Below are positions 1 to 64,000 of a stretch of 64,000 nt of DNA, in pieces; within the stretch, counting starts at the first letter, position 1, and every line of letters starts with the position of its first letter. The DNA comes from Cladochytrium replicatum. Taxonomy: Eukaryota > Chytridiomycota > Chytridiomycetes > Cladochytriales > Cladochytriaceae. The DNA is taken from the NCBI GenBank assembly GCA_025526935.1, contig JAHLKD010000035.1, positions 360,129-424,128 on the forward strand, in the 5' to 3' direction. Made by a program: the position numbers and the translations under genes. The notes below the pieces were generated by a model. The model saw only the letters and a list, made by a program, of their open reading frames with translations. It searched no databases and was not told the DNA's origin.

Positions 1-254
1 TTTTCGAACACATGGGCAACCAACACATAGTGCTAGGTCAAGGACAGCCAGCCCAAACTCCGCAGATTCTTCTGCATTTCAACCTCGAGTTGGGACAGAT
101 TTTTCTATTACTCCCCACCCTCCTCCACCCAACGTCAGTGCCAGCGACTCTCCCAGACTGTCAGATCACAAAATACATTCCGAGTAAAAAATTTGTTCCC
201 CAAAAGCCACCAAGGTTTGGCACCTTTTCGGAGCAATCACCAATCCACATCAAA

Positions 255-1906
255 ATGGATGCAAACACCGAGAAGCCGCTACCTCTCCCAGCCGCAGCAG
301 AAGGTGACAGCGGACCAGGACCGTCTGATGCGGGGAGGCATGCCGCTCTGTCCACGTTTGAGAAGAAGAAAGTGGAGGAGGCGGAGCGTCATCGTCTCGA
401 ACAGGCGGAGAAGATAAAGAAGCAGGAGACGGAAGCGTTCGAAAAGGCACGAATTTTAAAAGAAAAGCTGGAGCAGGAGAATGCGGCGCGAAAGGCCAAG
501 GAGCTTGAGAAGATGTCCGTGGAGGAAAGGAAGCGTCAGGAGGTGTTGGCTGCACAAAAGGCAAATATGGACGAGTTTGAAAAGAAGAAATCCGAAGCTG
601 CGAAGAAGCTGGAGGAAGAAAAGGCGATGGAGCGTCGTCGTGCCGAAGAAGAGGCGTTCCAGAAACAGGAACTTGCAAAGCAGAAAAAGTTGAGGGAGGA
701 AGAAGGTAAGGACGGCTTTCAAATTGCGTGTTAGTTTCCATGAATTTAATTTCGATGTGTCGTCGATGTTCTGCTTTTGCTGCTCCGCCCATTTTGTTGT
801 TTGCTGCACCATTTGGCTGTTATAGAGCGCAAAAAGCAGGAGGCTGAGAAGAAGCGCGAGGAGGAGAAAGCGCGAGAAGAGAAGCTTCGAAAGCAGAAAG
901 AAGCAATGCAACGATTTGAGGAGGAGCGAAAGCTGAAGATGATGCGACCTGAGGAGAGGGAGGCGTTCTTAGCTGAAAAGCGAGCACGCGAGGAAGCTGA
1001 GCGAAAAGTTCGTGAAGCAGAAGCTGAGAAAGTTCGCAAAGCAAAAGAAGAGGAAGAAGATCGGCTTCAGAAGCTGCGGGAGGAGGAAGGAGCAAAGTTG
1101 CGCAAGCAACGCGAAGAGGAGGAGGCAAAGCTGCGGAAGCGACGTGAAGATGAAGAGGCACAGCTGCGCGCTAAACAAGCGGAGGAAGAGCGGGCGCAAA
1201 AGGAAAGAGATGAAGCTGATATGAGTCAGCGAGCTGCTTTTGCGGAAGCGGCGCGGCAGAAACAGGCTGCTGATGTAGCTGAACGCCGACAGCGTGCAGT
1301 ATCAGATCAGGTGGAACGGGCTCGTGCTCAGGAACTTCAACGACAACGGGAGGAAGCGCTTCGCTCGAAGGATTTACCTCCACCTCCTTCCAAAGTTCCT
1401 GATGTAGATTATCCTCCTCCACAATCTCCGGAAGATGAAGCAGAAAAGCTTATCCGAAAAACTCAGGTAAACTACTAGAACATGATTCAATATGGCGACG
1501 GTTGATTGTTTATTCGTTGTACAGGAGCGTATGCGCAGGGAACACCAGGAAATCAAACAAAACATACTGGAATTCGACCCTGACGCATTGCGAGCGGACA
1601 TTGAGGCACTCATGGCCGAGGAAGAACAGAAGTCCAGACGGGAAACGGCAGCTATCCTTATGGCAGCCGGACAAAGCGACACGGCCCAAAAAATCGAGCG
1701 TGGATTTGCATCGTCCAGCCCTCCACAGACTACTGCGCCAGCTACTTCTGCTCCCACACAACCACCTTCTCGCCCGCTCTCTTCTGCAGACCCTGACAAG
1801 AAGAAAGGATGTGAGTCTGATTGTCGACTGGCAGCTAGTCAAAGGCTTATCCTTCTTCTCAGTTATGTCCAACATTTTCGGCAAACGGAGACCCTCCCGT
1901 GGTTAA
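255..1906 (+). CDS. Glu/Lys/Arg-rich coiled-coil protein, unknown function
   Basis: Four exons can be read: 255-705, 826-1466, 1525-1810 and 1863-1906, joined by GT-AG introns that keep frame. The protein starts MDANTEKPLPLP, then runs for over 300 residues as almost unbroken charged heptad-like sequence (many EEE, KKRE and RKQRE blocks), which predicts one long coiled coil. After the coil comes a Pro-rich stretch (PPPPSKVPDVDYPPPQ), a conserved-looking segment around QERMRREHQEIKQNILEFDP, a Ser/Thr/Pro-rich linker and a basic end, FGKRRPSRG. The last intron is needed to reach the basic tail; without it the frame reads on to 1980. The ATG at 255 sits in AAAATGG and is preferred; an in-frame upstream ATG at 12 would add a hydrophobic, low-quality leader. 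No named family is recognised. Low-complexity coils attract false homologies, so no function is given. Confidence 0.75.
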
Positions 1907-2096
1907 GTGGCTGTTTCACTATGCCCATTAGACTGTTGCAATTCCTCATTAATTGTTTGAAGATTCTGAAAAGACGATAAAAGAGAAAAAGATGGGTTCT
2001 GAGACAGATCCGAGCATTGTTTGTGCTTGGTATCATTGCTTGACATTAGTGATCTTGTGCGGCAAGAATTCTCCGACAAAGTGGTTTGAACAGAAT

Positions 2097-3300
2097 TCAT
2101 TCTTCATCTGGTTCTTCTAAGCTCTTCATAAATTCGAGAAAATGAGGGAGAAGAGCATTTGCCTCTGCATGGTGCACTTCTTTGAAGCAACTAACTGCTT
2201 CTTTGTACTTATCTTCGGACGTATCGTCTTCCAAATTGCCCCAGACACAAGCGTTTACCCAATCTGATTTGTGAGACTTGCAATTCTATTTTGCAAGCAG
2301 AGTAACCGAGCATCAAAACCTTCAAATTGAGCCTTCGCTTTTGTGATGTACTCCAATGCTCTTGAAACATAAGTTTTGACCTTGCTGCACGCGAAAAAAG
2401 TACAACCTGAGTCGATGTATTCAATAGCGCTCTTTTCGTCAACATCTTTTTGTGTCTCTTCTGCTTCTTCGAACAATTTGTTTGCAAGTGACAACTTGCA
2501 GCTCCAAATACCTACAAGAGCGTCTGCAACGCTTCCGGTACTTGTAAACCTGATTGCCAAAACAACTGACCACTTTTACTCGTCTCGGCGGCAACGTTCC
2601 ACTTCGTACTGTTCTTTGGATTGGTAGAATGGTCCGCATGCTGCTGAAGTAGGTCGGCAAAAATGATCTGGTCGCTCTCTGATTTTTCCGTGGTCCAAGC
2701 CAGTCGTTTGCTGAATTATCCGTGGTCGTTTGGTGTCCACCGATTTCTCTCCGTTTCCCTGGTGCAGCAGAAATGTTGCCTGAGGTAAAACGTCAGTACA
2801 TTGGACTTAGAATGTTCAGAAGTTGAGCACCTTGATTAAGAATGTTACTGTGAGCGCCATTTGCACTTTTTCGGGGATCGCTTCATCTTGACAGCTACTG
2901 TAACTTCCAAACCAAACCATCTTTGAGACGATCGATGGCTGCGTCCAAAAATGCAGCTTTTGAATCTTTGCTTTTACGCTTCTTTCCTGTTTGATGGCAA
3001 CGCCGGATCAGAGCTCTTCTCCAATTCTTCGAACGTGATCTCCACGGTACTTGGTTCATTTCCTTCAGTGTCCTCCTCGACCGCATTTCCCACTTCTTCG
3101 TTCTCGGCAACTTTTGCTCATCCCCTGGGCTTCTTTCGTGCTCTCCAAGACCGAATTTGCACTGCCATTTTCAGCATCGCCACATTCCTGTCAAAAGATG
3201 AAGGTCTGAAGTGGTTGGGAGTGCTTCATGCTTCATTGCTCACAGGCGTGAATTTATGCCCTCAGCCGAAACCGAAACCGCCGAGACCACCATATGCCGG
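2097..3300 (-). CDS. Probable multi-exon gene of unknown function
   Basis: The minus strand has several stretches of protein-like sequence with splice sites between them. The 3' end reads through KEAVSCFKEVHHAEANALLP and stops after LEEPDEE at 2097-2099. An upstream segment (about 2270-2560) contains LANKLFEEAEETQKDVDEKS and SRALEYITKAKAQFEGF, which look helical and TPR-like. Farther up, about 3000-3110, is an acidic exon (NEEVGNAVEEDTEGNEPSTV). A possible first exon near 3246-3300 ([12 protein letters not shown]) ends at a GTGAGC donor. Frames between these blocks change in ways I could not fully join, so the exon list is incomplete and one junction near 2270 may hold a frameshift. The 5' end overlaps the start of the plus-strand UTP7 gene. 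No family is recognised. Confidence 0.4.
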
Positions 3301-5365
3301 TGGGAAAGTGCCAAGGACTCAGGACAAAAAACTCCAGGGTCTTCTGAAAAAGACGAAAGAACAGCTGAAGGATGCGAAAGACAAGGCAGAGCAGGCTGAA
3401 TTGCTTCTACCGCAAGATCAAGGGTATAATTGATGATGCTGAGTATAATGGCGGAGTGGTAAGATCTTTCATTTCTCATTCAGATACCTGATTGCTGAGG
3501 GCACAGAGAGAACATACAGTTTCTCGCAACGAAAAATCGGCGAGGCAGTTGACGTAAATACGCGAAGCAAGGTTGGTGCCATATTACTGTCGTTGAGTAA
3601 ACATTTTGCTCATTGCATTTTGCTAGACATTCGATCTCACGCTCGACTTTGGTCCATACCGAATGGACTACACAAGGAACGGACGGTGGGTCTTCTGATT
3701 AGTGTTGTTTTAGATTCACAACTGACTGCTTGGTTTAGACACGTCGTTGTTGGTGGAAAAAAGGGCCACATTGCGGCTTTTGATTGGAAATCGAACAGAC
3801 TTCGGTGTGAAGTTCAAGTTCAAGAGACCGTAAGAGACGTGAAGTAAGCCCAGTTTGAACTCATTTGTACGTACGATTCTTATGCACATGGATCAGATGG
3901 CTACACAACGAAAAACTCTTCGCAGTCGCACAGAAGGAGTTCACATATATTTATGACAACAATGGCGTAGAAGTTCACTGTCTCAGGCAATTCAAAGAAG
4001 CTCAATGCCTTGAGTTCCTCCCTCATCACTTTTTACTTGCCTCAGTGGTGCAGTCAGATATGTCGCTACAGTAAGCTGTTGATTGAATTATGTTTTGGTA
4101 GAACTCTGGTGGAATTTTGGGATATCAAGATACGTCAACGGGTCACCACGTTGCTGCTATTCGGACTAAGCTTGGGCTCTGCGACACGATGACCGTAAAT
4201 CCTTACAATGCCATCGTTCACCTGGGACATTCGAATGGTATGGAATATTTGAATATAAACGATCGGAAACCTGATGATGCATGCCGATCAGGAACTGTTA
4301 CACTGTGGAGTCCGAATTCAACAGAACCGCTGGTGAAAATGCTTTGTCATAAAGGACCCGTCAAAGCCGTCGCAGTCGATACTGCCGGAAAGTAAGGTTA
4401 CTACATTATCAAATGTTTATTCTCTGATCCATGTTTTTTCTAGTTACATGTGCACGGCAGGTCTCGATGGGCGGCTGAAGGTCTGGGACGTCCGCTCGTA
4501 TAAGCCTCTTCACGAGTACGTTACGCCAACACCTGCGACATCTCTGGCAATATCTCAGATGGGTTTTTTAGCAGTTGGATGGAGTGGTCGAGTGACGGTC
4601 GGTTCTGGTACAATGGCGACAAAATTTTCTGACTTTTATGAACTAGATATGGAAAGACCCTTTCCGGACGAAGCAGCGTGCTCCATACATGGCACATGCT
4701 CAGGACGGATTACCTGTCGAGGATCTAAACTTTTGTCCGTATGAGGATATTCTTGGGTTGAGCTATTCGAAAGGCATTCGAAGTCTCATCGTTCCAGGTA
4801 TGCATGTCGAGTTCTGGGCTAATCGAACGTCATTGATGGGCTTGGTGATTCAGGATCTGGTGAACCAAACTTCGATACACTCGAGGCGAACCCCTACCAA
4901 ACCAAGACACAACAGCGCGAGAACGAAGTCCAAATGCTTTTGCAAAAGGTTATGTCAAACGAATATTCCTTTGAAAGTAGCTGACTTGAGTTCAATTTTC
5001 AGATCCAACCAGAGATGATTTCTCTCAACCCCGACTTTGTGGGAACCGTCGACAAAAATGCTGCCGAAGTAGAAAAGGAAGCGGCTCGGTTTGAAATGGA
5101 AGCTAACATGAAGAAGCTTGGACCTGCGGCTGTAAAGTACAAGATGCGTGGCCGGAGCGCTGCCAAGAAGCGCTATGAAATCAAACAACGAGGAATAATC
5201 AGTGCAAAATCCGTATGTCAAACTTAGGCGGACATTTGACTTCGTCGATATTGACAAAGTTTATTACAGTTGAGGAGAGAGGCCCTGATACCTTCGAAAA
5301 AAGGATTGGACCTTCCAAGCGCTAATAAAACAGCTCTAAGTCGATTTAAGAAACGACAAGCATGA
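3246..5365 (+). CDS. UTP7: U3 snoRNP protein Utp7 (WDR46/BING4 family)
   Basis: WD40 scaffold of the small-subunit processome, which acts in the nucleolus in 18S rRNA processing. About twelve exons join cleanly: (start unresolved)-3423, 3484-3571, 3627-3685, 3739-3843, 3897-4047, 4102-4237, 4292-4391, 4444-4597, 4647-4797, 4854-4948, 5003-5212, 5270-5365. Family hallmarks include the N-terminal [14 protein letters not shown] block, [94 protein letters not shown], the PGSGEPNFD turn and the C-terminal [11 protein letters not shown] and TALSRFKKR motifs. This is full length for the family except the very N-terminus. No ATG lies in frame with the first recognisable exon after its apparent splice acceptor at 3245, so a short first exon probably lies upstream, inside the opposite-strand gene. 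The start given is the first base after that acceptor. Confidence 0.93.
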
Positions 5366-5474
5366 TGTTGCAGGAGTCCAAGTTGCTGGGTTGTGCAGTG
5401 ATTGGATTGTTTTGCTCGTGCTTAATAATTAGACTATATTTACCATCGATCTTTAACAAGCTATTTGTCCCAAG

Positions 5475-7803
5475 ATGCCGAACTCACTTTTGGTTGACCC
5501 TAAGCGATACTATGCTCAAGAGCAAACATTGGTGAAACTGGATGGAGCCGTTATGTTGGTATGCTTACATTTAAACGTTAGGGAAGTGAGGCTGTTTGGA
5601 ACGATAAGCGCCTGGAAAAGCTGTACAATAATGATGCACCAGACAAGACTAAACTCAAGAAGATGGTCCGCCTTGGAATACCTGACAAAATACGGGGTAG
5701 GCCAATCCCATGTACAAAATTCCATTTCGAATGAAACGAACTGGGTTCAGGCAAAGTTTATGCTAAGATCTTGAAGGTCGGGAAACTAAGCGGTACCAGA
5801 AGAAAAGCAGTGATCGATTGTTCCTTGCTCATTTCATTTCGGTTCTGTAGAATACGAGACTAATTATGATGCCGCTCTTCGTCGGATCTATGGAAAGTCT
5901 ATCCCAGATGATCCATTACCACCAACTTTCGGTGGTCGATTCCATAAGAACCAGCTTGCTCTGACTAAAGAAGGAGTTACAGTAATGGAGCACATACTCT
6001 GCATACTGCAGCACGATTTTCCCAATCTCGAGTACAGTCCAATGCTACCTCCGTTGCTTGCTTTGTTGACCCACCACATGGAGTCGCCGAACGAGCTGCT
6101 AGGGGCGATTGTGTCGATTGTAAAGAGGTCCATGAATAGGGATAAATTGGATATCTCGGCACCAGCTGCTTCAAATCCCGCCCACAGTTCCTCAAAATCC
6201 CGTCGTCCGAGGGGCACCTCTGCAAAATCTGCCGATCGATGGACATATATTGCCACTTACCGGAAAGACACCATGCTGCTGGCTCGAGCATTCGGAAACT
6301 TCTTTCATCGTACGAACCGGAAGCTTCACGCGCATATTACGACCCTTCAAGAGAAACTTCCTGAACCAATTTGGATGTCCTGGATCTGTGATCTCTTCAT
6401 CGGGGTGTTGCCGCAAGCAATGCTTTGGAGAGTTCTCGATCTGTTTGTGGTGGAAGGCTACAAGGCTCTGTTTCGAGTCGGAATTGCGCTCTTTCTTCTC
6501 TGCAAAGACCAGTTGATGCAACAAACGTCGATCGATGCAGTAGTTGCTTTACTCACACCGATCACGTCGCTGGATGGGACCACGATGTTTGTTTGTACGA
6601 TTGACGATTTGATGAAGCAGGCGAATTCCATAAGTTGTTCACGCGCGGATGTCAGAAAGCTGCAAAATCACCATTGGAGTTTGGCAGCCGTATCAAAGTC
6701 TGATGAACTTCCCAATATGCAATATCAGTACCAACGCGGAAAGCCAAAGCTGCAGCAAGAGTCCAAGATAATTAAAGAAGAAGTCTACTGGATTGCGATT
6801 TGGTCATGGGTTCCGCACAAGCTGAGGATGTCAGAGCTCGAGTTAATCTTCACAACGAAGGAGCATGGTCACCATATCTTGACCTTCTATGAAAAAACGA
6901 AGGGGAGAAAGCCACTGTTGCTGGTCCTGGAGACGGTCGAAGGTGCAGTGTTTGGAGCATATCTTTCCACACCTTTCCCCGAAAGCGACGACTGGAATAA
7001 GTTTGTCGGGAATGGTAAGGTCCCCAACACCATTATAACAATGGCTGATCACATTTCGCTTCAGGGGAAACATTTTTGTTCAGCCTGGCACCATATGCTA
7101 AGTTGTATCCTTGGGTTGGTTGTGCACTGCACGATATGGATGATTATGATGAAGATGAAAGTGATGGGGACAGCGATGACCTTCTGTCCCCTAGCCCAAT
7201 CACACCCGTATCTGCTGCAAGCTTCACATCATCGTTCGAAGTGCGGTCACCTCTTTCGCAGGACGGTTCTTTCCTGTCTTCAAACTGCTCCACTCCAATC
7301 TCTGGGTTGAGAGTAGTGCCGTCAATCGAAGCCTCCGGAAGAGAGTCAGAGTTCACTGAATCACTATCGATCAAATCAGATCTCACCAAAAGTGGGCCTA
7401 CGCAACCAGAAACAAACGAAATGACAACTGAAAGACCAAAACTGCCACAACTAATAGTGGAAAGTGATATTGGATCCACATCAACACCACCAAGTCCTTT
7501 GAAGAAGAAGCCATCGCGCATGGAAAAGGAAAATCTTGTGCAAGAGAAAGCATCATTTTTTCTGCGGTGCAGTCGCAAAGACATTGCCATTGGTGGCGGG
7601 GGGTAAGTTAACCCGGTTATTTTGAATGTCTATAATATCCTCTCTTCATTCGGAATAGAAGCGATATCGGTATTTGGCTGGATGAATCACTAACCAAAGG
7701 GACAACAGGGCCTTGTTTGACGTTCGAAAACGAAGCGCTCACAGGCGACAAAACCAAAAAGTTTTTTGAGATTCTAGCCATTGAAGTATTTGCCTTCATT
7801 TAA
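5475..7803 (+). CDS. TBC (Rab-GAP) and TLDc domain protein, TBC1D24-like
   Basis: Exons: 5475-5531, 5582-5696, 5751-5792, 5851-7014, 7065-7602 and 7659-7803. The first donor is a best guess because it gives a 51-nt intron. The N-terminal half is a TBC domain: KKMVRLGIPDKIRG, then PEPIWMSWICDLFIGVLPQA and WRVLDLFVVEGYKALFRVG, the usual end of the fold. The C-terminal half is a TLDc domain split by an acidic/Ser-rich insert: VFGAYLSTPF, ETFLFSLAPYAKLYPWVG, then IAIGGGGSDIGIWLDESL. TBC domains activate Rab/Arf-type GTPases and TLDc domains are linked to oxidative-stress protection and V-ATPase binding. This arrangement is that of TBC1D24/Skywalker, where the TBC lacks the catalytic Arg and Gln fingers; I did not find a clear IxxDxxR finger here, because the expected region is Lys/Asn-rich. 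The TLDc insert (about 7150-7540) is unusually long. Confidence 0.88.
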
Positions 7804-7910
7804 AGCGACTCCTGCCCTGTTTATCTGTATTTCAAAGACACCTTGTTTCCCTTTTCGTGTTCCTACCAGATTAGGGAATCGCCAACTCCTGTGGCTTACC
7901 TTGTCAGGGA

Positions 7911-10340
7911 ATGTCCTCCAAACTCCCACACGCTCAGGTGCAGCCAGTCCAAGTCCTGCTGAACCTCGCTGCCCACTACCTGAAGAATGCGCGCGCAGAT
8001 CTAACCTCTGGAGACAGTCGTGAGCTCTCAGTTTCACTGCCCCAACAATCGTCTTTGAAAGTGAATCGATATGTGACGGCAGCAGTCGCCTGTCTTGAGG
8101 CAGTCCTGAAGGCGAAAAACGTCACAAACCTACCGAAGTCGATCGAAGTCCGCGCGCGAATCGCGTTGGCTGATACACTCCTCGAGTACACCACAAATGT
8201 TGCACAGGCGAAAATGTCCTTGTCGAAAGCGGTAAGGCGAAAAAGCTTTTCTGGAATGTCGCTGATTACAATTGATTTGATGTGTTTCTTTCATTCCCCA
8301 TTCAGTTACTGTTATGTCAAAATGCAAGTACATATGAGGAAATCAGACAAACACGGATTTACCTGGTTTGTCGTCAGGGGCAGGATCCGAACAATTGGAG
8401 ATATCGTATATTTATACGCCAAGTCATACTTATGGTAGCGGAAAATGATTACAAAAGTGCTGCGAAGCTCTTAAAGCAGCTCTGGTCTGAAGCGCTCGCG
8501 TATGTTGATCACGGACAGAGATCTGGATTCGAATGTAATGCCTCTACTTCAGCACGAATCGCATATGGTGGTTTCGTAGGTTCACGTTTTACAGGGCAGC
8601 GTTAAGCATGCGTGAAAACGACGTCCACGCTTGTTTATCTGTCCTTTTGCAATCGTGGGATGAGGGCGCAAAAATTGGTAACCAGAATATGCAGGTAAGC
8701 TCTTAAAATTTTCTAGCACAATCCATCTCGATTGAACGCGGCTCGTAGATTCTATTCGCTTTGGAAGGAATGAGGTGTTCGATAATCGGGGGGAACTTTG
8801 ACACGGCCAAAACTTTCGGTGAGAAACTCGAAACTGCATTATCGGAGCCGTCGAATGAAGGCCCCTCAAACACGAAGTTTCATCAAATCGTGCGAATGTT
8901 AATATTGCAATATCGGGTTGTGTTGGAACTTCGAGCCGGAAACGTGAAGGAGGGAACGGCATTATTAGTCACCTTCCGGAGTGCAAAAAGCCAGCTATTT
9001 TCCGAGAATGAGCTTGAGCTTAACAACGATGGGTCGATTGTTGTAAGACCCGACGAAGAACCTGGATACACACCAAGGTCTTTAGAGGCCACAGGGCTCG
9101 ATAATACGAGAACCATACGTCAGATGGTGGGGATGTCAAAAGATGGTTTGGATGCAATGGAGGCTATGCTTCTCATTCTTTGCGAGAAAGGATCAAACCC
9201 AAAAGCTGCAAAAGAGCTTCTCCAAAGCTCTCTCTCTCGAATTAGAGGTAGGTTCTGAAAACATTCGGAGAACCGCAGACTGTCCGCAGCTAACATGCAC
9301 ATAATGTAGCTCCCAGAAAGACAGGACTACCTCTAGTATGGAACATCTGGTGGATCCGACAGGAAGCACTCTGCCTACAACAACTATTTGAAGTAACTTA
9401 CACACGAGCAGAATACTCCACTGCGATTCAGGTAAATCTTGTTAATCTGTTTAGCCTGATTACTCAAAGGGATTGCCCAGTCTTTAAAAGATCTTTCGGC
9501 ACTCTGCGGTCTTCATCAGTCAGTACTTTCTTCATATGAGGGCGTAATACCGTTCAACTGGGCAATGCTCCACCAAGCATTGGGTAGACCAGAATCCGCC
9601 TCCATCTTGTATACATCGATCACTTCTCAGTCACCTTCATCTGCAGCAACATCTTTACAATTGCGCCAAGTTTCTCTTGCACTTTTCTCACTAGCGTCTT
9701 CACCATCAGCCCATCGTTGGAATCAGGAACATTTTCGTTCATTAGCTCGCATCCATCTCTTACTCCTCAACTTCATTCAAATCGTTCTTAACCACAGCAC
9801 ACAATCACCAGACAGCATACAGAGCTTTATCCAAAATGCCATCCTGGCCGGACAAGATCTTGAAGACAGTGTTGGGACAAACGAAACTGGGAGGTTACTC
9901 AGGAATACAGCTCTCCTGGGTATGCAGTCTGTCATGTACTTCGCCGCTGGAGAAATCCGCCGGGCAAAGTAAGGTGCTTTTAACTTTTAAAATCCAGTCG
10001 CTGACCAGACTCCAGATTGCAGCTTCTCGAGCTACTGAAGGCATGTGACGTGACGAACGCAAATCAGTTGCGCTATGTTGCGCTTTGCTGTCTCGGCTAC
10101 CTGTTCAAAGATACCAGTGCAGAGCAAGCAGCTAAGATGTTCACAACTGCTTCAACTTCTGCTAAGGCGTCTAGCGCCTATGATGTGATAGCACTCTGTG
10201 CACGCGAGCTTGCAATCGTTACTCCATCGAAGGAAGCTGAATACAATCGACTTGCAGCAAAACATATGCGGGCGGCGGACACTCGAAGAAAGGAAGGGTT
10301 GGCGGCATACTCGGAAGCACTTTCATTAGAGCAACATTGA
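7911..10340 (+). CDS. MAU2: Cohesin loader subunit Mau2/Scc4
   Basis: TPR superhelix that partners Scc2/NIPBL to load cohesin on chromatin. Exons: 7911-8231, 8306-8499, 8553-8694, 8749-9247, 9310-9431, 9481-9968 and 10016-10340. Matching family blocks are ARIALADTLLEYTTNVAQAK with MSLSKALLLCQNASTYEE, NNWRYRIFIRQVILMVAENDY, FYRAALSMREND, and the C-terminal AAGEIRRAKLQLLELLKACD, RYVALCCLGYLFKD, EEQAAKMF-like TPR and CARELAIVTPSKEAEYNRLA. Compared with the animal protein, about 30 residues are missing between YEEIRQTRIYLVCRQ and the PNNW block, so one helix pair is shortened or an exon was not recognised. Starts with MSSKLPHAQVQPVQVLL, like the family N-terminus. The gene ends 119 bp before the convergent minus-strand gephyrin gene. 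Confidence 0.88.
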
Positions 10341-10459
10341 TAATAAGCTGAGACTTTTTTTCGCTTCTGCCTCGGTTTATTATGTTTCTCCGGCTGTTGA
10401 TGGGGTAACATACATAACGCAAAGAGGAATACCGTTTGTATAAACATAAAATATTCGCT
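10341..10459. other. Shared 3' intergenic spacer of convergent genes
   Basis: This 119-bp spacer separates two stop codons facing each other (MAU2 plus, gephyrin minus). It holds only AT-rich sequence that could serve as 3' ends for both transcripts. No further gene is seen. Confidence 0.6.
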
Positions 10460-12860
10460 TCAAAACAGCAATGCTCGAACGCGTGCGCCGGGTTGCAGCT
10501 GGGTCACCTCGGCCGTTGCAGCCGGTAACAATAACAAGGCACTCGCACTTCGCATACTCATCATTCTGCTCGACCGCTGGAAACCAGTTCCAAACGCAAC
10601 ATACTTAAAACCCGAATAATTGCTACTGTTATCACCCGAAAACTGTGTCTCCAATGTAACCCTATAAAACTCGGGTCGGGGATCTAAATTGATCCTGTGA
10701 CCCAACTGGTTTTATGATAACAAGTCAGGAACCTGAAGAAGCTAGTTAAGACACAGAATATACCTCAGCAATTACTTGAGGCAACTCTGGGTTGGAGTAA
10801 CCCGCAAGGCAACGAATGGCTGGAATGACGAAAACGTGGAACATAACTTCACAGATGCAGTTAGTGGTGAAAACTATCTTGTCTCTTTCGCCTACCATTA
10901 GCCGAAACAGGGTTCCCAGGCAAGGCAAATATCAACTTCGGGGTATTGCTGCGGGAAGGGAACGTCGCAAATGTTGTCGGTTTGCTGAAAATGTTGCTAT
11001 AAATACTTGAGATATAAATGTAGGAATATCAAACTCACCCTGGCTTCAGAGCAACTCGACCGAAATGGATTTCACCCCCAAGCTTAACAATTGTCGGTTT
11101 GAGCAAGTCTAGTTCGCCCATCGACACCCCGCCAGATGTAACCACAACGTCTGCGACATCAAGTGCCTTTTGTAGCTCTTTCTCCAGTTCGGGGGCACTC
11201 CAATCACTTAGCTTAAGTTCAAGTTCATCAAATATGGATGTTACCTGTCTCCGACTGAACCAAAGTCTATGTAGGGGATGTGCGCAGCATCCAGGATCCC
11301 GAGCAAGGTGATCCTGTTTGTGTCCCGCACTTTTCCAAGAGGAAGGGGTTGCTGTGCAAAATCAACTACCTCGTTTCCGGTTGAGAGAACAGCCACCACC
11401 GGCTTCTTGAAGACAGGAACCTTAAAGAGGAGATATTTCAGCAAAAGGAGGTGAACAAACTTTCAGAAAGTTACCTTGGTGATCCCTATGGACGCCAAAA
11501 CACCAAGCTCACCACCTACTGTAGACACTAGATCACCCTTTCGAAGCACAACTTCCCCTACTGCAACATCTGATCCGATGCCTCTTATATTGTCATTTTC
11601 CTTGACGTCTTTTGCGAGAATTCTAACGATCCGTTCCTCCTTCCCGTCCTCTGACGCCACAACAAGCTCCGTCTGCTCAACCATAACCACGGCTGTTGCA
11701 AAGTTTGGAACAGGCGCACCAGTTGTAACTCGCATAATTTCCCCTGATCGAAGTGTGCCAACTGTTGCACCAGTGGTTGAAGAAGCTTCCCCTGCAGTGG
11801 TACTTCCTACAACGGGGTATTCTCCAGGTCCATCTGATGCTGATTCAGAGTTAGAGTAGCACAGCGCATTCAGCGCTTAGTTACCAATAACAGCATATCC
11901 ATCAACGATAGACGCTCTGAACGCAGGAACTGGCTCGTTTGATATGACGTCCTCAGCTAGGACATATCCAATTAATCCTGGATCCACTGGTCTCTCGATG
12001 GGTTCAAGTATAGTTGCAAACTTTCGAATCAACGTTTCCGCATCGGTCAATGACAGCATGGGGTAGGTTGAGTTTCTCGCTCTGCCAGCAACTGTAATCC
12101 AGCGATTAATGTGATTCGTTGGCACTATTCTTCTCACGCACTTGTTGGAAGATTATGAGATTCAGTGACATTATGAGCATGATGATGTGCATGGTGATGG
12201 TGGTGATGAGGACCCGATCCATGATTGCTTCCGGAGCTTATATTTTGGGGGTGAGCGGATGCCGCGTTTCCAGACGCCAGTTCGATTGCGTGAGGCAGAA
12301 CTTCGAGGACGGCACTGATGCTTTCAGTTGCGCCTTTGACGCTCCCTGGGAGTGCGATTATGAGAGTACGCTTGCGAACCCCAGCGACCAGGCGAGAAAG
12401 GGCGGCGAAAGGGGTTTTTGCGAGAGAGGTGACAGTCATTGCTGTCGCAATAGATTGGGCTTCCTTATCAAAAAGCGGAGAAAGAGCCTGGATTTGCCCA
12501 AAATATGAGCACTAAAACTCCAGCACCAACTTTGTATTACCTCAGGTGTGATATCCCGAACCCCGAATCCAGTACCACCAGTCGTGACAATGAGCTGAAT
12601 GTATGCATCGTGGCTATTATCTGTCCAAGCTTGCACGACTCTTTGGATCGCAGTCATGTCGTCAGGCACCACCCGTTCTTGTGCAATTGTCCAACGCTGG
12701 GGGTTCGCATTGAAAAGGTTCGCGATCGCAGGACCGGACCGATCTTCCGAAATTCCAGCCGAAACGCTGTCCGACACTAAACAACATATCGGTCAATGTG
12801 TGACCTGTGTGCTTGGATCGGCCCATTTCGCTCACCAGTGAGAATTCCAACCCGCAACAT
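10460..12860 (-). CDS. GPHN: Molybdenum cofactor synthesis protein, MogA-MoeA fusion (gephyrin type)
   Basis: Catalyses the last two steps of Moco synthesis: adenylation of molybdopterin (MogA/G domain) and Mo insertion (MoeA/E domain). Ten minus-strand exons join: 12860-12836, 12776-12541, 12487-12142, 12091-11885, 11839-11475, 11420-11245, 11216-11039, 10996-10896, 10846-10753 and 10694-10460. G domain: MLRVGILTVSDSVSAG, EDRSGP, LIVTTGGTGFG, TLIIALPGSVKG. E domain: ASIVDGYAVI, VMVEQTE, VAVLSTGNEVVD, RDTNRITLLG, VVVTSGGVSMGE, FALPGNPVSA, and the C-terminal domain IV (DPRPEFYRVTL, then a GFQRSSRMMSM-type block). The order is G-E, as in animal gephyrin, not E-G as in plant Cnx1. The domains are joined by a His-rich linker (GPHHHHHHAHHHAHN). 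The start is the ATG before LRVGILT; the first exon is only 25 nt. Confidence 0.92.
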
Positions 12861-14123
12861 GTTATTAACCCTAATTTGGAAGGTAGCTCAATCACAATGA
12901 AGAGACGAAATATTGGTGAGCAGGATGAAAGCTGCTAATGACTTCAATTTAACACCAAAAACTCGTTTTACATATCCAAAAACTGATATACATAAAAAGC
13001 AAGTCATCATGGGTTATATCTGTGAAAGTGTTGTTTAACGCATTGTATGTGCAAAATAAATAAGTAATATTGTTCAAAAAGAAGGTGACTCTTTCACAAA
13101 CATAACCATGATGACGTGACTTGCTGTTTGGCTGGCAAACTAAATTACAGTAAATATAATCGTCATGGATAGATCACAAATCACCTTGAAACACACCGAT
13201 AAAGAACCTGAAAAAAACTCTCTCAACACCCGAAGACACCGACAAGAAATGCCGACACCAGTTAGCCAGGATCGCAAGAAAAAAACATATCTTTGAAAAA
13301 GTATGGTGAGTAAAAGAACATTGACCGAACAAATATCAAGAAGGCTTACCATGCACCATATTGTTAATAATAGAAAGGGGAGCAACTTCCAGAAGTTGGA
13401 GAAACAATTGGTGAGTTGGCGTGTTGAAAAAAGGTGTGTGATGTGGGATTGAGAGAGGGGGAGATGGTGGCTATTCATACAAAAATGGAGAGTGGTCCCA
13501 TGAAAACGGGGGCATGCCCAAACCCCTGCAAAATATGCTGAGTCAACGAGTCATAGAGCTTGTCGGGATAAGTCTCACCTTGGCTGGGTTGAACCTGTCT
13601 GGCAACAGGTGGGGCAATGGGACAAAATCATTGGTGCCTCCTGTTCTGCAATGGCACATCCAATCCGCGGCTTTTCACTTCTGTGCCTACAAGCTTGAGT
13701 GCATCCAACATGTGGCCTCTCCTCCCAAGCAGAAGCGCAAGCATATTCTCTAAGTCTCAAAGTCTGCAAAACAGTCCATTCACCCCCAAGATTTAGGCCA
13801 GTTTCACATGTCCAAATTTACAGAGAAATAAGTCGTCCAGCATGGCATTTGCGAGCAATAAATCATGAAAAACATTTTGGTAATCCAAAAAAACTGAACC
13901 GTCCCTGTGTCCAAGTCCTCGATCCTTGACTGCCGTATGGTCAGCTAGTAAGCAATTGCCATCCACAACACGTACATCCCTTTTGATCGGCCATAACAGA
14001 GCATTACTGGTAATGATCTGGCCAAACAATCAATTGTTATCAATTACCACAAACTCCCATTTCGTGTGGCGGAGTCTCCTTCGTTGGCTCTCAAATCTCA
14101 AATCTCAAATCTCAAAATCTCAG
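12861..14123. other. Intergenic region, 1.26 kb, no gene recognised
   Basis: It separates the divergent gephyrin and PSY2 genes. Short open frames on both strands give no recognisable protein. It contains a relic of a LINE 3' end (13030-13083) and, just before the PSY2 start, a short run of the repeated heptamer CAAATCT (about 14093-14122), probably in the PSY2 5' UTR. Confidence 0.6.
13030..13083 (+). mobile_element. Relic 3' end of a LINE A-type retrotransposon
   Basis: About 50 bp, from GTTTAACGCATTGTATGTGC through AAAATAAATAAGTAATATTG and a short A run, closely match the last bases of LINE A's 3' UTR at 56180-56240. Only the extreme 3' end is left, as expected for a strongly 5'-truncated insertion. 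The A tail has decayed to five A, so the insertion is old. Confidence 0.7.
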
Positions 14124-17100
14124 ATGGCCGATCCGTCGATGCTCGCCGCGAAACCTGCCGCTCCAGACCCTTCCTCTCCACCTGCTACTTCAATTCAATC
14201 GTCTACCGTAGACCCATTCGCAGACTCGCCATCGTCTTCCTCTAGCTCATCCGACGATGAATCGGCTCCGGTGCGAAATCGCGTAAAGGTTTACGAATTG
14301 AACGACGAGGGCTCGTGGGCAGATAAGGGGACCGGTCAGGTTCAGTGCATCTACGTCCAGGTATGAACCCCCCATGCTGAACACACTCTCCAATGGGAAG
14401 AAAAACACAATTGCTTGGGGAGATGGACCGTACTCATCTTCTTCTGGACTTGTTCTTCTGTAGCCGAAAGACGCGTACTGCCTTGTTGTTCGAAGCGAAG
14501 ACGACGGCTCCGTCATCCTGAACTCGAAAATCAGAAAGGAAGATGTATATCAACGACAGCAAGGTGTGCTGAGAGTGAAATTGGCAGAGGACAACAATAG
14601 GAGATTTGGGAGATTAGGTGCAATGACAAATGACGATTTTCGGTAGCATTTTGTGTGGATTTTGGATCGCTGACAGATTTACCTCCACAGAGACGTTGAT
14701 TGTGTGGACGGAAATTACGCATACGGACCTAGCTCTTTCTTTCCAGGAAGCTGAGTACTGTACAGAAATATGGTGCGTATTTACGCCTGTTTACGAAAGA
14801 AATTCATGTTGCTTGTGTAGGGACCAAGTTGTGGACGTTAGAAAACGCCTGCACGTTTCTGCTGCCGGAGGTTGGTCGCAAAGCTCTAAAGTTCTGAATT
14901 ATACCAAAACTTACCACCGATGTTTCAGACATTGACCAGCTACCCCACTCAACAGATGGTGCGTATTTAAATTTAACTTCCAATTCGTATTCTCACTTCA
15001 TGCAGACGATCTCGATGATACTCCTATCGCTGGCCCGCTCTCTCTTCCTCCCCTTGAAATGTCACGCCTCTCCGAGATCGAGGGGATAATCACAGTCGGA
15101 GTGAGGAGCGCGGCCGGACGTGCCCAGATTGCGCAGATCGTGATCCAGGAAAATTACATTGATAAGCTTACTGGATTGCTCGAAATGTGCGAGGACCTCG
15201 AAAGTGTGGATGATTTGCATGCCCTGTCGAGCATCATGACATCGATCAGTGAGTTGCCAAATATGCACATTAAAGTATCTGAAGTCTTGACGTTGTCGTA
15301 GTATTCCTCAATGACCCGCAGATATATGATATCATATTGAAAGGTGACGTATTTATGAATGTAGTGGGAATATTGGAATGTACGTTTATGATTGCGACAT
15401 TGACGAGGTGTACTCATCCTCTTTCCTCAGACGACCGCGAGTTGAAGAACATGAAAGCAAATTACCGGGATCACCTTACCTCACACGCTCGATTAAAGGA
15501 GGTAATACCCACCCGATTAATTTTAGTGCAGTTCGCTGAAGAATTTGATCTGCTATAGGTTGTGTCGATCAAAAACCCTGATGTCGTTCAAAAAATCAAC
15601 CAAACATACCGAGTCCAGTTTCTCAAAGATGTCGTCCTAGCTCGCCAACTAGACGACAGCACCTTCTCAACACTCAACTGGCTTGTCATCCGCAACGAAA
15701 TCGACCTAGTCTCACACTTCCAACAGGACCACACCTACCTCAACTCTCTCTTCTCCCTCCTTTCCTCCCCTTCCACCCCAACCTCCCAAAAATCCGACGC
15801 CATCCAGTTCCTTCACGAGCTCTGCGGCATGGCAAAGGCGCTGCAGCCGTCGGCACGCACACAATTTTATAGGAGCCTCATCCAGCACGGCTTGTTTGCG
15901 GTTTTCGAGTCCACACTAGGGGACCCGGAGAGTCGGCAGACGCGGATCGCGAGCGCGGCGATACTTGCAGCCATATTGGATCACGACCCTGCGCTCGTGC
16001 GAAGTTATTGCCTTGCGCAGCAGAAGCAAGGGCAGAAACTGCTGGTCGATCTTGTTGTGGATCGATTCCTTCTGGAGAAGGACCCTGGCCTGATGAGCCA
16101 GCATGCGGAGATATTGAGAGTTGTGCTGGATACCAGTGGGCTTGATACAGCAGAGGTGTGCGAATTTGCCCGGATATTTGGAACCATGGTGAACGTTTGC
16201 ATTCCAGGGACTCGTCAGCCATCCATCTTCGCAAGATACCGATACCGAAGCATTCTTGGACCTTTTTTACGAGAAGTACATGGCCAAAGTAGCGGAACCC
16301 GTAACAGGACTCGAGCTTCCACGTGAGTTTATTTAAGTGCAGCATTTTCATACGACTGATGATCTTGCTTTGTAGCGGACTCGAGCATTCTTACCCTCTT
16401 GCCAAATCGATCAGCGGCATGTCATTTCATTTGCGACTTGCTTTGTTTTGCTATACAGCACCACACCTACAGGAGCAAATACTACTTCCTTGGATCAAAC
16501 TTTGCTGGAAAAGTCGTACTGTTGCTGAAGAGCAATGAGCAATACTTGCGTTTGTGTATGTGATTTCTTGTTTTATGTTATGTAGTGAGGCCGATTTTTT
16601 TTGTTTTCAGCGGCTCTCAGAGTACTCAGGAAATGTGTTGGGATGAAAGACGAGTTTTATAACCGGTATCTGCTCAAGAACGACGTGTTTGGACCCGTGC
16701 TGTCGGCGTTCGAAGAAACGAAAGGCAGAAATAACCTGTTGAACTCAGCTTGTCTCGAACTGTTTGAATTTGTTCGAAAGGTACTCCGTTGATTGGGTAT
16801 CTGCTCTACTGTACTTACAAAGCTGTTTTAGGAGAATATCAAGTCCCTAACACAGCATCTGGTTCAAACACATCGGAAGGCGATCGAGGGAGTGGAGTAC
16901 GTCGAAACTTTTAAAGGGATTTTGTTGCGGTACGATCAAAACAGTGAGGCGAAGAAAGTCAATGGGCATGATGCTCACGATCACGAAAGGTTGGTTGCCA
17001 TGGTTTTGAATGTTTTAAATCTCACTCATAATTGATTCCGTTAGCGGTACAAGTGGGCACAAAGATGACAAGGTGGCAGCGAAAGGACGGGACGGCTACA

Positions 17101-17570
17101 GCCGAGTCGACCACGACGAAGAAGCCTATTTCAACGACGCTGGAGATGACGATGACGATGATGACGGCGCAGCGGGAGCTGGCAGTGCAAACGGTACGTT
17201 CCTGCCGCAAAGAAACCCCAGCTCTTCTGCATCGACGACAAGTAAAAGCGAGAGTCGGACGATCGAGCTTGTAAGAGGCAAAGGGCTCGTGGATTATCTG
17301 GATGATGATGAAGATGAGGAAGACGAGGGTGGGGGAATTGGGAGGGGACGAGGAGGATGGCCGGGGAGAGGGTTGGCGAATGGGCAGGGACGAGGAGGGG
17401 TTGCCGGACGGGGGATCAGCATAAGAATAAAGTCTCCTGGGCTTGGTGGGGCCGCGGGTGGTACGCAGGAGTGTGATTACGAAGGCGATTCTCGGTCGAG
17501 AAGAAAAAGGGATGATGTGGAAGCGGAAGAGAGAACAGAGGGACGTGATAAGAGGCAAAAAACAAGCTAG
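14124..17570 (+). CDS. PSY2: Protein phosphatase 4 regulatory subunit 3 (Psy2/SMEK)
   Basis: Regulatory subunit that brings PP4 to substrates in DNA-damage recovery and other pathways. Fourteen exons join in frame: 14124-14360, 14464-14563, 14691-14772, 14821-14870, 14929-14958, 15006-15248, 15302-15379, 15431-15501, 15559-16155, 16208-16322, 16376-16555, 16611-16780, 16832-16989 and 17045-17570. The N-terminus is an EVH1/PH-like domain (RNRVKVYELNDEGSWADKGT, YQRQQETLIVWTEI, DLALSFQEAEYC). The middle is the SMEK domain and HEAT/Arm region (LPPLEMSRLSEIEGIITVGV, ILEYDRELKNMKANYRDHL, INQTYRVQFLKDVVLA, FLDLFYEKYMAKVAEPV, VGMKDEFYNRYLLKNDVFGP, NNLLNSACLELFEFVRKENI, VEYVETFKGILLRYD). The tail is acidic then Gly/Arg-rich, typical of the family. 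A Ser/Pro-rich extension of about 50 residues precedes the EVH1 domain. Confidence 0.94.
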
Positions 17571-17809
17571 GTGGAGATGCGACGCTTCAAGGACACTTTT
17601 GGATTTTGTTTTAGGTTAAAAGTGTACAGTATTTTATATTCTGTCCTGGCAAAGAGATCATGCGATCAAATCATTACATGTGCTTTAAGTTATTGCCCTA
17701 GCGATTCACGTAGTTTGTTATAAATTCTGCCAATAGTCACTTCGAATAGAGTTTCGTCTTATGAGCATGTGTATTTACTGACTGGGATAACATAAGAAAT
17801 GTCGATTCA
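17571..17809. other. 3' intergenic spacer of convergent PSY2 and BET3
   Basis: AT-rich spacer between the PSY2 stop and the BET3 stop on the other strand. It has no open frame or RNA gene that I can support. Confidence 0.55.
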
Positions 17810-18634
17810 TCAATCTTCAGCCATCGGAACTTCTTCTTCAAGGTATTTCACGAGCTTTACGCGCAGCTCAGTTGTCTCCTCTCCTCTCAATACATCACTG
17901 ACAAAGTTGCACTCCACTTGCATCAACACCTGCAAAGAGTAAGAAGGGGTTGATGGCAAGCATACGAGGGTATAACCGTTTCATCGCACCATCTCCAAAG
18001 CACCACGCAATACTCCACAAAGAATGTTCGAATAAGAGAGTTCTGCCGCGGCGCCGTCGGGAAGCTCCACGAATTCCGCGAGAGGGTTCTCCTCAAGGAT
18101 CAGGGAGAACTCTTTCCCGTCTGCGGACCAGTTGGTGACGGCTGGCGAGAATCCCAGGAACATTTTGAACCCGACCTTGAAAAACACAAAAGCGATCAAC
18201 TCATTGATCTTCCTAAGACCGCAACGAAATCCAGAACCTTTGAGATTGTTTCAGCGGTTTCCTTAAAGTCAGCGCATTTCCCCATGTTTGTTTTGGCCAG
18301 GAAATCTTCGATCAGACGAACACCAATGTTGTAGCCCCTGAGCACGTAATGGATCAGCAAACGGTCGATAGTATCTCAATATTCGAGTTTTACATTTTCT
18401 CGAGTTGCTTGTTGACTTCCGAGTAGTCCTCATAGTCTTTTACGAGTTGTGCAACCACCGACCCGTAGGTCATTGTGAACAGTTCGGCATTCTACACCAG
18501 TGCCCAGTTCCCGTCAATTCCCAATCTCCACAGCATCAATCAGTAAATACAATTTTCTCCACCCGTGTCTTCCAGATATCGTCTCCGGTTGTCCTTGCCC
18601 GTGTTGCTGTTCCTGTTCCTGTTCCCGAAGCCAT
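17810..18634 (-). CDS. BET3: TRAPP complex core subunit Bet3 (TRAPPC3)
   Basis: Palmitoylated core subunit of the TRAPP tethering complex and Rab-GEF in ER-Golgi traffic. Exons on the minus strand: 18634-18551, 18491-18394, 18337-18238, 18175-17990 and 17929-17810. Family blocks are [20 protein letters not shown] then [95 protein letters not shown] and [20 protein letters not shown]. The acylated cysteine of Bet3 (equivalent to human Cys68) lies in the KCADFKE block just after NMG and is present. Length is normal. The start is the ATG before [13 protein letters not shown], a short low-complexity leader. It is divergent from UBC12. Confidence 0.93.
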
Positions 18635-18681
18635 TCGTGCTGTGCCACAACCACTCCCCAGGCACATCAGCACTTGCGAAC
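18635..18681. promoter_or_regulatory. Compact divergent promoter between BET3 and UBC12
   Basis: Only 47 bp separate the two start codons, so both core promoters must overlap this stretch and probably the 5' part of each gene. No TATA box is visible. The position alone supports the call. Confidence 0.45.
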
Positions 18682-19551
18682 ATGTTGAACATCATGAGCA
18701 TGAAGAAGAAGGGCGCCGACGGAGGCGCTACAAAGAAGCAAAAGGTTTCTGCGGCACAGATTCGGTTGCAGAAGGGTACGTTTGCTTGCTTGCCTTTGGT
18801 GGTCGCTCTGCTGGAGGTTGCGATGTCTGGTTTCGGCCTTGTGAACCTTACCCACGCCATAAACCGCTTCGAAAGATGTGGGTCTCTTTATGAATCTGTT
18901 CTGACATTTTGTTTTGTTATAGACTTGGCAGATATGGACAAGCTTCCCAGAACAATGGCGCTCACTTTCCCCAACCCAGACGACATGTTCAACTTTGGCC
19001 TAACCATTGCACCAGATGAAGGTAGGGAGAGTTATAGTCTCGAAAGACGTCTCTGTGAAATGGTGCTCGGCCTTAGAGCGGCAAAGCTTGCATAGTTTCC
19101 AAGTCGCTGACTTGTATTTTGCTCTTCGAATATTTCCACGATAAGGTTTCTACAAGAGCGGCACCTTCCGCTTCACCATCTCTGTCAACGCCAACTACCC
19201 CCACGAGCCACCGAAGGTCCTCTGCACACAAAAGGTATGTTTTCGAGAACATTCTAAATTTCTATTGACTTATTCTATAATTTCCACCCACGATAGATTT
19301 ACCACCCCAACATCGACCTCGAAGGAAACGTCTGTCTCAACATTCTCCGCGAGGACTGGAAGCCCGTGCTCAATATCAACTCCATTATTGTTGGACTGCA
19401 GTACTTGTTCCTCGAACCGAACGCGGACGACCCGCTCAACAAGGAAGCTGCAGAGGTGCTGAGGTCGAATCGAAGATTGTTTGAGCAGAACGTGACAAAG
19501 ACAATGAAGGGCGGCGCGCTTGGTTACGTTAACTACGACTGTGTTGTTTGA
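18682..19551 (+). CDS. UBC12: NEDD8-conjugating enzyme E2 Ubc12
   Basis: E2 that receives NEDD8/Rub1 from its E1 and transfers it to cullins, thereby switching on cullin-RING ligases. Exons: 18682-18775, 18923-19021, 19146-19234 and 19297-19551. The N-terminal peptide [10 protein letters not shown] is the docking tail for the NEDD8 E1. The core matches throughout: [60 protein letters not shown], and the active-site Cys in [18 protein letters not shown], then [20 protein letters not shown]. Length (about 178 residues) is normal. A link to the nearby CDT2 gene (substrate receptor of a cullin-4 ligase) is functional only, not positional. Confidence 0.95.
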
Positions 19552-20173
19552 ATGTTTCATTCGTTTATTGGATGTACTTCTTGATGATCGGACATTGCGC
19601 GAGCGATTTTGTTGGTTTGTTTTCATTAAAGTATAGTTACTGTCTTCTCTTGAGGTCCACTGTAGATTGAGCACGCCATGATTTCAATTTTCCTAGCTAC
19701 TCTATATTTGGAAACCAGTGACACTAAACACAGAAGGCTACACGGAAGGCTAAACACAACACAGCTCATTAAAGATAAGGTCCGTAAACAAGTGTTCTTA
19801 AGTAGTAGGCATGGGAGTTGGGATAATACAAAAATAGAAATGGCAAAAGGAGGTATAAACTACAGAAGCTGTACGACAACGGTGGTAGCGCTCTATACGG
19901 AAACAAAAGGGCAAAACACCAAAGTCGAAGGGCAAAGCGACCAGATTAGCAACGTTCACGGCGGAAAGACAATAAAACTAAAATTGTGTGACCAAGTGAC
20001 GCTTCTACTCCCTGGAAGTGGAATATATACAGTGTTCGGAAAGGAAGCGGATCCAAAAAGAGAGGTGGAGGGTGTAGGTGGTGAAAGGAGAGAAGTCCAG
20101 GAAGAATCACCCGAAATAGTGTACATAATCCATCCGTGTCTGCAGAATAAATATCCGGTCGCTTTGCCTTAAT
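19552..20173. other. Intergenic region, no convincing gene
   Basis: Between convergent UBC12 and a small minus-strand gene. A plus-strand open frame of 164 codons (19678-20172) has no recognisable motif, no introns and a low-complexity Lys/Gly/Thr composition unlike its neighbours. I treat it as chance. Confidence 0.5.
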
Positions 20174-20548
20174 TCAACCCATCAGAGCCAGCATCTCATC
20201 GGTGTATTTATCCATTCGGATGTTCCGCTGGCTGCACACGGAAAGTCGAGGAAGGAACGCGTTATGCGGAAGATAAGGAAAAGGGTCAGGAATCTGAAAC
20301 CAGAATTCACATTCGAGTCGATCTACCGACACTTACTCAGTTGTCCATTTGCGGAGGGGATGGGTGGGCGGACGCTTTGGTTTTGCAACCTCGCTGACCG
20401 CCTGGGTGTTGAGCGGTCCATCTAGCGTTCCACCGTCCTTGATGGACAGACGCTCGCTTGCGGGTCTGGGATAAGCCTGAGTGTAGGCGAAGCTCAGAGC
20501 AGCCAGAGCGAGAGCGGCGTAACCGGCGGGTTTGATGAGGAAAGCCAT
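20174..20548 (-). CDS. Small membrane-anchored or secreted protein, unknown
   Basis: Two exons on the minus strand. The first (20548 to about 20335) encodes MAFLIKPAGYAALALAALSF, an N-terminal hydrophobic segment that could be a signal anchor, then QAYPRPASERLSIKDGG and a Pro/Lys-rich stretch ending LRKWTTE. A GTAAGT donor and TTTCAG acceptor flank a 42-nt intron. The second exon reads IPDPFPYLPHNAFLPRLSVC, then a stop after MDKYTDEMLALMG at 20174-20176. The two exons do not join in the same phase with the obvious splice sites, so either another acceptor is used or there is a one-base error. The size and leader suggest a mitochondrial inner-membrane or ER protein. The family is not recognised. 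Confidence 0.6.
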
Positions 20549-20944
20549 CGCTGGACAGGCTACAGGGCTACCGAGATTTTAAATACTGATATCTCGGAGA
20601 TGCAAGAAAAATAAATTTGTTGGTGATGGATGAGATAAAAATAGAAATTAAAAATAGCAGAGTGTGGCAAACGGAACACGTGAGGCTTGGTGGCATGCAG
20701 CAGAACACAACAACGTCACTCTGACGAATAAATAATGACAAAATAGTGAGCTGGCTGGCCGGCGCACGTGTGCTGTGCTGTGTGCATCGATTGCGAGATC
20801 GGGTGATTTCAATATCAGCCGGTTGGTACATTCATCCCATCGTATATACACTCTGCAGTTAAAGGCTCGACTCGAGTTCGTTTCCCAGTATTTTCCCAAA
20901 AACAATGTTACTATTTTTTTTGATTCCAGCCACGTTCCGCTTAG

Positions 20945-23540
20945 ATGTACAGTCCCGCGGATAAAGTGCTGGACACTAACGGGGCAATCGAGACGCGCGA
21001 CGCGAGCGTCGATTCCGGCGATTCCGACGACAATCACAACCATCTGCACACCCACGCCGATGACGAAGATCTGTTCGACAAGTCTCTGAGCGCCCACCTC
21101 GCCCAGCACCACGCCGCTCACGCTCAGCAGCAAGCTGCTGCTGCTGCTGCTGCCGCCGCGGCGTTGGCTGTTGCAAGCCAATCGGTGAACATCCAAACTA
21201 TTCCGCATGTTTCACAGTCGACCACGATTGTAGCATCGGGGTTGCCCGTGGAACCTCTTAGCGAGTCGGTTTTTGCAGCCATTGTCGCAGCTCAATCTCC
21301 AGAGGAACCTGTGGCAAAGTCTGGTAGAAAGAGAACTAGAAAGACGGCCGATGACGCCTCGCGCCAGCGCACTCCGTTGAGTTTGGATTTGAAGTACCAG
21401 ATTTGTAAATACGCTGCCGAAAACCCTCTTGCGAAGAACCGGGATGTTGCAGAAGTGTGAGCTTTTTTGCGTACCTGGCTTTTCCGACCCGCATCTGATT
21501 TTGATGAATAGGTTCTCATTGAAGCCAAATACTGTGATGAAAATCCTAAAGCAAAGCTCAAAGTTTCTCTCGCTATCAGAAACACTGCGGATGAAGGGAC
21601 GGATGCGCGATCGTCTCGGGCAGCACCCCGATGTAGATAACGCTTTACTTGTATGGGTCGAACACGCGGAAGCGGCACGCTTGATCGTCACCGACGAGGT
21701 GCTCTGCCAGCAGGCCACGATGTTCGCACGGCACATGGGCATCACGGATGAGAAATTCAAAGCCTCGCACGGTTGGCTCTCTCGCTTCAAGCAGCGGACC
21801 AACCTGATCACAGTCCGAGGTTCATCCACGCCAAACCTAGATGATGTTCATACCGAGAGACAGAGGTTACACGCCATCATTGCGCAACACAAACTGGAGG
21901 ATGTTTTTACGGCCCAAGAGACTGGCCTTTATTACCGGATGCCACCGGTACGAGCACTGCTTTCCAACTCTGTAACAACTCTGAGTTCGGGTCAGACGTA
22001 CGACTTCAAACTCGAAAAAGACCGGATGACTGTACTCCTGGGCTGCAACGCGACAGGGACGGAGAAGCTGAAGCCATTGCTTGTAGGGAAGAAAGCAAAA
22101 CCTCGAGCTCTTGCAAATTTCAATTTGAACTCTCTGTATGTTTCCTACCACGCGAGCCCGAATGCCTGGCTGGATTCGACAATGTTTGCCGAGTGGGTCA
22201 TGGAACTGAACGAGCAATTCCGCCACCAGAATCGCAGGTGTCTCTTGATCATGACGCACTCTAATGCCCACGTGCCGCGCAATATCCCGGAACTCACCAA
22301 CTTGGTCATTGAACACATGGCCCCTAGCGCTGCATCCTGCCTTCAACCCATGGACGCTGGGATCATCATGTGCTTCAAGGCACTGTACAAACGATGTTTA
22401 CTCACATATATCCTCCAGAGATACAATGAGCTGATTGGGGAGCCAGTACACTTGAACACTTTCCAAACACCTCAAGCGTCGGCAAATGCTGCAACACTGC
22501 CTCCAGAGGTCGCACTATCTCTTCACAATCACATCACTTTGAAGACTGTTATCGATACCATTGGAGCCTCGTGGGATACCATGGCAGCGGAATCCATCAA
22601 TACATGTTGGCGTCACACCGGTCTCCTTCCACCACCTATGATCTCGCCGCAAGTATTTGCCCATCAACCCCCACCCCCACCCCCACCTCCCCCACCTCCA
22701 CTCCCAGCTACTGCAGCCGAGTCTCGAACACCATCGACCTCCGCCTTCGATTACGCCGCGGTGGTTGCAAACACCCAGTCCCTCCTGTTCAGCGTCGACC
22801 CGTCGACGCAGATCATGAGCCTCAACAATCTCAGCTCTCTGACCGCCGCGCAACTCACCTCCGCGGCAGCACCGTTCCTCAACAACCCTTTCCTGAACAC
22901 TCTTGAGAGCGCAGCCGCGGCCGCTACCAGTAGCACCACCACAAGTGCAGTAGTCGCGGCCGCCGCAGCAGCTGCAGCAGCCGCAGCCGCCGCGTCGACC
23001 GTGTACGCGCCGAGACGTCCTGCGTTCAGCGTCGGGAATCTGGTCGAGAGCACGCGGCTCTGGGAGATCCTCGAGTCCCTACGGCCCGCGTACGCTACGA
23101 TCGGGGGTATTTTGTCGGCCTTTGAGTACCTCGAGGTCGAAGATCGTGTGATGGGGACAGACAAGATGCCGACGATCGATGAGATGATTGAGAGGGCGAA
23201 GAGGAGGAGGGCTAGCGGGATGTTGATGGCGCAACAGCATCAGCAACAGCTTATGCAGCAGCAACAGCAGCAGCAATTTGACGAGACGCTGGAGGATCAG
23301 GGGTTGGAGGACGACGAGGAGGAGGAGCATTTTGACTCTACGCCGGGAGGATTGTTTGCGAGCGACACGGAGAGGATCAGTTGGAAAGATGGGTTTGACT
23401 CTTTGGAACGGACAATTGCGTTTTTGGAACAGCAGGAGGACGCGGTGATGCTTGGACCCACGTTGACTCAGCTGCGAAAGGCAAGAGCCGTGTTGGCTCA
23501 GAGGAGCGTTGCGGCTGCGAGTGCCGGATGGAGAGGATGA
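20945..23540 (+). CDS. Pogo/Tigger-derived CENP-B-like protein, probably domesticated
   Basis: Two exons (20945-21456, 21512-23540) give about 846 residues. An N-terminal His/Gln/Ala-rich region leads into a psq-type helix-turn-helix (LSLDLKYQICKYAAENPLAK, then RDVAEVFSLKPNTVMKIL, near residue 147). Next is a CENP-B/Tc5-type HTH (EHAEAARLIVTDEVLCQQAT, then HGWLSRFKQR, near residue 215) and a DDE_1 nuclease fold (near residues 289-460). Two of the three expected acidic residues are changed: the first motif reads AQETGLYYR instead of DETGL, and the second reads LLIMTHSNAHV instead of LLLDNxxxH. The third, LQPMDAGIIMCFK, is kept. The C-terminal third holds poly-Pro, poly-Ala and poly-Gln tracts and an acidic block (DDEEEEH), as in CENP-B. 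No inverted repeats are seen at the gene edges, and the gene has a host-type intron. A DNA-binding chromosomal role is an inference. Confidence 0.85.
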
Positions 23541-23619
23541 TTTGGGAGAGAAGCGAGGTGTTTGGGTATCGAATGTTCAGATTAGAGAGAATATCATGCA
23601 TAAATATAACTTTGTTGGA

Positions 23620-25809
23620 TCATATGCGTGTTGGGCTTGTGAGACTTCTCCGCACTCTCTTCGCATGAGCCGGCGTTGATTCGTTCTCCTTGTCATCCAT
23701 CACTCTGGAGGTTCCTGACAATATCCATGGCGACTTGGACTTGCCAATATCCTGCCGTGCTACAGAGTACGGAGTGACAGAGGCATTCCCCAATCCCATA
23801 CGCACTGCAAATGGCGATGAGAAAGTTTCGATGGATGGACTATCAAACTCCGACGACAGCTGGCTAAGCTGGCTATCGAACTGCTGTGGTTTCCTTTTCC
23901 GCGCGAGATATGCCGCCAATCGAGATGTTGCTGTACAATTGGATTGCTAGAAGAGTGCAACGAATGATCAGGCACAGTCGACTTACGCTTGTGCGGAGGA
24001 CGCACTTCTCCATCTTCGACGGTGGACCGTAGCCACTTCTTTCCGTCTTCATCGGGATCAGTTACATTTCCTTGCCCTCTTCTCATGTTCCATATCCGCA
24101 CCGTCACATCATCTGACACGGTCGCAAACTGCAGCATGACGCAAGGCTCAGACTCCTGCTTAACACTCCTGCTAACAAGAATTACCTGCTCTGCCCGTCG
24201 TTTATGCCACGCAATGCACGTCGCTTCCCTCTCGTGAACCTTGAAGATTGCTGAAGGACGCTGAGACCCACCGACTTCCCACATGTGAACAGCCTTATCT
24301 GAAGATCCGCATGCTACAAATCGTCCATCAGGCGACACTGCCGCTCGTACAAAGTACGATCTGATTTGGAGATTCGAGTCTGAGTATTTTGCAATAGGTT
24401 CCTGCAGCGAAGACGTGCGGTATTCATAGAGACTGTACAACAATGAGAAGCCGACCGTGGCATTTATAACCGAACTCACTGTCCATCTCGAGAGCAAGCA
24501 AAAATCGAGTTATCTCGACGGTTTAGACAAAGCGAAGTGACGCCTTGAAGTAAGTTAGAGTTTTGCTTCGTCCTGATGTGGACTTTGACTTACCATAGCT
24601 GCGTTTATTTCCGGAAACAATGTGTGACCGATCCACTGGCTCGGAAATTCGCATCCCGTAATGTCGTTTGATGAAACGAAGATCCCAGAGTTTGACAGTC
24701 CTATTCGTAAAGATTTAGCATTCGCACGCTGTGTTTGCTCATTACACTCACCCATCGCCGAACCTGAAGAGGCAAGGAATACATCGTGGGCAAGGAATAC
24801 CACTGAAGTTACACTGTTTGCTTGGGAGGTTGGCTAGTTGGTGGATTTTGTAAGCATTTCTGAAAAATCCCTCCCACTAAGGCGGCACCGATGGATTTTC
24901 CTTTCTTCGGTCTCCGTGGTGTTCCACTAACTGAGTGTGCACCGGTGATAGAATACACTGGCTGATGAATCGATACAGTTGGGTTTGCGTAATAACATCC
25001 GTTACCAATGCACTATTGTCTGATGAAGCGGAGAGCTAAAAAGTTAGTAAGATCAATGCATGTTCCCGACGAGGTGACCACATCCATACGATTCGTTCGT
25101 CGTCAAGGGTCCATTGCAGATCCATGATTGCATTGTCGTGTGCCGTCCAGCTCACTCTGTTCTCCGCTATATCCATCGACAAATTGAGAGTTGGATTAGC
25201 TGGGATTAGAGTTACACTTACCGCAATCATCGACGTTATTGTATGCTGTGTTGATTACAGTCACCCGGCCGTCTTCATCCGCTACCGCCAAGGCATTCCC
25301 CGCATTCTTGTCTTTAACAAGTGAATTAACTCTCTCCAATCCAACAATTTGAATTAAATATGTAAGTCATCAAACAGTGCCTTCAGGCCGATCCAGGTCG
25401 TCGCAAGGGTTGGTTTGTCGCGATACTCGTCGTGCAGAGCCGCGCAGAGATTGCAACGAATCGTGAAAGCCGCCCTCGTAACTTTGTTGAACTTACAATT
25501 CGCATAAGCGCACGCAAATGGTGGTCCGCTGGTTTCGTGATCATCCGGCAGAACATCCGGCAGAACATGGAAGTAATCGTGCTCGGTACTCTGAAATCCT
25601 TTCATGAAAGTTCGATCTTGTGAAAATGAAAAATAAACTTGAGCTAGAAAGCATATTTCTTCACGATGCATTTCATACCGGAGACTCTGAGCCGGCGGTC
25701 TTTGCATCTGCTCCCGCATTATCGCTGCCCCTAATGGATTAATGACTGAACCTCGCATCATGCTCCGTGTCGACACCGAGGTCCATGTAAGTGTTTGATG
25801 GACTTTCAT
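23620..25809 (-). CDS. CDT2: WD40 protein Cdt2/DTL, CRL4 substrate receptor
   Basis: WD40 receptor that brings PCNA-bound Cdt1 and other substrates to the Cul4-Ddb1 ligase. Minus-strand exons include 25809-25665, 25616-25497, 25311-25222, one from about 25179, one around 24850-25020, 24700-24594, 24543-24480, 24432-23987 and 23946-23620. Matches to DTL: SGPPFACAYANYKNAGNALA, VADEDGRVTVINTAYNN, ENRVSWTAHDNAIMDLQWTL, VYSITGAHSVSGTPRRPKKG, TVKLWDLR, CSRDGQLYEYRTSS, YFVRAAVSPDGRFVACGSSD, FATVSDDVTVRIWNMRRG. Two oddities: one WD repeat (the part that in animals follows the 'TAAGDQ' strand) seems to be missing near 25000, and the frame is off by one near 24745-24790, between the SVTSVVFLAHDVFLASSG block and the TVKLWD block. 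The start ATG is a best guess. The C-terminal 110 residues are Ser/Lys-rich with no known motif. Confidence 0.82.
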
Positions 25810-26142
25810 TTCTGAGCTCGAATTAGCACTTGCGCTTCCGTCGGATAGCGCTGGCGGCAGGTCAGTGAAGACAGAGAGCGTTGGGGAGGTTGTAAAGTCG
25901 CGCTATACAATGCCCAAAAAAGGAACAAGCACTTGGGTTGTGGACAGGATCAGCTATTATTTACTTATGGGTAAAAGAAAAAATGAGGGAAATGGCAGAT
26001 CTGGATATCGTCGTCGAGACCTATACCTTCAGGCTACCACCATGCTTTTAAAAGGAGTCCATCAGTGGTTATGAGTTCAGATTCATGTCGCCAGGAGTCT
26101 CTGTGCCTCCTCAGGAATCCTTCGGTTGATGGCTTCCACCAA
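25810..26142. other. Intergenic spacer upstream of CDT2
   Basis: About 330 bp between the CDT2 start and the stop of the next minus-strand gene. It should hold the CDT2 promoter and the 3' end of the upstream gene. No motif is convincing. Confidence 0.5.
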
Positions 26143-26640
26143 TTAGCCCACAGCAGCCGTTGCCACAACGTAAAGCACCGGCCCAACCCAAGGCAACTCC
26201 ACCGCGAAAACCCACCGAAGCGCGAATCCGACAGCAAGATACCCTTGCTTTGTGAACCAATCGACTCCGCCTCAATAAGAACCGAACAAAGTGCAAATGC
26301 TCTGTACAGTAACTTCTTTGCCTTACATGCCACATCCAGAATCGGAGGAAGAACAAACTCGCATTAGGCATCCATTGTGCGAACTCCAAAGCTCGACTCT
26401 CCCATGCTTTCGCGTATGCCGACTGCCCAAACATGTACATCCAGAGCTATGTCAGAGGTAAAATCGATGAAGACCGATATCCACTGATTTAGAAGGTGGT
26501 ACTTGGAAAGGAAGCATAGTGAGCCGCAAAATGTCCCAGCTGATGAAGGTGAGAGTTGATGTTGGCGAGTCCAGGCTTTCTGGAGGAGATGTCTGTTCAT
26601 CCATTTCAAGAATCCCATCTGCTGTCGTCTGCAAATAACT
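26143..26640 (-). CDS. Small membrane protein of unknown family
   Basis: Three exons join in phase on the minus strand: a first exon around 26640-26510 (DEQTSPPESLDSPTSTLT then FISWDILRLTMLPFQ), a middle exon (LWMYMFGQSAYAKAWESRAL, EFAQWMPNASLFFLRFWMWH) and a last exon (GVDWFTKQGYLAVGFALRWV then FAVELPWVGPVLYVVATAAV) with the stop at 26143-26145. Trp-rich hydrophobic stretches suggest two or three membrane segments, with the last at the C-terminus. Upstream sequence on the minus strand stays open to about 26830 (GNFVGIEPRYGDPWPGRGSA), so the N-terminus may be longer than listed. No family is recognised. Confidence 0.55.
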
Positions 26641-26939
26641 TTGATTTCTTTGGGAAAGTCAGCCCAACCGCGAGCTGCCAGTTATCAGTTGGTTGGGGTT
26701 CACTGCACTGCCACGACCAGGCCATGGATCACCGTACCGCGGTTCGATCCCCACGAAGTTGCCGTGGCTCCTCGGATTTGAAAAGTGATGATTAATCAGA
26801 GAAATCTCTCCGACATCTCCGGAAAAGTTAAACCCGCTCCGACTCGTGGAGGTGCGCTTTTACCCTATAGAAAGAGCACTGCAACTCGTCTCTGGTCTCC
26901 CGAGCAAGTTGCTTTCCGCTGCATTCATCATTCACCACA

Positions 26940-28656
26940 ATGACCGCTCTAGATGGAGTTAGCCCGTCTCTGCTCATATGGTCTGCGGCAAGACCCGTTG
27001 TGAAACTGTTCCTGGTCATGGCATTTGGCTTTGTCCTCGCAAAACTCGGCTACATTTCTGCAACAACATCGAAAGCCATCTCCTCCATCATCGTTTATGC
27101 TCTTTACCCCTTCCTGATGTTCGTCAGTGTGCTCAGCATATCGCAACCATCGCAGCTCGGGCAGGCTTTTGTGTGAGTACATTTTTGGTGCATTGGGGCA
27201 TTGGGAGGTTAATGCTAATGCCAAACTTTCAGTGTTCTCATGCTTTACGCAGTTCTGTACTTGGGATTGGGATCTATATTTGGCTACCTCATAATGCGAT
27301 ACACCAAACCTCCAGCAAAGTTCAAATGGGGCTCAATGATGGCAACGGCTTGCGGAAACTTTGTAAGGGTCTGATGCTGGTAACTCATGGCAGCTTAACG
27401 CATTTGTTGCTCCTAGACCGACGTTCCGATTGCTATTCTCCTCAGCATTGGGGACTCTCCTCTTTTCGGTGGCCCAGGAGGCGGTACGATTGCCGTTGCC
27501 TATATCGCGGTGTTTGCAGTGCCGGTGGTGGTCTACTTTTTCGTGGTGGGATTTCGGTTGATTTCAGAGGACTTCAGATCCGATAGCGAGTCCGAGGTGC
27601 TGATTGAGTCCGTCGATTCGCAGCACACGACTCATGCAAATGAAGACACTGTTACCAACGAGCAGATGAAGACGTTGGTCGTAGACGCGAAAGAAAGTGC
27701 GTACGAATCTGGATCGTCATCTGCGCCCACAGCATCCGCAATGCACGTTCTCGTTCCGATCGAGGAGTCGAGCGCGGAGCTTGGAGATTCATCCAAAAAC
27801 TTGGTTGCAGAGCCTGATCGCCATTCCCTGGAACATAATTCTCGCCCAATGAAAACTCACCGGAGTGGATTTTCAAAGATCAAATCCTTTTACGATGCGC
27901 TTATGGTCAAGTACCGGACGGACGCAAACTTTCGTCTCTGGCTCGAGTCCACAATCTTCAACTCCAGTAATATTTCCGTCGTGCTGGGTTTGGTGGTGGT
28001 GTTCGTACCATGGTTGCGCAACCTTTTCGTATACAGCGATCCAAGTAATAAGCCTGCGCTGAATCAGGAGCCGCCGCTACGCGTATTATACGATTTTGCA
28101 ACATTCGGTGAGTGTGCTTTAACTGGCAACTGCTAATACATCTTGGCTTATATCGATATCTAATTTAGTTGGAGGAGCTGCACCACCGCTAGGAGTCATT
28201 TTGCTCGGCGCTGGTCTCGGCCGAGTCAAACTATCGAAAATGTTGCCATTCCGTGTCATCGGTAGCATCGTTCTTGTACGCTTGGTGATCATTCCCATCA
28301 TCGGCTTCGTGATATCCTATTTCGTCTTCACGGGACTTAACATTAGAGACAAGATTTTGTGGCTCGTCGTCACATTCGAGAGCGGTGTACCAACAGCGAT
28401 CAGGTTTGAATTGTTGTTCAAAATAATAACGCTGAGGTTCTGAACCAGTTTTCATTCTAGCTGTATGTATTTCACCATTATTGCAAATCCAAGCGGGGTA
28501 GGTTTTGAATGTATGCATGGACTTGCTTATCACTGACTGGTCAATCGATCACAGGACGCAACCGACGTTACTTCGCTGCTCCTGGTTATTTACCCTCTCA
28601 GCGCTATCACGATGACAGTGATGCTGCTTCTATCCATCCTTTTGATGCCATTTTAA
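26940..28656 (+). CDS. PIN-like auxin efflux carrier family transporter (Mem_trans)
   Basis: Six exons: 26940-27172, 27233-27362, 27417-28107, 28169-28403, 28461-28497 and 28555-28656. The protein has the family layout: N-terminal membrane helices (SAARPVVKLFLVMAFGFVLA, then a run to SVLSISQPSQLGQAF), conserved KWGSMMATACGNFTDVPIAI, a long hydrophilic loop (about residues 200-320, Ser/Glu-rich), then C-terminal helices containing GGAAPPLGVILLGAGLGRVK and the final VTSLLLVIYPLSAITMTVML. This family exports auxin in plants and, in fungi, members sit mostly in the ER or vacuole with unknown substrates. No substrate is assigned. The loop looks like a phospho-regulated region but no specific site is claimed. 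Confidence 0.9.
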
Positions 28657-28810
28657 ACCCAATTTCATCGCCCACCGATTGAAATCAGCGGTTATCTGTG
28701 AACTGGACACGTTTGCCTTATCCAATTTCCCTTCTGTCAAGTTTTATTTGAACCCCCAAAAGTAATACATTGGGCAAACTGCTCCAACATGAAAATGATT
28801 GCTCTCAAGC

Positions 28811-30049
28811 TTAGGCATCGAGCCAGTCGAGCAGCATTGGTGTGTAGTACGTGATCAAAATGTTTGCACCTGTCGAAAGCAAATCAGCAAAATGACCAAA
28901 TTAGTATGACGTATCACTACTTACCCGCACGGAGTGCTCCCTCAAGGCTTTCCAACACTCCTTCTTTGAGTCCGACAACTCCATGAGCAGCTGCGTGCCA
29001 AAGCATCGCGTACTCCCCACCGACTTGATAGATTGCAAGAGGGTGGTCTGGTGCTACTTCCCTGGTGTCTCTGACAACGTCCAGGTAAGGGTACGCCGGT
29101 TTAACCATGAGAATATCAGCACCCTCTGCCACATCCCTCAACTTCTAAATGGTTCAACATCGTATCTCCTGTAAGTGCTTGTAACGCTTACGTTTGCCCT
29201 TTTCGCCAATCCTCGAGACCCGGGAGGAAGCTGATAGCACTTGCGGTCACCTTCCATGGGCTTTGAACCAGCAGCGGCACGGAAAGGTCCGTAGAAGACG
29301 CTGGCGAACTTTGCAGAGTAGGACATGACCGCAACGCGGTTCCCAAAACCGTTCTCGAGAAGCTTTGCTTTGATCGCGCGGATGCGGCCGTCCATCATGT
29401 CCGAAGGGGCGATCAGCTGGCATCCAGCTTTGGCAAACGCGAGACCAACTTCGGCAAGTCGTGCAATGCTGGGAAGGTTATCGATCACTCCATCGGCATG
29501 CGTGATACCTATCGTGGTGTACTCGCAGTTAGAAGTATGACTAAACCATGAACTCTCTATCGCACCGCAATGGCCATGAGAAGTGTAAGCACACAGGCAG
29601 AGGTCGCAGCCAACCAATACGTCAGGAAACTCCTTCCGGAATACTTTGATCGCTTGGATTACAGGGCTGTTGGGCTGATCTACTGCACTTCCGCGTCCAT
29701 CCTTCAATAACACATGAGAAATGCACTTCATCCATAATTATCCATTCTCAATGCATGCCTTTGGAAGAGACGTCGGCACACCGAACAATAGAACGCATCG
29801 GAGACCTTTTGCGACGAGAGGTGCAAATTCTTCCTTGAGGCTACCCACGCTGTAGTGGTATTGTCCTGGCATGGTTGAAATCTCCTCTTTAACAGAGCCC
29901 GGTTTGTCTGTCACGAAGACTGGGAACACCAGCATGTCCTTGCTGACATTTCCTGGAGACGGAGATGACTGCCATTTGCGCAACAGCGGGTGGTGGTAGC
30001 CCGAGGCCAGCAGAGAGCCGATTTCGAACGGGGCAGAAGAAGCGGACAT
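28811..30049 (-). CDS. HEM2: Delta-aminolevulinate dehydratase (porphobilinogen synthase)
   Basis: Condenses two 5-aminolevulinate molecules to porphobilinogen, the second step of heme synthesis in the cytosol. Multi-exon on the minus strand, starting [20 protein letters not shown]. The Zn site is complete: three Cys in [15 protein letters not shown]. Both active-site lysines are present, in [14 protein letters not shown] and in [12 protein letters not shown]. Other matches are [28 protein letters not shown] and [17 protein letters not shown]. The C-terminal exon is short ([17 protein letters not shown]) with the stop at 28811-28813. Zn-dependent cysteines place it with the fungal/animal type, not the Mg type of plants. 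Confidence 0.95.
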
Positions 30050-30279
30050 TCGACTTTTAAAAGGTGGATAAATTTAATGAAGGACGAACCGAGGGTTGCT
30101 CGCTGCGCCAGCCAGTGATTCTTAAACTGAGTGTTCTAAAAAAACACCGGCGATCTGTTGCTAATCAAAAACGAACTCTAGAAAATGCATTTGATTTGCT
30201 CTGATTCGCAACCCCCATTTAAAAGCGCGTATTCCGGCCAACCTGCTCAAACCGGCGCTGGCGACAAAGATTTAAGATC
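30050..30279. promoter_or_regulatory. Divergent promoter region, HEM2 and glutathionylspermidine gene
   Basis: 230 bp between two start codons facing away from each other. It must contain the HEM2 promoter. No TATA box or known operator stands out. Confidence 0.4.
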
Positions 30280-32434
30280 ATGGCTGTTGATTTTTTGGTT
30301 ATTTCAATCACGGCCGCTATTGCATCTCTTGCAGTCTATGTTGTAATTCGCCCGACTATGAAAGCAAAAGCTGGAGATCTGGATGATGATAAGCTAGCAA
30401 CCAAGAAAACAAAGGCTTTTGGCTTTCCGTTGGGGAGAAAGTCCGAGAAGAAGCCGATGGCGCCGTTTGGTACGCTTCTAGGGACAACAGATGGCGAAGT
30501 TGAAGTCTATTCGTGCAACTACAAGACAGTTGATCCGCGAAAATGGCTTGATCGAGCCTGGTTCGAGCATTATGTTGACAATCAGTATTGTGGATTCAAG
30601 TGGCAGTGTGTGAGTTGGCTCGCAGGTACATTCTTCTTAATCGAGGGATGACATTTGATTCTATCCCAATGGCCTACGACATCTTTCGGCTGAAGGTATT
30701 GGATCGAAATGATTGTATTGTTTTTTCTTTACTAATACCTCTTGATCTAGACAGTGACTCGAGTCTCTGATGGACAGAAGTTTCCCATGATCGCTCATCC
30801 GAATGGGGACGCAGTTCCGCCGCAAAATGGTTCACTTCTGATCTGGGAACCGGTGGGAGAGTTCAAACGTACTGGACATGTAGCAGTTATTGTAACGGTA
30901 GCGTCGCAATATGTCGACATTGTCGAGCAGAATGTCGAAGACGCTGTTTGGCCGGATGGAATCAAATATTCTCGTCGCCTCTCCGTCACTCGTGACGACG
31001 ACGGTAGCTTTTCTATTCACTGCACCTACTCAGATTCAGTTATTCTTGGCTGGACAAACATTCTCAAGGAGCCGTACTCGTACGACGCCCACCCTAACAC
31101 CCGCTCACGTGAAATCACCAAGAATATTGCTTTCCGGACATGGTTGGACGAAAGCGTGGACTATTTAAAGGTGTTTACTGAGAGCTATGGAAAACCTTGT
31201 GGATCGCCCGAAATGCTTTCGCCTTACTACACAATCACGGAGTCCGGTGAACACGCTCTTACGCATGCGACCAACGAGTTGCATCAGATGTTTTTGGATG
31301 CAACCGACTACGTCCTCCATCATGAGAAAGAGCTTGGAAAGTTCTTCCGCATTCCGGAAAAGCTGTGGGCGAAACTTCGAAAGGTAATTCTACGCCCGTG
31401 CAATTACAAGCTTACTAAGAAGTTTTTTATGAACAGTCCTGGTATGGTCGTCATGACGACATGGTGTCTGGGCGGTTCGATTTCACTTTTACCACATAAG
31501 GCCTCAAGGTGTATGAATACAACGCTGATAGCGCATCCTGCCTGCTCGAGTGCGGTTATATCCAAGATCGGTGGTCGGATTTCGTTGGACTGAGTGATGT
31601 CGGTCGCAAGCAAGCAGCAACCTCTTCAACCAGTTGATCTCAAATTGGCGGCAAAAGAAAGTAGAAGGTCCCCTGCATCTCCTCTGTGATGAAGACAAAG
31701 AAGAACTGTATCATTCGATGTACATGCGAGCCGCAGCAGAGGCCTCTGGAATCGAATGTTTCCTCCTTGTTGGACTTTCTGAAGTTACGTGGAATCCCGA
31801 TGGGAATCTTCAAGACAAAAATGGTAACATTTATATCCTCGGTTGAATGAGCATGGGCTGAAAAATTAGCTGTTACAGGAATTGTGATCAAAAACGTGTG
31901 GAAGACGTGGTCTTGGCGAACAGCTTTGAATCAGCTCACCGATGAAGAAATCATCCATTTCATCGAGAAGGAAGAAGAATTTGAGACGACCATCAAGCTA
32001 ACTCACCGAGTAACCCCAACCCGTCTCGTCGATGTACTTCTTCACCTCAACATCCGCATATTCGAGCCGCTGTGGACCCTCATTCCATCATCGAAAGCAA
32101 TCCTGCCAGTACTGTGGAAACTGCACCCTGGACACCCTTACCTCCTGAAATCCTCGTTCGAGCTGACCCCAGAATTCAAGCTAAACCAGTCACTGGACGT
32201 GCAGGCGGAAACGTTGCTCTTTATAAGGAGGGAGGAAAGTTGATTGAAAAGACAGAGGGGAAGTGGCAAATGGACGATATGATTTATCAGGAACTCGCTT
32301 TGCTTCCAAAACTTGATGAAGATCATGTGCAGTTTTGCACTTGGGCGATCAGCGGGCGATACTCGGGAACGGTGCTCAGAGTTGATAAGAGTGGGATCAT
32401 CGGTCTGCAGTCCGCTGTTGCTCCCCGACAGTGA
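30280..32434 (+). pseudogene. Glutathionylspermidine synthetase/amidase, disrupted by four lesions
   Basis: A membrane-anchored (VISITAAIASLAVYVVIRP), bifunctional protein: an N-terminal CHAP amidase and a C-terminal ATP-grasp synthetase, which make and break glutathionylspermidine. CHAP: NQYCGFKWQC (active-site Cys), RRYILLNRGMTFDS, TGHVAVIVTV (His). Synthetase: [119 protein letters not shown]. Introns are host-like (30690-30750, 31384-31436, about 31823-31879). Four breaks: a one-base deletion near 30610 (between KWQCV and ELARRY), an in-frame TAA at 31497-31499, a frameshift near 31615 and a frameshift near 32175. The homology continues on both sides of each break, so the gene was whole and has decayed. 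Sequencing error cannot explain the TAA. The family is common in bacteria and kinetoplastids and patchy in fungi. Confidence 0.85.
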
Positions 32435-32699
32435 ATGAATTCCCCAGTTCTTCACAGCGCGAGTTGTTTAAGTGCCGGACTGTCGGCATAATTCATTTAA
32501 TAAGGTTGGTTTTTGTCAGTGAACTATTATTCCATATATCAGTCATAATAAAGTGTTCTTGTAAGATAAATGCTCATCCTGAGCAACAAAACTTGACTCG
32601 GATCCGTCGAAATTGTTCCCGCTCACGAATAAGAGAGGATCAGCGGAAAGTGGGTTTCGTTAGGGTGTTATGCACATTTCTTTGTTTATTCTATCTAAA

Positions 32700-35600
32700 T
32701 TATCTGAACCGGGAAAGTATTCGGCCAAACAATAATGTTCCACCACTATCCAGCCAAATATTATCGGTCACGCTGGACTTTACACCACTTTCGGGAAGAC
32801 GAAACTCCTCCCAAAATCCTGTGAAATTATAAATTAATTGAAGGCCATGTTTCCTTTTTAATCCATACCCTTTGAGGAATCGATGTTCCCTCTTCACACG
32901 ACCCTGTTCCTGCTGCTGAAATGTATCTTCAACTTGTTGTGGTTGCTGTCCTACTATGTGCTGTGCGACGAAAGTCCTGTTGTTTCCATCTCTTGGTATA
33001 AATCGGTTTGCAGCAGAAGTTTGAATCACATATTTAAGGTGAAGCGGAAAGTTGGGAATGTTCGTTTGCTTTCCAAAGCTTGTATTCCCACGAAAATCGT
33101 TCCACGGGACCATAGGAGTTGTGGGGACATGTATCGCATGGTGTCGCTGGTGGGGAAGATCCAAGTGCTCCGCGGGAGGCGCGGCAATTGGGGGCGTGAC
33201 GATTGGATATGTCGCAAAGCGCCCACCTGTCGCAATATACACCCATATCAATCGAAAGCAAATCGTTGAAGCAAACCGCTTACCTTGCACTGCTGGAAAA
33301 TGCTCTAGAGATATTGCAGCACCATTTGCGTGCACGTGTTGCCGGGAAACGGCCGGAGCAGGAGCGATCGATCGGATCAACATTGCAAGCTGAATAAGTC
33401 GACACCGTTGGGGGTGCGCTCCAACGAGAAGTGTTTGGTTCTGGATGATTATTGGAGCACACTACGTAACTGCGGGGTCGGTTGCGCGCTGAAAGTGGAC
33501 TGATTCGGGTATGAGCAGACGATGCAGTTTGATTAGCATGAGCTGTGATGTCGACCGGCTTGCGATATTTCCTTCGCGGCGAGCTTGGCGATATCTGCAT
33601 TGAGGAAAAGCCTTGCACTATGTTGAATTTGCTTCCGCTGATGCTCTCCTTTGCATAGGATCGATGTGCCGCAGGCTGTGGACGACAAATTTGTTCTGTG
33701 ACGACGGTTTTGTTGTGAACTACGGAAGCATGGTGCTGACCAAAGAACTGCCGAAGACAGTGTATGCCAATTGACGTGGTTGGTGCAACCGCGGGCGGCG
33801 GAACTATCTTCTCTCTTCCATGTTGCTGCTCCAATCCCAGCCGGCTCTGAAGGATCTCATTGTGCTTGCTGGTTGCGGAATTTGTGCTCTGCAATGAGTC
33901 TTCCGTGCTGCATGAGATTCGGCTCGTGTCGATCAGAGTTGTGGAGGAGCACATGCTATTTCCATCATTGGAAATCGAATCCTTAATCCGTGGAGGAGCC
34001 GCATCTAGCACAACACAGTCGGTTTCCGTCGGCGGGTCTAGTTCATCCGGCCCCTTGAGGCGTCTGCGGCGAGCATCTACGACCAGGTGGTACAAGCTCG
34101 TGATTGGATGTAAACCTACTGACTGTTGAAGCAGACGATGGATCTCACGCTCTTGGATACCGTATGATACCAGCTCGCTCACACATTCTGGTATGGGCTC
34201 TTCAATGACTTCTGGCCGACTTTGGAGATGTAAATCGACTGTCCCTTCATAGCCAGCGTTTACCCAGCTATAAAATTTTAGAATACATTTAAGATCACCG
34301 ACTCGTACCTGCTACTCACGGATGGAAGAGGACTTCTTCAAGCTTTGCCCTTGCATTGGAATCGACAGTAAGCATTCGTGAAATGAGATGTGCTGCACCT
34401 AAAGGGAAATAATGTCAAGCATTTCTATATTTGGCGTTCACTGAGAGTGATCAAACCTTGGGAGAACCCAGGGGGCGTATCGTAAACTCCTTTCGATATA
34501 CGTTCATACAGCTCAGTCATCGAGTTTGCATCGAAAGGGAGTTTTCCTTCCAAGAGAGCATAAAGAATTACTCCGAGGCTCCAAATGTCAACTTCTGGAC
34601 CCATGTATCGCACTCCCTTGATCATTTCCGGTGCAGCGTAAAATGGCGAGCTAAGGATGCATTCGCGAGTGAAAAACGGTGATTGACCAAGTCAAATTAA
34701 TAAGTGAAATACCCGCAATATGTGTCGAGTGTTTTGTCTCTATGGAATGTATTTCCAAAACCAAAATCAATGATTTTGATGTTGTTGTCTTGGGTAAGCA
34801 AAAGATTCTTGGAAACAACACATCAGTCGGTGCAATCAAAAACTCACAAGCAATCGACGTACTTCCGGCTTAAGATCGCGGTGAATGACCGAGTTCTGGA
34901 AAGCGAACGATGAAAATTGAATCAAGAGCAACATGGGCAGCTTACCGAATGACAGTACCCAACGGCGGACAAGATTTGTCGAAAGAAATGCCTCGATTCC
35001 TTTTCCGAGAGTTTTCCACGATTAACGATGTAATCGAACAGCTCGCCTCCTTGTGCGTACTCCATGATCATAAAGATGTGCGTGTCGTTCTCCAAGATGT
35101 CCATGACCTCCACAATATGCGGATGGTGCAGCAGACGCATGAGACGAACCTCGCGCTGCACGCTATTCCTCTGCTTAGCTGTTTTTACGTTCGCTTTTTC
35201 GATGATCTTTACTGCAACCTGCGTCTATTTGTTATGGTCCTGGGGACAAGAGATCAGCGAGTACCGACCTTTTCTCTAGTGTGAATATGTTCTGCGAGCT
35301 TAACCTTTCCAAAGGTACCCTGTCCTATTGTTTTCTTCAAGATGTATTCGCCAACACGCCGTTCGTGCCGATCACGTTCAGGCTCTTCAACCTTTCCATT
35401 CGCGCCATCAGCCTTTTGGTCCCCATGAGCGTGATCAACCTCCACCGGTTTATTGGTTTTCTTGCGTTCAAAACGCTGGAGCAAATCGACAATGATGTTT
35501 CTCTTCGCCTCGTGGCCCATCCCTTCCGCCGCTTTCATGCTGTCATTGTATGCACTTACGACTGTTTTCCGATCACCCGGACCGAGTTTCTCGATCAGCC

Positions 35601-35751
35601 TTTGGAGTTGCAGCATTGGGCTAGGCGGTCGTCCATTCATCAACAGAGATTGTTCTGATTGAGTACTTTGCTGATGAATCTGGCTTTGCGATGCTGATGG
35701 ATGTGTTGGGGAATTATTTTTATGGATACTGGAATGCGCAGATGATGGCAT
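32700..35751 (-). CDS. Ser/Thr protein kinase, CAMKL family, MARK/Par-1/Kin1-like
   Basis: Starts MPSSAHSSIHKNNSPTH with a Gln/Ser-rich N-terminus. Kinase motifs: glycine loop IGQGTFGKVKLAEH, catalytic Lys in VAVKIIEKA, αC Glu in QREVRLMRLLHHPHIVEVMD, YAQGGELFDYIV, catalytic HRDLKPEN (split by an intron), IIDFGFGN, CGSPFYAAPEMIKG, GPEVDIWSLGVILYALLEGK, then LTVDSNARAKLEEVLFHPWV. A UBA-like segment follows (ECVSELVSYGIQEREIHRLL), as in MARK/SNF1-related kinases. Exon junctions at about 34980 and 34830-34700 split the catalytic loop and activation loop. After the UBA the frame runs through a long Ser/Pro/His-rich tail. The frame of the last part (33400-33550) could not be joined with certainty, and the stop at 32700 is that of the more coding-like frame. 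A KA1 domain was not recognised. MARK kinases control polarity and microtubules, but the substrate here is unknown. Confidence 0.8.
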
Positions 35752-36131
35752 ATTTGTTTTGAGATTGAATAGATTCCGACGGAGTGAAGGGATTCACCAA
35801 TGCAGTGGTGGCAAAGCAAGAAAGTATTATTTAAGCGAATTCCCGTGTTCTGGGATGCGGATTGAATCAGTACGGCTGGTCGAATGTCGAAAATAAGCAA
35901 AGCTCGATGTGACTAATGAGTGGATGTGAGAAAAATGATGTCTTGTCTTCAGTGAAACAGTCCGATCTGAATGCAGTGAAGGCGATAGCTAGTTCTCCTT
36001 CTCCTGGGTGTCTGGTGATGGTATGAGTGACTGCTTCTCACCTAGTGCTTGTGGGATCATCCAATCTGCGAACAAGACACGACGCACGAGGCGGAGCCAT
36101 CATTTTGCCCATATTTGGCCGTCCTTAGAAA
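35752..36131. promoter_or_regulatory. Divergent promoter between the kinase and NUP50
   Basis: 380 bp between two start codons. It is AT-rich with no recognised operator. It also should contain both 5' UTRs. Confidence 0.4.
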
Positions 36132-38563
36132 ATGTCCAAACGGAGACCCGACAACTATCTGACGAAGGACAATGACGCCGAAGATGACGAGGGTGACGAG
36201 CATGGGAAATTTAAGGTGGCATCTTCGGAGGTGCTGAAAAACAGAGTGTAAGCTCACTGACAGGTTTACATTCCTTGATTCTCAGATCTTTTCAAAAAAC
36301 CAGGATAAGAAAACTTCCCTCTCGCAAGAGCGCTGTTGCATTTGGTGCAGCCGCTCGTGCGTCGGTCATGGCTGCGTCGGGAGGCGGTGCTGGAGGTGAT
36401 GGAGGTACAGGCAAACCGGTACAGTAAACAGAGCAATAAATGGAGTTGAGCGATCAATTAAATAGTTTGGAAAACTAGGCGTTTGCAGGTTTCAGCTTTG
36501 GGAGTCCGGCAACTCCAGCCAGTACTGCTGCGACAAATTCTGGTTCGCTGTTCGGGCAAGGAAGCCCGGGAGGTTCTTCGACTCCACCCCCGTTTGGGTC
36601 TGCTGCGACGCCCCAGAACCCGCTGAACTTTTCATTCGGGCAACCTTCCGGTGATTCTTCGACGCAGAAACCGTCGTTTGGACTTTTTGGGCAGACGAAT
36701 CTCACGGCAAATAGCTCGCCAGCACCGGCAACTGCAACACCCGCGGTTTCATACCCTTCACCCACCGGAGTTGATAAGGTGCCTGCATTTTCCTTCTCTG
36801 GCAGTCCTGCTGGGTCTGCCATTGGATCATCTCCGGGATTCTCGTTCAAGTATGGGCCTACCTCGGATGGGAATGCAGTTGGTGCTGGATCGTCCGCTCC
36901 GTCGTTCACATTTAAATCTAGCGCTACCTCTGCTGCTCCTGAAGCGAGCGTTCCTACCTTTTCGTTTTCAGAAAAGGCGGGGATGACATTTGGAAGTGGT
37001 ACGCTGTTCGGTGGGAAGGATTCCAAAGCGACCGAAACCATACAGTCATCACCGAGCTTGCCTCAAAGCAAACCTGCGCTTGGAACTTTCGGAACTGGTA
37101 CGAAAAGCACAAGTGAAGATACGAAGAGCGGAAAGGAGGCGACAGGAACTCCTCCACGTGTTTTCCGAGCAAACTTCGGATCCTTTTCAACTAAAGTTGG
37201 AGGGACCTCAGGTTCCTCGTTTGGCACTCCGGTTTTATCGACTGCTCCAACATCTAGCGCCTCCAACAACCAAAGCAAAGATAGCAAGGAGCTGCTGCAA
37301 ACGAACTTGGCAAAGCTGAAGGGTCTCAACAAATCATTTATGAAGTCAATCGAAGATATGATTACAGAGGATCCGGTCATTAACTTGAACGAAAGCGTAA
37401 CTACACTTCTGACACAATATAGCAAGTTTCGAACGGAAGTGGAATCGGCATTGTCAAAGCCGCCTCCTTCTGGAACGGAAAATAAAGAGCCCGCATCTGT
37501 TTCCCCGCCTTCAGCGACACCAGCACCCGCTTTTTCCGCTCCCCAACCTTCAGCGACGCCAGCGAAACCTGCTTTTTCGTTCTCACAGCCATTGAGCTTT
37601 TCATTCATCCCCGGTTCAACATTCAAAGCTGCGGCTGAAAACTTTGCTAAAGTCGCAAGCGATTCACGTCCATCAGGGGGAAGCTTCTCCAGTTTGGGAA
37701 AGGGGGGCCAAGATACAACAGTTGTCGAAAACAAAGGGAGCGAAGAGAAAAGTTCCGAAAGCGACGGAGGTGGTAAAACCGGCAACTCTACCAAAAGGAC
37801 ATCAACTGGGCTGCTTTTTGGGTCAGGTTCCTCTGAAAATGGGTTCGGAAAGCCTAAAAGTCTGTTTGCCAGTACAGCTCTCCCGAGTGCACCTGGTGGA
37901 TCGCTCGGATTTCACTTTGGAATGGGTTCGGCAACTACTCCGGCCAAGGCTGCAAAAGACGAACATAGCGCAGGCACAACCAACACTACAACCCAGCCTT
38001 TCAAGTTCGGACTTCCTGGATCAACCACGAGGGCTGGTTTTGCATTTGGAGGAAACTCAAGTGGCGCTTCGTTCGGGGTAGGAATCGGTGCACCTCCAAA
38101 CTTTGGCGGCACAGTGAAACCTGCATCACCATCGAAACCAACAGAGGGAGGTGACGGTGATGTGGATGACGATGACGAGCCCAAAGACGAGCAGGTTGAC
38201 CCGAATAAGTTTTTGCGAGGCGAAGGTGAGGAATCTGAAGACACGCTGCACATGGTACGATGCAAGATCTTCAGGTTGGTTGACAAGAAGTGGGCTTCGG
38301 AAGGAGTTGGGCATTTGAAGGTGAACAAGGACAGAGAGAGTGGATCGCGGCGTTTGTTGTTCCGAACGGATCCGTGGGGCCACGTTAAGCTTAACGTGCT
38401 CTTGTTTCCAGAGATGACATTGAAACTAGACAAGAGATCACTGATTATCGGGGTAGCTGAGGGCAGCAAGCTCAGCACCTGCAGAGTTGTGTTGAAAGAG
38501 CCAGCTGAAGCAGAAGAGCTTTTCGGTGTGATTGAGAAGGAGAAGAAAGAGAAGGCTCCGTGA
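36132..38563 (+). CDS. NUP50: FG nucleoporin Nup50/Nup2 with RanBP1 domain
   Basis: Mobile basket-side nucleoporin that helps importin-α recycle. Exons: 36132-36247, 36304-36418 and 36479-38563, about 771 residues. The N-terminus is the Nup50 importin-α binding type: MSKRRPDNYLTKDNDAEDDE followed by FKVASSEVLKNRVIRKLPSR. The middle holds many FG-type repeats (FSFG, LFGQ, FGSA, FSFS), Ser/Thr/Pro-rich with no large charge. The C-terminal residues (about 655-765) form a Ran-binding domain: HMVRCKIFRLVDKKWASEGV, GHLKVNKDRESGSRRLLFRT, HVKLNVLLFPEMTLKLDKRS, LSTCRVVLKEPAEAEELFGV. The intron sites sit near the N-terminus. No oddities. Confidence 0.93.
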
Positions 38564-38699
38564 CATGTTTTGACAATCAACGGATTAAAACAAAAATAAA
38601 ACCCGTCGTTGTGGTGTTTCCCACACTTTAAAAATTCGCCACGAGCTTTGAATCTGGACTGAAAACTTGCCCGACCCAAACTGGACTCTTGGCAGCAAC
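38564..38699. promoter_or_regulatory. NUP50 terminator and SEC24 promoter spacer
   Basis: 136 bp between the tandem genes NUP50 and SEC24. It contains AATAAAA (38595 region) that can serve as the NUP50 poly(A) signal. Confidence 0.45.
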
Positions 38700-41600
38700 A
38701 TGGCATTCCAGCCGCAACCTCCACCCCAGTTCAACAGGAACTCAATGCCGCCGCCGCAACAGCAAGGCTATCCCGGTGGTCCACCACCCGCAGGCCGGCC
38801 TGGCCCCAATGCACCCAATCAGTTTCGACCTCCACAACCTGGTCCTTTCTCGCCGCCTGGAGCTCCGCTAAACGGTCCTCCTGGCCCGCAGGGATTTGCT
38901 CGTAAGTATTATGCCCAATCTCTGGATGTTTTTCCGGTCAAGTTAATCATCACTTGCAGCTCCGCCTGGGGGATCTCCTCAAGGGGGTCCTGGCGGTCCT
39001 CCAGGTCCGTATCAGCGGCCTCCCGCTCCTGGATTTGGACCTGGTGGACCGGTTCCTGGAATGCAGGGACCTCCGGGAGCTCGTCCGCCATTCCCGCAAG
39101 CCGGGACACCACCAGTGCAATTCCGGACCCCCGGGTCTCCGCAGAGTGGATTTGCCCCACGTCCCATTCAGTCTACTCCGACGCCTCCGCCTGGCGTAGG
39201 TGGAGCTGGAGGATTACCGGGAATGCGACCTCCTGTCGCCGGACAGCATGTCCCTACACAAGGAACGGCGCGGCCCCCTCCTCCGATCGGTATTGGAATG
39301 AATCCCGGGATGGAACCGCAAATGCAGCCACAGATGCCGCCGATGGGTCCCCCTGGTGAGTTGGTCATGCTCGATGATCGCCAATTTTAAATCTCAACAA
39401 TGAAGTAACAACAGGGGCTGGACCTGGTGCTGCCCCTCAGCTCACTCCAGGTGCGACCGTTCCGACATTTGGGAAAAGCAGTCGACGGGCGTACCCATCG
39501 CAGATGGACGGAACGAGTGCACAACTGCCTCCCTTGGCGGATCCGTTCAGTGGTGGTCAGCAACCGGGATACGAAGGCACTCCGACATCGCCAAACTTTT
39601 ACGACAATAATGCAGGCGCCGCACAACCAACCTATGGACAACCAGGTGTTGGTTTCGTTCCAGCAGCGCAGCCTCCAATGTTCAACGGTAACGCGGCTGC
39701 TCCGGCGAACTCTGGGTATGCACCAGCTCCAGCTCCGCTTAGCCAACAGAGTAGTACAATGAGTATGAACGCAGGGGATCCTCATCCTGGATATTCGGTG
39801 GGTTTGGATTTTCGGAAGAATGCAAAGACTGAATGATCTGTTAGAAACAAGGCGGCGGCGGCCCGCGAGCATACAATCTCATGCAGTCAGAGCCACCAAT
39901 TCACGAATTGGATGCCGAACCTCCGAGACCATGGATTGCTAACACTGTAAGCAATCTGTAATTTGGTTAATGCGTTGATTTGATGCGGATCAAATTTCAG
40001 TCGTCGATTGCTGGATCCCCTATGGCAAACTGCCCACCATCTTATCAGCGGTGTACATTCAATGCCATCCCGAACACTACGCAGCTCTTGTCAAAGTGCA
40101 AAATTCCTCTGGCGTTGGTTACCTCCCCTTTCCGCCACCTGCTACCCGGTGATGTTAGTCTTGCCTTGGAGTGTCCGTGCATAATTAAATTGCCAATTAT
40201 TTTCCTAGGAGCCTGTTCCAGTTATTCAACCCGAACAGATTGTACGATGCAGACGCTGCAGAACTTATATCAATCCGTGGGTTCAGTTTGTCGAGCAAGG
40301 AACACGATGGAAGTGCAATCTTTGTTATGTTGTGAACGAAGGTTGGCCCTTTGGGATTTAGAGGCTGCGTTTACTAATTTCTGTTTTTTCAGTCCCATCA
40401 TTCTTCGACTGGGATCCAGAAACAAGACAGCCCCGAGACCGAATGAAGCGTGTTGAGCTTACGCACTCCGTGATCGATTTCATCGCACCCCAAGAATACA
40501 TGGTATAACATCTACATAGATTTAGCACTCAGCATAACCAAGTGTTCATAGGTCCGCCCACCGCAACCCGTAGTATTCTTTTTCGTAATCGATGTGTCAT
40601 ATAATGCAATTCAATCAGGTAGGAGATTCGGAACGTACAATTTGAGGATTGGTCTTATTGTTAATTCTAGGGATGGTTGCCACGGCCGCAAAGGCGATCT
40701 TGTCAGCCTTGGACAGCATTCCTAACTCTGATAGCAGGACAAAAGTCGGTATCATGACCGTCGACAGCACGTTGCATTTCTACAACCTGAATGTGTGGCC
40801 AAACTGATATTACTAAGTGCCATTGGCTGACCATCATTGTTCTTGCAAGGCGCAAGCTTCAGAGCCTCAAATGCTGGTGGTGGCAGATCTAGAAGACGTC
40901 TATCTCCCACTTCCCGAGGATCTTTTAGTATTACTGTCTGAATCGCGCGGAATTATTGAGAGCTTGCTCGGACGTATTGGTGACATGTTCAAGGGCACAC
41001 AGAATGTGCAAAATGCACTTGGCCCTGCGCTCAAATCTGCATACAAACTTCTGGTGAGTACTATGTTAAGTTTTCGTTTCTGCAGTGTCGAAGTTCCCAC
41101 TTCCAATATCTAGTCTCCCATCGGTGGAAAGATTATTGTACTTCAAGCGACACTGCCCACCTTACATGATGGTGCATTGAAGGCGAGGGAAGATTCGAAA
41201 TTGCTTGGAACTCCTAAGGTAAATCCCGATTCAACTTTCTTCTAGGCATGAGCGCTAATGCCCTGTCTAGGAGGCGACACTTCTCCAACCCGCTTCTGGA
41301 TTTTACAAGGCGCTCGCGGTGGACTGTTCGCGTGCTCAAGTCAGTGTAGATTTGTTCGCATTCAGTCCGCAGTACACCGACATTGCTACGCTCAGTAAGT
41401 GTTTTAAAACTACCAACATTATTTTATCTCATGACCTTCATAAGGCGGTTTGGCCAAGTACACTGGTGGCTCGACATACTATTACCCAGGATTCAACGCC
41501 GCTCGCCCAGAAGATGCCCTCAAATTCGCAAACGAGTTGACGCACTTCCTAGGGCGGCCTCTGTTGCTGGAAGCTGTTCTTCGAGTTCGCGCATCGCGAG

Positions 41601-42954
41601 GTATACCGGATCGACGAGTCGGGCAGAGATATTGATTTCGCACGTTTCGAACAGGTATCCGGTTGACCGCATTCCACGGAAACTTCTTCCTCCGATCAAC
41701 GGACTTGTTGGCGCTTCCCAACGTGAACCCGGACAACGCATATGCTATTGAAATGACGCTCGAGGAGAACCTTTCGACTTCTCTGGCATGCTTCCAATCA
41801 GCAGTTCTCTGCACTGCAAGTAGCGGTTAGCAACGCAGTGATTCTTTGAAAATATCTGCTCATCATATGACACAGGAGAAAGACGCATTCGAGTTGTCAC
41901 GCTTGCGGTTCCAACGACTGGAAACTTGCAGGACTGCTTCTTGTCTACAGATCAGTCGGCGTTAGCTGTACTACTCGCAAAGAAAGGTGAGCAATAATGT
42001 TACTTGGCGAAAAAATCTACCCTAAATGTCTGTTTAGCTGTGGAACGATCTCTTTCGTCAAAGATTGAAGATGCCCGGGATGCTATCGTCCACAAACTCA
42101 CTGACATTATGGGAGCGTACAAGCAGAACTTCACTACATCGGGTCAAGCCGTACAGCTTCTTCTTCCGGAGAATCTTAAATTGCTTCCATTGCTGATTTT
42201 GGGGCTTCTCAAACATGTATGTATTGTTAGAAGTCTGAGTTGGACTGCATATTGATATGCGTCTTAGTCTGCTTTCCGAGCCACTGGCACTATTCCTAGC
42301 GATATGCGTGCACACGTTTTGGGGCTGCAATATGTCTTCCCGCTGGAGTTCGCGATCACTAACATTCATCCGCGATTCTGGGCTCTCCACAACATTGATA
42401 TTCAGGTTAGATTTGTTGACGATTTCGCATCTGCTGTCTTATGCTTTCAAACAGGGTGACAACAATGGAGAAGTTGTATTCCCTCCAACGCTGAACTTGA
42501 CCAGCGCCAAGCTTGAGCGTCATGGGCTGTACCTCTTGGAGACCGGAATGGAAATTTTCCTTTGGGTTGGTCGTGCCGTTCCACAGGAGGTGTGCTCTCT
42601 TCTCTTCGACAAACCGTCGTATGACCAAATTCCCACAGGAAAGGTAATATGAAGCAATTCTGAAAATAGATTAAGTGAGAATCCTTCTTATAATTCATCT
42701 TTCAGGTGATACTTCCGGCTCTCCAGAATGCATACAGCCAGAAGGTGAACGGGTTGATTAACAAGATCCGGCATATTCGGCTCTTGATGTTCACGTCCTA
42801 CCCTCATCTTTATATCGTCAAAGAAGATGGTGACCAATCGCTTCGAATGTGGTTCCTATCGCACTTGATTGAGGACAGAATTGAGCAGGCGTACTCGTAC
42901 CCGCAATGGCTGGGTCACTTGAGGGATCAGATGGCAAAGGTGTCTTCGGGTTAA
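38700..42954 (+). CDS. SEC24: COPII coat cargo-binding subunit Sec24
   Basis: Cargo-selecting subunit of the COPII coat at ER exit sites. Many short exons. The N-terminus is a long Pro/Gly/Gln-rich tail ([20 protein letters not shown]). The Sec24 core begins near 39990 with [20 protein letters not shown]. The zinc finger is C-x2-C-x18-C-x2-C ([32 protein letters not shown]). The trunk domain reads [20 protein letters not shown], then [16 protein letters not shown]. The helical and gelsolin-like parts follow (PEVLFCLTSAD region is not all resolved, but [11 protein letters not shown] and [20 protein letters not shown] are clear) and the end is [20 protein letters not shown]. The stop at 42952-42954 follows AKVSSG. 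A GTGTCT donor at 42941 could extend the protein by about 40 residues to 43112, but the plain stop is the simpler reading. Confidence 0.9.
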
Positions 42955-43177
42955 TGTCTTTTGGGACCAAAGCGGTTTGGTGTTTTTCTCCTTAATTTTT
43001 AGGACCCGCTTCGTTTGGAAAGCTCGTTAGTTTGCCAGTTCTGTTCACTTCGCATCTCTCTTCTTTTTTTTACACAAACTTCCACAGTGGTTTGTTTGCA
43101 CTCCTAGACCTTTGAATCTCATTGACTGTGGCTATCGTGCAAGCTTTAAGGAACATTGCAACTGACGGAATTGCCTC

Positions 43178-46100
43178 ATGCCGATCATTTATCACTTTCG
43201 GCTGAACCCTGGATGTCCTGTGCCACAAACTGCCTTTACCGCGGTCGATTGGCCCCTTTTCGCGTGCTTGAAATAAACTTCTTGACACCTAACACGATCT
43301 CCCCTTTGCAACACCGGCGACCTGGGGAACGTCAACTCTCATATCGAATCTGTAGCGTCGAGGCTGCAGGAACGCCAGCAGTACTGGTCTTTGGGCCGTC
43401 GTAGTGGTGCAGGGGTAAACAGAGTGGCATCGCGTGACGACTTACCTATGGCGGCGACGATGCCAATCAACACGGATACCAACTTAGATACCTTTCAGTC
43501 TGAATTTGGCTCTTCAAATTCCTATCCGAGCTCCGGAAAGCACTTTACGCCGCCAACCGTGCTTTTGGTTGCTGACCTATACGATCCCGAGCTTGCAAAT
43601 GGATTCGCTGAGATCGCGCGGCATTGTCCGCATCAGAACTTTGTGACTTCGGAGACGATGTGGGATTCAGATTATCACGCTTACAAGTTCAACGTTTCGT
43701 AAGTTTCACATCGCACTGTGCTTAAAGTGATTTGGTTGACAGAAGCATGTCTCTTTTTCAAGGTTCTCACAAGATATTACTTTATCTTCCGGAAAATATA
43801 CCGTGCAATGCAGCCATCCCAACTATAAGGAGTTGCCGATTGGGGACACTCTGCAGATATCTGTGAAGTACAATCGGCGGATCGAAGGTTTTCCAGATGT
43901 TGCCAACGAACACTTCTGCATTCTGAAAACACATCCAAAAAGCTTTTAGAGCCTTGGGTAGAATCTTCGGCATCGTTCTTGACCTGGATGGATCTGGATA
44001 TGTGGGGAACATTTTGAACTTTTCGGAAGAAGCTCAGTTCGAGACACTTGGGTAGATCGTGCGCGAGAGAGATCTGCGCTTTGTACATTTCATCGGTATC
44101 CCACTCACACTACAACGTGTCAACAGCGTGATGATTGATTGTAGCCGCTCCGCGGTGCTGACTGTAGACGGAGCATTCTATCTTCTCCGGAATTGCGCAT
44201 TGATGGGTCTCAATACTTTCCAGCTCTACACTGAGGACACTTATCAGGTAGCACCTTCGGTTCAAGTAAGATCAAACTAAGTTCTGGCTTACTTAGATCA
44301 ATGGCGAGCCATTTTTTGGCTATCTTCGTGGGGCTTACACTCCTGAAGAGCTATCCGCGATCGATAATTACGCGTATGATCTTGGGATCGAAGTGTTTGC
44401 ATGCATACAAACCCTCGGACATCTTGGCCAGATGCTCCAATGGCCGCGATTCTCTGGTTTACGAGAGTAACTTATGCAATTTAGCTCGACAATAAGTTGT
44501 CTGATATTCCGATTCTCCAGCACAAACGAAGTTCTGTTGGCGAACTTTGAAGAAACGTACACCTTTATCGAGAAAATGGTAGATTCAGCATCTTATCCTT
44601 TTCGATCGAAGCGCATCCACATCGGAATGGATGAGGTGAGATGTGACAATATGTGCGCACGTCATTTAAGATCTCATGTTTGACTTCATAGGCGCATGGA
44701 GTTGGGGAGGGTCGGCATCGACAGATTTTTGGAATGAAGGAGAGCAGCGAAGTATTTGTCAACCACCTACAGAGAGTCAACCAAATCTGCAAATCGCGTG
44801 GTCTCAAACCTATGATATGGTCAGATAGTGAGTATTGACACATATTTCTTGTTCGCTATACTGCTGACGACTTGCGGTTGTGTAGTGCTATTTACTCTTG
44901 GTAAGGTTATTTAATCCCCGGGTTTGCATCGAAGCACCTAAGTTCGTGATATAGCGGCCAGAAGCAATACGCTTCAATCGTACTATGATCAAGACGTTCC
45001 ATTGTCACCGAACTATACCTCCAGCGTGCCAGATGACCTCACTTTGGTATTTTGGGACTACTATCACGTACGACAATGGCTTCCCGCGACCTCTCCTGAC
45101 TCCCTGACTTGTTCTACAAAGGTTCACGCAGAGATCTATATGAAGAAGATACAGCAACACAGAGAGCTTGGCTTTGAGCCTTGGGTTGCAGGCGGCATAT
45201 GGTACGGTGATTATTACTGAGTATTATTGATTGAATGAACTGCTAACCTCTGGATAGGACATGGAATCGTCTGTACAGTGCGCTACCTTTCACTTTTGAT
45301 TCTGCAAAAGCTTGTCTTCGAGCGTGCAAAGAAACTGGGGTTCGGAACGTATTTGTAACAACTTGGTATACTTATTCAATTCTTTGCCACCGCAGCTTTA
45401 ATGTGTCGTTTTCAGGGGTGATGATGGCAATGAGTATGATATCCACAGCGCACTACCTGGAATCCTTTACTATGGCGAGCATGGATATCTGGCAGAAGGC
45501 GAGCCGGCAGCTGAAACAATGCAGAGACAGTTTGCCGCAATATGCGGTGGGCGGTTCGATGATTGGGTGTTTGCTAGTCGGATTGATGCGATTCCAGCCG
45601 ATAATGAAGGGAGGGAGGAGAATAAACCCTACTTTCCGGTGAGTTTTGGAGCACTCTCTGAAGAATCATGTGCGATTGACGGAGAACGGGGGTTTCAGCC
45701 GAACGTTGCGAAGTGGCTTCTGTGGCAAGATCCGATTTATTGTTTCCTTGCTCCCCAGCATCAAGCTTTTGATTTGGAACGGCACTATGAAGAAGTATGT
45801 GCTTTTGACATTCGGACGTTTCTGAAGACTGACTTTTGACCTTGCCCAGGTTGCGACTTACCTTGCAAAAGCATGCCAGGGATCCTTGAACACATACCCA
45901 CTGAACCGATTACTCAAGTTTCCCGCACTAATTGCCCGCGCGTTGAATCTCAAGGTCCATCTTCGCGACAGGCTAGTGGAGGCGTACAATTCAAGCAGCA
46001 AAGATCAATTAATCGCTCTGGTAAGTGATGGAGGACAGCTGAGGGAACTTCAGCGTGTGGTCGACGAGCTTTGGAAGTTCCACAGGGACCAGATCTGGCT

Positions 46101-46382
46101 GTCTCTCTGCAAGCCCTTTGGAATGGTATGTGTAAACCCAGTTATTTCAATTAAGTATTGAGTGAAATATCGCAATAGGAAATTGTCGAGCTTCGGTATG
46201 GAGGACAACGAACCCGCCTGGAAAGCCTAGCGGATCGAGTTATCAATCTCATCAACGGGGAAATTAACGATATTCCCGAGTTTAATTCTCCACTGCTGTG
46301 TGTTTATGATGGCGTTGGGCCGAATCTTGTGCTTGACTTTACTCGGGCGTGGACTCCTTCGAGGGGTCTTGGAACAGGATGA
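43178..46382 (+). CDS. GH20 beta-N-acetylhexosaminidase (hexosaminidase D-like)
   Basis: Hydrolyses terminal N-acetylhexosamines. Family blocks in order: an N-terminal β domain (TVLLVADLYDPELANGFAEI, FSQDITLSSGKYTVQC, RALGRIFGIVLDLDGSG, NFSEEAQFETLG), then the TIM barrel: VMIDCSRSAVLTVDGAFYLL, ALMGLNTFQLYTEDTYQ, EPFFGYLRGAYTPEELSAID, IEVFACIQTLGHLGQMLQWP. The catalytic Asp-Glu pair is in RIHIGMDEAHGVGEGRHRQ. Later blocks are KSRGLKPMIWSDMLF, NVFVTTWGDDGNEYDIHSAL and CGGRFDDWVFASRIDAIPAD. The C-terminus ends TRAWTPSRGLGTG at 46380-46382. About ten introns. The exact start is unresolved: an ATG at 43178 opens an exon that does not join in phase with the first certain exon near 43300, and 43448 is a safe internal Met. 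No signal peptide is visible, which fits the cytosolic/nuclear HexD type. Confidence 0.85.
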
Positions 46383-46459
46383 TGGACATCTTCCTATTGA
46401 GAATGTTGAAAAAATAAGAAAACCACTTTCTGATCTCGTCTTTCTGATCTCGTCCCACG

Positions 46460-47224
46460 CGTTACCGGGATGTCAAGCAGCGAACCCGATCTGCTGTTGC
46501 GCCTCCGCAAGCTGCCGCCGCTCTCGCACCGTCCTTCGCCTGATCTTTGGCAAACACGACTCTCTACCCCACGACCGCAACCATGATCTCCCAATGCCAA
46601 CCCATGATCATCTCGCTACAATTGCAGTCCCTCATTGATAAAGGCTCTTGTGCTTGACTTGCACTCCAAGAAGGAAACAACGCAGGAGACTCCTACCCTT
46701 CTACCGGCCCTGACATCGCTGCCACACTTTATTCCCACCGGAGTTCGGAGGACGGATTGACATCGTTTCTCGCTAAGAGCTTGAGAGGTTCGAAGCTTTG
46801 AACGCGCCCACACAGTGAAATCGATAACAGCGAGGAGCAACGCAAGGAAAAGAAACGAAGGATGAAGAATCTCCGCCAGCGTGCTATAGGAGCAATCAAA
46901 CGAAGTCCAGTTGGTACGGGGATTGCGGACCGTGCAGCTACACATGAAAACCGAATAAAGTTCGATAAACTAGTCTGGGATACGCCGAAGAGGTTCAGAT
47001 CCGAGTTTCTCAGCGTTGTTGTGCACCAGTCGGTGGAACGATTGCGTGTACGTGAGTATATGTCTTTACGGGAATGGAGCGGCCATAGTTCCGTATGGGA
47101 AGGGGATATCGTCACTGAGAATGGATCTATGAGGTCCTGGCATGGAAAGCACTATCCGATGGCTCAAGAGATTCTCAGTTCAGTGAAGATGATCACTTAT
47201 CAATTGCGCTTCACTCATTCATAG
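46460..47224 (+). CDS. Conserved-looking protein of unknown function, structure unresolved
   Basis: A starting frame at 46460 reads MSSSEPDLLLRLRKLPPLSH then RPSPDLWQTRL and soon stops. About 100 bp on, LIKALVLDLHSKKETTQETP appears in another frame. Then SEDGLTSFLAKSLRGSKL, a TGA, and in the same frame the strongest block: EEQRKEKKRRMKNLRQRAIG, GTGIADRAATHENRIKFDKL, VVHQSVERLRVREYMSLREW, MISYQ-like YQLRFTHS ending at 47224. The blocks are protein-like, with a basic helix and an SVERLRVRE core, but I cannot name a family. The frame changes could be short introns, or the gene could be decayed. It lies between the GH20 gene and the esterase. Confidence 0.4.
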
Positions 47225-47390
47225 GATCAAAACATGGTGTGATTCCACCAATATTCATACAATCACCCATTCAAACAGGTAATCGTGAAGACGGTGAAGA
47301 ACAAGGGTGGTTTTGCGTTCTTACCTCTCTCACTTGTCCATTCAAAATCGCGGTGGCCTCAAGCTGTGCAGCATCTCATCCAATCCGGTG

Positions 47391-47498
47391 GATCAGATCT
47401 TGCTTTCTGGGGCTCTTCTTAAAGTCCAGACCACGGTTGGATCAGATCTTGCTTTCTGGGGCTCTTGATCCCTTCAACGAAAGTCCAGACCAACTGGC
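47391..47498 (+). repeat. Two-copy imperfect tandem duplication
   Basis: A unit of about 51 bp beginning GGATCAGATCTTGCTTTCTG occurs at 47391 and again at 47442, and both copies end near AAAGTCCAGACCA. They differ by a short insertion in the second copy. It lies in the presumed 5' region of the esterase gene. No function is evident. Confidence 0.6.
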
Positions 47499-47607
47499 AG
47501 GTTGTTGAAGACTCGGACTTGCGTCTTTTTATGTTGGAGCCCGGACAGATTTAGAATTACGGAGACGGAAGTTTCACCTTTCTAATTTTTGTTCTTCAAA
47601 GTAAAAA

Positions 47608-49149
47608 ATGGACCCTACCACAGACCGTGCCTTCGCAACGATCATGCCCGCAATGAACACCGTCATTGCAGCTACCCCGCCGGGCAGAATCGAGGGCGTC
47701 CGCGAGGGCGACGTCTGTGTGTGGAGGGGCATTCGTTATGCAAAAGCTCCTGTTGGACCTCTGCGTTTTCGCGCTCCACAGCCAGTGGATAAGTGGGAAG
47801 GCACTATCAACGCACACTCGTTCGGTAATGTCTCGCTGCAGCCGCCTTCCGTCCTCAACAAAATTACCTCCCCACTCAATGAAGATTGTCTAAATCTGAA
47901 TATTTTCTCGACGTTCCGTGAGGGTGAAAAGTTGCCTGTGATGGTTTTTATCCACGGAGGAGCGTACATCAACGGGGCTGGATCAGTGCCCGCTTATGAC
48001 GGCAAAAAATTGGCCCGCGAAGGGGTGGTTGTCGTGACCATCAACTATCGTCTCGGCGTATTGGGATACCTGTATGCGAAGGGTTTGCCGGGTTGCGATG
48101 CCGAGTTTGACAGCAACATTGGTTTACGTGACCAGATTGCCGCACTTCGATGGGTGAACGATAATGTTTTAGCTTTCGGGGGTGATCCGGGCTGCGTGAC
48201 GATCTTCGGCGAGAGTGCGGGGGCCAACGCTGTGGTGACTTTGATGGCGGTGCCTTCTGCTGCAGGGTTGTTCCACCGTGCAATCGTGCAGAGCCTACCG
48301 ATGTCAACAACATTGACAATCCAACAGGCTACCGAAATCGCTCAGCTTTACTGCCAAAAGATTGGAGTCGACAGTGACCCGATCTCACTGAAAACTACCC
48401 CGGGCGAAGCTTTTATCTCGAGTGCGTATGAGTTCACCGCATGGATTGCTTCAACGAAAAGGCCTGGGACTATGGCGTTCAATCCGGTCGTTGATAGTGA
48501 TGTGCTCCCACTGGAGCCGATCGTGGCACTGCGGGCAGGAAGCGGGCGCAACGTGCCACTTCTCATCGGCTCGAACTTACACGAATCAGAAATCTTCATT
48601 AAGCGCAACTATCCCCTTGTTACATACAACAGCGATCTGATTGACTTACTGTTCAATCTTCACCCACACATTGATCGAAACAGGATCTTATCGGCATACC
48701 CGGGCTTCCCATCTCGCCAAGCTTGTCTCAATTTTGCGTCTGACATGATGTTCACAATCCCAACACTCTGGGTCGCAGATGCACAGAAGTTGCACACGCC
48801 AAATGTGTATGTGTACCGATTTGACTACTCCCCAACCTTAGGCGGACTCATTGGGCTGGGAGCCACACACGCATCTGAGTTGCCACTGGTGTTTGGAACA
48901 TTTGATTTGGCACCATACACCTTCCTGTACTCACTTAGTTTTGGTGCACATTTGCCATTGAGCAAGCGCATTTGCAAGGCTTGGACAGATTTTGCTAAGT
49001 CTGGAGATCCAAAGGTTGTTGGGTGGAAGAGATTTGAGGATACAGAGAGGTGCGTAAGTGTTTGGGACTCTCCTGAAGATAAAATTCTGAGTGACCCATA
49101 TAAGAGAGTCAGAGATGCATGGGGGGACAACAAGTTCTACACTTCTTAG
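47608..49149 (+). CDS. Type-B carboxylesterase, intronless
   Basis: 513 codons in one exon, α/β-hydrolase that splits carboxylic esters. Family motifs: VWRGIRYAKAPVGPLRFRAP, NEDCLNLNIFSTFREG, PVMVFIHGGAY (oxyanion hole GG), VVTINYRLGVLGYLYAKGLP, NIGLRDQIAALRWVNDNVLA FGGDPGCVTIFGESAGA with nucleophile Ser203, and the His in GATHASELPLVFG (His421). The acid residue is probably in the SNLHESE region. The full-length frame has no stop and no splice-like break, while nearly every neighbour has many introns, which fits either retrocopy or transfer from bacteria (pnbA-type esterases). Length is close to the bacterial type. No signal peptide is seen. Confidence 0.9.
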   Translation: MDPTTDRAFATIMPAMNTVIAATPPGRIEGVREGDVCVWRGIRYAKAPVGPLRFRAPQPVDKWEGTINAHSFGNVSLQPPSVLNKITSPLNEDCLNLNIFSTFREGEKLPVMVFIHGGAYINGAGSVPAYDGKKLAREGVVVVTINYRLGVLGYLYAKGLPGCDAEFDSNIGLRDQIAALRWVNDNVLAFGGDPGCVTIFGESAGANAVVTLMAVPSAAGLFHRAIVQSLPMSTTLTIQQATEIAQLYCQKIGVDSDPISLKTTPGEAFISSAYEFTAWIASTKRPGTMAFNPVVDSDVLPLEPIVALRAGSGRNVPLLIGSNLHESEIFIKRNYPLVTYNSDLIDLLFNLHPHIDRNRILSAYPGFPSRQACLNFASDMMFTIPTLWVADAQKLHTPNVYVYRFDYSPTLGGLIGLGATHASELPLVFGTFDLAPYTFLYSLSFGAHLPLSKRICKAWTDFAKSGDPKVVGWKRFEDTERCVSVWDSPEDKILSDPYKRVRDAWGDNKFYTS

Positions 49150-50887
49150 GTGTATAGAAAGTCTGTTTAATGCTTCAGCATAACCATTAATGTATTCTGA
49201 CAATTTGCACGAAACTGTAATGAAACCAGAATAATAACTTTTTACAAACTTTGAAGGCAAGTCAGATTGCCAATCTCCTCTAAAGATGCAATATTAATAT
49301 TTCAGCTACATTCTTAATTTACCACAGATATCATTGATTGTTGTTACATTTTCTATTGGAGTACTGGCTGTATGAAATTGTACTTCTCTTCTGTTGACTT
49401 TAAAGACTTAACCTGTATAATCTATTTTTGCTTGGGCCTGAGCACATTTGTCTTTGGCCACAGCCTCTCCCTGGTACAAGATCCAGCATTCTGGCCTTGT
49501 CATTGTTGTTCAGATTGACACTCTGGCACATGACAAGTGAGCAGAGAGCTTGCCCTTTCTGTCTTACACCTTACTGGACCACTGGATTGGCTCCCTGGGG
49601 CTGCTGAAGCATCAGTACTACACCGACTACCTGCATGCACCACCCCTTGGTTTTTATCAGGTAGTGGTTTAAATGTTGACGGCTTGGAGGTTATTAGCTC
49701 CCATGAAAGTAAGATTCAAAAGTTGATACAGTCAAGATAAAACAACAGAACACACCAAGAAGAAATTAAGAAAAAAGATTGAATGGTTTTCAGGTATTAG
49801 GGTTTTACACAGAAATTCCTGACATTCTTTCTATTGTTATGGGAAGGTCCGATGTCTCAAATGATTTCCAATCCAAAGTCGACAACATTTATCGGTGATC
49901 CCTGCATTAGGCAGAGTTTACATCATGACTCGCAATGCTGAGGAATCAACAATGACGCTCACGGATGCCAGATTGTCTCTTTAATTGCATCGAATTTGTG
50001 AGATGTTCTTCATGTGAGCAGCAAATTCAAGCCGAGGCAAATTTGACCAGCATGTTAAAAACTAGCATATCAGACTGTTCGCTATATGGGTTATCCTTTG
50101 GGTTGTCTTTTTTCTCTTTGATCTGAGAGTTTTTTTTGTCAATCCCTCTTCGTTCTTATTTATGGACTTGTATTTCATGTAATTATTTCCATGTTTGGCA
50201 GGTTCTGTGTAGAGTGATGGTGGCATTTAGTGGGGAATGGCAACTACACACCTATCTGTGGATTGAATATAAATAAATGTTGACACAAAAAATCTATCCC
50301 AGAGAGATCAGACCTCAATCAGCAGTAGAATTGGCAGCTGCGATTCCAGCGTGGTGTCCGCTCTTCTATGATGATTAGTTTGGGAGATATCACACGTGGA
50401 AGGTTGAATGATTTTGCTATTTGCTCTGCTGTGAAACAACTTTTTTGATTCCAAAATGAGTTGAGCGTTCTTTGACCATAGATTGGATGTACTTAATCCC
50501 ATTACCAACAGGGTAAGTGAAATCATGGCGAATTCAACAGAGTCGTCAACGTTAGCGAACCTACACTTCAATAACTGTTACTATGAACAGACGTCAACGT
50601 TGCGGGTTTTGGATCGGAGAAATAATAATAATAATCACGTTTCACGCATTTCCTAGACACATGACCTCATGGAAATTAATACATGTCAATATATATTTGA
50701 TCTTATTAGCAAGCTGACTTCCACAAGGTTTTAGAGCTTTGTTTTTGAGCTTTGCAAATCGGATAAAAATTATCCATGAACGTGCAGTTATGCAACTATC
50801 AGGTGAACTTTCTCTTCCATCAACACTTCCTTATTATCCCAACTCCAAATTACTGTATGCCCACCAACCTGCTCTCACTTATAGCTT
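49150..50887. other. Long intergenic region, no gene seen
   Basis: 1.7 kb of AT-rich DNA between the esterase and the retrotransposon cluster. Short open frames have no motifs. There is an (AAT)n microsatellite near 50620. The stretch around 50200-50290 ends GAATATAAATAAATGTTGAC followed by A-runs, which resembles the end of a LINE 3' UTR but matches neither LINE A nor LINE B well; I make no firm call. Confidence 0.5.
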
Positions 50888-50961
50888 TGCGCCCTCCCGG
50901 GATTGAACCGAGGACCTTAAGATCTTCAGTCTTACGCTACTCCCAGCTGAGCTAAGGACGC
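50888..50961 (-). tRNA. tRNA-Phe (GAA), possibly defective
   Basis: Read on the minus strand: acceptor stem GCGTCCT pairs with AGGGCGC (one G-T pair), and an A follows as discriminator. The anticodon arm is TAAGA-CTGAAGA-TCTTA, anticodon GAA, very like yeast tRNA-Phe. The T arm is CTCGG-TTCAATC-CCGGG. The D arm carries one extra base (GTAGC where GAGC is usual), which leaves a three-pair stem. No run of four T is seen in the 40 bp after the 3' end, so normal Pol III termination is doubtful. The 5' end touches the SINE that follows on the plus strand. Confidence 0.75.
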
Positions 50962-51259
50962 TGGGAAGGCTCAGTCGGTACGAATGCGACTTTTCGAAGC
51001 TAAAACTCCGCGGTTCGAATCCTATAGGGGACTGGATTCGAATTTCCTACGAAATATATCTCTCGCAATATCGTGTCACGTGCAAGTACCGCGCCACACC
51101 TCCTTCGATTCGCCATTGCCTTCGCTCCTCTTTCCTACGGCTCGCACGGCTCCCCAAGTACTGAAGATTCCAAATCTTGGTTGAAGTACACGTGGGTGAC
51201 ATGTACTGATTAAGCATTGTCAATACATGTTATAACATTCAAAAAAAAAAAAAAAAAAA
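50962..51259 (+). mobile_element. tRNA-derived SINE with a LINE B-type 3' tail
   Basis: The first 65 bp have an A-box-like GGCTCAGTCGG (50968-50978) and a perfect B box GGTTCGAATCC (51012-51022) at a normal spacing, the internal Pol III promoter of a tRNA head; the rest of the fold is too degenerate for a tRNA. A body of about 100 bp follows. The last 130 bp match LINE B's 3' UTR: TACGGCTCGCACGGCTCCCC at about 51138 is identical to 60476-60495, and the end GTGACATGTACTG...ATACATGTTATAACATTC parallels LINE B's GTGATATGTATTG...ATACATATTATAAAGTTC. Small hairpins precede the tail, and a 19-base poly(A) (51241-51259) closes it. Two CACGTG sites lie in the body (51077 and 51189). Confidence 0.75.
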
Positions 51260-51260
51260 G

Positions 51261-51276
51261 TCTCTCTCTCTCTCTC
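51261..51276 (+). repeat. (TC)n at the 5' end of LINE A
   Basis: Eight TC units directly follow the SINE poly(A) and precede the LINE A start codon. LINE B has a (CT)n of 18 units at the same place (56255-56290). The repeat may be part of the element's 5' end or of a preferred target. Confidence 0.7.
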
Positions 51277-51282
51277 AAATCA

Positions 51283-52704
51283 ATGCCGTCTCCCAGCGCT
51301 CCGCCTGCGCAGCCGCCTGACGCGCCGCATGCCGCGCCGCCCGCCGCGCCGCCCGCCGCACCCGCCTCAAAAATTTTCATCGCTTCTGGCCGTGCTCGCT
51401 CCCGTGCTCCCTCTGTGTCCCACCCTCGCGCCCCTCAGGAAAACATTCCTGACTCTCAGCCCAGCAACTTTGATGGAGAAAATTTTCTGTGGGCAGATGA
51501 AGTGAATTCTCCTCGCGAATCACGTGACTCACGATCACGTGACCAAGCGTCATCCACTTCAGAACCGCCTCGAATTAGAGGAAGATCCCCCGCAAGTGTC
51601 GTTGATGTTCAGATGAATGATACAGTCAAAATGTCACTTACCCTTGCTGATGCTGATCCCAAAGGGAAACGTCGAGCATCAAAATCACCCCCGACTCGCC
51701 GACCTGCCTCTCGTGCCAGGGTCGAGAAGAATGCCTCTGCAGCTGATCATGCTACCTCTCCCTTGCCTACTCCTCGTGACCGATTCTTGGATGCTCTGCA
51801 TATGCTGGCCCCTGCTCAAACTTCTGGATCTCATCCATTAGTGATGTCTGCTTTCACTCGTGCAATGCAATTTCTCCCAGTATTGGAACCAGAGACTGAG
51901 GCTGCCTTCTTTGCTGCATTGACTATTGCTGTAGTTCCGTTGGTTGAAACTATCAGCTGCCCTCCTGCTGCTGTCTCTACCGTGCCTTCCTATGCTCAAG
52001 TTGCGAGTGCTAGCCGACCGCCACCTGCCCCTGCTACTCGCAATCCTGGGCCTTTCAGCACTGCAAAATTTGCCTCTCGTGCATCAAATGCTATTGTTCG
52101 TATTGAAGCTGCCGAAGCAGATGCTCAACCCGCCCTTTATCGCTCAGTGGTTGCTGGAGTGGACCCCCTATCTCGCAGATCACTACGGCCACCCAGATTG
52201 GTGATTGATTACCCGGCTGAGTCACCAATTTTGATCAATCCTCCTCAGCCTGTTCGTGATCGTGCTGCTGGTTTTGCTACTGTGAGGTTTAAGGAAATTA
52301 GTCGTCAGCCACTTAATCAGCTCCGCACTCTGATTAATCGAATTTCTGGAAACCCTCAATTTTCCCGTGACATTCGCCATATTAGTTTTATTGGGCGTAA
52401 CACTGCTGAGTTTATTTGTACTTCTGACTGTGCTGACAAGCTCCGCAAGGACATTTTTCCAGGTGATGAGGTGCCCGTTGATCTTTTTGACCCTGGGCAG
52501 CTTCGTTCTGGGTCTGTTCAATCACTTGAGCAACGTCAAGTTGCTGTAGCAAAGGCTGTTCACAAAAGATTTGCTCACCTCTTGCGAATTACTCATGATC
52601 CTGCAGTTTTTCATTATCTTCGTTCTAATCTTCCTGCTGCAGACTTTGAAGCTACTGTTTCTTTAGCCCGTTCTTCGCGTTCTGAACCTACATCTCGCAA
52701 TTAA
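51283..52704 (+). CDS. LINE A ORF1 protein (gag-like)
   Basis: 473 residues, intact. The N-terminus is Pro/Ala-rich (PSAPPAQPPDAPHAAPPAAP), then a Ser/Arg-rich part (RESRDSRSRDQASS). The C-terminal third is conserved with LINE B's ORF1: the blocks RHISFIGRNTAEFIC (A) against RHISFVGRNIASFIC (B), and KAVHKRFAHLLRITHDPAVF against REVVHKRYAHILSSVTDPAI. No CCHC zinc knuckle and no coiled-coil are obvious, so this is not the usual L1 or Jockey ORF1 layout. It should bind element RNA, an inference from position only. The stop TAA (52702-52704) overlaps the ORF2 ATG. Confidence 0.85.
   Translation: MPSPSAPPAQPPDAPHAAPPAAPPAAPASKIFIASGRARSRAPSVSHPRAPQENIPDSQPSNFDGENFLWADEVNSPRESRDSRSRDQASSTSEPPRIRGRSPASVVDVQMNDTVKMSLTLADADPKGKRRASKSPPTRRPASRARVEKNASAADHATSPLPTPRDRFLDALHMLAPAQTSGSHPLVMSAFTRAMQFLPVLEPETEAAFFAALTIAVVPLVETISCPPAAVSTVPSYAQVASASRPPPAPATRNPGPFSTAKFASRASNAIVRIEAAEADAQPALYRSVVAGVDPLSRRSLRPPRLVIDYPAESPILINPPQPVRDRAAGFATVRFKEISRQPLNQLRTLINRISGNPQFSRDIRHISFIGRNTAEFICTSDCADKLRKDIFPGDEVPVDLFDPGQLRSGSVQSLEQRQVAVAKAVHKRFAHLLRITHDPAVFHYLRSNLPAADFEATVSLARSSRSEPTSRN
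51521..51541 (+). promoter_or_regulatory. Paired CACGTG E-boxes inside LINE A ORF1
   Basis: CACGTG occurs at 51521 and again at 51536. LINE B has the same pair, 15 bp apart, at 56539 and 56554. The flanking bases diverge but the pairs are kept. Two further CACGTG lie in the SINE. They are candidate binding sites for a Cbf1/Pho4-type bHLH factor; binding is not shown. Confidence 0.4.
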
Positions 52705-55700
52705 TGTGGACTTTTCGTTCTGGAACCTTCAACTGTAGAGGTTTGCCTCTGGATTTTTCAGATTTACTTGCTTGGCTTGTTACTCATCAGCTTGATTTTT
52801 TAGTTTTAACAGAAACTCATCAGTTAACTTTAGACAGTGTTTCTTCTGAGTATTTGTTGTTTGATTCTCGTCCTCCACCAGACGCTCCTTTGGCATCTGG
52901 TGTTGCTCTTCTTATTAACCCACATCGTTGCAGTACTTATCAATTTAGGTTGATTGCATCAGTTCCTTCTGGGTTTGGTTTGTGGTTTAGGTTTCGTCAG
53001 GTCGTGATTGGTGGATTTTATTTTCCCCCACGTTGGACTGCGGAAGACTGTTTGGGTGCATTATCTGATTTTCCTCAATTTGTTTCGAATTCGGATACAC
53101 CAGTAGTTTTGATGGGTGACTTCAATTTTAGAACTCAGAGCACTGGTGATCATGTTACTAATGCCCGTGCCAGAGCACTTCTTCCTTTTTTTACAGCCCA
53201 CTAACTTTCATTGGTTGTCCCAGCTTCTTCTTCAGCTCGTCGCCCAACTTTTCGTTCCCACTTAGGGAGTTCAATTATTGATTTGTTTTTTGCTTCTACT
53301 TATGTGACAGCTTCCTCTTATTTAGTGCATGATCAACCCCAGTCTATGGCTCCCCATCCTTCAGACCATTTTGCAGTGACCTGTTCATTTTCTTTAGCTG
53401 GCCCAGATCCTCAGGCCACTGTGCCTCCTCCTCTACCTTCTTGGAATCTCCCATTGTTAAAGGATGAAGTTATTCGTAAGTCGCACAGAGAAACTGCTAA
53501 GATTCTGCTTCCTCTTACATCAGAGGCGCTAACAGCAGCATTGGAACCACTTCAGGTCCCTGTGGGGACTTCTCTTTCTCGTGCAGTGGCCCAGGGAGCA
53601 ATTGATTCTGCATTTCAAATTATAGTTGATTTTGTTGAGGCAACAGCAGTTCTGACATTGGGACCACCAACACCTCGTCGTAGAGCACCAGCGACCACTC
53701 CTTTGCCCCCTGAGATTGCTTTGTTGCGTAGTAAGGCTCGTTCAGCATTCCGTGACTATTATTCCCTCTTTCACCACAATTCTTCTGACCCTCTTCTTCC
53801 TTTTCTAAGAACTCGCCAACGTGATAGTCACAAAGCATTCAAATCAGCTCTGAGATCACACAGGCGTAAGACAAAAGCAAATTTTTTTGATGACCCTAGT
53901 TCTTCATCAGTGCCTTCTCTTCTGAAACATGTGTCTCATGCTCGGCGCTGCGCTAACTTTCGTACTTCAGCTAATGGTTTAGATTTTGATCCTCAGTCTT
54001 TAGCCAAATATTCTGATCATTTTGCTAGTGTCTACAATGCTCAAGCTGCTGACCCAGTTTCACCTTCAATTGTTCTGTGTGATTTTCAGCTGCCATTGGA
54101 TGTTGAAGCTTTTGTTCTAGCTATTAGGGACTGCCCTTTGGAGTCTGCCCCGGGTCATGATCGTCTGCCTGCAGAACTTTATCGCCCAATTTCAGCTATT
54201 CTTGCTCCATTGTTCTTGCAACTTTCTCAGTCCATTTTTCGCAGTAGTCTTACACCCACTTCATGGAATCTTGGGCTTTTGCACCCAGTTTGGAAGCAAC
54301 GTGGTACGCTTGGTGATATTACTAATTATCGCCCCATTACTCTTTCGTGTGTTGCCCGAAAAATTTTTGAGCGAGCTTTGTTGCCACATCTTTATTCTGC
54401 TATCACGTCTCAACGCCCACTTGATGCTGCCCAAGCGGGATTTCAGTCACACCGCTCGGGAATGGAATGTGTTTTTGGTCTTCAGGCATGTATCTCCCGT
54501 GCGTCTAATGCCAAGGTTCCTTGGGTTGCTGGTTTTTTAGATATTCAAGCAGCTTATGACACCACAAATCGTGCAATTCTTTGGGCTGAGCTTCTTTCTA
54601 GGGGAGTACCGTTGCCATTTGTTTTTGTTTTGAAGTCTCTGTTTGATTTTTGTTCTTCCAGAGTGGTTGTTGCAAATTGTTTTTCAGATGCTTTTGATTT
54701 GTTTAGAGGTTTGTTTCAGGGTTCTGTTCTCAGTCCACTTCTCTATATCACTTTTCTTGATCCTCTACCTGGGCTCCTCCGACCATTTGCCCCACCTATA
54801 ACACTCTTTCATCCTGCCAAACCACGATATAATTCTTTTTTATTTGCAGATGATTTGGCCTTGTTTGCAATTACTTTGGATGCTATGCAGGTTCTTCTCT
54901 CTGTTTGTGACCAGTTTGCCCAAGCTCGTGGTTTTTCTTTTGCTCCTTTGAAGTCTGTGATTCTCACAAAAATTCCTATTCCTGCTCATTCGCCTTTGCT
55001 TCTTCATGGTCAACCTCTGCCTGTCAAGCCTTCATTTCGTTATCTGGGTTGCTTTTTTGGAGATACTGGATTTGATGTTTCACTGACTATTTCCCATCGA
55101 CTTGCCAAAGCGCGCGCAGCTTCTTTTGCTTTGCTTTCTTTTTCAAGGATGTTTGGTTCTCATTCTCTGGTTGTGGTTCGTCATTTGTTTTTGTCTTTTA
55201 TTCGACCTACGCTTGAATTTGGTTTATATTTTATTCTTCCCTCTGTTGCTGTTTGCAAACCAGTTCGGACTTTTATTCACCAATGTTTGTGTCGATTTCT
55301 TCGCCTTTCATTTTCCACTTCAATTGCTGGGGTTTTACTGTTTTTTAAGTTTCCTGACCTTCAGTTTCGGCTTCAATATCTGCAGTTTCAGATGTTTCAA
55401 CGTTGGCTGGATGATGATGCCCCTGATATGGTTCACTCTATGTTGTCATTCTTTCTTCACCAGGGAAAGCACTTTCGTTGTTCTCCTGTCCCTTTCAACA
55501 ATCACTTCCTCTTCCCGGCTGCAAATGTTGTAGTTCCCAAACCTTCTGATGTTATCGCAAATCACTTTCACCAAGTAGCCTCATCTGCCTATGGTTCTAT
55601 AGCTGCTAGCTTTGCTCCCCTTGCATCTGCACACCCTCATGCGCTAGCAATTGCTGTTCCATGCTTCCCTATTTCGTCAATCTTGAGGCTTCTGCAGTAT

Positions 55701-56015
55701 CGCCTTGGACGTTTGTTTTATCACCCCCGCAAGCAGTGTTGTCACTGCCGCACTGCAACTCTCTCTAGATCTCATGTTTCAGAATGTTTGCGTCTTGACC
55801 TATTGTTGCCTCCTGTTCCTGTTCCTGTTTTACAACTTCCGCTTGACGTTGCAATTGATGGCCTTCGTCCACTTCGCATTGTCAACCCAGTGAATCTTGC
55901 ACCGTGGTATCTAGTTTTTCGTTGTCTCCATAAGATTTGGCTTCACTGTATGGGTCTGCCATTAGAAGTTTCTCCTCCAGACTCCCTCTTTGGCCCTGCA
56001 TTTGTGGATCTTTAA
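52704..56015 (+). pseudogene. LINE A ORF2: endonuclease and reverse transcriptase, one nonsense codon
   Basis: The ATG overlaps the ORF1 stop (TAATG). An endonuclease comes first: GTFNCRGLPLDFSDLLAW, LVLTETHQLT, VVLMGDFNF, then after the break SSIIDLFFAS and SDHFAVTCSF. Then the reverse transcriptase: NYRPITLSCVARKIFERALL, AQAGFQSHRSGMECVFG, WVAGFLDIQAAYDTT, GLFQGSVLSPLLYITFLDPL, and the active-site LFADDLALF. The C-terminus has a zinc motif, CCHCRTATLSRSHVSEC. The only break is TAA at 53202-53204, in frame between FFTAH and LSLVVPA, with both sides open and conserved with LINE B. A protein could be made from this copy only by readthrough or restart. Confidence 0.85.
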
Positions 56016-56249
56016 CGTTTTCTTTTCTCATTATTTATTACTCACCTGTTTTTTTGGCACCTTAGCAGTATCTGACGGGTAGCCACAGGTTTGAGTTTAC
56101 ATTCTCTGTTTTGCTTTGTTGCTTTTCCTTATGCTGCGCGCTTCCCTATGTGCTGGTCAATAACCATCTTGTAAGGCACTTTGGGTGTTGTTTTTTGTTA
56201 TGCATTGTATGTGCAAAATAAATAATAATATTGTTAAAAAAAAAAAAAA

Positions 56250-56291
<42 letters not shown>

Positions 56292-56297
56292 AAATCA

Positions 56298-57697
56298 ATG
56301 CCGCCTCCCAGCGCTCCGCCTGCGCAGCCGCCTGATGCGCCGCATGCCGCGCCGCCCGCCGCACCCCCCGCTGTGCCCCCTGATGGACTTTCTGGTGGCA
56401 CCGTGATTTTTGAGGCCCGTTCGCACCCCCGTGCCTCCTCTGTTGAAAATTCCGCTCCACAGCTTCCATTCTCCGCTCCTGCCTCTCCAATTCACTGGGC
56501 CGATGATGTGAATATGGGGGAGGATGAAAATGCCGAATCACGTGACTTCCGATCACGTGACCGACGCGCCAAAAGACCTGCTGAACATGAATTGCCCCGT
56601 GGTCGCTCCCGTTCTCGTTCCCGATCACATCTGCCGGGTGTCCGGGTTCTTGCTGCTGTGGCTGCTCCCTCGAGTGTTGCATCTCTGGCCGATCTCCGTG
56701 TCGTTCTCACTCAGATGCGATCTGTGTGTGCAACCTTTGATCCGTTGGCGATGCTGGATCCTATGCTTGCACATTTGCCGAGGGACACTCCTGCTGAATT
56801 TTTTAGTGTTTGTCGTGATATGGCCGAGGATCTGGTGGGTCGCTTTGGGAGGCCGCTGCCTTCGCCTTCACCTCCGGCTGCCCCATGTCTCCCGCCATGA
56901 TGATGTGGCTGCGCCTGTGTGCCTTCCCCCTAGACAACTGCATGGTAATCCTCCAATTCAGGACGATCTTGGGAACTCTGGTGCTCCTGGCCCTCGCCCC
57001 CCGTCTAGTCGACCTGCCCCACGTGGACCTCGTGGTCCACGCACTTATGCCGCTGCTGCTGCCAATGCCCGTGCCCGTGTGCTTGAGAGTCTCCCCACAC
57101 TGAGTGCTGAATCTCGTACAGAAGCTGATCAGGACTGCCCTTGCTGGTCGTGACCCCACTTCGAATGTCAGCCTTCGTGGCCCTCGGCCTGTCGTATTCT
57201 ATCCTCCGACCTCTCCGCTGCTGGTCTCCCCACCTGCTGATCTTCAGGCCCGTGTGGATGATTTGACCACTGTGTACATCAAGGACATCATGAGACAGCG
57301 GCTCGGCTTTGTGCGGACCATGCTGAGGGCTCTCTTGGGCGATGAGGTGGTGCGTGGTATCCGCCACATCAGTTTCGTTGGTCGCAACATTGCTTCCTTT
57401 ATCTGTATTCGCTCAACCGCAATTGCTCTCCGTGCGCACTTCTCCACCCAGGAAGCTTCCACTGACGAATCAAACCCTGACTTTCTTCGCCGAGCCTCTA
57501 CTCTGCCTTTGGAGCAGCGGGAGGCTGCGGTCAGGGAAGTTGTCCACAAGAGATATGCACATATCCTCAGTTCAGTTACTGATCCTGCTATTTTCCTGTA
57601 TGTCCGTGGTCAGCTCCCCATGGATGCTCAGGAAACTGTGCTGGACAGTGCCCGCGGGATTGCGCGTCAGCCTCGCTCAACCCATCTTCGTCAATGA
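56298..57697 (+). pseudogene. LINE B ORF1, two frameshifts
   Basis: Three frames carry the protein in turn: 56298-56890 (PPSAPPAQPPDAPHAAPPAA, then PRGRSRSRSRSHLPG), about 56890-57105 (PPSSRPAPRGPRGPRTYAAA) and 57104-57697 (GIRHISFVGRNIASFICIRS, EAAVREVVHKRYAHILSSVT). Together they match LINE A ORF1 in length (about 466 codons). The TGA stop overlaps the ORF2 start as ATGA (57694-57697). Confidence 0.8.
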
Positions 57698-60449
57698 TTA
57701 GTGTTCGAGTTGGTACCTTCAATTGTCGCAATTTGAGCTTTGGAGTTCTTGATTCACTGTTTCGTTTTATGCGCGCAAATCACATTGTTTTTCTGCTCCT
57801 GACTGAAACACACCTTTTTCCTTTAGACCCGCTGCCTTCTCCAGATTTGATTTTTGACACTCGTTTTTCTCCTGGGTCATCGGGTACACGACGGGCTGGT
57901 GTGGGAGTCTTGATCAATCGCAGTCTTTGTAGAGCTTCTGATTTCCGTCTCGTTTCTAGTTATGGTGGCACCTCTCTATGGTTTACATTTCGTGGGCTTT
58001 TGGTTGGAGGGTATTATTTGCCTCCGTGTGGTATTGCTCAGGACCCCTTCCTTGAAGAGTTTATTGCTTCACTTCCTCAACATGTCCCGTCGTCTCCGTG
58101 CCCTGTTCTTTTGTTGGGCGATTTCAATGCCCGTTTTTTAGCTACTGGTGATTATTCTTCAAATCGTAGGGGTAGGTTGTTTGAGCAATTTATTTCTGCC
58201 GCTAGTTTCTCTCTAGTTAAGCACCCTTCCTGTCATAACCCCACATTTTCTTCTCGCAATGGTGACTCCATTATCGATTTGTTGTTTGTCAATCCTCTGC
58301 TTCAATGTGATCCTATTTCTTACATAGTTCATAGTCGTCTAGCCGACGGCGAGTTTATGCCTTGGGCTTCTGACCATTTTCCGGTTACAGCTGTTTTTTC
58401 TTTTGCTCCTCCCAATGCCAGCGCTCCCTCTGCTGCACCGCCCCACAAGCGCTGGGCTGCTCATCTGTTGCGTGAACCTGCTGTCTTTCAAGCAATGGAG
58501 GATGTGGGACATTTGTTTTTTGATCCCACCCTTGCTGATGTCAATGCTGCACTCAGTCCAATTTTAGAAGCTCCCGCCTTTGCCCAAATGTCTGTGGATG
58601 TTGCACAGGGATGTATTGACTCTGCATTGGATATTATTTTGTCCTTTGTTACTTCATGTGCTGCTTGTGTCATTGGACCCCCCAGTTTAGTTCGCCGTCG
58701 CTCTGCCCTCCCATTGTTGCCAGCCGCATTTAGTGGCCTTGCGACGGAGCTACTTACTTGCTCATAAGCACTATTTAGCTGTTTCTTCCTGTGATGATCC
58801 TGATCCTGGTTTAGTTGAGTATTGCCGCTTGGAGCGTGACCGGCTATCGCGTGAGCGTGTCAAAGCTTTTCGTACTTGGTCTCTTTCTCAGCGAGCTCGA
58901 GAGGCTTCTGGCGACAATATGTTTAGTTCTTCTCCTAGTTCTTTAACCGAGGTTAGCAAAGTTCTTTCCACCGTGCGTAGGTGTCATCAACGGCGCTCAG
59001 CTGCAAGTGGTTTATTGTCTGATCCTGCCTCTTTATCTCATTATCGCAATCACTTTGCCTCTGTTTATCAGACTCAGTTTGCACAATCCTCTGCCAGTGC
59101 AGAACACATTTGTCTACATGCACTGAATGATTCTGTGTCAGTTAGTGTTAGTGACTTTGTTTGTGCTATTCGTTCTTCCCCAAACAACTCTGCTCCTGGC
59201 CCAAACCATATTCCAGCTGAGTTATTTAAGCTGTTAGCTTCTGATGTTGCTATCCTTTTTGTTCAACTTTCAAACGCTATTTTCCGTTCAGGTTTGTCGC
59301 CCTCTGCCTGGAATGCTGGCTTGTTGTTACCTGTTTGGAAGAATAAGGGTTCCATTGGTGATATTAGTCAGTACCGCCCCATTACTTTAACCAATGTTGA
59401 TAGAAAAATCTTTGAGCGTACCCTGCTTCCTATGCTTGTAGCTCATGTTGGTAAACTTGATCCCGCCCAAGCTGGTTTCCAGGCCAATCGTTCAGGTGTT
59501 GAGTGTGTTTTTGCATTAGATGCTACCCTTCGACGGGCTTCCCGCACTGCTCTGCCTTATTGTGTTACTTTCTTAGATATTAAAGCAGGGTATGATACTG
59601 TGCATAGGCCTCTTTTGTGGGAACGTCTTCGTCAATTTCCCAGAATTCCAAACCGTTTGATCTCTGTTTTGATGAGTATGTTTGATTGTTGTTCTTCTCA
59701 GGTTGTTATAGAGAATCGTTCTTCTGATTTGTTTTCGCTTCCACGAGGTCTTTTTCAAGGTTCTGTTTTGTCTCCGTTCTTGTACTCAGTTTTCATCAAT
59801 CCTTTAGCACAGCTCCTTCGTCGTGAATCTTCTCATCTTGCTAGGTTTTCTTATAACACTCCTGTTTTCAATTCGTTGTTTTTTGCTGATGACATAGCTT
59901 TGTTTTCTGCCACCCCTGAGCAAGCCCAACGTGCATTGAAAATTTGTGAAGATTTTGCTTTAGCTTCTCATTTTGTGTTTTCACCTTGCGCATAATGGAC
60001 CAATTGCAGTTTCGTTTGCCCCTGTCCGCAATTTGAAACTTCGCCACCCTTTGTTGCTACCCCCACACCAACATCTCCCAACAGTATGTCTTTGTTTGTT
60101 CCTGCTATATCAGCTTGGCCGCCTGTTTCCAAACTCCCGACCTTATTGTAGGAACTGTCATGATGCCCCTGAAGTGTCGCTTGCCCATGTCTCTGTGTGT
60201 CTACATTTGCGTGCTAGTTTGTCTGCTAGTTTTGATCCAGGCCCGCCTGACGATCCCCGCCTACCTCTTGACATTGCAATTGATATGCTTTCACCACGGC
60301 CTTTTTACCCTTCCCCTGCTTTTTCCCAGTGGGTTCTTGTTCTTCGTGCACTTCACCGCATTTGGTCAAACTGTCTTGGTTATGAGTTAGTTTTGTCTCC
60401 AGCTCCTGATTGTATCTTGTCTGCTTTTGTTGATTTGGATATGCCTTAG
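57694..60449 (+). pseudogene. LINE B ORF2, frameshifted with internal deletion
   Basis: Three frames: 57694 to about 58740 is the endonuclease (GTFNCRNLSFGVLDSLFRFM, LLTETHLF, LLLGDFNARF, SIIDLLFVN, SDHFPVTAVF); about 58733-59995 is the reverse transcriptase (SQYRPITLTNVDRKIFERTL, DPAQAGFQANRSGVECVFAL, FADDIALFS); 59990-60449 has only the extreme C-terminus with CRNCHDAPEVSLAHVSVC. About 270 residues present in LINE A between the FADD motif and the zinc motif are missing. Both frameshifts and the deletion show the copy is dead. Confidence 0.8.
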
Positions 60450-60613
60450 TGTTTTGAAACATTTTACTTTTCTTACGGCTCGCACGGCTCCCCATGTGCT
60501 GCCAATTTACGTGTATTTTTACACTTGTATTTGGATTTTGCACCAGCGGGTGATATGTATTGGTTGGACAATAAATACATATTATAAAGTTCAAAAAAAA
60601 AATTAAAAAAAAA

Positions 60614-60866
60614 TACCCTCATTCTCTGTTTTGCTTTGTTGCTTTTCCTTATGCTGCGTGCGCTTCCCTATGTGCTGGTCACCCGCTGGTGAAAAATGCA
60701 AATACAAGTTGAAAAAGGGGTTTTTTGTTTTTTTTAACAAATTATTATTTATTTTGCACATACAATGCATAACAAAAAACAACACCCAAAGTGCCTTACA
60801 AGATGGTCATGGATATGTATTGGTTGGACAATAAATACATATTATGAAGTTCAAAAAAAAAAAAAA
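60614..60866. mobile_element. Scrambled junction of sense and antisense LINE tails
   Basis: In order: 60614-60679, sense LINE A 3' UTR (matches 56102-56160); 60680-60707, antisense LINE B tail; then a short T-run; 60738-60808, antisense LINE A 3' end (reverse complement of about 56162-56235); 60809-60866, sense LINE B tail ending in poly(A). The pieces are fragments 30-70 bp long with different orientations, too short to be whole insertions. Template jumping during target-primed reverse transcription, or nested rearrangement, would explain this. Confidence 0.7.
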
Positions 60867-61792
60867 TGTTCACATGAATGATACAGTCGAAATGTCACTT
60901 ACCATTGCTGATGCTGATCCCAAAGGGAAACGTCGAGCCTCAGAATCACCCCCGACTCGCCGACCTGCCTCTCGTGCCACGGTCGAGAAGAATGCCTCTG
61001 CAGCTGATCATGCTACCTCTCCCTTGCCTACTCCTCGTGACCGATTCTTGGATGCTCTGCATATGCTGGCCCCTGATCAAACTTCTGGATCTCATCCATT
61101 AGTGATGTCTGCTTTCACTCGTGCAATGCAATTTCTCCCAGTATTGGAACCAGAAACTGAGGCTGCCTTCTTTGCTGCATTGACTATTGCTGTAGTTCCG
61201 TTGGTTGAAACTATCAGCTGCCCTCCTGCTGCTGTCTCTGCCGTGCCTTCCTATGCTCAAGTTGCGAGTGCTAGCCGCCCGCCACCTGCCCCTGCTACTC
61301 GCAATCCTGGGCCATTCAGCACTGCAAAATTTGCCTCTCATGCATCAAATGCTATTGTTCGTATTGAAGCTGTCGAAGCTGATGCTCAACCCGCCCTTTA
61401 TCGCTCAGTGGTTGCTGGAGTGGACCCCCTGTCTCGCAGATCACTGCGGCCACCCAGATTGGTGATTGATTACCTGGCTGAGTCACCAATTTTGATCAAT
61501 CCTCCTCAGCCTGTTCGTGATCGTGCTGCTGGTTTTGCTACTGTGAGGTTAAGGAAATTAGTTGTCAGCCACTTAATCAGCTCCGCACTCTGATTAATCG
61601 AATTTCTGGAAACCCTCAATTTTCGCGTGACATTCGCCATATTAGTTTTATTGGGCGTAACACTGCTGAGTTTATTTGTACTTCTGACTGTGCTGTCAAG
61701 CTCCGCAAGGACATTTTTCCAGGTGATGAGGTGCCCGTTAATCTTTTTGACCCTGGGCAGCTTCGTTCTGGGTCTGTTCAATCACTTGAGCA
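60867..61792 (+). mobile_element. LINE A2: internal ORF1 fragment
   Basis: Nearly identical to LINE A ORF1 from about 51605 to 52534, with scattered changes. It contains one extra frameshift near 61550 compared with LINE A1. Its 5' end falls inside ORF1, as for a 5'-truncated insertion. Its 3' end falls at GAGCA inside ORF1, not at a poly(A), and there the putative LTR begins, so the remainder of this LINE probably lies beyond the window. Confidence 0.8.
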
Positions 61793-62331
61793 TGTTAAGT
61801 ATTTCGATTGATGGACTTGGCCAATCCAGTCATTGATAGTACAAAAACACAAACGCCCGATATACAGAAATGTCACTCTTCACCGAGCAACATTTCTAAC
61901 TATTGAACTAAAGCATATAGATGATGATCTATTACAAGTTTGGACACCTCCGGTTATTTCTTCATGGGTTATATTTATTCCGGCCATAGATATAGTAAAC
62001 TGTCATTACTTTTCTATCATCCACTTGTAGAAGTGAAGCCCGGATCAGATCAGAGCTAAGGTTTGCATATGATTAACGCGTTCGTGGGAATCATGTGTGA
62101 GAACAATCCTGTTGAGGAGAGCTAGATCTCATGCACAGCTTGGCATGATTATGCTTTGCTACGCCTGTGAGAAGAAGAGTCAAACCTTATCGCTGCGATC
62201 CAGATCTTCCGGAAGGAAAAGCCAAAACGACAGTACACTTATTTAAGGAGCCTGTGGCGATACACACAAGGAGCATTCTCTTGCGCTAGTACTTGTGACT
62301 CGCAATCTTCTTTATTCATCTCTTAGCAACA
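61793..62331. repeat. Putative LTR of a Ty1/copia element
   Basis: The 539-bp stretch starts TGTTAAG and ends CTTAGCAACA, the TG...CA form with short inverted ends. It begins exactly where the LINE A2 fragment stops. It lies next to copia gag. No second copy lies in the window, so the LTR call rests on the ends and the insertion point. A TATA-like TTATTTAAGG lies near 62240. The strand cannot be fixed from the symmetric ends. Confidence 0.5.
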
Positions 62332-63259
62332 TTAACCCATGAATTAACAACACCAATTGGTTGAGGTCGGTCAAGATATTTGACACTGTTTCGAAGTAAT
62401 GCGTTGGCTTTTGGTGGAATGGTCGCGGAGCATTCGGATTTGCAGCATCAATTGGATCTTGTATTAACGCCGGTTCCCATTCGGCATACGCAGAAGTGAT
62501 CATTTTTCCGAGAAAAGGTACAAGGGTCCGTAGTTCAATTGTCTGCATCGTGATTTTTGCGACTAACCGGTTTAGTAGATCCTTGATTACGAGTTCGTCC
62601 GGTAAAGAGTTCAGTTTGAGTTCGAACAACTCAGTGAGGTCGGTCACAAACTGCTGAACGCTTTCTGCCGACTGACCGTTCGTACATTTCAGATCTACCA
62701 GCCGTTGCTCCCACATAGACGATTCGATCGGAGCTTGACCGCCAGCACTGAAAATTCGGCGAAGTCCATCGACTTTGCCTTTTGCTGACGCATAAGCTCT
62801 GACTCGATTCATGTCGCTTTTTGGGAAACATTCGCATAGAATTCCAACTGCGACGTTATTGTCCGCTTGTTGTGCACGGTAATCTTGCATCTCAGCACGA
62901 TATTGCGTACGTAAGCGACTGTTGTGTGTGACGATCGCCAAATGTTCACGTAGTTCTGCTTCCCATTGTGCTCGTGCTTCGTTAGCAGCTCCGCCAGCAG
63001 CTCCGGCGATGACTATCGGACGCTGTGGGCGATTTCCTTCCGCTTCGTAATTCGGACTATCAGGAAGAGCCATTGGTTCTTGGAGAAGCATAGTGCCAGC
63101 GCCCGCCACGTAAGTTTGCGTAAGTCTGCACTTGTTCCATGTACAGATCGAAATTCCTGCAGCGTTTTTACCGTGTGAATGGCTTCGGCCGCGAAGATGT
63201 GGCGTCATTTGATCCTGAACCATCTTGTCATTGTTTGTCCAAAGAAATGTGTTAAGCAC
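62312..63259 (-). pseudogene. Copia-type gag fragment on the minus strand
   Basis: 315 codons. The central part reads like the copia gag (UBN2-type) domain: ANEARAQWEAELREHLAIV, then SSMWEQRLVDLKCTNGQSAE with FVTDLTELFELKLNSLPDEL and VIKDLLNRLV. There is no zinc knuckle on this strand downstream, and the stop lies at the LTR edge. The frame is open but cut off from protease and polymerase, so it is part of a rearranged element. Confidence 0.6.
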
Positions 63260-63389
63260 GATTCGTAACTATTGTGTTGGAACAAAGCTGTGGTCTGGAT
63301 CCTCAGGTTGTGTGTGGGCCTAATGGGACCAAGAAGGCCATGCAGGCAAAGGCGTAAGAAGCGAAGGGCGAAAGCGAAAGCAAAGGTTG

Positions 63390-63980
63390 CGAAGTCGGAG
63401 GATATTTGTACCTTGCATCCGAACTCGTCTCACACCAATGCTCAATGCCGTAAGCAGGTGCCTCGGGTGGCTCAAGCAGTAGCTGTGGGAGTAGCAGTTC
63501 CACTCGGACCAGGCAGTCGCAGGACTCCAGGTCGTCCACATCTTCTTCTGCAAAGAAGACAGATCTCACATGCAACTTCCATGCAACTTCTGTGGCAAAC
63601 GAGGACACAAGCAGTCGGCGTGTAAACGCTTTCTCACTGCAAAGAGTCTTTGTTTAGACACGGATTTTCGTTGCATTCATTGCCAGCCGTGCGATGCAGG
63701 TGATGATTAGTCGGAGGACGAGTCTACCGCCAAACCGGTGGTTGACCAAGAAGGTAATCTTTGACCTTACCCAACCTACTTCTGTTGATGAAGATGCTGA
63801 CAATACATCGGAAATATGTTTCGATAGTGAACGCACACCGCGGCACAGAAGGTTGTCCGTGTACATGTTCAAGCAAAGGATCATGTGGGTTTGCTTGATA
63901 CAGGCGCAACTGTTTGGATGACACCTAATCGTCACGCCTTTAGTTCACTGACGTATACGAATGACGAGGACGTGGGGACC
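63390..63980 (+). pseudogene. Decayed copia gag zinc knuckle and protease, plus strand
   Basis: In order on the plus strand: a CHHC-like EDICTLHPNSSHTNAQCRKQ, a CCHC knuckle CNFCGKRGHKQSACKR, then the protease DTG in HVGLLDTGATVWMTPNRHAF. Stops (near 63708, 63760) and frame changes break the frame, so this copy is dead. It runs towards the window edge, where the polymerase would follow. Its strand is opposite to the adjacent gag fragment. Confidence 0.7.
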
Positions 63981-64000
63981 TAGCGGATTAGTCATACAAT

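Follow-up and report, generated by a model that had tools for sequence, protein, structure and literature searches.

A tRNA-headed SINE, its candidate partner LINE and further non-LTR elements on the upstream side of tRNA genes in the chytrid Cladochytrium replicatum

Introduction

The closest known counterparts of the elements described here are the tRNA-targeting non-LTR elements of social amoebae, and the tie between a SINE and a LINE through their tails is known from UnaSINE/UnaL2, where tail recognition is stringent and the 3′ stem-loop is recognized by the LINE protein. To our knowledge, tRNA-gene targeting is not part of the UnaSINE/UnaL2 or the ZfL2 system. A 3′ stem-loop recognized by the LINE protein is likewise described for zebrafish ZfL2 (PMC4176376). 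Unlike in both of these systems, the two partners reported here bear poly(A) after the stem-loop.

The tRNA-targeting non-LTR elements in the table of one review are all from social amoebae (PMC5911963). Like the present elements, TRE5 of Dictyostelium discoideum, a non-LTR element of the L1 type, lies upstream of tRNA genes in the opposite orientation and has ORF1 and ORF2 with an AP-type endonuclease and a reverse transcriptase (RT); TRE5-A ends in oligo(A), and its ORF1 has been linked with TFIIIB (PMC5911963). TRE5 is found 40–54 bp upstream, whereas 25 of 30 of the present cases stand at 5–12 bp; its host is amoebozoan, and the sections of the review available to us describe no SINE partner for it (PMC5911963). 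The nearest spacing that we found is that of NLTR-A of Dictyostelium purpureum, 2–6 bp upstream of the mature tRNA, but NLTR-A carries an RNase H domain, unlike LINE A and LINE B of the window, and no SINE is described in the available part of that report (PMC5006619).

Among fungi, Ty3 and Yarrowia Ylt1, Tyl3, and Tyl6 are similarly aimed at the point where tRNA transcription starts or ~5 bp away from it (PMC5911963); these are LTR retrotransposons, which do not use target-primed reverse transcription. AfuSINE2 of Aspergillus fumigatus is also a tRNA-related SINE in a fungus, but it has target duplications of 4–14 bp, and targeting to tRNA genes is not mentioned in the accessible text (PMC5063351). 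SINEs labeled as Alu make up ~1% of the genome of the chytrid B. salamandrivorans, again with no mention of tRNA-gene targeting in the part at hand (PMC5364385), and tRNA-targeted SINEs are not mentioned in the available sections of PMC6875170. Our literature search found neither a tRNA-gene-targeted SINE nor a fungal LINE of this habit.

Results

A cluster of elements at one tRNA gene

The window, that is, the whole stretch of 64,000 nucleotides analyzed, contains the following features. The genome has matches to chitin synthase and IFT57, which are consistent with an early-diverging flagellated fungus.

50888..50961, minus strand: tRNA-Phe (GAA) gene (ARAGORN; Rfam RF00005, 53.4 bits), insertion target of the whole cluster
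50962..50967, no strand: 6 bp separating the SINE from the tRNA 5′ end
50968..51240, plus strand: SINE copy, 5′-truncated by ~9 nt; A box 50968–50978, B box 51012–51022
51241..51259, plus strand: SINE poly(A), 19 A
51260..56254, plus strand: LINE A; (TC)n 5′ end, 3′ end at 56235, poly(A) at 56236–56254
51283–52704, plus strand: LINE A ORF1
52704–56015, plus strand: LINE A ORF2, encoding endonuclease and then RT; a stop near 53204 interrupts the frame
56255..60602, plus strand: LINE B; (TC)n 5′ end, 3′ end at 60592, then poly(A)
57694–58767 and 58733–59995, plus strand: endonuclease and RT domains of LINE B ORF2; in this copy, frame changes disrupt ORF1 and ORF2
60603..60866, plus strand: mosaic composed of LINE 3′ pieces lying in both directions; a LINE B tail with poly(A) closes it
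60866..61792, plus strand: truncated LINE A copy, the outermost element of the cluster

The neighbors of the SINE are thus further elements stacked at a single tRNA gene, a point overlooked in the preliminary description of this region. The copies read of the SINE, LINE A, LINE B, and an ORF1-only half-LINE all end in poly(A). LINE B RT has at least 102 matches in the genome (100 of 769 candidates were scored), 19 of them within an open frame of 1163 amino acids. The LINE A ORF2 RT matches LINE-1 and R2 proteins; since the PDB matches to the two are about equal, no clade is claimed. A Pfam search of the window LINE A and LINE B frames (E ≤ 1; the LINE B copy is broken) returned endonuclease and RVT_1 models only and no RNase H. 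ORF1 gave no credible Pfam family. The predicted structure of the C-terminal part of LINE A ORF1 (mean pLDDT 63) had no Foldseek match at E ≤ 0.001, and its weak hits include GUCT and U1A domains; an RNA-binding, RRM-like domain in this protein is a guess based on that model.

A young SINE family

The SINE is a young, dispersed, multi-copy family with a tRNA-like head. The element had been placed at 50962–51259; it is present there, but the first six positions are flank next to the tRNA-Phe gene, and the element proper and its poly(A) occupy the coordinates given above. The A and B boxes, already noted from the sequence, were both found in the window copy (GGCTCAGTCGG at 50968–50978 and GGTTCGAATCC at 51012–51022, read from the sequence); we take them to be such boxes from the usual box consensus. 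The ~9 nt missing at the 5′ end of this copy are present in most copies read (CCTCATAGT). The SINE is 282 bp long, and its poly(A) measures 12–24 nt across 21 copies.

The SINE call withstood the test set in the preliminary description, by which an element confined to this place, or further copies without the tRNA head or with different tails, would have defeated it. Pattern searches of the 50.5-Mb genome found 115 heads (≤2 mismatches), 131 tail ends, and 128 mid-tails, against 0 for the control in each case (reversed patterns for heads and tail ends); position lists cover the first 100 places of each search. Scoring of 40 of 164 candidates gave at least 46 SINE matches, of which 44 are near full length at 99–100% identity and two are tail-only at 70%. 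A separate "LINE C" bearing the exact SINE tail was rejected; these counts leave ~13–16 headless copies, and the two headless copies seen (C1:18624 and C113:75936) resemble 5′-truncated SINEs. The tRNA closest to the SINE head, among 31 compared, is ~62% identical, and no clear ancestor was assigned (best identity 0.62).

A tail shared with LINE B

The features of the two 3′ ends are as follows.

51136..51156, plus strand: 21-nt stretch identical to LINE B 60474–60494; crossover zone of a SINE/LINE B chimera on contig C23
51196..51233, plus strand: SINE terminal stem-loop, arms 51196–51205 and 51224–51233
60550..60585, plus strand: LINE B terminal stem-loop, homologous to that of the SINE, arms 60550–60559 and 60576–60585

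The reported alignment of the SINE tail with the LINE B 3′ UTR holds: the local score is 51, and the top score among 1000 dinucleotide shuffles is 31 (0/1000 as good). The score against the LINE A 3′ UTR is 17, which 372 of 1000 shuffles reached; the SINE tail is therefore closer to LINE B than to LINE A. The identical stretch, given earlier as 20 bp (51138 and 60476), was confirmed but is actually 21 nt long and sits in a 33-nt block at 91% identity. Only 85 of 129 aligned columns are identical between the two tails, which are therefore not the same; what has been conserved is the stem-loop and a block that precedes it on the upstream side. The 3′ part of the SINE is homologous to the LINE B 3′ end.

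Folding and alignment of the ends, as the preliminary description had proposed, revealed a common 10-bp stem with 96.7% paired cells and two pairs with double (compensatory) changes; slid versions of the alignment reach at most 55.6% paired. The alignment comprises nine of 16 distinct tail strings; five were dropped as jumbled, truncated, or due to chance, and two because trimming left them identical to LINE B. With these nine tails of two families, 2–3 of 500 shuffles reach the paired percentage, the doubly changed cells, and the covariation score, while the number of doubly changed pairs is reached by 116/500 and the number of pair types by 397/500. The folding energy is only mildly below that of shuffles (z −2.1 for the SINE end, −1.5 for the LINE B end).

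One chimeric copy on contig C23 joins a SINE body to a LINE B tail within the shared stretch, which is suggestive of copying of the SINE by the LINE protein. The interpretation as a SINE/LINE pair is well supported by these results: a multi-copy, tRNA-headed SINE, a LINE B-type tail, a shared stem-loop, poly(A), and one chimera.

Placement at tRNA genes

The SINE and the LINEs, including the partner LINE B, are targeted to tRNA genes, a feature absent from the preliminary description. The window SINE starts 6 bp from the tRNA-Phe gene and points away from it. Among 48 heads read (of 115), 21 lie 6–31 nt (measured to GGCTC) from a tRNA 5′ end, all 21 divergent and at genes of 13 isotypes; 23 follow the poly(A) of another element, and four are placed otherwise. 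The gap between tRNA and SINE is 5–12 bp in 20 of the 21 adjoining copies and 22 bp in one. At least three locus pairs share flanks (C18:282676/C24:8777, C105/C79:278565, and C111/C48:4001), so the SINE copies are not all independent. An apparent tRNA beside C80:95360 was discarded; the tRNA-looking stretch is LINE B ORF2, and Rfam finds none there.

LINE A, LINE B, and the half-LINE occupy the same site as the SINE, and elements are stacked in tandem outward from the tRNA. For 30 of 34 tRNAs in the fetched loci, a SINE, LINE A, or LINE B lies within 60 bp upstream (25 of these 30 at 5–12 bp, 29 divergent). An element occurs within 140 bp on the 5′ side of 33/34 tRNAs, a figure inflated by the choice of loci by SINE match and by a half-LINE library piece taken from one locus, and within 140 bp on the 3′ side of 0/34.

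A second sample was independent of the SINE, the tRNAs being picked by Rfam score (at least 62 genes; 63 of 2278 candidates scored). An element lies upstream in 49 of the 52 genes examined, 23 by coordinates within 7 kb and 26 by sequence (three of the latter show just a (TC)n run like those at LINE 5′ ends); the other three lack any within 140 bp. With the 100 listed heads, a SINE head stands divergently no more than 100 bp from 9 of the 62 tRNAs, and heads at shifted positions gave a mean of 0.004 and a maximum of 1 in 1000 trials. Within 7 kb of their nearest sampled tRNA lie 78 element features: 72 on its 5′ side and divergent, six on its 3′ side. One LINE A copy on contig C24 is exceptional in standing in the same direction before a tRNA-Phe gene.

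A search of 21 SINE copies for target-site duplications, as suggested earlier, revealed no long ones: the best flank matches are 1–4 nt in 16 and 5–8 nt in five, and all five of the latter run into the element's own CT/CCTC start. The mean match of 3.57 nt exceeds the 2.71 nt of swapped partners (0/500 as high).

Discussion

Here, we propose that the tRNA-headed SINE, its partner LINE B, LINE A, and the half-LINE very probably form a group of non-LTR elements inserting at the Pol III start sites of tRNA genes or directly beside them. The SINE would be transcribed by Pol III from its own A and B boxes, and the LINE B protein would bind the stem-loop of the SINE tail and then copy the SINE. Insertion would proceed by target-primed reverse transcription, usually 5–12 bp upstream of the mature tRNA, with the element facing away from the gene. 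The insertion machinery may reach the site via TFIIIB or other Pol III factors, a route reported for TRE5-A, and each new copy would land beside the tRNA and push older ones outward.

The role of LINE B in copying is the part of this scheme that meets the most serious alternative. The SINE may be copied through relaxed recognition of poly(A) by LINE A, LINE B, or both, its LINE B-like tail reflecting ancestry only; copies read of all four kinds of element end in poly(A), and along much of the SINE tail the sequence has diverged from LINE B. This possibility is nevertheless doubtful, because the parts still alike are the upstream block and the stem-loop with its compensatory changes, and none of the 48 heads read was seen to belong to a SINE ending in a LINE A tail. 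A lone tRNA pseudogene picked up by a LINE transcript, in place of a SINE family, would suit the distance of the tRNA-like head from every one of the 31 tRNAs compared, but this reading is scarcely credible, being refuted by the copy number (115 heads, 131 tails, and 44 near full-length matches at 99–100%).

The placement beside tRNA genes could also have arisen without targeting. In compact genomes, tRNA genes have been described as potentially safe places to integrate (PMC5006619), and wide insertion followed by selective removal of all but the tRNA-adjacent elements would draw on this; it is very unlikely, as the spacing of a few base pairs and the single orientation among copies 99–100% identical leave little time for selective filtering, and the 3′ sides of the tRNAs are empty (0/34). 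Multiplication of tRNA gene + SINE units by segmental duplication would account for the locus pairs with shared flanks. As the general explanation it is highly improbable and is largely refuted by differing flanks: the 21 closest pairs comprise 13 isotypes, and their gaps, poly(A) lengths, and outer flanks differ. Insertion targeted to the upstream side of tRNA genes is the reading that we prefer.

This is probably the first tRNA-gene-targeted SINE family, and these are probably the first such non-LTR elements in fungi; the tRNA-mimicking SINE would inherit the Pol III start-site targeting of its LINE and, with LINE A, LINE B, and the half-LINE, fill the site upstream of almost all tRNA genes. 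An occurrence in a fungus, with a SINE as partner, would mean that the tRNA-targeting habit arose or spread elsewhere too, and that parasites of the Pol III type can take over the address of their LINE. Because four kinds of element that differ in tail and ORF content share one site, with spacing on the scale of base pairs and near-saturating occupancy, how a LINE finds a Pol III start site becomes testable. The arrangement also raises the question of how the genome copes with Pol III-type promoters standing head-to-head at many of the tRNA genes. In addition, two LINE A copies stand head-to-head on a SINE head, and the SINE head itself may be a rare target.

SINE family and its shared tail

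The tRNA-headed SINE, as it was called in the preliminary description, proved to be a multi-copy element. In the window, it lies 6 bp off a tRNA-Phe gene of opposite direction and lacks the first stretch of the usual start, which is CCTCATAGTGGCTCAGTCGG or close to that in most of the copies read. The features discussed here are as follows.

50888–50961 (−), tRNA-Phe (GAA) gene
50968–51240 (+), SINE, followed by 19 A (read from the sequence)
51260–51276, variable (TC)n run, 5′ end of LINE A (+)
56255–56290, variable (TC)n run, 5′ end of LINE B (+)
60721–60813, inverted LINE A tail, within a mosaic (60603–60866) that also holds a LINE B tail

A search of the organism's own assembly (50.5 Mb, 198 contigs) gave 44 near full-length matches at 99–100% and two tail-only matches at 70% (40 of 164 candidates scored). 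Pattern searches found 115 heads, 128 mid-tails, and 131 tail ends, and reversed-pattern controls on the same assembly gave 0. The tail was absent at the expected place in three of the 48 heads that were read individually, namely a LINE B chimera, C23:521391, and a copy ended by the locus boundary. At C23:521391 (L042), the head is followed by unrelated sequence from ~110 nt onward.

The tail proposed to be common to the SINE and the LINE B 3′ UTR was also borne out by a local alignment score of 51, compared with a best of 31 among 1000 dinucleotide shuffles. The score against the LINE A 3′ UTR was 17, equalled by 372 of 1000 shuffles. When the SINE and LINE B tails were aligned end to end, 85 of 129 columns were identical; the identical columns fall mostly in the block that surrounds TACGGCTCGCACGGCTCCCCA and within the final 47 nt. 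The fold check of the tail ends agreed: the last nucleotides of the SINE and LINE B form the same stem (folding z −2.1 and −1.5, respectively). Across nine distinct tails from the fetched loci, 96.7% of the cells of this 10-bp stem pair, whereas slid versions reach at most 55.6%. Two pairs are doubly changed, one between LINE B and the SINE (U-A/C-G) and the other in a single LINE B variant (G-C/C-G). Among 500 shuffles, the real stem was equalled by two in paired percentage, two in covariation score, and three in doubly changed cells; the number of doubly changed pairs was equalled by 116 and the number of pair types by 397. The last 60 nt of LINE A also form a hairpin (z −4.1), with no sequence likeness to the SINE by the 3′-UTR shuffle test.

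The chimera (L041, C23:428796–429091) consists of the SINE head and body fused to the LINE B tail. Its junction falls within a 21-nt stretch common to both elements, and the join pattern occurs at this one place in the whole genome. The chimera looks like a product of template switching in reverse transcription; DNA recombination could also have produced it. Window positions 60603–60866 are a patchwork in which 3′ pieces of LINEs run in either direction, an arrangement that suggests template switching as well.

LINE A, LINE B, and the half-LINE

ORF2 of both LINEs encodes an AP-type endonuclease and RVT_1 (Pfam). ORF1 of neither has a Pfam match, and the C-terminal parts of the two ORF1 products are 43% identical. 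The window copies are broken; intact LINE B frames exist in the genome, where 19 of 102 RT matches lie within a 1163-aa open frame. Counting tails gave 311 of LINE B and 185 of LINE A. The ORF1 start following the (TC)n run is nearly identical in the two LINEs, and similar 5′ (TC)n ends were seen at L055, L071, and L072.

A third element, an ORF1-only half-LINE of ~1.26 kb, encodes a single protein of ~330 aa that is 28% identical to the C-terminal part of LINE A ORF1. Its tail is ~82% like that of LINE A, and it is found at the same tRNA sites as the other elements (beside tRNA genes at L021 [C110:164810–166070], L022, L061, L067, L073, and L078). Because of this likeness in protein, tail, and sites, LINE A may mobilize the half-LINE as LINE B would the SINE, by symmetry.

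Position at tRNA genes

The 48 heads read, out of 115, fall into three settings. Twenty-one lie next to a tRNA gene, 6–31 nt from its 5′ end (measured to GGCTC); every one is divergent, and 13 isotypes are represented. Another 23 come after the A-run of another element, with ≤6 nt between the A-run and the CCTCATAGT start in 22 and 17 nt in one. Four remain. One of them borders a tRNA-like stretch for which ARAGORN and Rfam gave no call, and another borders LINE B ORF2 in reverse reading. At this second locus (L030, C80:95360), the ORF2 stretch contains TAGCTCATGTTGG, which we take to be a chance A box, and the SINE is divergent from it as though aimed there. In the other two (L040, C18:282676; L043, C24:8777), LINE A lies head-to-head on the SINE head, as if the SINE were the target; the C24 arrangement left LINE A pointing the same way before tRNA-Phe. 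These two copies fit the idea that the SINE head itself is usable as a target, and they may represent one duplicated event because their flanks are alike.

ARAGORN found 34 tRNAs in the fetched SINE-head loci. Thirty have a SINE (21), LINE A (6), or LINE B (3) ≤60 bp upstream, 25 of these elements being at 5–12 bp and 29 divergent. With the half-LINE counted, an element lies ≤140 bp on the 5′ side of 33 of the 34, a figure inflated because the loci were picked by the SINE and the half-LINE library piece was taken from one locus; its fair control is the 3′ side, where none of the 34 has an element within that distance.

A sample independent of the SINE consisted of 62 genes from an Rfam tRNA search, selected by tRNA score. 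On contigs C1–C55, coordinates place a divergent head or tail of the SINE or a LINE ≤7 kb upstream of 23 of the 33 sampled genes (24 before one was dropped, its features belonging to a neighboring tRNA). The other ten, when read, showed LINE A or B sequence at eight and a (TC)n run like the LINE 5′ ends at two. Reading 19 genes on other contigs turned up LINE A, LINE B, the half-LINE, or a LINE 5′ (TC)n run ≤140 bp away at 16 of them, a single gene having just the (TC)n run; no element lies within this distance of the remaining three. In total, an element is upstream of 49 of 52 genes, three of them by (TC)n alone; five of the ten genes outside the 52 have a divergent SINE head ≤7 kb away by coordinates. 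At every sampled gene read, the principal LINE match is oriented away from the tRNA. By coordinates, 78 element features lie ≤7 kb from their nearest sampled tRNA (each SINE entering twice, by head and tail); 72 of these are 5′ and divergent, and six are at the 3′ side. Among 100 listed heads, a divergent one lies ≤100 bp from nine of the 62 tRNAs; randomly shifted heads gave a mean of 0.004 and a maximum of 1.

Proposed insertion mechanism

Insertion would proceed by target-primed reverse transcription, given the endonuclease and RT type and the poly(A) ends. The insertion site fits the Pol III start, which a review (PMC5911963) puts at ~10 bp 5′ of the mature tRNA. A newcomer landing between the tRNA and older elements would push the latter outward. 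The outward order in the window is tRNA-Phe, SINE, LINE A, LINE B, mosaic, and a LINE A fragment, and from this geometry we infer the stacking order.

Host and relation to known elements

Matches to chitin synthase (22, against none in 14 control prokaryotes) and to IFT57 (six, with weak hits below the cut-off in three control archaea) fit a flagellated early-diverging fungus, as far as gene content indicates. tRNA-targeting non-LTR elements and SINE/LINE pairs are kinds already known, and for one chytrid a count of SINEs in general is published (PMC5364385). A literature search, with most subscription journals outside its coverage, found no tRNA-gene-targeted SINE or tRNA-targeted fungal LINE. 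As far as seen, the novelty is in the combination and the host. Elsewhere in the window, a transposase frame with DDE_1 and Tc5-type HTH domains is located at 21429–23540.
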